In this document: piece by piece, positions 1 to 64,000 of the stretch
Layout of the letters: each line of letters starts with the position of its first letter
Position numbering within the stretch: position 1 is the stretch's first letter
Assembly (NCBI RefSeq): GCF_036785885.1
Contig: NC_092326.1
Location: 41,564,287 to 41,628,286 of the forward strand
Direction: 5' to 3'
DNA from: Coffea arabica
Lineage: Eukaryota; Streptophyta; Magnoliopsida; Gentianales; Rubiaceae
Length of the DNA: 64,000 nucleotides
The notes under the pieces: generated by a model
What the model saw: the letters and a program-made list of their open reading frames with translations, nothing else
Database searches by the model: none
Told to the model about the DNA's origin: nothing
Position numbers and translations under genes: made by a program

Positions 1-849
1 CTGCCAAGAGAAAATGCTTGAACTTTTCCCCACCCAAAAAAAAAAAAAAAAATGTACGGGTAAACACGCATAAAAAGCCCATCAACTTTTTATCATCCTG
101 CTATTAAATCCGATCAAATCGGTAGACCAATCATGGAATCGAGCTGATTTAGCAATTGGATCGGAGTTGTAAATGACTCGTTTTGAACTGTTAGATCCGG
201 ACAAGTTGTAACTTTTCACATGATTACGTGCACTATCGTAGTTGGCTTAATTAATAGCTTTCCCATTTTATGTTTCATTTGGATGGTAAAATGATTCAAA
301 TACATAGAAATGGTATTCTAGTGGGTACTAAAATATTTGCATAAATTATAATTGCACTGATCATTAATGATTTTTCTTTAACCTTTTTTTTTAAAAAAAA
401 AATTCTAGTAGGAAAGAGTTAGTATCTAAGAAACGGGGAAGGAAGCAAGGAATTTTCACCGGGGAGCATTTCTTTACCTTAGTTAATGTCATCTCAAACC
501 TTCGTGGTTATCCACGATAACAAAGTCGACTAATCAACAACAGCTTCAAAACGTAAAAAGTTTCTTCGTTTATGGTTTCTATTGATCCATGAAAAGCAAC
601 CTCATCCATGTCAGATGTCGTGCTCTTTTTCCTTTGGTATTTTGTTCGGCTAGAGTTATTTTGTCCGGCTAGAGTTCCGACAATAAAATAATAATTTTGT
701 GGAGGATAATTAACGTTCGTTGTCAAAGATAATTCTCTTCGAGCCATCCACAGGTGATTCTAACATCTTGAACGCGACAACATTTTGCATTGCAATTTTC
801 CACGCCACAAACATGGATTTGGGCACTCTCTATCATTTTAAAGTGCAAC

Positions 850-1127
850 TCTCTAGCTCATTGGCCACCACCTCTCCTGGTGGGGTAGGAGGTTAGGGGT
901 TTAACCCTTGCCTCCCACCAAATTGTCTGCCTCTCATGGACAATTCGATGGATCTCAACAAGTCTCCTTAAGAGTTGGTGTCCAGTACTCCCAAGAATGC
1001 GAGTCCCGTGGTTATCGTGTTCGGAGGGATGGGGTCTCTCCTCCCGAGTTGGAGTGAAATTAGTCGGGCCCCGTAAGAATTAATTTGAACACCCACTCCA
1101 TCAGCAAAAAAAAAAAAAAAAAAAAAA
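850..1127 (+). repeat. SINE-like retroelement with poly(A) tail, copy A
   Basis: The head (about 850-930) resembles the head of the element at 57316-57575: both have a GGCCACCACC block, a purine-rich GGTGGG stretch and a box-B-like segment followed by a CCACCAAA block. The 3' portion differs, and the element ends in a run of about 22 A at 1106-1127. A tRNA-derived SINE would explain the box-B-like core and the A tail. I could not find a clear target duplication, so the 5' edge is approximate. Confidence 0.6.
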
Positions 1128-1217
1128 CGCAAGTGATGGAGTTAGAATCGTGTCACGGGCCTGCAACAGTCAATTTCAATGTATATCATACTCTTAGATT
1201 TGTATTTTGAAATACTT

Positions 1218-1394
1218 GTCAGTTTGTTTGGATAAGAGTTTATTTGGATGATTTATTTGAGATAATTATTGTAGCACTTTTTTATGATGTGATGTATGTG
1301 AGATAAAAAGGTGATTGAGATTTGTGAGACAAATAATTTTTTTCAAATTATCTCTATCCAAATTTTGAAAGTATCTCTATCCAAACACACTCAC
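1218..1394. repeat. MITE of the GTTTGGAT family
   Basis: The left end reads GTTTGTTTGGATAAGAG and the right end is its imperfect inverse, TATCCAAACACACTC. The interior contains the phrase GATGTGATGTATGTGAGATAA, which recurs at about 19780 in the kinase gene. Related copies lie near 3015-3140, 19720-19835, 56740-56909 and 59601-59720. This looks like a short non-autonomous DNA transposon. Confidence 0.6.
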
Positions 1395-3368
1395 AGTGTT
1401 TTGATTTAAAAAGTCAAATCCATTTAATCCATTAAAGTGTGGCCAATGTTTAATTTGGAATAGGTCCAAAATTTTTGTTAGGTGTAATCAGTAAAAAATC
1501 TTGTTTTTAGTAGGTAAATAGCCAGAATCCCACATACATCAGCAATAGTGCACACTAGTAAATAATTTGGCAAGATGGACAAAATAGGCCAACCTTCCAT
1601 AATTTGTCTCCTTTGAATTGACTAGCGGGAGCTGGCTTCTATCGGGCAGCTATGATGGTCAAATTTAGTCCAAGTTCTCAGTTGCTTATAGTTCATTGAA
1701 TTTGTTTAAAGTTAAAAGGATTTTGTGTATCCTGTTCGTTTTGACTTCTGTTTTCAGTTCATTTGAACCAAAAAAGATAAACTCATTCTGGAAAACTAAA
1801 AAGGTCCTGAAAATACTTCTGAAATATTTTTACTTGACTACTAAAACTTTTTTAAGACAAAAGGCGCAATTTTCATATTCTAAACACTTATTATTATTAT
1901 TCAAGAATCACTCATTTCACTGGACTTTGGAAGACCATGAATTGGTGAAATTTTCTCCATTCTCCAGGGATAGCTGTTATTTACATATCACAGCTCCCAA
2001 CTCTTCTTTAATAAGTCTAATCTGGTCGAAAGAAATTAGGAGTTTTTTGTTTGTTAACACAGATACAATCACAAGCATCAATCTTTTTGAAAATATAAAA
2101 GAAAATCTTTCCACTTGGAAAAAAAAAAATTTTTCCTTCAAAGCTCATCATACATGTCACCTGGAATGTAAATTAAAGTTGTTGTTTGTTGCTTGGATTT
2201 GACACAATAGAAATTTAATGAAACCTCACTTTGCAATTTTGCAAGAATTAATATGATGTTTGGAACATATATTTTAAAACTTCTCCACAATCAAATTTCT
2301 ACTAATTAAGCCCAATCTTGAAGAACAATGACTTTGAAATTTAGGGTCCGTTTAGTTAGTATGATTTGTTAAAAAAAGATTTTCATATATCATTTAATTT
2401 GCATTATAAATACAATATTTAATTATTTTTATATTTCATTTACCTCACGTCACAAAAATATTATAATATTATTTAAAATAATTTTTCCAAATACACCCTT
2501 CCTTCGTTTGTGAACCATGTGGAGAACTGACTAAAATAGCAGAATGACCGCAATCAACAAATTAAAAAAAAAAAATCTATACTTCCACTAGATCAATCAT
2601 AATGACCTGCTGTTCCAGCTATGTGGGGGAAATGGGGCAGAACCGTTCCTGAAAGTTCACGGCCCCGGTGTGGCCTCAAAAATTTGTGCGGCTCAGATTA
2701 CAGCATGTAATTCGATTTTCACGCCATGTGCGGGACTCACAAAAAATTGTTCTAAAGTTACTTCGTGTGTAAAAAAAGTTACGCAATGTGCAAAAAATGT
2801 CACGCGCTGTTGAAAAATGCACAAACCGGCACAAACAGTTGCACTTGCAATCCTTTGTGCCCCTTGTCCCTATGTGGGAGATCAGACCACTTCCCAATTT
2901 CGGTCATTTGAAAACCTATTAGCATGTTAGAATAGGGTGGCTATAGGAACCACATTCAAGAAAAGCTAAAATTAATTCAATTCATGGGATAATAGTAGTG
3001 TCAAAGTAATAGTGGTTCATTTAGATTGCATTTTTTGAGATTTTTTTTAATAGAAATTTTAGTATAAAAATTACAGTGTAACACTTTTTTTTTTTTTTTA
3101 CGTGTAACGTATGTCAGATAAAATGATAATTGAAATATTTATTGAACAAACGTTTCTCGAAAGCTCCAAAAACTCTTTCCCCTAAAGTTACAATCCAACG
3201 AGGCATTACATTTTCAAGTGCTAGCATAATAATAATAATGTTTTCAGTCTGATGTACGTCCAGCGTGAGAGAGAGTACTTGATGACCACAGTATACATTG
3301 AGATTCCATTCTTTGCGACTATAGCAATTAGAAGGTGGCATAATCACATGATTCAATACAATCCATAA

Positions 3369-3534
3369 TTAGGAGTGCATTCGAATAGAGTCAAAGCTCG
3401 AGCAGTGCATTATTCGAGGTAAAATAATCGAGCATATTTGAGTCTAATCAAATTTACGTAATAAAAATTAATATTTTACGTATAATTTTAAATAAAAGAT
3501 ATTATTGACATTTCATAATAATAAATATATAAAA

Positions 3535-3577
<43 letters not shown>

Positions 3578-3741
3578 AAAACTCGATTTGATTCATCGAA
3601 CATTTGAGTACAAAATATTGGAACTCACTCATGAACTCAAACAGGTGGCTCGAACTTGAGCTTGAGATAGGTCAAAATGAACTCTGTTGATCGAATAGCT
3701 CGCAAGTTTAAGTTCAGTTATTTAGTTCAACATCACCCCTA
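3369..3741. repeat. Dispersed TCGAG-rich element, copy 1
   Basis: The element starts TAGGAGTGCATTCGAA and ends with the loose inverse, TTCAACATCACCCCTA. Its interior is dense in the CTCGAG/TCGAAC/TTGAGC phrases shared with copies at about 8945-9487, 53752-54991 and the right edge of the window. An (AT)n microsatellite lies inside it. It is a non-autonomous repeat; the superfamily is uncertain. Confidence 0.5.
3539..3572. repeat. (AT)n microsatellite
   Basis: About 17 perfect AT units inside the TCGAG-rich element. Confidence 0.95.
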
Positions 3742-4950
3742 TCTACAATTATACGACAAATTCATCTATTTTGTCTGGGTCGATTTTTCCTTTTCTTTCC
3801 TGGACTGGTGATCAAGAAAGTTGGTGAATTTCAGAGCCTGCATTTCTAAACTTTGACATCGCGAGAACTAAATTCACCACCCGATATATGTGAAACAAAA
3901 TTTATGCAAAATTGTATCAATCTACCAAATTACCAAGAAACCGAAGCTTCAAATCATTCAAATCACTCACCCCCATGCAGCTGTGCCAGTCCAAAGCAGT
4001 GTCTTGCAGAAATAACATAACCAACTTGCTGCTCACTGTCACTGTTTCCGAAATCACCACAATTCTGATTGAAATGGGTCTACTAGGTATTCAGAATTTT
4101 CAGATATATAAATAATGGAATAAGAAACAGTAGCCTATTTGTCAATGCACATATTTTTTTGCTTAGAAGACCAACACAAAAGTTAAAATTCTCCAGACAT
4201 ATATTAGTGAGTAGTACATGACATAGGGAAAAGTGATAACCAAGAAAAGACATTCTTGATCAAAAAAGCATGCAACTAGGGAAACTGGGGATATTACTGA
4301 GAACTCTACTACAAAATACTAGTTGCTAAAGTTAGGAAGCACATTTGTATCTGTCCATTTCTAGAGCAAGACATCATCTATGATCCATACAATATACTGA
4401 TTGGAGCGAAGGGGGAACTATTTGCTCACATGACAAGGAACAAAATCTGCCTACAGAGATTAGAATATTGAGACAAACATTTTGTACGAGTTTTTTTAGA
4501 CAGATAGAGGAGGAAAGAAATAAGGGCTATAAGTCAAAAAAACAAAAGGGACTGATTGGTACTGATGAGCAAAGTGGGGGGTGGGGTAGACAGGAGCTGA
4601 ACCTTCTTCAAGTCCAACGAGTCTTGGAAAGGCTGCAAAGAAAAAATAAAAGAAATTTAGAATTCTTTTTCCATAGAAGTGGAAAATGGTATGCGAAGAG
4701 AAAGAAAGAAAAGGCGAAACCTGATTAAAATTGGCAAAATTTTTATCGTCTAGGGTGTTGGAAGGAACAAGTGTGGGAATCCAGTTGTCAGATAGGTTTA
4801 ACTACTATTAAACAAAGGGTTCTCTTAAATTTTTAACTTTCTTTCTTTGTTTCTTGGGTAAAACTGAAGGGCTTTGTTGCTAACCAAATGCCTGGCTGCC
4901 TGTACAGACTGTACTCTTTTGCCTCACGGCTAGGTTCTACTGAGCTACCT

Positions 4951-4967
4951 CTCTCTCTCTCTCTCTT
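4951..4967. repeat. (CT)n microsatellite
   Basis: A short CT run followed at once by TTTATACC. It resembles a plant pyrimidine patch, but no gene follows in either direction. Confidence 0.7.
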
Positions 4968-5380
4968 TATACCTACACACAGTACACGCAGCAAGTGCAG
5001 TTGAAAACACCACAAACTATGTACGAGTAGATAAGTTTACTAGTACTTATTAATGTTATAGTATGTATTCGAATCCAACCATGGTGCCGAATTTGGCATC
5101 GGGAAAGCGAATAGAACTCGCCAAATGAAACACTTATCATTTCTATTAGAATACTCTTCACCAAATGAGGCATTCACCATTAAAAACTACTTAGTGTCTG
5201 TAATATGTAGTATTATTTTTTGCTGGAGATCAGCAAATCCCAAGTCAGTCAGTTGCCTGGTTTCTTGTCTTTCTTTCTTTGCTTCTATACACCTCGAAAT
5301 GCACAGACACGCATTCACGCACGGTAGACCACAAACAACATGAAAACTTGTAGTAATTTTTTTTTTCTTTTCCATGAAAA

Positions 5381-5402
5381 TGATGCTGATGCTGATGCTG
5401 AT
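5381..5402. repeat. GATGCT hexamer repeat
   Basis: About 3.5 tandem copies of GATGCT in otherwise non-coding DNA. Confidence 0.8.
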
Positions 5403-5485
5403 GACGATGAGAAAATGCACTTGATCTCCTCCTGCAGGAATGTCATGTGCTGCTGCTGCGTCTCTCTGCAGTTAGTTCTGTGCTT

Positions 5486-5490
<5 letters not shown>

Positions 5491-5519
<29 letters not shown>
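5491..5519. repeat. (CT)n microsatellite
   Basis: About 14 CT units. Confidence 0.95.
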
Positions 5520-5522
<3 letters not shown>

Positions 5523-6132
5523 ATTTGTCTACTACTATCATCCACCTATAAGAATCCCAATTTATATACTGCCTCTGCTGACATGATTTTGTGTTTGTTC
5601 TTTCTAATATTACTCTAATTGTTTTTGTTTTTAGTGCAAAAAAAAAATTTACTAGTGGTACAATATATTCTTTTTAGTCCCTCGAATGTTGCAGAAGTCC
5701 ATCACGCATGAGATTGAACTGAAGCTCCCCACAACATGCGTAGCAACGCTGCTCTACTTTTGAGAGAGAAATATATGGTTTTGGAATTCCGCCGCTTCTC
5801 TTATTCAGCTCCCTTTCTGTTCCCAGGTGCAAACCCTAATTAATAGTACCATGCTACTATACATACAGGAAAACAGAAACAGTAGCCTTCAATTCTCTGG
5901 CTCAGGGAACCATGACGAGCTTGAAACAGAACATTCAGGCTTCAGCTTAGTTAAAGTACAATGTAGGTCGTACCTCAGTAAACCCTATACACTACACCTT
6001 TTCATAATCTTGTAAGCTACTCTGTCTTTTCCCTTTTTACTTTTTTACTTTCCAGTGATTCAAACAACTATAGCTAACACTTGGGATCTACAATCATTTT
6101 TCTCACTATCCCCACATACAAAACCATTAAAA

Positions 6133-6150
6133 AGAGAGAGAGAGAGAGAG
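6133..6150. repeat. (AG)n microsatellite
   Basis: About 9 AG units. Confidence 0.9.
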
Positions 6151-6671
6151 GTAAAATAAGAATTATGTTCTTTTTTTTTTTTCTTCTGCAACGATAGATT
6201 ATGTATTGATTGACAAAAATATACATTTATACGAGCAAAAGCTCAATTAGTTCTAATATGATATGTTCCTGCAACAGTAGATTATGTTCCTTTACCAATT
6301 CAGAAAAATATTTACTTGCCTTCAAATCAGACTAAAACGAAAGAAGAATTAAACAGATGTGTCCCTCCACTTAATATGATATGCAGGTGCAAAGTTATGT
6401 ATTGAACATGTTAGGAAAGTCATGGTATAATGTCGAATTCGTCAATACAGAAATCAATTACCACTAACCACGTAAGCATTATTATCCTTGACGAGTACCA
6501 ACTTTACGCTTGAATTACTCATTTGCTGTGATGGAGAATTGGAGATACAATGGGGGGCAATTGTCCCCACTGATCCAATCAATATATATATATGATTTAC
6601 GCATATAAATTCATATCCTTGCCTTCATAACTACATAATATTACCATCATTACCCTTCAATAAGATATTTA

Positions 6672-7097
6672 GACACCGTTTGGATTGAAGAAAATGAAGG
6701 GAAAGGAAAGGAAAAAATATCGATGAAAAAGAAAGGAAAGGAGAGCATCATCCATCTTGTTTGGATTAAGTACGGAAGGAAATAAAAAGGAAATATTTAA
6801 TTTGTATGAACTGAAGAAGGAAAAGAAAGGAAAGGAGAAAATCGTGTGCTAATTTACTGGGAAAAAATTAATCTTTTAAAGATTTTAAATTATTTCAATC
6901 AATTTAGTTTTATTTCCCTCTATTTCCACCCATTCTTGGACGAAAACTATAGTTCAACAAAACAACTAGATCCTTTCCCTCTCTATCATTTTCTTTCCCT
7001 GCTCAAAAATCATTCCAAACAATAAAAATTGAATCCCTCCAATTCCTCTCCTTTCCGGCTTTCCTTTTCCTCCCATTCCCTCAATCCAAACAATGCC
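6672..7097. repeat. Tourist/PIF-Harbinger-like MITE
   Basis: The 426-bp element begins GACACCGTTTGGATTGA and ends TCAATCCAAACAATGCC. These are inverted repeats of each other apart from a few bases. TTA is found immediately outside both ends (6669-6671 and 7098-7100), matching the TTA target duplication of PIF/Harbinger MITEs. The interior is purine-rich on the left and pyrimidine-rich on the right, so the whole element could fold back. No transposase is encoded. Confidence 0.7.
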
Positions 7098-7618
7098 TTA
7101 AAAGGTATTTAGTTGATATTATTTTTCGATTATCACTTTGTCCACACAAGGAGATTGATTAAAAATAATAGATAACCTATTTCACTTCTCATAGTTAAAT
7201 AAAAATCAACCAACAAATATTCAACTTACCTTTATTCTTCTTTTCCTTCTTTTTTAATGTGCTCTCTACACACAAATCTATTTGAAAAGTTGCCATAATT
7301 TTTATTTCTTTAAATATTGAGATTCATAAAAGTTGCAAGTTCCGTCATTATTTCACTTTTACAAATAGGAAATATATATTATGAATTCGATAGATAAAGT
7401 GGCAAAATCATTCTTTAAGGATTTAAGATTTAAAAGGAGTATAATTCAACACTATAAGTTTGTCTCTACTGAATTTTTTTTTTTTAGCTCCGCCCTTCCT
7501 TATTTGTTAACTTCTGGTACTAGTCGGCATGTGCCAAAAGATATCCTCATCAACACCGAAGAATTTGCCATGTTAGAAAACGGAGTTGGGTTCTTCTCAA
7601 AAGTACGTTATAATAGCT

Positions 7619-8790
7619 AAGGTGACGTTTCGTTCACGCCTTGGAATTGGATTTGGATTTGAAATCATTCATCTTAGGTTTGGAATGAATTCAATTATTC
7701 CAACACATCTGTTTTGTTCAGTACCATGAATGTATATCATTACTATAGTTGATGTTTGGTTCGTTGACTCTTTCGAAATAGGATATAAGAAATTTTCACT
7801 AATTAAATGTATTAATATAAATGTATTAGTAAATTTAGTATAACTAATTAATAATTTCTATTAGTAAACATGTATAATTATTAGTATAATTGATAATATC
7901 AATTATATTGCATATACTAATATATATTTTATAATACATATAATTAATAATATCATTATTATAAGTTTGTAACTAATTAAATTAAATATTATATAATTAA
8001 ATATAATTATACAAATATTATAATATAAATATATAATTATAAATATATAATTATTTTTATTATTTTAATTATATAATTAAGGTTTTTAATTATTTTTATT
8101 TAGTCAACATATATAATAACTATACTAATATATTATATAATTATAATGTATATTATATAATAAATATAATAATTATTATATATTATTATATTTATAATAA
8201 TAAATATAATTATAATTATATAATATATTATTATTATTATATACACACATATATTATAATTATATGCACATGTAATATACATTTATAAATATATTTATAA
8301 ATAATATAAATAAATTATTATGTCATATTAATAAATTTATATTATTATTATATACACATATGTATTATAATTATATGCACATATAATATGTATTTGTAAA
8401 TATATTATTATATAATATTAATAAATGTATAATATTTTATATAAATATAATTATATTTATTATTATAAATATATTATATAATTATACTATTATTATAATA
8501 AAATATATAATTATACTTAAATATTATAATTATAATATATACTATTTATAATTATATATATGTATATAATTATATATTAATTTTTTTAACGGGTAGCGGG
8601 ACGGGCCCTTTTTAAATGGGAATCAAACTTGGGTTTTGTCCAAAAGCTTCAGATTATAAGGGAATTAGGGAACTCCAAAATTTTAGATATGATTTCAAAA
8701 TCCCAATTCCAATAATAGTAATCAAAACAACAATTATGAGATTTATTCCAATTCTCTATTCTAAAACCCTCTTACCAAATGCCACCTAAG
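7619..8790. repeat. AT-rich element with degenerate terminal repeats
   Basis: The block from about 7790 to 8580 is almost entirely A and T, with TATA/ATTATA phrases and partial internal duplications: a segment ending in a TATACACA..TATGCACAT phrase appears near 8240 and again near 8350. The outer flanks are ordinary sequence. AAGGTGACGTTTCG on the left and a loose inverse (CCAAATGCCACCT) on the right suggest one MITE-like unit that expanded internally. No coding sequence is present. Confidence 0.5.
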
Positions 8791-8944
8791 TATTACTTCT
8801 TTACATTATGTAAAAAGCATTATGTAGCAAAGAAAAAAATGTGTAGATCTTGAGCGTGAGTGTTAGAAAAGAATAACTTACAATATGAGGGACCATTTTA
8901 TTGTATTTTTCAACAAAGAATTGAAGAATATGTTGTTCTCTCAA

Positions 8945-9487
8945 TAGGAGTGGTATCGAGTTAAGTCGAACTTGAGTAGCATATTACTCAAACTCGAAAT
9001 CGATCACTATCAGTGCTACTCGAGCTCAAGTTTGAACGAGTATATAAATTTGAGCTCGAACTCAACTTGACATAATTGAAATCAAGCTCAAATTCGACTC
9101 GTTTGAACTCAAATAAATTGCAAACCTTATCAAGGTTGAGCTACTCGACCTTGAGCTCGAGTTTTTCTATTCTTGTTTTTAATTTTTTACATTTTAGATT
9201 TATCAGATTACCATTTGGCCATCCATCACTTTTTTACTGAACATTATTTCATGTAAATTTATTAATTTACGAACCCATAATAGTCATTCCATAATTAAAT
9301 ATATATAAATAATATAAATACTCGATTGAACTTATCGAGTACTCAAGTATTTAATTCTGATACTCGAGTTCGACTCATTACGCGTAATGAGCAGCTAGTT
9401 CGAATTCGATCAAACCGAGTTCGAGCCAAACTTTTGATCAAGTCGCACGCAAGGTACTCGCGAGTGGCTTGGCTTGATTGCATCCCA
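8945..9487. repeat. Dispersed TCGAG-rich element, copy 2
   Basis: The left end AGGAGTGGTATCGAG and the right end CTTGATTGCATCCCA are imperfect inverses. The interior is dense in CTCGAG/TCGAACT phrases, as in copy 1. The middle contains an AT-rich segment with no coding potential. Confidence 0.55.
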
Positions 9488-10880
9488 ATCTCTCAGTGCA
9501 GGACTTTGCTTGGCATTAGGCAGCCAGTTGTCACTTGTACAAAGAGCCAGAAAATGCTCCCATCAACCAGCAAAATTTTCTTCCCATCAACCAACGCTGG
9601 GACAGATTTGTATGTATTTCTGCAGCAGGCATGAAGCATCCATTTTTCCAGAAAATGGACACGGTGCCAATTTTTTCGGAGCCCGACAAAAACGTCATGT
9701 GATAGTCTAACTTTTTTATCTAACTAATTTATGTCAATATTGACTTATCTAACTTTCAGATACATGATTAACTATTTTTTATACATTAAGACTTAGGAGG
9801 CTTGGAGGATGACTCGAATTTAAGCATTCCTTAACTTTCGAATCATGATTAAGATAAATTTGTATTATGGCCCTTTTATTAGAGTTGTAATTATACATTT
9901 CTAGGCTAACCACAAGTTGGAAACGCAAAAAAAAAAAATAAAAAATGTTAATCATCTACTTGTGCCTGATGTCTTAGTTAACAAGGACATTGTGTTCATC
10001 TCATTTAACATTTCTCCATTATTGTCATCCAATATACTTCGCCTCTGTTCTAGCTATGTGTTGGTCAGCAACCAAAAACCAATTAGTTTCATTAAGTATC
10101 ATTCAAATTAAATTTTTGGAGCACTAAACTGTATTAAAATTAACGTGGATTCTTCAAGATGCAATCTGGCAAGTTTAGTCAAAAACTAATATATCTACTC
10201 ACGGAACAAAATTTGATTTAACACCTTTGGATAATGGACAGAATTTTTTTTTTTAAACATAGCAAATTCCTCCAAAATTTAGAACTGGATGCCGAAAGGA
10301 TCAAAGACGCAAGTTTAAATTTCATCTAATTACAAATATCCAATGATGGCCACTAGCAAAAGTCACAAGTGCCAGCACAATTTGAATATGTTGGTAAGAA
10401 CGGATCACTTTTCACAAAAGATTGTGTTTTCGAATTTTGTTGGCCATATGAAAATTGTGTTGACGGGCGATTTATAAGAACCTTTTCGAAGGCATGCCTT
10501 GACCTATAATGGTGATCGGAGTCAAACTCGCCTAAACTTTTTTCTTCCAAAAAAAAAAGAAAAAAAGCAAAAGTTAGAGGTCAAGAAATTGTACAATGAC
10601 TAAATGGGCCAGAAAAGCAAAATTTCCATCTACAGCTTTGACCCTTATGCATCAATGCATGTTGTCCTAAATGGTGGACCATCTCATTGGGAAATTACAA
10701 AGGCCCAACTTGCATGCTTTAAGCCCAGGCTGCTTCATTTTTGTAGCCCATCCCACTATCACAACTTGCAAAAGATGAAATTTTATTTCCGTGCAGAAGT
10801 GCCGAAAACAGACGCAAATAAAAGCAATATTTGGTGAACTTTTCGTCATTACCTTGACATTAACCAGCACTACATTTATG

Positions 10881-11268
10881 GCTAGTTTGGGAGTTAAGAT
10901 AGAAAAGAAAAGAAAAGAAAAGACAGGATTGGTTTGGAGAGAAGAGGGAGGAAGAGAAAAGAAACAAGTTTCTTTCAAGCTAGGTTGTTTAAGAGTTCAG
11001 GAAAGAAAAGAAAAGAATTGATTTCTTTTTGTTTGTGAGTTGAAGAGGAAGGGAAGGAAATGATTTTCTGATACTTAGTTTGCAAGTGTGTCCCTTTAAT
11101 TAAATCATGATGTGACAAGCTAGAAGGGTAATATTTAGCAATTATTAAGAGTAAAAAATGTCGTCTTGGTAAGTCAACTTAAGTCACCCGAAAACTTGTT
11201 ACTAGCAGAAGGAGAGTCTGATCCCACCAATTCCCTTACTTTCCTTCCGTCTGACAGCTCCCAAACTG
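10881..11268. repeat. MITE-like element with GTTTGGGAG ends
   Basis: The left end GCTAGTTTGGGAGTTAAG and the right end AGCTCCCAAACTG are inverted. The left half has an AAAAG repeat and the right half is pyrimidine-rich. A target duplication is not clear. Confidence 0.5.
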
Positions 11269-12153
11269 AAAAAGGATGCAATTTCCCGTCCAATCCTTTC
11301 TCTTTTTTTTTGATCATTTCTTGCTTCCCAGACTAGGCATAAGGGCCTCTAATCTCTATTAGCCTTTTGATATTTTCAACCCTTTCATTTTTTCAACATT
11401 CCAAAAGCATTCTCGAAGGGAATAATTGAAACAAGATGTTCACAATTTTTGCAACTGATGTATCATCAAACTCTATTTGAATAGCCACTAGGGTTAATCA
11501 TATCCAGTGGCTAGAGGAGGGCTATAAGGATTTTCTTCACTATCGAATTCAGAGTTTAAATCTTGATAATTGAGATGAGAAGAGCACAAATTTGAGCAGG
11601 TTAGGTTTAGTCACAAATACCCCTCGTAATGTTTGATAAGTCGCATATTGCCCCCTTCGATAAAAAATTGGATACCTCTTACCTAATCTATTTGAGCAGG
11701 TTGTCTGCTTGGGGGAAAAAAAAATTAGTTGGCTACATGAAATTTACGAGGGTAAATATGTCCTCAAATTTTTACAGTCAAATTTTTGTCTGCAGGAGAA
11801 ATTAGTAATGTTTTCTTACTACATGGGCTATTTGCCACTCATCTAACATTACAATGGAGCAATTTGCCATTTAGCCTCTAGTATATGCCCATATTTCTCT
11901 TATTACTCTTTCTGTTCAACGATTCGAGTAAATTTACAGAAGGAATTCCTTTTGGATGAGTATTCTCAACACAGGGAAATTGGATGTATTCATGTTTGCT
12001 CTGCGAAACTGAGTGCAGCAGAAAGGTGTTGGAAGGAACTAGTACATTACGTTCCATAACAGGCAGCTGGGATTCCATGAATGTCGATTAACGTTACACA
12101 AGAAAGTTTTTACAATGTGTGTGATCTAAGTACTGCATCGATCATCATGTGAT

Positions 12154-13473
12154 TCAAGGATAAATAGATCTGGGGATGATGACGTTTCCAATGTTGTTGT
12201 GCCATGGATCTGCCAAGTGAGCAGCTAAGTTCTCCAGCGGTCCAGTTCCAGGGTATGCCGACTGTTGAACCGCGAATCCCACGACAGCCAACAAGGCAAG
12301 GCGGCCTAAAGATCCAAAAACAAAATGTGTATCATCAGAATATATGCGATTGGGATTGGGAGAAAGGGAAAAAAAAAAAACAGAAAAGAAAAAATTGATG
12401 AGCAAGCATGAAGGTGTGTTGTTGTTACCATTCTTGACTTCCTTGACTTTGTACTCTGCGAATTTTGCAGGGTCCTTGGAGAAGCCCAACGGGTCAAAGG
12501 CTCCACCAGGGTACTTCTTCTTTTCAGTGTCTTTCTCAATGCTTCTCTGGTGCTCTACAAAAGCAATGGCAAGGAACTCAATGGCCAAGATGGTAGGGAG
12601 GTTGCCCCATGGAACTGGTTGCCCCAAGTAGGTTGCTTGTCCTCCTGGAATGGCTGCCCACTCTTGAGCCTGAACCCAGTTTCCCAGACCCAATGCCTCT
12701 GGTACTAGGACCCCTGGCTGCAATTCATTAAGTGATTGACAGTAATTTTACTTTTCTAATTAATCAAGAACTGGACACCCGGTACTGTACAAAGAGACTA
12801 AATGGGACAACTTTGCCTCGCGGAAAACCAATAAAAAGCAGGAAATTGATCACCTATATGTAAATGTTGCCGATGCTAGAATTTGAGGGATGGAATACAC
12901 TTAAATATGTCAGTGTTAGATACATGGTATATCGCGTGTGAAGTTTAATTCGGGAGTTCCTGCCTGATAATCATTTTCCATGAATGTATGACGGGGATGA
13001 GTTGGTTAGAAGTTTGAATCCCAGAAATAAGAGAATCATGACTCATGCATGATACATACCACAGCAAGCATGGCCCATCGGCAATGGATGAGCTCAGATT
13101 CCTTGTATCTTTCCAAGTTTTCTGGAACTTCACCAAAACGAAGTGGGTCGAAGCCGAAGTCTCTGAACAACACAAAGAGATCGTAATGGTACATCACACG
13201 TCATTAAGCTGCTTAAGAAGCCAAAAAACAAAAAAAAAAAATGTCCAAGCAGTCATCTTTCACTTGTAGTATAATTCATTACCCTGGAGCTGAGCCATCA
13301 AGGTACGGTGGCCGTGGCTCGCCGGGCATCCATTCAGCTGACATGGTGAACCTGCTGCTGGAGGAAGCACTGGTGGGCAGTGCCAGGGAGGTGGCGAACT
13401 TTGACTTGGATGATGAGAGGACTGAAGGGCTAACGGCGGCGATGCCGCAGCTCGTCAATGTATTTGCTGCCAT
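12154..13473 (-). CDS. LHCA1: Chlorophyll a/b-binding protein of photosystem I, Lhca1 type
   Basis: This is a nuclear gene for a PSI light-harvesting antenna protein of the thylakoid membrane, which binds chlorophyll and carotenoid as part of the LHCI belt. Four exons close in frame: 13283-13473, 13060-13162, 12429-12717 and 12154-12305, giving 244 residues, close to the family size of about 240. Residues 1 to about 43 form a Ser/Ala-rich plastid transit peptide (start [10 protein letters not shown]). Mature sequence begins near [16 protein letters not shown]. Helix motifs with chlorophyll-ligand Glu/Arg pairs are visible: [10 protein letters not shown] at about 87-96 and EVKNGRLALL around 190-199. 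The PGGAFDPLG and [21 protein letters not shown] blocks are characteristic of Lhca1 rather than other Lhca proteins. The start is the only ATG giving the transit peptide. No damage is seen. Identity is recalled from the family, not searched. Confidence 0.95.
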
Positions 13474-13595
13474 CTTCTTCAGAACTGGAGAGAATTCTGG
13501 AAAGCAAGAAAAAATGGCAGAAGACAAAAAGATGGTTTGACAAGGAGAAGGGGTGTGACAACAGGGTAGCAGGACTTGGTATAAGGGAGAAAGAA

Positions 13596-13631
13596 GGATA
13601 TAGAGCGAATCCAAATGTTGATCGTTATTGG
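13596..13631 (-). promoter_or_regulatory. Candidate core promoter of LHCA1
   Basis: On the minus strand, CTCTATATCC lies about 120-130 bases upstream of the LHCA1 start codon, with a CCAAT motif (seen as ATTGG on the plus strand) about 25 bases further upstream. Both are loose matches to TATA and CCAAT boxes. The transcription start is unknown. Confidence 0.35.
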
Positions 13632-14902
13632 CTAAGGATACCAGATTGTGTTGTGTTATTGGGCCACGTATAAGTTGTTAATCCATGGGGATATCTTATG
13701 TGGAATATCAAGTGGATAGGTCTTAAAGGTCGAGATCTTATGGTGTTTTCTGTGGTGGGAGCTCTTTCCAGCCTAGAAAGATCGAGGTGGCTGTAAATGT
13801 CACCAAATGAAACTTCCAAGTGGTTAATGTAATCAGTACTGTTTTCAGTAGAAGCATATAAAAACCATCAAAACTCAAACACTATCATCACAGTCAAAAT
13901 AACCATGGCTATGTAATTGAGTGTTTTCAGCAGTGATCACAGCCATTTTCACATTATAGACATATGGCAAAATGTCTCACAGCATATACAGCTCAAGCAA
14001 CTCATCAACATGTCGATTTAACGCAACATACAATTGCAAAAAAGGTGTTTTTAAATCATTCTTCAATCCCAATTATCCCCTAATTCTCTATGATTTCAAC
14101 CCTTAATTTGACTATATTAGGCTCCATTTTGCGAATGAAAAAAAATAAATTATAGATCGAGAGAGATGATACAGTGAGGATGAGCTAACATATTTTGTGG
14201 CTTTCAACAATAATTCTAGGGTATTTTTGACCACTTATATCCATATACAAAGTGGGCAATTTAGTCATTTTATTAGTTTTTTTTTTAAAGCCAATTCACA
14301 AGATTTAGGTATGATTAGTCTCGAGGGGATAAACTATATATTATTTTAGTTTGAAGAGGTAAAGTGGGATTAATCCCATAATTCAAGTAGCAAAGTGCCA
14401 TTCATCCTTTAGAAAAACGTTAGGGATTTCAAAAAAATGTAATTTTTTTTGGAGTTAGTATTGAGAGAGATTGACAACCAAGAATAACTTAGTCAATAAG
14501 ACACCGTAACTTAGTTAGTAAAACGCTTTACTTATAATCGATATGTCGAGTTATCAAGGTGCTAAAATGAAAAATCACTATTGATTCTCTTAGAAAAAAA
14601 AAGAGAAAAGGAATAAAGATGTATTTTCTACCATCTACAATTTGTCACTACAAATTGTTTTAGGTGTATTTAAAAGGGTTAATTTCACATTAGTCCTGTA
14701 TAGTGGTTTAAAGTTTTAATTTGGTCATTTAAAGTTTTAAAATGAATCCATTTAATCCCCTTCAATTGAGAAGTCTGATTTTGATCCTCAAAAGTAGCAA
14801 GAGCTATCAATTTGGTCCATCAAATTAAAAAAAAAAAATCTCAATTTGGTCCTTTAAACAAGAAAGTTGTTCTAATTTTGATCAATTTATCATATTTTGT
14901 TA

Positions 14903-15058
14903 AAGGATTAATCTTTTATATACTGACATTGTACATACAATCACCATTAGATACATGACAACTCACTTGAATTTAAAATTAAAATCCAAATTTTGTTCAT
15001 ATGTCATGCATCCAACTGTGATAATGTATGTATTGTCAGTATATATAAGATTTACTCT
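14903..15058. repeat. MITE of the TATACTGACA family, copy 1
   Basis: The left end AGGATTAATCTTTTATATACTGACA is mirrored by TGTCAGTATATATAAGATTTACT on the right, with a second inner pair around CATGACA/TGTCATGCATCCAA. Copies lie at about 15396-15543, 20548-20688 and 36930-37172. Confidence 0.6.
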
Positions 15059-15395
15059 TTGTTAAATACATTAATATTTTGCTTATTATAAAAGATTTAA
15101 CTTCAAAAAGAGAAAAATAAGCAAAGTTTAGTTGTTCTCCAAGAAACATTCACTCATTAATCTTTTTTTTTTCATGATAAATGGGTGGTCTTTAGCTACT
15201 TATTTTTATTTCAGTATGCAGCAATGTAGTAGTTTCATCCGGACATAAAAGGAGCGTGCTAATTTGGTGAAAAAAGTTACATGTCATTTAAATCACTAAA
15301 GTTGGAAAAAACTTAAAATAGAATGACAGTAAATCTTATTAGTTTTGTTTCTTTACGGTTTAATTCTTTCATAGTTATCAAATCATTAATATGAG

Positions 15396-15543
15396 GATAA
15401 CATTTTTATACATTGTTAGCGTATATATTTTTGTTTTTTACACTTGCAGGTCCAAATCACATCACATAACATGAATTCAAATTTTAAATTTAAATCATAT
15501 ATATGTGACATATATCCAAAGTTTAGTGTATACAGAGTTAATC
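15396..15543. repeat. MITE of the TATACTGACA family, copy 2
   Basis: This copy is more diverged. It has the ATACATTGTTAGCGTATA and AGTGTATACAGAGTTAATCC ends and the AATTTTAAATTTAAAT centre of the family. Confidence 0.4.
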
Positions 15544-15709
15544 CTTAGTATAATTCAATATATTAGGTTTAAAAGATCAAGTTGGAACATTTTTTGTCTC
15601 AATTTGGCAAACCAATTTGAGATGTTCTAGTTTGAGGGACTAAAATTTTCGAGGAATGAAAATTATCAAATGAGACTTTTCGATGTGAATGCCAAACAGA
15701 ATAAAGATA

Positions 15710-16499
15710 GGGTTAATTATATTTACCTTTCCTGAGGTTTGACCATATTACCAATCAATCTCTGTAATTTGTCCAAATAACGGTCTCACCCTTTGAATGA
15801 TCAAACATTTAACAAAAATCCCCTTAATGACGAAAATGCCCTTATTGAGGCCATGTTATATTAAAAAAAGAACATATTTTTATTTTATTAACTCTGAAGC
15901 AATCCAAAAAAATAGAAAAAGTTTTTACTTATTATTTTATAAAAACCATATATTTGCTTCCATAAATAATTTTGAATCAATACTTATTTTAAATCTTAAA
16001 AATGAATATTAACAATTAGATAAATTGAAAGAAAAATAAAAAAGAAGCAATTATTTTAAATCCTCAAGATGGTTCAAATTTGTGGTTCAAGGCATGTTGT
16101 GGAGAGCACAAGGCATGTTTTCCTCAATTTGAACCATACTCCAGGAATTAAAATAATTTCTTCTTTTTTTTATTTTCTTTCAATTTATCTAATTTTTAAT
16201 ATTTATTTTTAAGATTTAAAATAATTATTGATTCAAAACTATTTATGGAAGCAAAGATATGATTTTTATAAAATAATAAGCAAAAATTTTTTCTTTTTTT
16301 TTGGATTGTTTCAGGATTAATAAAATAAAAATATGTTCTGTTTTTTAATGCAACATAGCCTCAATAAGGGCATTTTCGGCATTAAGGGGGTTTTTGTTAA
16401 ATGTTTGATCATTCAAAGGGCGAGACCGTTATTTGAATAAATTATAGGGACTGATTGGTAATATGGTCAAACCTCAGGGGAGGTAAATGCAATTAACCC
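15710..16499. mobile_element. Palindromic Mutator-like MITE with 9-bp target duplication
   Basis: The element is 790 bp and consists almost entirely of two inverted arms of about 370-380 bp (about 15710-16082 and 16128-16499). They match at roughly nine bases in ten by eye and are separated by a loop of about 45 bases. The ends are GGGTTAATT and AATTAACCC. A perfect 9-bp direct repeat, ATAAAGATA, lies immediately outside both ends (15701-15709 and 16500-16508). A 9-bp target duplication with long terminal inverted repeats is the hallmark of Mutator-like elements. There is no transposase. A transcript would fold into one long duplex. Confidence 0.85.
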
Positions 16500-16837
16500 A
16501 TAAAGATATTGCACTTTAGAGGACCATATTGAAATTTAAAAATTAACCCATTGTGGATCCCTCAATCCAAATCCGGGTAAAGCTATAAAAGGTAATGTAG
16601 AAAAGAGAAATACGTAAAGATGACTAGACTAAAAAGACAAATACATGGGATAGCGACAGTCATCACAGGTAGCTGTAGCTCCCGATACATACAGCTAACT
16701 ACTCTTTACTCTCCAGCGAATGCCTGCTCGCCATTCATTCATTGCCTTCTCATTTCTACTGTCATCTCCTGTCTTGTTACTGCAAATCTGGGTGATTAAA
16801 TCCCCTTTTTTTTCGCTGTGAATTGCGAGGCACTGAA

Positions 16838-19800
16838 ATGGCCTTCGCTTCTGCACTCCAGCCCATATTTTGCTCTGGCAATGATACCGCAAAACCCATC
16901 AAGGACAAGCTAAAAGCTGGTGGTTCTGGTGGAGGAGGTGCTGTTGGAAACGTTGCGGTGGTGGTGAAAAAGGATTTTGAGTTTCTGAGGAAGGGATTTA
17001 GTAAAGGTGTGGAATGGGCTAATACTACTCTTCACCTTCCCAAGATTGCAAAATCAATTGATGACTTCATCTGGCTCCGTCATGTTGAAGACCCACGTGT
17101 TGTTTCTCCACTCAGGACTCCTTCTTGGCCTCAGCCTTATTATCCAGGTCTAGTTTTCTTAATTCCATACTGGTAGAGTGGTAATTGATTAATTCTGTGT
17201 TTTTTGGTTTAGCAATTTTGTTACTTTTGTCAAGTTGAATTTTAGTTATTAAACTTTTTATCTTTTACCAATGATCATCATTAGCAAACTCTTTTTTTTT
17301 TTGTTTAAATTGATGATAATGAGATTGGCTAGGTAATTTATGAGAGCTTTTAATCTACATAAGCAGGTTCAAGTTTTAAGTTGTAACTTATCACAGTTCG
17401 CTCAGTGAAGTATTGAAAAGCATAAGAAATGTTAAATTTGACACTGAACCTTATGGTGTTAAAACTAACAATTAGCAGCATTATGGTTTTGAAGAATGTT
17501 CAGTTTGTTGAATTTTATATTCTAGCAACTGGGTTTTCAATCAAGATTTATCAATTAGAAGCATTACTAAAGGATGAGAATCAGTTTAGTCGTCAAACAT
17601 TTCTTTCTAAGGTATGGGTTTTGCCCTAGAATCAAATGCCACCTGTGTGCTTGGGCTTGTTGAGAAACTCTACATATTTTTTATTTCTATTTAGGTGAGA
17701 GTTGTACATAGGCCATGTTTCAGGATAAAGTTGATTCTTGATGGGGGAAAATTGTCAACGATTGAATGAATTTTTCATTCGACGGGGAGCATTTGAAAGA
17801 AATTAAGAGTCCCACGATTCACTTTTACCTGAAGTTTTTGACAAATAGCACTTCCCAGTTTAGGTCAGCGGACATCATATGGGAATGGAATGGACAGTAA
17901 ACAAGTGGGATATCTAATTTGAAGCAGTGGGAGTACTCAGATGGCGCTTGTGTCCAATCCTGTTTAAGGTGCACTACGTTGTGGCTGCTGCTTGTAACCT
18001 TGCAACAAGCCATCCAAATGATGGAGCAACAGTTTGTAAAACTTTAATCAGCTAGAAGATGGCTAATGCTCAATGTTACAACTAGCAATTGTTGACGTGT
18101 GTTAAGACCTTTGGCTGACTGACTTTAGCTAATGTTAACCTGCCCTTTCATGATAACATTGAAAGGATCGTGTGGTTGATATGCATGTGAAAGTTAATAT
18201 TGCTGAACTTGTTTCTTAGTTAATTGACTTTGGGCATTTGATATATCCCGACAGAGCTTTCTGGAATTGATTTACTTGTTGCTGATCTTCAAGCACTGGA
18301 GGCATATATTCGCTATTTCTACTATCTATCCAAGTTATGGACGAAGCCATTGCCCGAGTCATATGATTCTCAAGAAGTAGCTGACTATTTTAGGTTGAGG
18401 CCTCATGTAGTTGCCCTCCGTCTTCTGGAGGTACTTTACATGTCCTATTGAATTGTTTAGTTTTGATTTTTTGCTCTGTCACAGTTGCAAGTATTCTGAT
18501 TTCAACCTAATTGTTTTGTTGAGGATGCCTGATGTGTCTCAGATTTTGTATTGGTTGCTTCTGACAACCATATGTAGTTGCCATAATAATCTTGAAAAAT
18601 CTTGCATTGGAGCTTAAAATAATTCATTTCTTGAACACTTGAATTGTCTTATTGTCTCCAGTTGGAGGACTCTTGACCTTAACTTTGAGATTACCCTGAA
18701 ATAAGAATGCATGATCTCTTATTGCACTTTCCCATGTTTAAAATGGTGTGTATCTAATATTATACAACCTTTTGAAGGGAGAAGACAAATATATGGGTGC
18801 TCTATCACTTTCATAGTTGAAGCTGTCTAAATGCTGGAAATCAATGAAATGCAAATATTTTGACAACAGTCACTTAAGGACCTTGAATTCTTCAACTTTG
18901 TGAATGTTTCCTTGCAATCTGCTAGCATTTTGAGTTTCGTGATGGATGTTGAATGGTTTATCTTTCAGCATGAGAATCCCTGTTGAAAGATTTTCGAGCT
19001 GATCACTAAGGGTTTCATTATAATTGTACTACAAGCTATTTTGTTGAACTTCTTCCTCATCGCGTTGATATCTTATTTAAGGTGTTTGCTGCCTTTTCTT
19101 CTGCTGCAATAAGAATGCGAATCTCAGGGATCGGTTCTTCCAAAAGCAATGTTGCTGATAAGGATATATCCCAGTACAGTTTTGGAATATTGTTAAAGGA
19201 AACAATGCTAAATTTGGGCCCTACATTTATAAAAAGTAAGCATACCATTTACTCTGAGCCCACAAATTTGTTAATATACGCTTTGTTTTTTCTTTTTGAT
19301 TTATGTGTTGACAACATAACTAAAAGATAAGCAAAGGTCAAAGGGCAACATAATCACAAGTTTATGTGTATAGCTGCTTTCTTTTGTTTACTAGCATTCT
19401 TCTACAGAATCGTAAGTTTTGTAAATTTGTGTAAATAATTTAGTTGAGAGATGCAGAGCTCTTTACTTTATTCATTTGCTTGTTTTGCAGTTGGTCAGTC
19501 CCTGTCCACAAGACCGGATATCATTGGGACTGAGATCTCCAAGGTTTCATGTTATTCTTTAAATTATAGAATCCATTTGTTAGAACCTATTTGAAATTCT
19601 CATATTTGATTTGTGTCTTCGTGTATGATTTGTTCTGAGGGCAGAAGTTTGAATGATATTTATATGAAGCACTCATATAAAACAGGATGCATAGCCTCCA
19701 TGGTGGCAGGCTGTCATTCATTGAGTGTGTTTGGATAGAAGATTATCTAGAAAAATTCTTTGGAATAACACTAGCACTTATTGTGATGTGATGTATGTGA

Positions 19801-22800
19801 GATAAAAAGACAGTTGGAAAAGTAAAAACATAATTGAAAAATGTCAATGTTTTGAAGATTTTATGAGCGTCTGTTTCATGTTTGACTTTTGGGTCGAAAT
19901 CATGATTGCAGGCTTTGTCTGAGCTGCACGAGAATATCCCCTCTTTTCCCAAGGTTGTTGCTTTCAAGATCATTGAAGAAGAACTGGGTTCTCCTGTGGG
20001 AAAATTCTTTAGCTATATTTCAGAGGAACCAATTGCTGCAGCTTCATTTGGTCAGGTAGTTCATTTACTTATGAAAGTGATTGTTTTTAGTACTATCTGG
20101 AAATAGTAATTGGACATAGGCTTTCCTCTATTCTTATTCTTTGTCATTTTGTGTGTTTTTCTCATGTATTGGGTTTGACTTCCATTTTAGGTCTATAGAG
20201 CTAGGACTGTTGATGGTTTTGATGTTGCTGTGAAAGTCCAGCGCCCTAACCTACATCATGTGGTTGTTCGAGATATTTACATTCTTCGCCTCGGGGTTAG
20301 TTTAAATTCTGTTTGTGGAAAATACTTTATGAACTCAAGCAGTTTTGCCTAAATAATTTTTTAGACAATTGTCTCAGCTGGGGCTATTGAAAGAAATAGC
20401 AAAAAGGAAGAGTGACCCCAGGCTTTATGCTGATGAACTGGGAAAAGGCTTAGTTGGGGAGTTAGATTACACCTTGGAGGCTGCCAATGCAGAGAAATTT
20501 ATGGTACAAATTTTCTTCTATGCTTATAAGCATTTTCTCCTTGCAGGATTCTTTTACAATGACTGTATACACTGTCCCAGTTGGATGCATGACACGTGCA
20601 AAATTTGGGTTTCAAATTTAAATTTAGATTATGTGTTATGCATCCAATGGTGAAAGTGTATATACTGTTAGTGTATAGAAGATTAATTCAAAGAAAAAAA
20701 AAAGGAAGCTTAGACTTAGTTGATGGCTATTTAGTCAGCTGAAGTGTTTGGAATTTTCTCTGCACATTAGGCAATGCTTTAATTACTGTAATTGGCTAAC
20801 AAATGATTTTCGCTTAAATCATTTTATGACCTTTTATCAACATATTGAAATTTGAAAATCTCCAAATTTGCTGCCACCATATTGTTCCAGAAACAGACTT
20901 GTGGCTGGCAGTCCCTTTTTACTTGTGAATGTCAAACTGACGGTGCAGGGATCATGATGAGATTAGCCTGGAAGTTGGCAGGTAGTATACTGCTGTTGCC
21001 AGACATCACTTCCTCTTTTGTGCTGTGGCACAATTATCCCTTCCTTCATCTCTATATATTTGTTTGGAACCAAGTAAACTTCTGTGAATCAGTCTTCATA
21101 TTTTATCACTTCTTTTGGATACTCCTTTAAATATCATGATGGGTTGTGGAATTATGCAAAATTTGTTGAATAGAGTGGCCATTGCTCTCGTTGAATAGAG
21201 TGGCCATTACAGTTCGAACTTAGCCTGACATCTAAATCTTGTCAAAAGAAAGTAAAAAGAGATAATGTCTGCCTCATGCTGGCAAAATAGTGTTGTATGA
21301 AACAAATTGACATACTTGAAGAAAGAAAAATCATGTGTTTTTCTTGTTTCTTTGTGTGATGAGTCATTTGAAGAATCTGCTTTTTACCTACCAAAGGTTC
21401 AAAATCTTACAATCTAATTCCTTCTTGGTTACTGCAGGAAGCACATTCTCGGTATCCTTTTATATGTGTTCCAAAAATTTTCCGACATCTTAGCCGGAAA
21501 AAGATTCTGACCATGGAATGGATGGTTGGTGATAATCCACGCGATTTACTTTTCCTCTCTACCGAATCACTTGACCAGCACCCTGGATTAACAGAGAGGC
21601 GGCAAAATGAAGCAAAAAGACGTCTTCTTGACTTGGTATGCAATCTGCATTCTGGCTTGTATGCGTCAATGGATTATGAGTTATGTATTTGGCAGTCCAC
21701 AAATTAATCATTCATTCTCAAAGCTGCTTGATCTTACACAACATAGCAAGAATAAAACTTACGTGTGTATACTAGAATTTATATATATCTGCTAGAGAAT
21801 TAGGTATTGTAGAGGTAATCCAACCTTTTGCTGTTGAGCTTGTGATGACCTGTAATGGGAGAAAGGCGCAAACACTGTCGCTTTCTTGTGTTGGCCATAT
21901 GCACTATTGTTAATGAAATATCTTGTTCTTAATACTGTGTTTATCATAGATTTTTGTGCTTTACCTATTTTAGGTTAATAAAGGAGTGGAAGCATCACTA
22001 ATTCAACTCCTTGAGACTGGGTTATTGCATGCTGACCCCCACCCGGGCAACTTGCGCTACACATCATCTGGGCAAATTGGGTATGATTAATTGGCTATCT
22101 TGTTACTTAATTGAAGGAAGATCTGATTTACATATGGTTCTTCTTTGCTTCTGTTTTATGTTAGGTTTCTTGATTTTGGGTTGCTTTGCCAGATGGAAAA
22201 GAAACATCAATTTGCCATGCTTGCATCCATAGTGCATATAGTTTATGGAGATTGGGCATCTCTTGTGCAGGCACTAATTCAAATGGATGTTGTACGGCCA
22301 GGAACTAATGTTCTGCGTGTTACCATGGTAATATATGGTGTACAATAAGCAATAGCTGATCCATTTATTTTCTCTTATTCATGCTTTACATGAAATCCTT
22401 TAAATCATTTTCCAATGAATTGGGCTTTATTTTCATCTTGTCCTTTTCTGCTTATTGCTCAAGTAATTTTCGTATGTGGATCTACTTTTTTGGTGGAAAA
22501 ATGATTCAGGACTTGGAAGATGCCTTGGGAGAGGTAGAACTTAACCGTGGAATCCCCAACGTCAAGTTTAGTCGGGTGAGAACTGTAATATGGTGACTTA
22601 TTCTTGGGGTGACCAAAATTTGACAAAAGATTTCTGAACATGTTGAGTTTGTAACAGCACACTCTCAGTTTCTTTTGCAAACATATCCTTAGGAAGGATG
22701 AAGCTCTATCACTCTCTCTTACCCCTTTGAAACTTTATTTTTAGAATATAATAGACATTTGAAAAATGGAATCTAAATCTTGGTTGTTCTCTTCCATTTC

Positions 22801-25800
22801 TTCCATAACTGGTTGCTGACATTGACATTTGTGATCTAGGTTCTTGGTAAAATATGGTCTGTGGCACTGAAGTATCATTTTCGCATGCCACCATACTACA
22901 CTCTGCTTCTGCGGTCTTTGGCTTCACTGGAAGGTAGACTACCATGTCATGTTTCTTTCGTCAACCCTTTGACTTTAGCAATGTCAACTTTACGGAATTC
23001 TGCTAACTTTTCCTTTAAAAACAATGACCTGTTGGAAAGCTTAATCTGAGGCTATTATGTAGAGTAATGTGCATGGTGTTTTATTATCCATCTGTCTCTT
23101 TATCTGTTTTTATTATTGCCCCTTTCACACATTCTCAATACAGCTTCACTTTTCAAAAAACTAGGACTAAGGGCCCTGCTTAACCAGTGCCACAAGGTTA
23201 CTCATCAGACAAATTCTATCTGGAAATACCTGGTATAAAATTTTTGTTGGCCAAAATGTCGAAAAGGTTGGTACTATATTTTCTGGTAGATTGCCCATGG
23301 TATTGTAACACAGAACCAGAGTTATGTATCAAGTGGTTGGTTCTTTTCCTTATGGCCTTCATTTTTTGGGGTTGTGGAGTGTATTCAAAAAATGGATACT
23401 AGATAAGTGTCAGGAAGTCTCTGTCTAGGCACACATGACCTGGTTTGATTTGCTAGTAAATGAAATGACTGCTAGTGGTAGAATTGTCGATAAAGCATAG
23501 TTGGCCTCAAATGAACACATCCTTCTTTTTGTTTGCTGGATTTTAGATTCTTAAGTGCAAAGAAGTATTTCGATAGGATTGTTTTTCTATCTTTCTTTGC
23601 ATATATACTTGTTATGGTTGTGATTTCAATTCTCATGTTTGTCATCCATAAACTGGAACTGCATTTGACAGCTTTCTACAAGCTGCTAATACTATATTAT
23701 GAAAATTGCCTCTTTTTGAAACATGTATTTACCTTCCTTTTGGTCATATATTGCAGGATTGGCAGTTGCTGCAGATCCAAATTTTAAAACATTTGAGGCT
23801 GCATATCCCTATGTTGTCCGTAAACTTCTCACTGATAATTCAGCTTCCTCGGGGAGAATTCTGCACTCGGTACATATATAAATTATAACACTGCCATCAT
23901 TGTACTGGGTTTTCTGGTTGCACAAAATTGTCTTTCAAATATCTGCAGCTTATATTTATCATGTTTAAGCCCATTATCTGAGAGTTAGTTGTCGTGGAAA
24001 GTGAATTAAGGGGATGTCTTTGCTACTTGTGAATTCAGAGTGGGGGTTAAATGTACTTGCTACCTGCACTTCTTTTGTTATATAGATCTTCTAGTTAATT
24101 TGAACTGCAGCAAGTTTCCTTTAAATAAAACTTCCATTCTATCCTGCTTTATATCTTAGAGTTGGAAACTTCACTTATCGATGCACAATCATCCTCTGGA
24201 ACCACTAGAAATTAGTGATATGTGACTGTAACTTTATCTGATGAACAGCCTGAAAAACGCACAGAGATCCCTGAAAACCTGGTTTTGCTACATCCTTGAC
24301 CCTCGAACTTTCAGCTCTTTCGTAGCCCATGATATACCTATTCGGTCATGTAAACTAAGAAAAATGGAGAGAAAAAATACTTTTCTTCTATTTCACTTTG
24401 GACTACACAATATACAAATATATATATACACAAGTGGATACTATAATCATATGATACTATAATCATACTATTACCTAATTAATATATGATACTATAATCA
24501 TATGATACCTAATTAATATATAATACTATAATCAAATCTTTCCTAATATTTATATTATCAAATCTTTCCATAATATCAGATCACATATCTTCAACACTCC
24601 CCCTCAAGCTGGTGAATATAGATCTTCCATTCCCAGCTTGACAACACTTTCATGAAACATGTTGCTACACAGTCCCTTTGTCATCACATCTGCAAGTTGA
24701 AGTCCTGTCGGAACATATGGAGTACAAATCAGTCCACTTTCTAGCTTATCTTTAATAAAGTGCCTGTCTATCTCTATGTGCTTCGTCCGATCATGTTGCA
24801 CTGGGTTGTGAGCTATACTTATAGCAGATTTGTTATCACAGTATAGCTTCATCGGTTTGCTCCATTGAATCCTCAAGTCTTCTAGGATAATTTTAACCCA
24901 CAATAATTCACATACCCCTGCTGCCATAGCCCTGAACTCTGCTTCAGCACTTGACCTTGCTACCACACTTTGTTTCTTGCTTCTCCAGGATATTAAGTTT
25001 CCTCCAAGAAATGTACAATATCCTGAAGTTGATCGCCTGTCAACTGGAGACCCTGCAAAGTCTGCATCTGTGTAAACTGCCAGATCAATTTCAGGACCCT
25101 TTTTGAATAAAATTTCCTTCCCTGGATGTGCCTTTAAGTAATGAAGCACTCGATAAACTGCTTGTAGATGAACTGCTCTAGGATCATGCATAAATTGACT
25201 AATAACACTGACTGAGTAAGCTATATCTGGCCTAGTATGTGCGAGATAAATGAGTTTCCCAACAAGTCTTTGGTACATCTCTCTGTCCACAGCTGTATCT
25301 CCATGAGTCTCACTTAATTTGTGATTCTGCTCAATGGGAGTTCCAACTGGTTTGCTTGCTGTCATGCCTGTTTCCTTGAGCAGGTCCATAACATACTTCT
25401 GTTGAGAAATAAAAATTCCCTGCCTTGATCGAGCCACTTCAATTCCCAGAAAATATTTCAATTTTCCTAAATCCTTTATTTCAAATTCCTTGGCTAGGCA
25501 CCACTTCAAAGTTTTCTTCTCTACTTCATCGTTTCCTGTCACTATAATGTCATCTACGTATACAATCAAAACAGTAACTCCCCCCAAGGCTGAATGCTTG
25601 ATGAACAGGGTATGATCTCCTTGACTTTGCTTGTAACCATTAGCTATCATTACCTTGGCAAATCGTCCAAACCAAGCACGTGGGGATTGTTTCAGCCCAT
25701 ATAATGCCTTTTTTAACCGACAAACCTTGTTCTTGTCAACCCCACTGAATCCCGGTGGAATGCTTATATAAATCTCCTCTTCTAACTCTCCATGAAGAAA

Positions 25801-28800
25801 AGCATTCTTCACATCGTATTGCTGTAATTCCCAATCAAAATTAACAGCCAAGGATAGCAGAATTCTCACTGTATTCATCTTTGCTACTGGAGCAAATGTT
25901 TCCCGATAATCTACTCCATATGTCTGTGTGTATCCTTTCGCGACTAACCTTGCCTTGTAGCGTTCTAGGGACCCATCTGCTTTAAACTTTACTGCATATA
26001 CCCATTTACAGCCCACTACTTTCTTGTTCTTTGGTAAATCAACTAATTCCCAGGTCCCATTCTTCTCTAATGCATCCATTTCTACTTCCATAGCAAGTCT
26101 CCATTCTTTCTTTGATAATGTTTCAGACAATGAGCTAGGAATAGAGACTGCATTTAAGGTGGAAAGGAAGCTTTGATGGCTCGGGGAAAACTTCTCAAAA
26201 GACACAAAGTGAGACAATGGATATAGGGGTCTTTTGGTGCATTCTCGGGGTTTTTTCCTTACAGCAATAGGTAGATGTAGGTCCTGGTCAAGGCTAAGAG
26301 GCTCAGGACAAGGTGATTTAGAGCTGGAAGAATGGTCGGTCGGTGGTGTAGAATTCAAATTTGATTCACTCATTGTTACCTCATTCCCGGAGCTTGGTTT
26401 AGAGGATTGTTCTTGCCTTGTAACCACGATGGGATCTCCTTTTCTTGTATACACTTGGTCAAACCGGAACCAGTCATAGATTTTACGGTCTTCCTTTTTT
26501 TCATCTACCACATCAGATTGAAGAATTGACTCTTGGAATTCAAATTTGGATGACTCAGATGTGGTCAACTCTAAGGAGGGAAATTTTAACTCCTTATCTT
26601 CAAGTGTATCTAACTCCCCCTGAAAATAAGGAGTGATAAAATAGGGCTTATTTTCAACAAATGTAACATCTGCCGAGACATAGAGTTTTCTAGTAGGTGG
26701 ATGATAACATTTGTAACCCTTTTGAGTAGATGAGTACCCCACGAAGACACACTTAAGAGCACGAGGATCTAACTTCTCACGGTTATGACTATGGACATGA
26801 ACAAAGGAAGTACATCCAAAAACTCGAGGAGTGAGATTAAAGGAAGATCGAATATCGGGGTAAAATTTGGATAGGTTCTCTAGTGGACTTTGAAACCCCA
26901 AAACCTTGGAAGGAATTCTATTTATGACATAAGCTGATGTGAGTACAGCTTCTCCCCAATATGCTTTTGGCACACTTTGTTCAAACAGTAAGGCTCTAGT
27001 GCACTCAAGAAGATGTCGGTTTTTCCGTTCTGCCACTCCATTTTGTTGTGGAGTGGCAATACAGGATGATTCATGTATGATTCCTTCTTTTTGGAAAAAC
27101 TGACTCAAGGTTTGATTGAAATAATCACGAGCATTATCTGAACGAAAGTGTTTTATCTTGGTGCCAAATTGATTTTGAATCATTGCATGAAAAACAGGGA
27201 AAATATAACTCAAATCAGACTTATTTTTGAGTAAATAGATCCAAGAGACTCTTGTGCAGTCATCGATAAATGTGACAAACCACTTAGACCCTGAGATGTT
27301 TGGAATAGTTGATGGCCCCCAAATATCATTATGGATTAAAAAGAAAGGAGAAGACGATCGTTTATTACTGATAGGAAATGGGACACGAGTGTGTTTAGCA
27401 TACTCGCAGATATCACAATGAAAAGACTGAACATCAAATCCCTTGAACAAGGAAGGAAACATTATTTTTAATGCAGAAAAAGACACATGACCTAGACGTC
27501 TATGATGTAACCAGATGACATCTTTATTGGAGGGTGAAGACAATGTGGACAGGGCAGATTTACTAAATTCTGGTTGACTTGATGTATCCAAGTAATAGAG
27601 TCCATCATGCTCCTTAGCTAGTCCAATCCTCTTCCCCGAGCCCCGGTCCTGAAAGTCACAACAGGATTCATCAGGATTCATCAAATATAACAAAGCCAGC
27701 TAGATCCTTGGCAAGTTTTTTTACAGAAACCAAATTTGTAGATAATCGAGGAACATGAAGAACATTTTTAAGAATCAAATTTGGAGTAACTTGGACATCT
27801 CCGATACCTGCCACAGTGGTTGTAGTACCATCTGCAACAACAATCTTTCTATTGCTAGGACATGGATTATAGGTTTTGAATTTATTTGAAGTATGAGTCA
27901 TATGGTCCGTAGCACCAGAGTCAAGAATCCAGACATTCCTAAGCTCATTGCCTAAAACACTAAATGTAAAAGAGACTAGAGCCTTACCTGAAAGAGTCAA
28001 TGAACACATACCCGGATTCCTTGATTGAGAATTGTTAGTTGCTGGTTTGTCAACTGTCTCTAACATACTTTTAAGCTTCTCAATTTCCTCCATACTAAAC
28101 CCTCCAATCACTTGAGTTGGATCTTGAACCGACATATGAGCCTGCCTTTGCTGGCCACCTTTTTGTCCCCATTCACGAGTGGGTGGTTTCCCATGTAGTT
28201 TCCAGCATTGATCTATGGTGTGTCGTGGTTTCTTGCAGTATGTGCACCACAACTCCTCGCGATTCTTTTGCCCACTTGTTTGATTGGTCTTGTCCGCAGC
28301 AACCTTGTTCAGTACCAACCGCTGAGATTTGGAACTTAAAAGGGCTGAATTTTCTATTGAAGGTAGCTCTAACATAATACCCCTGCGACTTTCTTCTCCA
28401 CGTACTTGGGATATTGCTTCTGTTAAAGAAGGAAACTCTGGCCTGCCCAGAATTTGAATTCGTATAAGATCGAATTTAGAGTTTAGGCCAGCCAAAAAAT
28501 CATAAACTCGATCCCTTTCTATGAACTTCTTGATAAACACTGCACATTTGCTACAGTTCAAATCAAGTGCCCTGTAATAATCCAGTTCCTGCCACTGGTT
28601 TTGCAGAAAATTGGCATACTCCGTCACTGTTTTTGTCCCTTGTTTTGCTCCAGTTGTCTTTGTCTTGATGTCATAGATAAGAGCTGCATCATTAACCTTG
28701 GAATATGTCTGATGAAGGGCATCCCAAATTGCCTTTGCTGTAGGAAGAAACATACATGTATCGCTGATTTCAGGAATCATGGAATTCCATAACCAAGACA

Positions 28801-31800
28801 TGATCATTGAATCCTCTTGTTCCCATGCTTCAAACCCCGCCGTTTCACTATCCGGTGCTATTTCCAATAGATGACTCAACTTTCCTTTTCCTTTCAGGAA
28901 TGTTCGAACCAATTGAGACCACTTCAAATAATTTTTTCCATTTAGTCTATATGCTGCCTGGATGTTTTGAAGCTCTGTTGTGTTCCGTGTACTTTGTTCT
29001 TCTTCCATAGTTGAAGACAATTGCCGCGTTGAGGATGTAGCATCCGCCATGATTGAATAGGAGGGGGGGAAAAAATGTATAGTAACAGGAACAGCAATGA
29101 AGGCTGGAGAGAATAAGAAAGGAACCAGCAATTAAGGCTGGAATTGACAAGAAGCAAAGGTGGTATTTTTCCCAGAACCCTAGAGGGGCTCTGATACCAT
29201 GTAAACTAAGAAAAATGGAGAGAAAAAATACTTTTCTTCTATTTCACTTTGGACTACACAATATACAAATATATATATATACACAAGTGGATACTATAAT
29301 CATATGATACTATAATCATACTATTACCTAATTAATATATGATACTATAATCATATGATACCTAATTAATATATGATACTATAATCAAATCTTTCCTAAT
29401 ATTTATATTATCAAATCTTTCCATAATATCAGATCACATATCTTCAACAGGTCAAATGTTCCCTTGTCTGCATTTAGGACTAACCTAGATCAAGATATAA
29501 AGTTAATTTCTGCAGTTGAACTTCACAAGTCATATTACTCAGTTTACTCTAATTTTGGGCCTATACTTGTTTCATTAAAATCAGCTGAAGTGATTGTGTG
29601 TGTGTTTTTGTAAATCTAAAAGCTATATCCATTCAATTGTTTCATTGTGTATGTTAGGTAGTAATCTTCCACCCTCCCTCCTTCTCGGATTTTATGTGAA
29701 CTACCAGCTGGACATCAAGATACTACTACTAATTTTGGTAGATCTGTCTTGATTTTTTTTTTTTAATTTTGTGTCCCTTGATAGGTTGTGTTCAACAGAA
29801 AAAAGGAATTTCAATGGAAAAAGCTTGCTCTTTTCTTAAGAGTTGGAGCTGCAAGGTATACTGACTAGTGTCTTTCTTTGATTCATTAACAGTGGAGCAA
29901 ACTTTCTCTATATGGTTCAAGCTTCTATTATTTAAATCTGCACATTTTGCATGATACATTCTCTGACTTTGCTTTTTGGCCTCTTGGTCTCTCCAGTTTT
30001 TCTTCTTACATATTGCTGATTCATAAGCCATTCTTATCAAATGCAATATTTCAATTCAAAATTTTTTTTTTGAAATGTGCTTCTCTGTCATGTTTTCAAA
30101 GATTCAACAAAAATATCTCTCTCTTATTGGCTATTAGTATAGATAGAAGACATTGCAGTAATTGCTTTTGCTTACTATGATACACAAGAGACCCGTCTTG
30201 TTTATGAAATTTTATTGATTCACTAGTCAATTTTGTAAAGTTCTCTTTAATATTACGACTCCTATCCTCTCTAAAGTGTTTAGAAGGTTCATCTGGAACT
30301 ACAATTAGTCTTTTGTGCTGAATTAGCATTAGAGTGTTTATGTCAGAATATATGAAATCTGATAAGCTTGAACGAGGACACCATATTTTATTAACAAATG
30401 GTCATGTTTTTATAATTATGATGAACCTTAAGGAAGGTAGCTGTCAGTTGTCCAAACAACTAATATTACCCAACTCAGGAAACTTCCAATTGACAGATGG
30501 TAAGCATTAGCCCAGTCCTTTCTGATCATGACATCTGTTTCCATTCTCATCTGTCATTCTGGTGCAACGCATTGGGTTTGAAGTACCCATCAACCCAAAA
30601 TTAATCAGTTATCTAGCAGAGAGATTTTGATTCCTGAAGAACCACTCTACAGCAGTCCTTTTCTGCCTCCAAGTCCTGAGATTGAAAAGGACACGGTTCC
30701 AAAATTGGCGGTCTGATAATTGACTTTTAGGTCTTTGCCTTCTTTGATATTTATGGGGATGTCTTATCTATATGTTATTGCCTTCTTTTCATCACTTTTT
30801 TGGTGGATTTGAAATCAAGTTTCTTGCCTCTGTCCAGAAAAGGATTGCATCTGGTGGCGGCATCAAAGTCTGAAACATCTTGTGACCCTTCTTCAATTGG
30901 AGTCTCTGGTGAACTTGATGTAGCAAACCTGATTTTGAGACTCTTACCTTCAAAGGATGGCTATGTGCTTAGAAGACTCCTAATGACTGCAGTAAGTATT
31001 GTTCAGCTTCAAGCTGCTTCTTCATAAATATCTCCTCAATGTTTGCATTGTCATTGGCTGGTTAAATATGACTCTTATCTTCATGGTAATCTCGTGAAGG
31101 CAATTAAAGATGCGTTAAGTCGGGTAGAAGGATGAGCATAATCCATTTCCATTGTAGTTCTTGATTTTTTATCTCATTTTGGTTTACACCAATTTATTCT
31201 GTTCAAACTTCTATAATTCTTGAACTAATCAAATGATATGAAAATCAGCTATTTTTCCAGCTAAGTTCAAGTTTGTTAGTTTGAAACATATTTGTTACTT
31301 GGGATAGAGTGAAAGGAGTGCAGTAACTTGTTTGAGGTAGAAGATTCTGACTCGTTGGTTTTCTTTGGTCAACCAACTGTAATTGTTGAATCAAAAGGTG
31401 TTTGCTGTAATAAAAATAAACGCACGAAACTCTCTTGAACAACATTGCTGACTGTCGAACAATTTGATGGCAGATGCAAGTATGAAGTTTTAACTTGGGT
31501 TTGTTACTGGGGAATAATAGTTGTCATATTCTGAGCTAGCCTTCCCTTTTGTGTGACCTTGTCGTTTATGCCATCTGACCTTTAACTTGAGCATGATTCT
31601 GCATTTCAACACACAGAATGGAACTTCATTAGTCAGAGCTATGGTGTCAAAGGAGGCAAATTCCATGCGTCAGCAATTTTGTAGAGTCATCGCAGATATA
31701 CTTTATCAGTGGATAAGCAGGGTTTTAGGGAATGGTGTTCAGGTTGTACAATTTAGTCCCCAAGTGCAGTTGGGTAGAGGCGCTAGCAACATTGAGATAG

Positions 31801-32054
31801 ATTCATCTTCTAGAATAACACCAATGATTGATTATCAGTCCCTTTTAAGAGATCGACGGATAAAAATTATTTTGTTCAAGATACTAGATTCTGCAAGGAA
31901 GGATCCAATATTGATGCTTAGGTTCTACTGGACTTCATTTATTATGTTGGTCACAGCATCTGCAATGGCATGTCATCGGGTGTTGGTTACCCTCTTTGAA
32001 GCCAGTTTGGCTCATATATCTCTTGCCCCTAAGAGAATTGCTGTCGGCGTATGA
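16838..32054 (+). CDS. ABC1/UbiB-family atypical kinase (ABC1K), predicted plastid
   Basis: ABC1 (aarF/UbiB-like) proteins are atypical kinases; plant plastid members influence prenylquinone metabolism and plastoglobules. Sixteen exons close in frame for 823 residues: 16838-17147, 18255-18430, 19082-19235, 19491-19543, 19912-20055, 20191-20295, 20378-20503, 21438-21635, 21974-22080, 22165-22327, 22510-22575, 22840-22933, 23757-23869, 29785-29855, 30838-30991, 31617-32054. Hallmarks in order: KIGQ (213-216), the Ala-rich loop AAASFGQ ending at 279, VAVK Lys294, ELD (342-344), catalytic HADPHPGN (441-448) and the metal-binding DFG (461-463). All key residues are intact. The C-terminal third has a hydrophobic stretch near residues 780-805. 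The N-terminus is Ser/Ala-rich, consistent with a transit peptide. Intron 13 (23870-29784) is inflated by an antisense copia element. I cannot say with confidence which ABC1K subfamily this is. Confidence 0.9.
19720..19835. repeat. MITE fragment of the GTTTGGAT family in an ABC1K intron
   Basis: GAGTGTGTTTGGATAGAAGATT and the downstream GATGTGATGTATGTGAGATAAAAAG match the copy at 1218-1394. The right terminal repeat is not recognisable, so the copy looks truncated. It lies in intron 4 of the kinase gene. Confidence 0.5.
20548..20688. repeat. MITE of the TATACTGACA family in an ABC1K intron, copy 3
   Basis: ACTGTATACACTGTCCCAGTTGGATGCATGACA on the left is mirrored by TGTTATGCATCCAATGGTGAAAGTGTATATACTGTTAGTGTATA on the right (read as motif pairs). 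The centre is TTTCAAATTTAAATT. It is an intronic insertion and does not touch an exon. Confidence 0.6.
24349..24596 (-). repeat. Copia 3' LTR (left on the plus strand)
   Basis: 248 bp, TG..CA bounded, with internal near-repeats of an ATGATACTATAATCAT phrase. It is nearly identical to 29200-29449. Confidence 0.95.
24597..24607 (-). promoter_or_regulatory. Copia polypurine tract
   Basis: TTGAGGGGGAG on the minus strand abuts the 3' LTR, the expected site for plus-strand DNA priming. It overlaps the pol stop codon. Confidence 0.8.
24604..27693 (-). CDS. Copia pol: integrase, reverse transcriptase, RNase H
   Basis: An open frame of 1,029 residues carries the copia pol domains in order. These are the GAG-pre-integrase histidine region (HHRRLGHVSF, about residue 63), an integrase core with WGPS and TFIDDCTR, the EAV-rich LTSAYVINRIPS block, reverse transcriptase with the YVDD catalytic box at about 712, and RNase H (DADFAGSPVDRRSTSGY and SSAEAEFRA). 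No internal stop interrupts it. Its true upstream partner is the gag-protease frame, from which it is separated by a frameshift at 27663-27682, so the first ATG here is unlikely to be a natural start. The RNase H end runs into the polypurine tract. Confidence 0.9.
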   Translation of the reverse strand: MLYLMNPDESCCDFQDRGSGKRIGLAKEHDGLYYLDTSSQPEFSKSALSTLSSPSNKDVIWLHHRRLGHVSFSALKIMFPSLFKGFDVQSFHCDICEYAKHTRVPFPISNKRSSSPFFLIHNDIWGPSTIPNISGSKWFVTFIDDCTRVSWIYLLKNKSDLSYIFPVFHAMIQNQFGTKIKHFRSDNARDYFNQTLSQFFQKEGIIHESSCIATPQQNGVAERKNRHLLECTRALLFEQSVPKAYWGEAVLTSAYVINRIPSKVLGFQSPLENLSKFYPDIRSSFNLTPRVFGCTSFVHVHSHNREKLDPRALKCVFVGYSSTQKGYKCYHPPTRKLYVSADVTFVENKPYFITPYFQGELDTLEDKELKFPSLELTTSESSKFEFQESILQSDVVDEKKEDRKIYDWFRFDQVYTRKGDPIVVTRQEQSSKPSSGNEVTMSESNLNSTPPTDHSSSSKSPCPEPLSLDQDLHLPIAVRKKPRECTKRPLYPLSHFVSFEKFSPSHQSFLSTLNAVSIPSSLSETLSKKEWRLAMEVEMDALEKNGTWELVDLPKNKKVVGCKWVYAVKFKADGSLERYKARLVAKGYTQTYGVDYRETFAPVAKMNTVRILLSLAVNFDWELQQYDVKNAFLHGELEEEIYISIPPGFSGVDKNKVCRLKKALYGLKQSPRAWFGRFAKVMIANGYKQSQGDHTLFIKHSALGGVTVLIVYVDDIIVTGNDEVEKKTLKWCLAKEFEIKDLGKLKYFLGIEVARSRQGIFISQQKYVMDLLKETGMTASKPVGTPIEQNHKLSETHGDTAVDREMYQRLVGKLIYLAHTRPDIAYSVSVISQFMHDPRAVHLQAVYRVLHYLKAHPGKEILFKKGPEIDLAVYTDADFAGSPVDRRSTSGYCTFLGGNLISWRSKKQSVVARSSAEAEFRAMAAGVCELLWVKIILEDLRIQWSKPMKLYCDNKSAISIAHNPVQHDRTKHIEIDRHFIKDKLESGLICTPYVPTGLQLADVMTKGLCSNMFHESVVKLGMEDLYSPA
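27671..29050 (-). CDS. Copia gag and protease (5' part of a broken polyprotein)
   Basis: The frame encodes 459 residues from the MADATSS start. The upstream 27 codons in frame are probably leader. It holds a gag nucleocapsid region with a zinc knuckle of CX2CX4HX4C type (CTYCKKPRHTIDQC, about 268-281), then an aspartic protease with WILDSGATDHM (catalytic Asp at about 377). The frame ends early at FDES because the 10-bp unit AGGATTCATC (plus strand) is present twice in tandem at 27663-27682, which throws pol into another frame. Copia elements normally encode gag-pol as a single frame, so this copy is probably not autonomous. Confidence 0.9.
   Translation of the reverse strand: MADATSSTRQLSSTMEEEQSTRNTTELQNIQAAYRLNGKNYLKWSQLVRTFLKGKGKLSHLLEIAPDSETAGFEAWEQEDSMIMSWLWNSMIPEISDTCMFLPTAKAIWDALHQTYSKVNDAALIYDIKTKTTGAKQGTKTVTEYANFLQNQWQELDYYRALDLNCSKCAVFIKKFIERDRVYDFLAGLNSKFDLIRIQILGRPEFPSLTEAISQVRGEESRRGIMLELPSIENSALLSSKSQRLVLNKVAADKTNQTSGQKNREELWCTYCKKPRHTIDQCWKLHGKPPTREWGQKGGQQRQAHMSVQDPTQVIGGFSMEEIEKLKSMLETVDKPATNNSQSRNPGMCSLTLSGKALVSFTFSVLGNELRNVWILDSGATDHMTHTSNKFKTYNPCPSNRKIVVADGTTTTVAGIGDVQVTPNLILKNVLHVPRLSTNLVSVKKLAKDLAGFVIFDES
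29188..29199 (-). promoter_or_regulatory. Copia primer binding site (initiator Met tRNA)
   Basis: TGGTATCAGAGC on the minus strand lies directly next to the 5' LTR. It is the standard plant copia site, complementary to the 3' end of initiator methionine tRNA. Confidence 0.92.
29200..29449 (-). repeat. Copia 5' LTR (right on the plus strand)
   Basis: 250 bp, TG..CA bounded. It differs from the other LTR by one extra TA unit and one A/G substitution. Confidence 0.95.
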
Positions 32055-33212
32055 TTTTCCAATGGCCTCAAGGGGTCCTGACATCGATCGAGGTAATTTT
32101 TCAGATGAGGGTGGAGTTGGATGGAAGCGGTTCTGTTGGAGATGGTTCATCTTTGAGGAGCTAACACGAGTTAAAGTGGTACTGTATACTTGTTATTACA
32201 CCTGGGCACCTGCATAACCTATGAATGGAGGCGATCGAGCTGCTTACACTTCAGTTGTATTTGAGAGTTATATGACGTGTGTTTGTATGGGTGTCTGCAG
32301 TTTGTCAGGCAACAGAGGCCGACTGTATATTCTGTATAGTTTCAGGAGCTTTAACAGTGTAAAAGAATGAGAAATCAGCACATTGGTTTAGAGTGCTTAA
32401 TTGTTCTTGCATTTACCATTTTCTATTTCCTCCGTGCTTGACCTCTTTCCAGTTTGAGCATGGATCTTTTGGTCCATTGAGAATTGAGACAAGACAGCCA
32501 GCTAATTTTAGTGCCTTTGTTATCCAGTCTCAACTTGGATCTTAACTCGCTTCTTTAGGCCGAATTGATCACTATCACTTGAGCACAAGCATTCTTTAAC
32601 GATGTGAAAAAACATTTCTAGTTACCTGCAATGGTTAAAAAGGTCCTTCAGTTGTTAACTTCTCCACGTCAAACAATAATAAGCTAACAATGACAGTTAA
32701 TGAACGATAGGAACCTGTGAAAGGCATATGGCACTGCTCTATTCATGGCTAAAACACAGTAGTACTACTACTCGAGAGTGAGCCAACTTATTAGTTCTGT
32801 CTCAGTCGAAACAAAAAAATCGCCCGTCCTGCGATACAATAATATCTCATGTTTTTCTTTTTTTAATCATTTTTTTGATTAAAAATAAAAAAGAACTATG
32901 GGTAAACAAATTAGATTTTATAAATACTTGAGGGACTGACCAGGCAATTTTGCGTGATCCATCTATTTCAGAGGCAAAAGACGATCATTATTAAACCTTG
33001 AGAGCTAAGAAAGCCGGTGGAGCTGAATTATCAATCAAAATCGGAGTAGAAATTTATTGGTAGAATCATTAATCAGAGAATACATAAAAATCTGCAGAAT
33101 TAGAAAGGAGTAGAGAGAGAAACCCTAGCATAAATTTGCAGCGTTATAGCTCGATCTAATCGGAGTTAAAAACTGAAAAGACCGCCGGTGGAAGCCAAAG
33201 AGCCGCTGAGCA
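32055..33212. other. ABC1K 3' region and promoter interval of the RBL19-like gene
   Basis: No gene is seen. The first few hundred bases should be 3' UTR of the kinase gene. The last 200 bases, with AGAGAGAAACCCTAG at about 33113-33127, look like a plant 5' leader with a telo-box-like AAACCCTA motif. Confidence 0.6.
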
Positions 33213-36200
33213 ATGAGCACTCCACCACTATCCGGCGGCGTAAGTGTACATATATCGCAAGTTTATGTTTATTTTTTAGGCTCTACTGACATATTGAACT
33301 TAGATCTGTGAAATTGATTGAGAATTGGGTGCGTTGTATTTGGAATTAGGGCGTGTTGACAGGGGGCTTCACTAAGTTGTGTAAAGGGCTTGCCGTGGTG
33401 CTTGTGGGCGGCCACATTGTTGTGCAGATTATTCCTACTGCTTCTTCATATCTTGCTCTTATCCCCGCCAAGTACTCTTATTTCTCCTCCTCCTCTTTGT
33501 TGCGATACAATATATGTTAATACTAAGCTCGGTATTTGGATAATTACTGCTTGGCCTTTGCCTAATTTCATTTATATGTTTATTCTTTTCTGCATTTGGT
33601 TGAATTATGGAATGTGATCTGCAAAATTAATCAGTAAGGCTGTCAGGGAGTGAATTTCCAACTGGAGTTAATTGAATAAATGGTTGTAGTATTTGAAATA
33701 AGGTCAAGCCTATCCAGGGAAGCACCTGCCATTGTAGGTTTTGGAAGGGTTTGGTTTTCCTTAACAACCATACATTTTTGGTCTGTGATTTTAGTATTAC
33801 GCCAATGGGAGCTTATAGAAATTAATTACTTTTCGCGAGACACTTAATTTGGAGAAAGTAGTCGCTGACACCGATAAACACTCTGAATCCTTGTTTTTAA
33901 GGCTTTTTTTTTTTAATTTTCATATAAGAGTTTCTGTCATGTTTGGTCGTTTCTGATCCATATCATATGTCCATGGTCTGCTAGCTAGTAGTCTGTCTTG
34001 TCAAGAAAAAATCTTGTATCGGCCATATCTGGATCTGGAAGTAGTATTTCATTGCTGAAACTTTGTTGTTTCCTATTCTTGCAGGACAATTCCTTTCGCT
34101 TGGAATCTTATAACTGCCGGTTACATTGAGCAATCTGTGCATGGAGTGCGTATTTTGTCCCTTCTGTCACCTTGTGCTCCATATCTTCATCATCACCGCC
34201 CTTAGAAAGATATTTTAATATTTTAGAGAAGTCATTTCTTTGTTTCCTTTTACCTTGTAAAGATCTATGTTAATGATATAATTATTTTTCAGGTGGTCAT
34301 CAGCACTCTTGGTCTCCTTTTCCTTGGAAAACTGCTTGAACCAATATGGGGTTCTCGAGAATTCTTAAAGTTTATCTTTGTGGTTAATTTCTTAACTTCT
34401 GTCTGTGTTTTCATCACGGCCATTTGCTTGTACTACATAACAAGGCAGGAAAACTACCTGTAAGCGTTTCAAGATTTACTTGTTATGCAGAAACATTGTT
34501 GGAGTTTACATATGTTAGATGCTCTATATCTTATAATGCTAAAATTTCAAATATAAGTATGAAACTTTAATTTTATTATGCCTCGCAAAATTATTCTGAT
34601 TTCCATATGCCATCTTGTTGACTGTTAACATGGAACAATCTGATTTCTTTTATTTGCCTTTTTTGTAGTTATATGCCAATTTCTGGCTTTCAAGGGATTC
34701 TATCAGGATTTCTTGTCGGCATTAAGCAAATTATACCTGACCAAGAGCTGCCTGTGCTGAAATTAAAAGCAAAAGTATGTAACTTGAGAGTACTTGAGTG
34801 ATAATTTTCAACATGTTTGGAAAATTCATATACAAAGAAGAGGTTCAGAATATTGTATGACATGCTCTTGTATATCTGTTATGGTTATCTGCAGTGGTTG
34901 CCTTCTCTCATGTTATTGGTGTCCATTGCTGCAAGCTTTTTTACAGCAGATTCAGCATCATACCTCCCAACTTTAGTATTTGGTGCATATATAGGTTGGA
35001 TTTACCTCAGATATTGGCAAAGTAAACCTGAAACAAAACTCAGGGGTGATCCAAGTGATGAGTTTGCTTTCTCTACATTCTTCCCTGAATTTTTAAGGCA
35101 AGCAATGCGAGTTGCAATTTTCCGTATTCAGCTTAGTTTTTGCACTTCATTCCCTTACTTTCCTTGATACTATACGTTGATGAATGGCTTGCAGACCTGT
35201 AATTGATCCCATTGCTACAATATTTGGGCGATTATGTTGTGGAAGAAGATCTGAAACTTCTGATGAGGCCAGGGGTTATACCTTGGGGGGTGAGCCACTG
35301 CCTGGTTCTGATCCTATCGAGGCATCTCGGAGGAGGTAACCTGTGCCGTTATTTATTTAGTGGAAGCAATAAGCTTGAAATGTAACTCAAAAGGGATGAG
35401 ATTAAATGAGCTTTAGTCAAACAATAGCCTTCTGATCTGGAATGGAACTTTTAAAATGGGTGCAAAGGATAGGTTTGTTTTTTCAGGTATAGTAATTCAT
35501 TTTTTTTGAAGGTGTACTTCTACCACAAGGCAATCTTTTCTGCAATTCGTTCTTTTTGAGGACGTAGATTTGAAACACTTATCTGACTGATGTAGTTAGA
35601 GCAGAAGTAACACCATGCTTGATGGTACTTGGTGGAGCGGTTCAATTTTGGTGTTATGAATGGGATAGGTAATGGACACCTAGTAGAAGAAAAAGATGAC
35701 TAGGAAGAGAAACATTCGAGAGCTTCTGCAAGTTGAATAATGAGAGCTGATAATTGATAAAGAATGTTTAACTCTCCTTGGTGCTTCATATAGTCATTTG
35801 TAACAGGGATAATGCCTTGAGGAGTTCTTTTTCTCTCAGAACTTGTTCATATGTTGAGGATTTCATCAATCAGATAAGTTGTCTAGGTTATCTCACGTGC
35901 TTGATTTTGAGATGAATTAAAACTCTTCAGGTCGATATAACCTGAGATTAAAAGCTGATTGAATGATTTTTCCTTTTATATCAGTTAATAGAAGCCTTTT
36001 AACAGAGAATTCATTTCTTGAAGAAGTCTATTAAAGAAAGAACTGATGGTAGTATGAAGTAAAAATTGGTTGTGGAATCTGAACTCTCACTTTAATAAGA
36101 TGATGAATGAAAAATGTCCTTTCCAGAGTTATCAAAAAATTAGCTAAGGTTCATGGATTGTGATTTACAAAATTATTACTTATCTGACTGCGGTTGGTCA

Positions 36201-36310
36201 ATTGCAGGGAAAGGGGTGCTCGCGCACTCGAAGAGAGATTAGCAGCAGAGAGGCTGGCCGCTGCAGGGAGGTCAGAAGAGTCACAAAGAGATGCAGCTGA
36301 GAATGTCTAA
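33213..36310 (+). CDS. RBL19: TMEM115 / rhomboid-like protein 19 family membrane protein
   Basis: The protein belongs to the TMEM115/DUF1751 branch of the rhomboid-like fold, Golgi-located non-protease membrane proteins in other eukaryotes. Eight exons close in frame: 33213-33239, 33350-33471, 34085-34145, 34293-34459, 34669-34774, 34895-35097, 35195-35335, 36208-36310. They give about 310 residues. Several hydrophobic segments are clear: LAVVLVGGHIVVQIIP, VVISTLGLLFLGKLLEPIWG, FVVNFLTSVCVFITAIC and WLPSLMLLVSIAASFF. The family block IPFAWNLITAGYIEQS is present. The rhomboid GxSG catalytic motif is absent, as expected for this branch. The soluble C-tail ends in an Arg/Glu/Ala-rich helix. Intron 6 uses a GC donor. 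The short first exon and its acceptor are the least certain parts. Confidence 0.88.
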
Positions 36311-37877
36311 AAATGTCTTATAATGCAAATATTAAAAATTCAAGTTTACCGAAATCTCTAGACACATTATAAGCTATGTGAAAGCAGTTGGATACTGAAT
36401 ACCAGTTTTGCCTCGTTTTTGTTCTGATCTGCATCGTACCAACTAGCGCCATTTTTTTGTTTTGCACACTACTGTCTTTACCACTGCTTAGAGAAGTGAG
36501 TATTTAGTTTTTTGGTGGCAGTCTTTAATTGTACTTTAGCACATTACAGACGGCAGGTTTTTTTTTTTTTTTTTTTAAATATACTATATGGACCTCGACA
36601 TGCATTACTATTGATGTACATGGAAAACTTTGAATGGACCTGTTTGTCCTGTTCGGCTAAAGTGCATCATAATAAAATGCAATTCGTCTGTTCTTCTTAG
36701 CTGGACATTGAATGGTGTTCCCAGTGAGTACAGTTAAATTTCCTTCTCTAGCTAGAAAACTGGCTGGACTTTGGATGGCTTTGGAAATGGGGACTGTACG
36801 GTGTTCCCATCCCAATGTACACGAGAAATCAAAAAAAAAATTTTTTTTTTTAAATCTCATGCGATGGTCTTCACATGACTACGCAAACAAGTTATTTTTT
36901 GGTTTACTCATTTGATTTTTTTTTTTGAGTAAATTTTAAATATATTAATGGTGTATATATTATTACGATTGAATACAAGCACATATACAAAATTTTACTC
37001 ATTTGATTTTTTTTTGAATAAATGTGATATACACAAACGATGTATACACTATTATGGTTGGATATATGATACATATGTAAAATTTGAGTTACAGATTCAA
37101 ATTCAAATTATATATTATACGTCTAATAGTGAAAGTGTATACACTACCAGTGAGTGCATAGTAGATTAACCTTCCTTTCATACATTGTTGAATAAGAAGA
37201 ATGATCTTACCTTTGTTACTACAAGACTCTTCCTTCAGTTCACTGCTTGATTACCTACCAAGTCAAAAAAAAATTGAAACAGATTTCCCGTAACTATGCC
37301 CGATGAAGAAGAATTGTTTTTCTATTTAATTTGTCATCCTTTTCTGCGATTCACAGAGGGGTACGAGTGCTCTAGGGTATGGTTCATATTGAGATTCAGA
37401 TTTTTTACCGATATGGCCTACTGCAGTTTTGCCCTTAATTCTGGGATGTCATAGATTATCATCTAGTTTTGTCCCCCCAGTGTGGTGGCAAAAAGGTTCC
37501 AAATATACAACTTCGACTCTTCAGTTTTGTTTTCCAACCTGATCTTTCCCTTCTTTGCAAAGTCAACAGCCAGGATGTTTTAGTTGAAGTTTAGGAGATC
37601 CAAGAATCCCCAGGACTGGTCAAGCTTCAAAAGAGTGAGAGCTGTCGAGGCAGAGGCACCGCAAGTGACAGCCCAGTGGCAGTCACATCGTTGATATCAG
37701 GATCCAAATCCTTAGTCCTTACTCCCCCATCCTCCTGAAGAAACAATCCGTGGAAGAAAAGATGCAGAGGCCAGGGAGGGGAGGACGGGATCACCCCACT
37801 CATTCTCAGATGAATATTGTCTGTTTCGGCTCCTCCCAACTTAGAAAAAGTGGCTAAACCTCGTAAATTTGTCCGCG
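36311..37877. other. Convergent intergenic interval
   Basis: This lies between the 3' ends of the RBL19-like gene and PTAC14, so it holds two 3' UTRs and a repeat. Poly(T) and poly(A) runs lie at 36550-36577 and 36831-36852. No gene is seen. Confidence 0.7.
36930..37172. repeat. MITE of the TATACTGACA family, copy 4
   Basis: Two tandem-like left ends (GGTGTATATATTATTACGATTG and GATGTATACACTATTATGGTTG) are followed by a right end GTGAAAGTGTATACACTACCAGTG and TAGATTAACC. It may be one copy inserted beside a second, truncated one. Confidence 0.5.
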
Positions 37878-40800
37878 TTAGAACAATATTTGCTCTTGGT
37901 ACACATCTAATGCCTGGATGACCTTCTCTATGAGTAATTTTCTGTGCAATCTGTACCTGCAAACACGAATATAATGTCATGTAAATCTCATAGGTCTGAT
38001 GAACAGTAAGGAAAGCAGTGTGTGCATACTGGTGGTTACATACTTTATTGCTGCTTCCAGCGTCCTCCTAGCTTCAGGCATAGAATCTGTCAAAGACAAT
38101 GCAAGAAAATAACAACGAGGACATTAGACTTCTAACGTGAAACATCTGAGGCCAAATTTCAGCCACTTTATGACAAAAATACTACATTTTGATCAAGTTT
38201 TTTCCCTTCGCACAATTCTGTCTTGGATCTTAGAAGCTTCAAAGTTCCAAGACAGAGACCAAATTTTTCTGCAAATCTAGTTCTCAGGTGAAAAACAATT
38301 ATTTCATCACCCCATGTTTAAAGGCAGCAGAATATTTTTTTTTTTTTTTTTTGGTTATATACATTTCTGTTATTGGAACTTGATCTTTCATACTGATGAT
38401 ACCTAGAATCTGCTGATCTTCCTTGGCAGTTGTGGGGTACTCGGCAAGCATTAGCTGACATTCTTCTTGCAACTCCTTTGCAGCCTTCCGCTCTATACTT
38501 GGTATTGGAGGGACATCTCCATCTGACCATGTTGGCATTGTCCTAGCTGCTGCTAAAACAGCTCCATCAACAAAATTGTCTCCATTATTTGACAACCGAC
38601 CTGCTAGCAATTTCGTTGATTCGATAAATTAATCCTAAAAATTCAAGATAAAAGCTCAAATGAAAGTATCCCATCAGCCATACTGTTGTGGTAATATTCC
38701 CCCGGAAGGCCAGATATGTGAAAAACTGACAAGAAAGAATCCAAATGAATCCGAGCACCACCAGAGAATTGAATAACATCCCAAGGATTCTGCATATTTA
38801 ATAATATATGAAAGGTTGTATTAATACCAAAAAAAAATTTAAAAATAGAAAAAGTAAAAACTCAAAGCCAAAAAGAAGGGCATCAAATCCACGGTGGAAC
38901 TATAGGCAATTTAGCTGTACCAGAAAGCTATTACAAAGAACTACGCAGGTAATAAGGACTTAAGATACCAAGATCTGCATTTCCTGAGTTCAGAGTTTAG
39001 CCCAACTGCTTAAAGCCATCTTTCCTCAGGCAATATGCCAAGGTTTGACATGCATCACTACCATTATACGCCCCATTATCCATGCCCTTAGGATATATGA
39101 TGTTCTCACAAAAAATGCTTAAAAATTAAAATAAACAAAAAAGACAAAAGAAAGAAGGAAAAAGAGAGAGAAGCAGCATTGTCTACACATAAAAGCATTA
39201 GAAAAGAAGATGAAATTAAGGAATGAAGTCAATAGATAAGATCAGGAAATAGAAATTAGTCCTAACTCCTCCTTGAGTTATTCAAAATTTTCTTTTATTT
39301 TTTGTTTCTATTTCCTCTTGTCCTTCTTTATCCTCACAGAAGACAGATTACAGAACTGGTGGATCAAAGAAAATTTAGTCACTACCTCATTGTATCTTTA
39401 AACCTCTTAATTTGAGTTTACACTTGTGCAAGTGTTGAGACTTCATTACAGGCACACGGATCATGACATCTTAAAGGTTGTGTCATATTCTGAAATCTCT
39501 AGTGTCTATTGGAACAAAGCTATTTGACTCTTATGCCAAAGTTTTCTATCCTACCCAAGCACACAACTGTAATATCTAATTTGGCAACTAGCGTACTACA
39601 TGTTTAAGTTAAAAGTTAAATTTAATGACTTCGCTTTTGCTTCATAAGTTGAAATCAAATAATATTCTCAAACATTCTAAGCCTATTGCAAACAATCAGG
39701 AAACAAGAATGTTACAAGCCATTACCTCCCTTTTTTCTAAAAAAAAAAATAAAACAAAATGGAGGCAAACAGTAAAATTATCGCTGTGGGACCAATACAG
39801 AGATTACTATATTCTTGGCTCTGCCCATGATAAAGTTTTCAACCATGGCAATGGAAAAGATCTGCTTTATTGGAAAGCAAGTACAATGACATTATCTACA
39901 ATAGTGTAACAGCTATTGCAATTTTTTAAGCAGCGCAAGGAAAAGAACCATTACCACAGGCGATGAAAAGCCATATCTTTGCATAAACAAGTTATTCTTC
40001 CATCCACTCATGTAATTGACAGTCATCTGCAAAGGTTTAAGGAAAGTAACAGCCTATCATATCTGCAGTATGCACTTTATAAATAGGCGTAGACTCTAAT
40101 GGAGGCAAAAGAAGTAGAGAAATTGGTATGAGCAAACAACAACCAAGTATTATTAGTAAAGAGACTTCAAGTCTGCAACAGCTAGTATAATAGACCACAA
40201 TGTAAGAGAGATTAAGTTTTTGCTTATTGGTATTCGGTCTGCTATATCACATATTATAGTTTCTGATAATTAATTAGAGAAATTTGACAGTCGTCTTCGA
40301 TTTTTTTTCTTTCTTTTTTATTGGGAAATGTTGGAAAATTTTAAGCATGAAAATCAAGGAACATTTTCTTTTCTCATCCTGATGTGAGTTGAGCCAATAA
40401 CACCAAAGACAGATTGAAGCCAGCACAAGAAAGAAAATTTGTTTTCCAAGTTTTAAATGCCAGGATTTGGAGGCTGCAAGTAGATTTTACATCTATTACC
40501 ATCCCTAAACAATCTTTTAGTAACTTAAGAGGTAAACTGTGACTTGGACATCAATTGTCCAATAATGCATGAACCAGAATTCAATTAGGATGCCAACAAC
40601 TAGTACAAATTTTAAATCATAAAAAAGATTCATGCCTTCTACAATGTGACAAAGAACTACAATCACCATGCTGCTTCTACTAACATATATCACTCAATCC
40701 AGATCAACCATTTAGCACGGAAAATTGACAAGCATTTACCTCATCTCCCCTTCTAATCCTTTGTCCAGCATTAATCATCACCTCAAGCATGCGATCTTTG

Positions 40801-43800
40801 AAACGCCAGTGGAAAAAGCAATTTGGCTGGAATGAATGGTTTAGCATATCTGGATAAGAACCCTCAGTAATTAATCACTACACTCATATATTAAGATTTT
40901 TTAATCTATAATTTCTCAACATATTCACAACAATTCCATTAGTTTATGATTTCTCAACATTTCCACTCTTTAAACATTAGCCTCTAATTCTGATCTTCTC
41001 TGGCATACAAATGACATAATGCAAGTGAAAAAGTGCAAGATTTAGTGGCATAACAATGCTCAAGAGAGACTCTAATTAACAAAGACATATTAGCAGTCTT
41101 GCTTAACCGAGTGAAAATTTTCATGTCACGAAGAGGTCCTTAATCATCTCCTTGTCCTTCAAAACTGCCAGAGGAAATTAATCAAACAATCACCTCCTTA
41201 CATTTTTTTAAGTTTTAGGCTATAAAGAATGTTCATTTTTTGATGTTTGTCCTACTAATCTGTTCATTTTCCTACTCTATTACAACAGAATTGCAGTTGA
41301 AGCACCCTGTACCCACAGATTTTCATTTTTCTTGTAGGAAGAGATTAAGAAAATTATCTTATTCCACATTTTTTTTGGCTCTACTCCAGCAATTCAAGAT
41401 AAATTTCCAAAAGTCATACAAAGCTTCAGAACTGGAGCTGCATATCTAAATAAAAACCTGAAGGACCACATGATTCTAGCATATCAACTAATGACACATT
41501 GTGGTATGAGAAAATAAAAAAAGATAAGCTGAAGAACTCACCAGCATAAGGAACTAACATGTTTAAATCTTGAACCAGAGCACCTATTCTTGTTTGCAAA
41601 TTAATGCATCGAGACTGTGCAATGCTCAGTGCCCAAATGAATCTCTCAGGGTCACGAGCAAGACGCTTTATTTTAAGAGGAACAGCAGAATGCTGAATGA
41701 ATTAAGAACAGGTCAACATATTAGACACAGATAAAAGTTAAAATAAACAACTAACTATACTAAAAATCTGATGATAAACAGGGCAGATAAGACCGCAGAA
41801 TACCCAATTCTTTTCCCAGAATTCTAATGCCCGTTGTTGATGCTCTCTCATGGTGGAAGCAAGATTGTGATCCTGCAACTCCAAAAGGTCCTCCTGAAAA
41901 TAAAAAGAAAACAAAAAAGAACTATATGTCAGACAGCAAAATGAGAAGCAACAGAATAGTTATGGACTCACGGGAGGGAGTGAAGGCAGTATTAGAACCA
42001 CATAAAGCAAATAATACTAGTAGACAATTCCAGAACTCAAAAGTCAGGGAATATTTAGCATTGAACAGGTAGAGAGTAAATCTCAGCAGAAACATACAGC
42101 TCCTAACCATAAATGAAAAATCATACAACAATATGTTAAGATGAATTATGAGCTCCAAAGCATGACATAAATGTCAGTAGCATAAAGGATTCAAAATGAC
42201 TTTCTGCTCCATTATCTGACATATTAAGTCCACAAAATATAGCTTTCACATGAACCAATGCTTTCAACCTACAGGATGCAAAAGTTAAGAGATACTTGAA
42301 AGCAAAATATATATATATATATAGACACAGTTATGTCTGTAGTGAAAACATCACAATAATTCTGAATTAGGTTACAGAGTCCACCTATAAAACACACACA
42401 GTAAACAAATTGTAAACTATCTTGTACATCTAATATCCACTATTTGCATATGCCCTTGACAAAGACCACATAAAGAGACAAAATAGTACTTCTAGAAAGC
42501 CAAATGCGTTTGAGTTAGCAATAAGGCATTTACTTTTTACTAGGATCCTCATTCACAAACCTCGGTCGCGAGAAGCAAGCTAGTGCATTCATCAGCACTT
42601 GGCAAGAAGTCACCATACAGTGTCCAGAAGTTGTCTTTGCAATCAAATGCATATAAAAGAAGACATGCCAACCTCAGGTCCCAGTCTATCTGTCAAAATA
42701 CCACTATTATATTTAGGACTTTAAGAAAATACATGACCTATTCTAGAATACAAAGAAAACCTACAGATGAAAAAGATTCTAGTGAGCATGGCTAAGTAAT
42801 TTAATAGTACATCACTGAATATTACCTAAATACTTGAATCTACAAAAGAAAATATAATGAGCAATGATGAAACTGTCAGCTGTGAATAGAAAGATTAAAC
42901 ATCGAATGAGCAACATACTTAAAAATTTACCTCTGGATTGGTTGAATTGATGATGTCAAATATAGGATGGCCGACAGGTATGATATCCGGAAAGAACATC
43001 CAGGGTGTCTTTTGGCTTATAGTTAACATCAATTCTAAGGGAATTTCCATGATGACCTGCAGAATCACATGAATAATTGGATGGAAAGAATATCATTTTG
43101 TTTCGCATTCACAAACAACAAATCAAAAGGTATTGAAGTTTGCCATAGTCAATGACAACTTAAGTTATAGCTAAGTACATTGTATAACAACTGCTAGAAG
43201 CAAAACTAACCCTAGCTCGACGAAGAGGCTCAACATCTTTGGAAGCATATACTCCAAACCCATCAGGGCCTTCCCTGAATTCAATGCCATATGCTCTAAC
43301 ACTCCTAACATATCCTATCTTATAGAAATCTGGGTCTGCCGGTTCTAACTGTTAATGGAAAATTAATGAACTTTTCAAGTCAAAATAGAGAATAAAATCA
43401 AACAAATGGATGTAGTTAAAAAATAGAAGAGACAATAATTATACCAAAAATTTCCAGACAAGTATATGGCAAGGTAATAATATGAAGATTCACAGATCGA
43501 AGAATGGAGAAGGCAGAAAATGGAACAACCACATTGCAGAAAATTTCTCCACCCAAGTTCCAATAATTGCTGACATGTCTTTCTTGACCTTATTCCACAC
43601 TAAAAAGTAATCATACATGCATGAACAAATAAATTGCCAAGGAGACCTTGGTCTAAAGACTAAGGTTGTGGTCCAAGGAATTAGAGGTCCTGGGTGCAAA
43701 TCCCACCTTCCCCCTCCCTGCTCCTTAAATCCTACCCCTTCCCTACTAAAAAAAATTAAAAACAGATAATTTCTTTCATTCATCAATCCTCTTTCCCTTT

Positions 43801-44827
43801 CCATATGACAAAGTTCAACCAAGAGCACAATATAAGCACGACATTCTCTACACTTCTCAATTTACAAAAAAAAGTCACTTCCTTTTCCAAAGCTACGTCA
43901 TAATCAATTTGAAATCCCAGTAGAATAGAAAATTCTTCATGTTTATTGATTTCAAGAAAGAAGGAACAGCAGAATCAAGCGTTTGGTGACAGTAGTTATA
44001 GAATTACAGCTTCTGCCAATATAATGTTACTACTAAGGATTAGCTTTTCTTACTCCCAAGATACATGATGAGAATAAAAAGGTGAGCAACCAATGAAAAC
44101 CCTATTCATCACAGGACACAAATGACTTATCAAAGGGTGAATCAACAAAATAAAATATACAATTAATAGGAAGTAATATGAAACTCAATAAAAAAAGGGT
44201 GCAAATTGAACCTACCTCGGAGGCAGGAGTAGGTTGGAGTGATGAAGGGGTTTGAAAGAGTGGGAACGATGAAGGAGATGAAGCAGATGATATCTCTAAG
44301 GTTGAAGCAGCAGCAGCAGCACTAGAACTAGTTGCATTGTAAGCAACTGCAGCAGCAGCACTAGAACTAATTGCATTGTAAGCAACTGCAGCAGCAGCAG
44401 CAGATTTGATGGACCTGTTTCTTTTCTTACATATAAAAATGGGTTGTTGTACTGGAACATGGAGATAACACACACCACTACACAACTGCAACAAACAAAC
44501 AAAATAATAAAAGCCCATTAAAAGATTGTAAACGAAAGAAGACAACTTTAATTTTTCTCTTGAATATATCTGCGAAAAAATTTCATTTCATTCCCTAAGG
44601 TACCCAGTTATTCAGTTAGAGAGCTTAAAACCTGTCCATTTTGTCCAACTTCAAAATCCCAAATCAAGTTTACAACTTTACAATCTACTTGTTCTTTCCA
44701 ATACTAAAAATAGGTAAAGAAAAGAAAACGCCACCTGGCCCTATTCATCATCGAAAAACAAAATTCTGAAAATGGTGCAAATATTGAACGCAGAATTAAG
44801 TGTTACCAGGAAACTATTCTTCAACAT
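37878..44827 (-). CDS. PTAC14: pTAC14 / PAP7, SET-domain protein of the plastid RNA polymerase complex
   Basis: pTAC14 is a nuclear-encoded subunit associated with the plastid-encoded RNA polymerase, needed for chloroplast gene expression. Thirteen exons close in frame for 510 residues: 44807-44827, 44216-44485, 43211-43348, 42931-43056, 42561-42689, 41804-41893, 41542-41692, 40740-40849, 39955-40026, 38684-38789, 38403-38600, 38044-38086, 37878-37956. The Arabidopsis protein is of similar size (about 480). A conserved block from ADPDFYKIGYVRSVRAYG to DVYQEQILF spans the chain. SET signatures include GFGVYASKDVEP, YADMLNHSFQPNC (312-314 NHS) and GDEMTVNY (Tyr350). The N-terminus is Ala/Ser-rich transit sequence with an internal 13-residue tandem duplication. 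The first exon of 7 codons is tentative; the rest is secure. Confidence 0.92.
43630..43760 (+). repeat. SINE-like insertion in PTAC14 intron 2
   Basis: It contains GGTCCTGGGTGCAAATCCCACC, a good RNA polymerase III box-B-like segment, after a TGGTCTAAAGAC box-A-like segment, and it ends in an A-rich tail at 43748-43763. It is antisense to the host gene. Target duplication is not clear. It could be a degenerate tRNA-derived SINE related to the copies at 850 and 57316. Confidence 0.45.
44284..44401 (-). repeat. In-frame 39-bp tandem duplication in the PTAC14 transit region
   Basis: A unit that reads GCAGCAGCAGCACTAGAACT followed by AGTTGCATTGTAAGCAACT on the plus strand occurs twice, then a third partial copy of the GCA run. 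The protein reads SSSAAAAVAYNA twice with one Ile/Thr change. Confidence 0.85.
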
Positions 44828-45274
44828 GAAGCAAAATTCTGGGAAGAGGAAGACCAAAGGACAGTAAGGATAATGATTAAGGGCTCCTGGAAGATGGGAT
44901 GCCTGAGTTCGGTGGTGATGGACCTCAACCTCAGCTTTGGCCTTGGGGATAGAGTGGCAGAAGAGTCGAAGAGAGGTTCAGAAAGCCAAACTAAATCCTT
45001 TAGCTGTTACTGATAATTGTTAAGGGCATTTTAGTCATCGAAGCATTTTCGTGGGAACTGTTCTGATTGGAGGGAAAAGGTGGGGAATTTGAAAAAAAAA
45101 AACACACACACGCACACACACACTCAGGTCAGGAGGATCACGGATCGGTTCAGTCTGAGTTTAAAGGCCAATAATTTGGAAATCAAAATTGTAGTATTCA
45201 TGTGAAATTCTTTCATTGGTTCGAAAATTAATTCGAAAACAGCTAGTATATATTATAGTTTTGCGAGATCAGTA
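44828..45274. promoter_or_regulatory. Divergent interval between PTAC14 and the GH1 pseudogene
   Basis: 447 bp between the PTAC14 start (minus) and the first GH1 remnant (plus). It should contain the PTAC14 promoter. An AC-rich CACACACACGCACACACACAC run lies at 45101-45121 after a poly(A) run. No firm TATA box was identified. Confidence 0.4.
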
Positions 45275-47480
<2,206 letters not shown>

Positions 47481-48281
47481 TTGAGCAGGATAAGATATGT
47501 TAAAAGAACACACTGCAGCAGAGTCGGTTGTTATTTACCTAACAGCTCACTCAGATTTCACCTTTTATCTGCAAACTTTGATCTGTCATGGATCATGTAA
47601 CTGTGGTTAATCTGACAAGTAGACATAGGCATCTTATAGTTGTTTGTAAGCCTGTATTTTCACATGGACCAAGACTGATTTCTGTCGCCAGCTACACTCC
47701 CAATAAGTCAAATTAGAGTATATTTACAGAAAGACAAGCACAGAAAGTTCCAGCATATTTCATGAGGACGACAATCTGACTGTGAAACCTCACTGAAGCT
47801 TGAATATGCAACCAAAACAACGATAGATTTCAAGGCACAGATTGCAGTAATTGAACAAACAAGAAACCAACCTGGAACCTTAACTCAAAAATAAACACAC
47901 AAGAAAGAATACTAAAAAGAACACTAGAAAGAATTTTTTGATGCAAGGAAACCATGAAATCAACCTGGAACCTTAACTCAAATATAAGCACAATGGCCCT
48001 CCAAAGTCTTGTATTCTATTCCTACCCTACCCCATTATCAATCTAATCTATACAACGATATCAGGATATCATGTCCTTTCCTATTTCGATTTTGACCAAT
48101 GGCTTCCCAAAAGCATAGATTTCTAAATACGTGGAAAATTTTTCAAACAGGTGGAGAAGCTGCATGAGTGCTATTTGCTGAAATTGGCATATCGTCAAAA
48201 TTGACAAGGGAAATTCTCCCACCTCACAACATAATTCAGTCATCAGTTATTCTGGTTCTAAGAAGCATAGCCAAGCATCAT
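47481..48281. other. Intergenic interval with two facing 3' ends
   Basis: No gene is seen. An imperfect direct repeat (GAAACCAACCTGGAACCTTAACTCAA at about 47864 and a GAAATCAACCTGGAACC copy at about 47955) lies in the middle; only the shared core is cited here. Confidence 0.6.
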
Positions 48282-51200
48282 CTACCTCCACCAAGGAGTT
48301 CCAGCCTCATAAAAGTGCTCTCCATTGTCCCACAAAATCTGACATGCCTGAAGACCAATAGCCACGGCTGGTTCTTTCCCATGCTGAGCTATCCACTCTT
48401 CAATAGCCTGTGCTTTATCAGTCTCATTTGCATATTTTTTACTATTCTTCCTAAATGGATTAAGCCTAGGATTGACGATCTCAGCAACAGCAGCTGGCAA
48501 ATACATTGAATCACCAACTATTGGAGCACCACAGGCAGCCAACTGTGCTCGAATCTGAATATAGTGAGTATAACTTGTCAGTAAGACAATAGTGGTCAGG
48601 TTAATCAAATGGAAAGAAAAATCAATTGTGAATTATTTATTACTGTTCTGCTGTTTTTTACTGTTCTGCTGTTTTTTTTTTCACCTTTCCCATCTCCTTT
48701 GTCTGGCAACTTTCATAAAGACCATAGGGAATTTAATAGTACAGAGGTCAAAACGCCTATCACAAAGTCAACTATTATATGCAGTAACACTTTGACTCAA
48801 TGTAAAAGTCTCTTTCTTCTTTTGCATGTGCCTGGTTTAGGTGAGTTCCATGAGGGTTCAAATGAGCAAAACAATTTTAATGAAACTAAACGGCTCCATT
48901 TCGTGTCTCTTTCTCAACTTTTAAGGAATTGGCTTTACTTCCCAATGCAACATTCACACCTACTACTTCATAATCTAATTGCATTTAAATATTTTTCAAT
49001 GTGAATTACTAGGAAGTCCCATCCAGAAGCTAGTAAAATAAGCCAACAGCAAAAGCAAGAGAATCACATGAATTACAGAGTTTGGGAATAAAAAGGTACT
49101 TAACTTCCACGCTCCTCTAATGTAGAAAAGAAGAGGAAAAAAGAAAGAAATAGAAAAGGAGAAGATTCATTTAGGTACCTGATGAGTTCGACCAGTCAGA
49201 AGGTTGACTTTACACTCATATGCGAAATCTTGAGGAGGCCACCCACAATCCTCAATGCTATATCTCCTTTCCGTCATGCTTGTGGGCCAGGCAACCTTCT
49301 TACATTCTAGGACCTCAAGCTGGCACAAGTGCCATCCATCAACAGATTCTGCATGCAAAAGAAGGGCTGGCTTCAGAGCATGTCCAAGATCAACACTCAA
49401 AATGTATACTTTTTATAGGCAGCAATCATAAAATTGAAGGTGTGTTCAGATATTCAGAAGGTTCTCTAAAATAAGGGGTAAGGATAGAACTTCAAGTGCA
49501 ATTATTCTTCTCCCTTAAAAAGAAAGGAAGCAAGGGGTCATGTCAGCCACAAGAAAAAGGCAGTGTTGTGGCATGGGTTAAAAGCAACTAAAAACGAATT
49601 CCAACTAATAGGATCAAGTACTATCTTCAAGGGACTACCTTCAGAAACAAGTCTTGGTGCAATATTAATTGGTCGCATGTAATGGGTAATGACTCCAACC
49701 GGCACAGGAGCAGCAGCAAGTGCAAGGTAAAGCTTTTTAACTTTTTTCTCCTGATGAAATAACATACGCTTTCAGAAGGAGAGCAGACCAAACCAACAAA
49801 ACAATAAGACCAGTTGATACTAAATTCTTAACAAGGACAGCAGAAAGCATATTGTGTTTCATTCAGCAAAAATTTCTAGCTTTTCGGTTTTAAATTGTCT
49901 GCAAATTCACTTTAGTTTTCTAGAGTTACTGCTCACCCTGATTTTCCCATGAAAAACTGAGCAATAGTCCTTGGTTCTAGCTAAAACAACACTGCAAATA
50001 AATATGACACAATCAGGTTTCATCCAAAGAAGAGTAATAGATATGGAAGCCCATATTGATATTTTACCAGCCTTCAGTGCAATTATCAATCTGATGGGTA
50101 GTCATCAATGGACTTGTTAATCCTAATGCACGAGTAGCAAATGTTGCACAGCTTTCTTCAATATTGTCAGTAGTTCCTCCAACCTAATCAACAGAGAAAT
50201 GTATAGTAACCCTTAGAAATCCTCATAAAACGCGGCAAGAAAATGTCAAATGAAAATACTAATTCTAGAATATACGATCTTGTCATGAAAGTGCATAAAG
50301 TGTCCACACCATCACGAATCCATATCAACAGAATAGAGGACCCCTGTTGTTGACTAGTTTGTGCTCATGTTCTACAACAAAAGTCTATGTCTCGACATTC
50401 ATAACTCATATGTACCTAAACACTCCATATTACCAATTAGTTCATTTAGAAAAATACAGTGGTCAACTAATTGATGAACTAGTGCTATAAAATCCTCTAA
50501 CTTGAAATCAAAGAGAAATACTTCTAAACCATGGAGAAGGTTATCTTCCTCTGATTTGTTGTTGAAGGGGGATCCTAGAAGTTTTATCACATTTTGCTTC
50601 CAGAATAAAAATTAGTAGAGAATTCAATTGACTACAACATTTTTTATTCAGACTTGTATCAATTATCTAGGAGAACGTGGTGATAACTTAAGCAGAAAAG
50701 GAGCACATAGGTTAAAAAAAGTTGCAGAATATTCCAATGCTGAACAACATCATACATACTGATGTACCAGCTGGTTTGTCCAGAATAACGTAGGATTCCG
50801 TTATGGCAACAATTCTTGATCTCCAATCTATTTCATAGCACCTGATAATGATTGAAAAAACAACATTATTGGAAGGGTAATCATAGATCTAATAAACTGG
50901 TCGTGGGTACTTAAATGATTACCTCGGAAAACGTTTTGGGTGTACATGCACACGTAAATAGGTTCCAGCCTCAACAAACTCATCAGCACGAGTTATCCGA
51001 TAAGTTTTCTGTGCTTCACGAACAGTTTTCCCTTTAATGGAGGCTCGGTTTTTGAGAACTGATGGAGCTGTAACTTCTTTATATGTTTTAATTTGCTCAG
51101 GAGTGGCACTAGGGGGAGGCTTTGGACATACCAGAGCATAATACACAGCTCCAAAATGAATAAGATCTGCAACAAACCTTTCAAGATGAAATATACATAA

Positions 51201-52964
51201 TTCAACACATCTTTGTTATTCATGTTCTAGCACCTCAATATCCTATTCAGCCTCTTAAAGACAATGGCACAAAGAAGAGATACTCACAGTGGAGGGAGAT
51301 CTAAAGAGTTACTAATATAATCAAGCACAGGCCCTCCTTCCTTAACAACTAAGTGTTCCACTCTTGGTGGGCCATTCTCTGACGGACAAGGAAGCAAGCG
51401 GCCATATCTTCGGAAGCTGAGGCAAATTATGTTGAAAAACAAGTTATGTGGATTAAAATGAAAGTAGAAATACACCGAAACTGGAATGGCTTTTCCCAAT
51501 TTTATCAAACATATTATCTAAACTACAAAAGATGCTAAAATTCTTGAAATATGCTAAAAAGTCCACGTGCTTGTCAGCACCAATATGGTGCTTCATGGAT
51601 TAAATAGAGGATGTTTCTCATTTAAGAGATAAAGTAAGTTTGATAACATCATTGCTGAATCTATTTCCTACCTGCTTTTCATTACATTTTCATGCTTATT
51701 AAGTACACAACAACAGACAGAGTAGTTATTCAGAATATCTTTTACATGCACATATAGATCAATCCTATACAATTTTTTTTCAAAGAAAAATAACCAGCCC
51801 TGATGTCTATCGAAGTCAAAGTTATCCAAGGACAACATGATCCCTGTCAAACCATCAATAGCTTGTATTCATCTTCAAAATCGACAGCCATGACACGACT
51901 GGACTATATTCAGGTACAAGAGATATTTTAATCATGTCTATGAGATGCAATGTGTTATTCACTCCAAATAACTACATTAATATAGCAATATAGGCCATTT
52001 TCAGTTCAAGCTATACAACAGAATTGCTCAAAAACAACTATGATGAGACATCAATGTCTGGAATCTGGAATCAAACAATGCTATGAAATAGATAAACTCA
52101 AACATGTTGCTAGGAAGAGTAGATAGATAATAAAAGCTTTATTCTTGACTCACAGAATTGCTCAAAATCAACTATGACGAGACATCAAATGTTTGGAATC
52201 AAACAAAGCTGTGAAATGGATAACCTCAAATATGTCGTAGGAAGAGTAGATAGGAACCTACATCAACTTTTACTATTCTATGGGAATGCTGCTTAACCTA
52301 CAGCAATACCAATACATCAATCTTTACTATCCCCATATCCCTATTGCAATGTTGCTTCATTTCCAGTTTCCAGCCCACCAAATCATATAGTAATTTTTTT
52401 TTAAAAGAAATCTTTTTTAGGTCTTTGATGCATAGACATTGGTAAGCTTTAAGGCAGTGGTCAAGCAACAGCAACTTTCAGACCCCATGTGGAAGATAAA
52501 TGAGTCACAATCATCAGGAACCCACCAATTTTCAAACGTTTAAGCTATTATTAATATATTCTCAGAAAACCCAAATTTCAAAAAGCCAGATAAGTTTTTT
52601 TTTTTTTTAAGAAGGGTCTAACAAACTGATAACACCAAACAAAAAAAGGTTAACACCTATACTGGTTATAATATGTGGGAAAAGATAAGAAGTACCCATT
52701 TGAGGAAACAGAGTCAGGAGTTGAGTTAACATTCGAAGAAGCAGTGGATTGACATCTAAAGCTTCTATATCGGCTTCTGGCTCGTGAATCCCAGGTGATA
52801 AAGTTTGAGTTTTTCTGGTAATTTTCTGTCCAAAAATGGTTAGAGGCTAATCTGCAAACCAGTCTTACAGGACTTAGAAGAGTTCTTCTGTAAGTTGAGC
52901 TCCATACAAGTGACGAAAGTGAAGTGTTAGTCAAGATTGAAGCTAAGGTTGCTGTGGCAGCCAT
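48282..52964 (-). CDS. RNA pseudouridine synthase 6-like protein, chloroplastic (RluA family)
   Basis: The protein is an RluA/RluD-type pseudouridine synthase predicted to convert uridine to pseudouridine in plastid RNA. Nine exons close in frame for 486 residues: 52696-52964, 51288-51416, 50923-51177, 50760-50841, 50068-50183, 49937-49991, 49639-49750, 49179-49348, 48282-48554. The N-terminus (MAATATLASI) is a Ser/Thr/Arg-rich transit peptide. The region before the catalytic core (YRITRADEF..YLRVHVHPKRFP) is an S4-like segment. The catalytic loop is HQIDNCTEG with Asp278; the usual RluA loop is HRLD, so Arg is replaced by Gln. C-terminal family blocks LLTGRTHQIRAQLAACGAPIVGD and GLQACQILW are present (cores only cited). 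The intron 2 acceptor was chosen to keep frame. The match is to the Arabidopsis PUS 6 protein as remembered. Confidence 0.9.
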
Positions 52965-53661
52965 GGCCCCTCTCCCTTCCTTGGGGTTTTACTTCAAAGT
53001 TTGTGCCTTTTTGGGGTTTATTATCTCATTTTATCGGCCAAAAAACAAGGATGCTGATGCGATGGAGGAGTGAGAAGGAGAGGCGATGTCTAATGGGCTA
53101 CTAACAATCAGTTGTTTTTTATTGAGGCTTGGATTTGGGCTTTTGGTTCGGAAACTGATTCCTGAGGCCTAAAGAAAAGGGATAAAAAGGCCACTCCAAT
53201 ACGATAAAAGAATACTACTATCTTCCATTATGTAGACATTTCCAATTCTTTTATAAGATCAGACTTGAGGAGCAGAATCATATGCTTGCCAGTTGAGACC
53301 AATTCCTCGCGCCTGAAAGAATAGATGAAATGCGTATAAACTTAGAACATTTAATAAAATTGAAATCTGAAATTTAAATTTTAAAAATTAGGTGTTGAAA
53401 CTATTAAGTTGCTAAATTATTTAAGTTATATCTATTTGATAACTACTTGGATTATAATACTAAAATAAAATAATGCATAAATATTGTGTGCACGTGTGTT
53501 GTGAGAGAAAAAGAAAATATTTATGCGTGCACGCATAAATATTGATAACTACTTGGATTCTTAGTTGTTTATTTGGAGAAAAAGAAAAATGTGTGTACGT
53601 GTGTGTGAGAGAGAGAAAATAATAAAACAATTTAAAGGTGATATTTAAATGTTTGTATTTG

Positions 53662-53676
53662 TGTGTGTGTGTGTGC
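53662..53676. repeat. (GT)n microsatellite
   Basis: About 8 GT units in a GT/AG-rich tract that continues irregularly from 53490. Confidence 0.8.
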
Positions 53677-53751
53677 ATGTGTATTGAACATAAAGAAAAC
53701 AAATATATACCATATGCAAGAATATTACGAGAGTCTGTTATGTGTCTCAGA

Positions 53752-54991
53752 TAGGGATATAATTGAGTTGAGTCGAGCGCGAATATCAACTCGACAGTAG
53801 AGAGGTACTGCTCGAGTGAGCAGCAGAAATAGAGGTCGAACTCGAACTTGAAGAATGGTTCGAAAACTTGAGATCGACTCGATTATGGTCGATTTTCTTG
53901 CGAGTATCATCGAGTTCGAGTACTTGACTAAACTGAAAGAGTAATTATTGTAATTTATAGAACTCTCAAACCTAAAAGAGTAAAATTGTAATAACTAAAT
54001 ATATAATTTTTAATTAATTACTTTGTGTTTGATAAGGCTCGACAAGCTATCGAGTTTGAAAAATCAACACTTGAACTTGACTTGAATAATTATCGAGTTA
54101 CTCGTGCTCAACTTGCACTCGGTTAGGACTGTCAATAGGGTCGGATTAGCCCTAACTTGACTCGTTCGGTCCAAGAAAAAGCTTGATGAGTCTGCCCTTT
54201 TAGTGAATTAGTCTGAGTTTGAATCTAAAAATTAGACTCGAATTAAATATGAGTCGAATTTGGATCTCGTTAGGCTTAAATCCAATATAGGTCCGACCCT
54301 TAAATTACCTATATATATAATGATCTATATAATATTTATATTTTGATATTATATATCCAAATATATTATTACTGAATACTAAGTATATACAAATTACAAA
54401 ACATAAAAAAACATTTGAAGACTCTTCTACTATCTTTCTTAAGAGTCAATATTAGTAATGCATAACTGAAATTTTAACTTTTCTTATTGGTTGAGTAAAT
54501 TTTTGTGTTAGCACAATATTGGTTGATTTCTTTTTTTTTTTTTTATCTAGAAACACAAATCATCAAACATGTTTGGATTCAAGTCACAAAGTTGTAAAGA
54601 AATTCCAATATTTGAAAACGTATTGGCTTATGACCACATGTTTTATTACTATTTTTCATGTATTTTGAATGAATTAGATATAAATATTGTTGAAAATTCT
54701 TGATTATGTACTTTTTAAGACATATTATTTGTTCATGTTTAGTTTTAATATTATGGTCATGTGAATGTTAAATTAGTTTTTCAACTCTATAGTTCTAGAA
54801 ATTATGTTAAGAAAATTGAGAAACAATAAGTAAGTTTGGGCTAAACTCAAATAAGGCTCAAAACCTGAATATTTTATGAGTTGAGTATGATTATCACATT
54901 TATTAACCCGAATCTTACAGCCTAAAAATTGAGTGCGAGTCAAGTTTTTGATTGAACTACTCGCGAGTAACTCGGTTCGATTACATCCCTA
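53752..54991. repeat. Dispersed TCGAG-rich element, copy 3, with a nested insertion
   Basis: The ends TAGGGATATAATTGAG and CTCGGTTCGATTACATCCCTA are imperfect inverses. TCTCAG lies within one base of each end (53745-53750 and 54993-54998), a possible target duplication. The body is dense in TCGAG/CTCGAAC phrases, as in copies 1 and 2. A second element family is inserted at about 54124-54923. Confidence 0.6.
54124..54923. repeat. TAGGACTGTCAAT element, copy 1 (nested)
   Basis: The element starts TAGGACTGTCAAT and ends near TTACAGCCTA. Its interior matches the element at 55480-55819 over long stretches, including a GACTCGTT..CCAAGAAAAA head and a TTAAGAAAATTGAG..GAATATTTT..GAGTTGAGTATGAT tail. 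This copy is about 460 bp longer owing to an internal AT-rich segment. It interrupts the TCGAG-rich element. Confidence 0.6.
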
Positions 54992-55479
54992 ATCTCAGGG
55001 GTATAAGTATAATATGTGTTAGTATATGTTGTCAATTCAAAAATTTCAGTGAAATTTTTTCACTTAAAATTTTGTACACAAATCAAGCAGTGTTTATCAC
55101 ATTAAGTGGTAATGTATTTCTATTATCAAACATGATAAATTCAAAAAGTTTTGAATAAATATTTTTTTAGCATTAAGTAAAGCTATCAAACAAGTCCTTA
55201 AACACTAAAAACGATTGCTCTAAAAGAGATCAGATAAATTGAATAAATATTAAATCATAGAAAGATAAATGTCGACAAATTGGAAGATAAACCCAAAATT
55301 GATTACAAGAAAGATGATGGAAAATATGTCTTGTAAGAGAAAAGGTGGAATGGGAATAGAGATTAACACAAATTAATTCAGGCCAGCATTTTTCAACACC
55401 AAGATCTACCCAAGAGTTAAGAGTAATTACTCCTTTGAAGTTAAGAGGACATGGTTGCCTCATTAATTTGCTCTCTACC

Positions 55480-55819
55480 TAGGACTGTTAATTCGGCCAG
55501 GTTAACCCAAGTTCGACTCGTTGGCTCCAAGAAAAAATCCGATGAGCTTGATCTTTTAGTGAATCAGTCTGAATTTGGGTCTAAAATTAGTTTTAGAACT
55601 CAATAGTTATAATAATTATATTAAGAAAATTGAGGAGCAATAAGTGAATTTAGGATAAACACGAATATGATTCAAAATCCGAATATTTTGTGAGTTGAGT
55701 ATGATCATCATATTTATTTGCGCGAAACTCATGGTTTGAAACCTGAAAGTGTTACAAATTAAATAAACTGAATTTGAACTTATGAAAACCCGACTCATGT
55801 GGTTCAATTGACAGGCCTA
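55480..55819. repeat. TAGGACTGTCAAT element, copy 2
   Basis: A 340-bp element starts TAGGACTGTTAAT and ends ATTGACAGGCCTA, near-perfect inverses. TCTCTA lies close outside both ends and may be the target duplication. Confidence 0.65.
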
Positions 55820-56739
55820 TCTCTAGTCCCATTCCAATCAGATTTGGTTTCTCTGTCATTGCTAGTGTAATTACAGAGAAGCATACCTGCATAGCTAGGC
55901 TCAGATGCGACCCAGATTTAAGCCATCAATTTCGATTTCAAGACTTCTAGAAATATGAAACGAATACTCCCATATCGGACCAATTAGACGGTACCCACCT
56001 CTATTGTAAAGGATAGCCAACCCCCTGGTTCTCCGCGGCAACTTGTTTCTTGCCAGTCGTTTCGTGCATAATTTTTTTCAGTATATTGATTGTGTAAAGA
56101 TTTTTTAAAACGTCAGTGTTTTGATACAAACTATATCTTGTGCCAAAGATCTTTACATTATCAGAATAAAAAATGTTAATCCCATCAAAAACCAAGTTCG
56201 TAGCCCAGTTCCCTCCCACAAGGATAGATCATTTGCAACGATATTACACCTGAAGACAAGTCTGAACGACCACATTAACGTTGTTTAGGTAATTAAGCAA
56301 CTGTGTTGTGTTTGTGAGTGAACAGAAAAGGGTCGCTCGGTAAAACGTGCTGGTTCCCAACTTCCAGCTCATTCTTAATGCTCTCCGAGGGGGGGGGGGA
56401 AAAAAACGAAGAAAGAAAACTCGAAATCACTGTCAATGAGTTGTCTATGACTTTTCCTCTCAGAGGAGGAAATTAAAGAATGTGTTGCCTGCACCTACCG
56501 TTGGACAGTGCAGTAGTCAAAGAATTGATTGCAGTTAAATGTAAGCACTAGCAGAAGGGACTTGTTGCTTTATTGCATTGGGTGGCCGTGGACCTATGTT
56601 TCATCTCAGTGGTAAGTAGTGTAAATAAGAAACCCATTGGCATCTGTTCAAGCCTACTGTCTTGCAATCATATTTTTTCAGTAGCTTAAATCAAATTATG
56701 ACTCGAGAACTCATGCAAGGGACTGAAAATAAATTAATT

Positions 56740-56909
56740 GGCCTTGTTTGGATTGCGATTTTTTATTGAAAAATTACGTCGTTTTTCGCGATCACATTTC
56801 CCTATTATTTTTTTCCCTCACATACATCAAATCGTTACAGTAATTTTTTCATGAAAAATACTACCAAAATTTTCCCTCAAATAGTATTTCAAATCCCGAG
56901 TCTAAACAT
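56740..56909. repeat. MITE of the GTTTGGAT family
   Basis: GGCCTTGTTTGGATTGCGATTT at the left and AAATCCCGAGTCTAAACATA at the right are loose inverses. The interior has the family's ACATACATCAAATCGTTACAG phrase. Confidence 0.55.
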
Positions 56910-57187
56910 ACCAGGAAGGATACTAGAATCGTATTAGCCCTTATTTCTTGGGCATATGTCACATGTTTAGCCTACCAAACTTGATCGATCGTCTGATGTT
57001 TAGTTTTTGTCAAACGCTTCTAATTTACAATTGGAAACCATGTGAAAGTTGTAGCCTTCTATTTTTTAAGGCTGATAAATGTTGGAGCGGCGTCTGTACT
57101 GGATAAGGAAATGAAAGAACTTTTCCCATCAGTTTTTGGATTGGTTCAGGGAGCCGTCTCCTTCGACGAATTAGAACCCATTGACCC

Positions 57188-57204
57188 GGGGGGGGGGGGG
57201 GGGG
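57188..57204. repeat. Poly(G) tract of 17 bases
   Basis: An uninterrupted run of G after CCC, followed by ATGGGG. Such a run is rare in plant DNA and prone to sequencing error. Confidence 0.9.
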
Positions 57205-57277
57205 ATGGGGGCCTCATCCCGGGAAGGGGAGAGTGACCGATTGATGTTGAAGTTTTTCTAGCCATGTTAACCTTTAC

Positions 57278-57591
57278 GATTAGTGGCTATCTAATTTACG
57301 ATTAGTGGCTATCTAAATCACCAGCCTTTGGGCCGGTGGCCACCACCTAGCTTGGTGGGATGGGAGGCAAGGTTTGAACCTTGCCTTCCACCAAAATGTC
57401 ACATTTAAGTGATTTGTTTCAAAATTTTCAGACGGGTGTGTTGTGCACCCGTTTGATTCGGTGGTGGTTTAGTCCCCTCCAAATTATCCCTGGGTCTCTT
57501 TAGGTCAGTCCCTTTCCCCTTAGTATAAAATAGATTAGATTATACAATTGTTGTCGTTTTCGAAAAAAAAAAAAAGATTAGTGGCTATCTA
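57278..57591 (+). mobile_element. SINE insertion with 16-bp target duplication, copy B
   Basis: The 260-bp element at 57316-57575 ends in a 13-A tail and is flanked by a perfect 16-bp direct repeat, GATTAGTGGCTATCTA (57300-57315 and 57576-57591). A further copy of the same 16 bases sits 22 bp upstream (57278-57293), so the target site was already, or later became, tandemly duplicated. The head shares the GGCCACCACC and GGTTTGAACC box-B-like segments with the copy at 850-1127. Confidence 0.85.
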
Positions 57592-57639
57592 GACATGTGT
57601 AGCCATTACATTCTTTAGCCACCCATTTGTGCAGACGAG

Positions 57640-58085
57640 ATTCTATATTCAAGATTTTTTGTCCATTCTCCTGTCAGATGCAAAACTACGTAGTTTCACT
57701 TATTATATCTGCTGACGTGGCACATAAAAAAGAAATGCTGTTTGGCTGTTTTATGCTTCTTCTTCTTTTTTTCTCTTTTGGATTTCCTTTATTTACACAA
57801 TTTTGTTACAATTTCCAAAACTCTGTTGCTACTGTTACAATTCCCAAAATCTATTGCCACCATTTTCTGCTTAGAAGACGAAGGAAGTTCTTCAACAAAA
57901 TAATTTCTTTTCTTTCTCATGTAAGTGTAAGCAAACAATTTTGGGAACCTTATTATTAAAAAATAAAAAGAAGCATAAGGCAGCCAAACCATCTTTCTTT
58001 TTTTCTGTACTACATCAGTAAATATAATAAGTGGAACTATATAGTTTTGCATTTGACGGGAGGGTGGACAGAAAATCTTGAATCC
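57640..58085. repeat. Long inverted-repeat element
   Basis: Two arms of about 140 bp (about 57640-57775 and 57960-58085) are inverted copies. Both contain TTCAAGATTTT, GATGCAAAACTA, TCCACTTATTATAT or its close variant, and CTTATGCTTC. Between them lies a pyrimidine-rich spacer with no coding potential. The two arms each yield a similar short open frame on opposite strands, an effect of the inversion and not a gene. Confidence 0.7.
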
Positions 58086-59210
58086 TGTCGGCCATTTGTG
58101 GGGTTGTAATTTGTAAAGCGCAATTGCTCTAGAAATGCGCTTTGCACTTTAATTGCAGAGTCAATAAGTTGCTGAATCATTGAATAATAGTCGGTGTGAG
58201 TTAAGAAGTAAGAGACGTTAAGGTGTAATTTATCTTTTTATTGGGTCAACTGTATACCTATTACACTACTGTGTGAGTAGCTAACCGTAGAAAAACATTT
58301 GTTTGAGATGTGAAAGATGTTGCAAACTTCTCCCTCCCCCTCCAACTGCATGTCAAAGATTTCGGGGCCAGAAGAACATCAGCAGAGGTCTCTTCATATC
58401 TAGACTTAGAGGAGACAACTTGGAGGGTTCTTTGTTTAAGGAATCAGAGTATGATCAATCATTTGGCTGAAAACTAAAAGCAATTGCCAACAGTAGCAGC
58501 TCGTATGATGAAAATTGATCTTGAATACGACCCCAAACCATGAATATATATTTTGCCCAAGCGTGGAGTTGTGCCTGATTAAGACTAATGTTGACTCGAC
58601 AAAGTCCATTTGTGCCACTTAAAATCCTTGCCTAAACTAATGTCGACTTAAAAAAAACTCGTCTTTCACAAGAAAAATTCTCGTCTTCTTAATATCACAT
58701 GGTCATATTCATACATTATCTCCCCCCCCCCCTCCTCCCAAAACAACCACGTGTTATAAATAAAATTTGTAGATTTGTTTTAATAGGAAAATAGTGAGAT
58801 TCAAGAAATAGAAAGATTGACGAATCTTTAACCTAAAATCTCTGAGTTTGATATCAAATTTTCATATTCGCACAATGTACCCCCACGCTTTAAACAAAAT
58901 ACATACTTAAGCAGTGGTTTGGCCAATGGGTGGAGCTGGTCCCGTCTAAGGATCTTATCCTGCTATCGTTTTGCCAAATCTGGATTGCTTTGGGAAGAAG
59001 TGAGTATTAGTCCAGTGCAAGTCTGCCTATCACATATGTGGAATACCTCAATCCTATCTGACAAGGTGGAATGTCCATCTCGATCGCCTGAATTCTGCAG
59101 CAGTACCTCGAGTAATCAATCACGCAAGGGAACACGAAGCTTCATTTTCAACCTGATCCTTCAATGTTTGCTAGACATCCTATCAGTGTTATCATAGATA
59201 TATAGCTCGT

Positions 59211-59580
59211 TTGATAGTCATTCAATGAAGGGTGGTATCGGGCATCTTGTTTAGAATTCTCACGGGACGGTAATGCAAATTGTGACTAAACCAAAATTAG
59301 TTGAATCAGCTATCCGGGCAGAAGCACAAGCTTGCTTTGAGTCGATTGTTGGATTGCGAATGCTTTGTTGCAAGGACATATTAATGCAAACTGATAGCAG
59401 CCTATTACTCTCTGATCCTTCAGAATCGCCTTTGGCTGTTGGGAATGTAACAATGGATATTGTCTTCTTTCTATTCTTCAGTTGCATTATGTAATAAGAT
59501 AGATAGGAGCCAGGTAGCTGTGGCTCACGATTTAGCAGTGGCAGCTCGATATTTGTTGCAAAGAGTAGCAAGAGAGAGGC
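59211..59580 (+). pseudogene. RNase H-like (RVT_3) fragment, broken
   Basis: A degraded RNase H-fold domain of the type found in plant LINE-derived proteins can be read across two frames. It starts GGIGHLV, then meets an in-frame TAG, continues NSHGTV..RAEAQACFESIVGL..ILMQTDSSLL, and after a frame change near 59465-59485 resumes as DRSQVAVAHDLAVAARYL. The order (GG.G, acidic AEA, TDSS, R..N/A.VAH.LA) is that of the family. The stop and the shift argue for a relic. A MITE abuts its 3' end. Confidence 0.65.
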
Positions 59581-59600
59581 GGCCCATTCCACGTAAGCAA

Positions 59601-59720
59601 GGCCGTGTTTGGATTGCTTTTTTTTTTTTTGGAAAAAAATTATCCTTCCACGCATTTTTCAATTATCTTGTTATCTTACATACATCACATTTTAAAATTA
59701 GCTACGGTCCAAACACCCTC
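59601..59720. repeat. MITE of the GTTTGGAT family
   Basis: GCCGTGTTTGGATTGC at the left and TACGGTCCAAACACCCTC at the right are inverses. A poly(T) run and an ACATACATCACATTTTAAAA phrase lie inside. It lies directly beside the RNase H-like relic. Confidence 0.65.
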
Positions 59721-60199
59721 TAAAATTAGTTAGCTGTGGAGGAACTTTCATTCGTGTTAGTAAAGTATAGGATGCATTTAGTCAATTGAGGAGCTAACTG
59801 GTTGAAATTTAGCTTGCAAATTTCTATCTTTTTGTTAGTTAGATTTCTTATAGCTAGGGGTCATTAGATTAGAGGTGGGCACACTGGCTCTGCGTAGTAG
59901 AAATTTAGCATGGAAATTAAGTTCCATCTTTTGTTAATGAGATTCTTTTTAAGGTCACATGTGGAGCACAGCCTGACTCGTCTAGTATTGAGTATTCCCA
60001 TAAATGCACACATTTAATAGACTGAACTGTGCATTTTCTTGATTTAATTGTTCCGATCTGTACTCAACTGTAAAAGCTGCTGATAAAATACAGGAGTATT
60101 TAACACTGGTGGTTGATGGTGAAATAAGAGAATCATAGACTATTATTGTAGTGCTCCAGTAAAATTCATTCACCCAAGGCCACCACTCTTTTATTTTCT

Positions 60200-60209
60200 T
60201 TATAAGGGA
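60200..60209 (+). promoter_or_regulatory. Candidate TATA box of the P450 gene
   Basis: TTTATAAGGG lies about 75-85 bases upstream of the P450 start codon, a usual distance for a plant gene with a short leader. Confidence 0.5.
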
Positions 60210-60284
60210 AATAATGCCCCCCTGCAAACAAACCCCCTTTTCTTTTCTCCAAACAAGCGCCTCAAAGATAGCAAACCCAAAGAA

Positions 60285-61823
60285 ATGGAGTGGACAGATC
60301 TTGTTATACTCTTGGCAGTGGCTCTTCTTTTTCGTTTATGGTGGCGATACTGGTCGGTCACCGGTGGCGGAGCCAAGAACCTCCCACCAGGGCCACCAGG
60401 TTGGCCACTTGTAGGCAACCTTTTCCAAGTTATCCTCCAAGGAAAGCACTTCATTTTTGTGGTACGTGATTTACGTGCCAAATATGGTCCTATTTTCACC
60501 ATGCAAATGGGCCAACGTACCCTTATAGTTGTCACAAGCCCTGAGCTCATTCATGAAGCCTTAGTTCAGAAAGGCCCCCTCTTCGCCAGCCGGCCGGCCG
60601 ACTCTCCGATCCGGCTGTTATTTAGCGTCGGAAAATGTGCCATAAACTCAGCAGAATACGGTCCTCTTTGGCGTTCTCTCCGCCGGAACCTTGTCACCGA
60701 GCTGATAAATCCGACGAGAATCAGACAGTGCAGCTGGATAAGGAACTGGGCTATCGAAAACCACATGAAAAGGCTCCATCAACGGAGTTCTGAAGAGGGT
60801 TTTGTGGAGGTGATGAGCAGCTGCAGGCAGACTATCTGCAGCATTCTCATTTGTCTGTGTTTTGGAGCAAAGATCTCGGAAGAATGGATCAAGGAAATCG
60901 AATGCATACTCAAAGAAGTCATGCTGATAACATCTCCAAAGCTGCCAGACTTTTTGCCGCTTCTCACACCACTATTTCGAGGCCAAGTGCAGGCAGCAAA
61001 AGAGTTGAGAAGGAGACAGCTAGATTCCCTGGTCCCTTTGATCCGGGACAGAAGAGCGTTTGTGGAGAGTGGTGGAAGCAAAAATAGCTCCCCGAGGTCG
61101 GAAATGGTCAGCGATATTGGAGCTGCCTACGTTGATTCTTTGTTCCAGCTTGCGCCTCCAGGCCGTGGAAAGCTTGGTGAGGAGGAAATTGTTACCCTGT
61201 GCTCTGAGACCATAAGTGCTGGTACGGATACCAGTGCAACGACTGTAGAATGGGCTATGCATCGCTTGGTGACAAATCAGGAGATTCAGGAGAAGTTGTA
61301 CAAAGAAATTGTTGATTTGGTAGGGAAAAACGGGGAAATCACTGAGAAAGATGTGGAGAATATGCCATATCTTGTGGCAATAGTCAAGGAAACATTTCGA
61401 AGGCATCCTCCAAGTCATTTTGTCTTGTCACATGCTTCCACTAAGGAAACCGAGCTAGGAGGCTACACTATTCCAGCTGATGCAAGTGTAGAATTTTACA
61501 CTGAATGGATCACCAAGGACCCTAGCCTGTGGGAGGACCCTAATGAGTTCAGGCCAGAGAGATTTCTGATCGGAGACGGTGTCGACGTGGATATTACCGG
61601 TGTGAAGGGGGCGAAGATGCTGCCATTTGGGGCCGGCCGGCGGATCTGCCCCGCTTGGACATTGGGTACGCTGCATATCCATTTGCTGCTGGCTAGAATG
61701 GTTCAGGCATTCAAGTGGCTTCCAATTCCGGATAACCCTCCTGACCCTACAGAGACTTATGCCTTCACGGTTGTGATGAAGAATCCTTTGAAAGCAATTA
61801 TTTTGCCTAGGAACAAGGTTTGA
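60285..61823 (+). CDS. CYP77B: Cytochrome P450, CYP77B type
   Basis: A heme-thiolate monooxygenase of the endoplasmic reticulum. CYP77 members oxidise fatty acids and act in cutin-related metabolism; the substrate here is unknown. The gene is a single intact exon of 512 residues, full length for the family. It has an N-terminal membrane anchor (about 5-22), a proline hinge LPPGPPGWP (33-41), the I-helix oxygen motif AGTDTS (312-317), the K-helix ETFR (Glu369, Arg372), FRPERF and the heme loop FGAGRRICPAW with Cys455. Blocks such as GPLFASRPADSPIRLLFSVGK and NSAEYGPLWRSLRRN place it with CYP77B rather than CYP77A in my recollection (cores only cited). The start is supported by the membrane anchor and a TATA box about 80 bp upstream. 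Confidence 0.93.
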   Translation: MEWTDLVILLAVALLFRLWWRYWSVTGGGAKNLPPGPPGWPLVGNLFQVILQGKHFIFVVRDLRAKYGPIFTMQMGQRTLIVVTSPELIHEALVQKGPLFASRPADSPIRLLFSVGKCAINSAEYGPLWRSLRRNLVTELINPTRIRQCSWIRNWAIENHMKRLHQRSSEEGFVEVMSSCRQTICSILICLCFGAKISEEWIKEIECILKEVMLITSPKLPDFLPLLTPLFRGQVQAAKELRRRQLDSLVPLIRDRRAFVESGGSKNSSPRSEMVSDIGAAYVDSLFQLAPPGRGKLGEEEIVTLCSETISAGTDTSATTVEWAMHRLVTNQEIQEKLYKEIVDLVGKNGEITEKDVENMPYLVAIVKETFRRHPPSHFVLSHASTKETELGGYTIPADASVEFYTEWITKDPSLWEDPNEFRPERFLIGDGVDVDITGVKGAKMLPFGAGRRICPAWTLGTLHIHLLLARMVQAFKWLPIPDNPPDPTETYAFTVVMKNPLKAIILPRNKV

Positions 61824-63096
61824 AGGTTTTGGTGGAATCTTCTTTGGACCATTTAATTTGCTTCATCTGCAACATTCAAATTTTAGTAAATTAATGTTAC
61901 CTCCTTGCACTAAGTCTGGTTCGGTTCGGTTTTATTACTTTTTTTAGGGGGGGGGCGGGGGTTCTGTTTCTGTCCTTGTGAAGTAGCAGCAGTACTATAA
62001 ATTTGTTGTCAGCAGATTGTAGTAATTAAATAAATTTCCTCTTGCTGGTTGTTGGAAAATTAATTTAGTGCTCTGAGATTAAAGTTTCTTATTCAGTCAT
62101 CAGTTTTAAAACACACTCCCAATTCTGGAAAGTTTGACGAGATCCCAATAAATACAAGTGACGAATTATGTAGTAGTAGTACTATAATTTAGATATTGGA
62201 CAGCTAGCTATTAGAAAAAGCCCGCTTTGATATATATATATATGTTTCCCAGGATGGATATGCCTAAATAAGCTTATATATTTAAGATACTTCATTTTCT
62301 GTTTTACTTTGGAAATTGGAACCAACCAAATCTAGCACACCTATCTCAAAAAAAAAAAACGACAGTACTTATATATGGATAGTCGGAGGCTGTGCTATTA
62401 AATGGATGCAATAAAACGACAAAAAAAAAAAGGAAAGAAAAGGGAAACGACTTTACGATTTTTCTTCCTATTTAAAAAAGAAAAAGCTTGAAAACGTCAA
62501 GTCCAGCCTTTTCAAAGTAAAAGTGTATGAATTCTATGGCCAAACGGATGGATGCCAAACACCACCATTTGGATTGTTCTTAGCAACTTGAATGTGAAAC
62601 ATTTAATTCCATGCACGTAGATTATGGATGAATTAAACGTTCCCAAGGATTGATGGCCAAGATTGGCCACAAAAAAGGTTGAAAATTCGTGGTGTATATT
62701 TTTTTTTTAAGCCCACAGATGGAGTCCTCAAAAATCTATTCTAAATTTATATTGTTGATCAAAATAATTTATATTGTTGATCAAATGCCTTATAGTTTGT
62801 TGAAATGTGCTGAGAGGATTATTCTGCAAAAACACGTAATTTAAACAGGGTTAATTTATGTGGCATAAAAAAATTCCAGTCTCAGAAGTTCTCATCAATG
62901 GACTTTGAAGCGCTTTTTCTTTTTTCTTTTTTTTCCCCGGGGGGTTGTTGGATCGTTAATGGTTAATTTGTACAACATTAGCTTTGGGAAAAAAATGATT
63001 AGGAAGTTATGACAGGTTTATCTGGACTTATGTACCTTGCAAACTAGCTTTAGAGGAAAGAGAAATAAAGTTAGAGAGTCATGCTAGACTACAATA
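61824..63096. other. 3' region of the P450 gene and intergenic DNA
   Basis: The first 200-300 bases are probably 3' UTR, including a G-rich tract at 61949-61960. The rest has homopolymer runs and TA repeats (62232-62244) and no gene I can see. Confidence 0.65.
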
Positions 63097-63291
63097 ACGC
63101 AACGGATCTTCTGTCTCATATTCTGTGCCACTCTCTGTCCCGTTTTTTATTATATTGGTATTTCTCCTGCATAAATATCATGTTTTAGTTCTTTTTTATT
63201 TTCTTAAGATCCAACAGCTATTAATTTTGTGTAGGAGACTATAAAACGGGACAGAGAGTGACACAGAGTATGAGACAGAAGATCCGTTGCG
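63097..63291. mobile_element. Short hairpin MITE, hAT-like
   Basis: A 195-bp element has terminal inverted repeats of about 50 bp (63097-63147 and 63242-63291) with only two or three mismatches. The ends are ACGCAACGGATCTTCTG and CAGAAGATCCGTTGCG. A perfect 8-bp direct repeat, CTACAATA, lies outside both ends (63089-63096 and 63292-63299), fitting the hAT superfamily. The spacer is AT-rich and non-coding. Confidence 0.85.
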
Positions 63292-63299
63292 CTACAATA

Positions 63300-64000
63300 C
63301 ATATATTTTTTAAATTTTGGTAGGATTGCAAGGCTAAAACGAGCTGGTAGCAAAACTGCTCAAGGATAATGCGTGGATTCTTAGCTTGGGTAAATGCTTT
63401 TACATGTCAATAATCAAAGGTTTCTTTTATCTAAGTTAGTACTAATAGCAACTCCAATTGTGTTTCCCTTCTCATCCTTGATTGCAAATAAAATGATTGA
63501 GATGTTGAGCCCACGTTCATTACTTTGCCTTTATGATCTTTTATGGGCTTAATTATATTCAAAACAAATCGAGATAATAAACTCATGGAACTAATTTTTG
63601 GTACTTTGCACATATGAAGTGATCAAAGGAGTGCTTTTCATACTTGAAAAGTTTTTAAAATCTACTGAGCAGACGTGATTCGAAGGAATCAAAGAATAAG
63701 ACGTATTCAAATTGAGAATGGTTAGCATGGTCCAAAATAAGGATACAGCTGTATCGCGGTAATGAACAGTAAAGAAACATTCAAACATGCACAATGCATA
63801 GGAATATATATTTTGCTTTCTATTGTCTTGAAGACGGATAAACAAATCAGAATAATTAATAAGAGTGTATTTGATAAAATTGAAGTCTAAAATTTGAAAT
63901 TTAAATGTATTAATAGGATTGCAATTGAATCGAGTTGCTCGCGAGTAAATTGAAATTTAAATGCATTAATAGGGTTGTAATCTAATCGAGTTACTCAAGA
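63300..64000. other. Intergenic DNA with a partial TCGAG-rich repeat at the window edge
   Basis: No gene is seen. From about 63885 a unit of about 57 bp containing TTAATAGG.TTG.AAT..AATCGAGTT is present twice in tandem, and the window ends inside it. This is the terminus of the TCGAG-rich family seen at 53752-54991 (TAGGGATATAATTGAG) and continues beyond the window. Confidence 0.55.

Follow-up and report, generated by a model that had tools for sequence, protein, structure and literature searches.

The window analysed here, a stretch of 64,000 nucleotides of Coffea arabica DNA (contig C17, 41564287-41628286), contains a near-pure palindrome of 790 bp at positions 15710-16499, which is flanked by an exact 9-bp direct repeat (Table 1); the bounds originally predicted, 15701-16508, hold to the base. 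Upstream, on the minus strand, lies a chlorophyll a/b-binding gene, identified by a PF00504 match on ORF 12154-12747; ORF 13279-13677, taken as the start of this gene, returned no Pfam match. Downstream, on the plus strand, ORF 20191-20352 matches the Pfam ABC1 family (PF03109) above the cut-off (E = 1.1e-8), and ORF 20357-20653 falls below it (E = 4.4e-4; 19.9 versus 22.9 bits). The ATG at 16838, which is 329 bases past the second repeat, opens an ORF without a Pfam match of its own that probably represents exon 1 of this kinase gene. The original prediction of a position about 330 bp upstream of the kinase start thus agrees with a likely start codon. As the chlorophyll a/b-binding gene reads on the minus strand upstream and the kinase gene on the plus strand downstream, the palindrome is located between two divergent genes.

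Table 1. Features of the palindrome and of the adjoining kinase gene (window positions).
Feature	Position	Strand	Basis
Left target-site duplication, ATAAAGATA	15701-15709	+	Exact match to 16500-16508
Left palindrome arm, terminus GGGTTAATTATATTTACC	15710-16080	+	Inverted-repeat search, arm alignment, family alignment
Loop, 45 bases	16081-16125	.	Innermost perfect 12-mer, 16069-16080 pairing with 16126-16137
Right palindrome arm, terminus GGTAAATGCAATTAACCC	16126-16499	-	Inverted-repeat search, arm and family alignments
Right target-site duplication, ATAAAGATA	16500-16508	+	Exact match to 15701-15709
Likely first exon, putative ABC1-type kinase gene	16838-17147	+	ORF 16796-17176; 3' end set by eye

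Two further repeats were observed in the window. An apparently complete, young LTR retrotransposon, of Copia type as judged by eye, occupies 24347-29449 on the minus strand; across 252 aligned columns, its two terminal repeats are distinguished by a single base change and a 2-base indel, and its long ORFs span 24604-27699 and 27671-29131. A second, far more abundant short repeat lies at about 14901-15060. It has matches on both strands and is therefore roughly palindromic, and the left-flank query that includes it produced 3,266 first-look candidates in total.

The arms of the palindrome measure 371 (left) and 374 bases (right), close to the predicted 375 bp, and the loop has the predicted size. 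Together the arms account for 745 of the 790 bp, so that almost nothing lies outside them, as is typical of a foldback element. An inverted-repeat search returned two gap-free blocks that are 88% and 91% complementary, and the arm alignment gave 90.9% identity over the aligned part. When folded as RNA, the palindrome forms a single hairpin of -466.9 kcal/mol, compared with a mean of -144.3 kcal/mol (s.d. 8.3) for 20 shuffled sequences; the resulting z-score of -38.8 excludes a chance origin. The predicted hairpin agrees with the expectation of a long duplex, but "near-perfect" is somewhat too strong a word for it, since the arms of the window copy are the least alike among 26 full-length copies (mean 95.7%). 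The ORF list holds no frame of 120 or more amino acids inside the element. Short, non-coding, present in many copies and bounded by inverted ends, the element has the properties of a miniature inverted-repeat transposable element (MITE), and its length of 790 bp lies at the upper end of the MITE size range. The arms of the Drosophila FB foldback elements are built of short direct repeats.

To what extent the insertion is shared can be judged from a homologous site on contig C18. The right flank of the palindrome (16500-17400) has two matches in the genome, namely itself and C18:38579946-38580844 (98%), which begins at window position 16502. The left flank matches C18:38576694-38577163 at 93%, up to window position 15700. 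Between the matched flanks, C18 holds 2,782 bases of other DNA (C18:38577164-38579945; L082 and L081). The palindrome is absent at both borders, in the 217 bases read past the left flank and the 1,246 read before the right one, with the middle 1,319 bases unread. In the bases read, the target word occurs once, on the right side, with 7 of its 9 bases. C18 thus lacks the palindrome at both site borders; it carries a different insertion of 2.8 kb there and is not a clean empty site. An empty allele that retained most of the palindrome would have spoken against a transposon, and none is seen at these borders. When the two window flanks were joined artificially, their alignment to C18 ran some 15-20 bases past the junction on its left side. 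Because the true left flank is 2.8 kb distant on C18, we ascribe this overrun to chance or to a C18 insertion whose right end looks like a terminus. That right end, GGAATCCAAACGGACC, is similar to the final bases of the window left flank.

A search of the genome (1.198 Gb, 131 contigs) revealed a dispersed family, listed at no fewer than 83 distinct places, some of which may be alleles or duplicates of one another. One arm as query gave 40 places (window included), the 159-base tip added 24, and a full-length copy with flanks added 19; for each query only the best 40 candidates, of 383, 544 and 1,008, respectively, were scored. We read 61 copies, comprising 39 found with the arm query (set A, L009-L047), 21 of the 24 that the tip query added (set B, L060-L080) and the window; the 19 places from the full-length query are unread. 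Forty-three copies have both arms (27 of 39 in set A, 15 of 21 in set B, and the window), with termini of the GGGTTAATTACATTTACC type at both ends and one damaged end in L012. Internal deletions are present in the two-armed copies L016, L023, L065 and L075. A larger or autonomous relative with the same ends was not found in the 21 of 24 tip-query places, all of which hold the short element or a one-armed copy.

The exact 9-bp duplication proved to be a property of the family, as had been proposed. It is present in 39 of the 43 two-armed copies (23 of 27 in set A, 15 of 15 in set B, and the window), and the 38 distinct words are 91.8% AT, versus 64% AT for the window. The four exceptions are L012, with its damaged end, L034, with two mismatches in a T-rich word, L041, with a single mismatch, and L043 (1283-2075), which has both ends intact and six mismatches between its flanking 9-mers; L043 is perhaps a recombinant between two copies. 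A target-site duplication of 9 bp, within the range of 8-10 bp, and terminal inverted repeats common to the family are both features of Mutator-like elements (MULEs), which are mobilised by the mudrA-type transposase of a partner with matching ends. The predicted identity of the palindrome as a transposon is thus supported by the number of places, the common ends and the variety of duplicated words.

Consensus sequences of the left and right arms were derived from the 26 full-length copies, of which the window copy is one. They share 99.2% identity, with all differences confined to roughly the 40 innermost columns, which indicates that the family began with an almost perfect palindrome. The arms of the window copy, one of the more diverged, are 95.6 and 96.2% identical to these consensuses, and most copies reach 97-99%. 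Between copies, arm identity is 96.5% for left-left, 96.4% for right-right and 95.6% for left-right comparisons; the mean within copies, given above, shows no sign of gene conversion between the arms of a copy. L020 (C14) and L026 (C13) represent a single insertion event whose surroundings, with flank pieces 94-98% identical, are duplicated or allelic, and L014 (C6) and L015 (C5) are identical across 3,497 bases. For L024, the best 40 of 1,008 candidates contained no further match to its flanks. The correspondences C5/C6, C13/C14 and C17/C18 may indicate that the chromosomes come in pairs, as haplotypes or homeologues. Four tip matches were also seen within 20 kb of C13 (13484106, 13491736, 13496821 and 13504453; spacings 7,630, 5,085 and 7,632) and may reflect segmental duplication in tandem; the last one, the only one of the four that was read, is the one-armed copy L064.

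Only one arm remains in 18 of the 61 copies, 17 of which are independent; 12 of the 18 belong to set A (39 copies) and 6 to set B (21 copies). This share varies with the query, as the best 40 candidates of the full-length query are full-length copies only. These copies consist of one tip with its flank, a whole arm and mostly part or all of the loop, followed by unrelated DNA; L070, which kept 177 bases, is the exception. In a frame of 792 positions with its centre at 396, the independent breaks lie at 370, 394, 396, 409, 412, 417, 418, 420, 421, 422, 422, 433, 459, 469, 492, 494 and 615. Sixteen of the 17 therefore fall within 370-494, at or near the hairpin centre, where they are spread over about 125 bp and share no single point. 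Most one-armed copies stop in the zone that corresponds to the loop of the window copy or just past it.

As a whole arm was required for selection into set A, its breaks could fall anywhere beyond position 371; all 11 independent one-armed copies in it kept 394-492 bases (P = 2.5e-6 for 371-494 under a uniform null). Set B was chosen by the outer 159 bases only, and five of its six one-armed copies kept 371-494 bases (P = 0.0017, same null). For both sets the interval was picked after the data were seen. A test that requires no interval gave a median distance from the centre of 25.5, versus 166 expected (P = 5e-5, 20,000 simulations). These statistics are to be read as those of 17 events, in copies picked by similarity to the window, against a simple uniform null.

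None of the one-armed copies showed a far terminus with a matching duplication in the roughly 870 bases from the tip; at the single loose terminus match, in L035, the 9-mers disagree at 8 of 9 positions. Except between the duplicates L014 and L015, no downstream DNA common to the one-armed copies was detected in the 3.5-kb loci, and inspection by eye found no duplication words common to one-armed copies of opposite orientation, as reciprocal halves would have. L019 carries the inner 31-36 bases of its lost arm, inverted, directly after the break, as a strand switch at the hairpin would leave them. We also considered a nested insertion at the centre of an otherwise intact copy. No second arm was present in the next 9.1-9.2 kb of the 12 one-armed set A copies (11 independent), a reach that insertions longer than this would escape; a loose search yielded only short or weak matches of 61-83% identity in AT-rich DNA, and terminus-like words with four mismatches in three of the post-break stretches.

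We interpret the window palindrome as a non-autonomous foldback MITE of Mutator type whose copies lose an arm by breakage at the hairpin centre, a reading to which we assign a probability of roughly 0.9. Its first part is based on direct observations: the family with its ends and 9-bp duplications, the near-identical arm consensuses and the C18 borders without the palindrome. The transposase acting in trans, and its Mutator type, we infer. A founder whose halves were near reverse complements would have been multiplied by this transposase acting on the identical ends, with insertion into AT-rich DNA and duplication of 9 bp of the target. The inserted copies then decay by C-to-T change, and about 3 in 10 of those read have lost one arm, nearly always through a break at or near the hairpin centre. 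An extruded hairpin, or one formed during replication, may be cut near its tip and the end joined to other DNA. Breakage at the centre is our preferred reading because 25% of the copies of the Medicago MuTAnT element lack much of one or both terminal inverted repeats and human palindromic repeats break at their centre. Whether palindromic MITEs act as dispersed chromosome break points in this plant, with cleavage of a hairpin or cruciform near the loop producing double-strand breaks of which the one-armed copies are the scars, each joined to unrelated DNA, we regard as an even bet.

One-armed copies might instead arise by abortive gap repair, in which synthesis after excision would copy the first arm, stall or switch template at the centre, and leave an end that is joined to the flanking DNA. 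This route suits cut-and-paste elements, equally predicts one full arm that stops near the centre (16 of 17), and could account for the inverted piece in L019 by template switching. It also predicts that the original right flank, often with a second duplication, directly follows the break, and here the data are less favourable: the exact left 9-mer is absent within 400 bp past the break in all 12 one-armed copies of set A, to which this check was confined (11 independent). Matches with one mismatch occur in six of the 12, at least 53 bp past the break, and resection could hide a second duplication. We consider abortive gap repair an unlikely source of the one-armed copies.

The mutation spectrum bears on a further proposal, an active regulatory role for the hairpin. 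It was counted against the consensus in the arms of 42 two-armed copies, among them the window copy, after removal of the duplicates L026 and L015, with poorly aligned neighbourhoods masked and C-to-T changes counted on both strands. C-to-T changes affect 318 of 6,794 CHH sites (4.7%), 56 of 739 CHG sites (7.6%) and 21 of 411 CG sites (5.1%), versus 75 transitions at 22,205 A/T sites (0.34%), an excess that fits long-standing cytosine methylation in all contexts. In the pair L020/L026, the flank shows 16 transitions and 15 transversions and the element 6 and 1, few events in either case. Read-through of the window copy from nearby promoters would yield a duplex of about 370 bp, a putative substrate for Dicer-like enzymes, and the resulting small RNAs of 21-24 nt might, together with methylation, tune the ABC1 kinase promoter. 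The predicted fold energy, the 329 bp to the ATG and the CHH excess over A/T-site transitions in two-armed copies are compatible with this, and gene-near inverted repeats have precedents as regulators in sunflower and Arabidopsis, according to the portions of the reports consulted (PMC12595863; PMC4595727). An earlier count on 26 copies, made without loop or one-armed controls, had also seemed to favour methylation driven by the hairpin. With these controls, the CHH rate is 4.8% in the loop of two-armed copies (38 of 791) and 4.2% in the arms of one-armed copies (59 of 1,414), which are unable to form the long hairpin. The loop part of one-armed copies gave 7.6% (16 of 211), a value probably inflated by junction bases, because transitions at A/T sites are also elevated in that part (5 of 259, 1.9%). 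As the rates are similar in arms, loop and one-armed copies, we do not take the excess as evidence for methylation driven by the hairpin or for hairpin small RNAs; it points at most to methylated transposon DNA. The C-to-T decay, although heavy, neither proves nor excludes a small-RNA source, and we rate the regulatory role as unlikely; as far as the evidence goes, the window copy sits passively between the light-harvesting and the kinase gene. Finally, although assembly and sequencing often go wrong in long palindromes, a local inverted duplication or an assembly artefact without any transposon is refuted by the family data, with its 83 or more places found by similarity and its 38 different exact duplications, and is left with a negligible probability.

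The element fits a known kind, that of non-autonomous Mutator-like foldback MITEs such as Medicago MuTAnT and Arabidopsis FARE. FARE, reportedly the foldback elements of Windsor and Waddell (2000), includes members with large internal parts. In the consulted portion of the MuTAnT report, FARE is described as having long palindromic repeats at both ends and as now classed among the MULEs (PMC4486113). The coffee element resembles it in its long palindromic ends and differs in lacking a large internal part, a comparison made by description only. According to the same portion, MuTAnT of Medicago truncatula is a 292-bp element with almost identical fold-back 144-bp terminal inverted repeats and a 9-nt target duplication, is often near genes, has an autonomous form, and lacks a significant part of one or both terminal repeats in 25% of copies (PMC4486113). 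Fold-back ends, 9-bp duplication, gene proximity and arm-deficient copies are thus common to both. Unlike MuTAnT, the coffee element measures 790 bp with arms of about 371 bp, has other termini and lies in general AT-rich DNA rather than (TA)n microsatellites, with no autonomous partner among the copies read; its breaks cluster centrally, whereas break positions are not given in that portion for MuTAnT. The Tm1 Mutator/Foldback family of root-knot nematodes, as far as the excerpt describes it, shares foldback-like terminal inverted repeats, MITE-like members and mostly 9-bp duplications (8-10 bp in 45 of 53 complete elements), but is an animal family with composite, internally repeated ends and a transposase-bearing member (PMC3169594). 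Central breaks are described, in the part consulted, for the human palindromic AT-rich repeats of recurrent translocations, at which hairpins or cruciforms are thought to form (PMC4255720); unlike the coffee copies, these are particular loci and no transposon family. A literature search with the 18-base terminus gave no match. In the portions of the related-element literature consulted we found no description of central breaks in one-armed MITEs, which does not prove its absence from print.

As an element, the palindrome is ordinary, one further family of foldback MITEs of Mutator type. Its situation at this locus offers a comparison within one plant: the copy is on C17 and absent at the C18 site borders, and so its effect on expression or methylation can be tested there, with a control for the different C18 insertion. 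The first 900 bases of the two kinase genes from the site onward are 98% identical. What is new is an unexpected regularity, the loss of one arm in 18 of 61 copies (17 independent) with 16 of 17 breaks near the hairpin centre. The family provides a panel of near-identical palindromes with 370-bp arms at tens of sites, both intact and broken, by which palindrome stability in plants can be measured. If palindromic MITEs act as break points in this plant, it would constitute a natural, many-locus record of how plant palindromes break at their centre and are subsequently joined.
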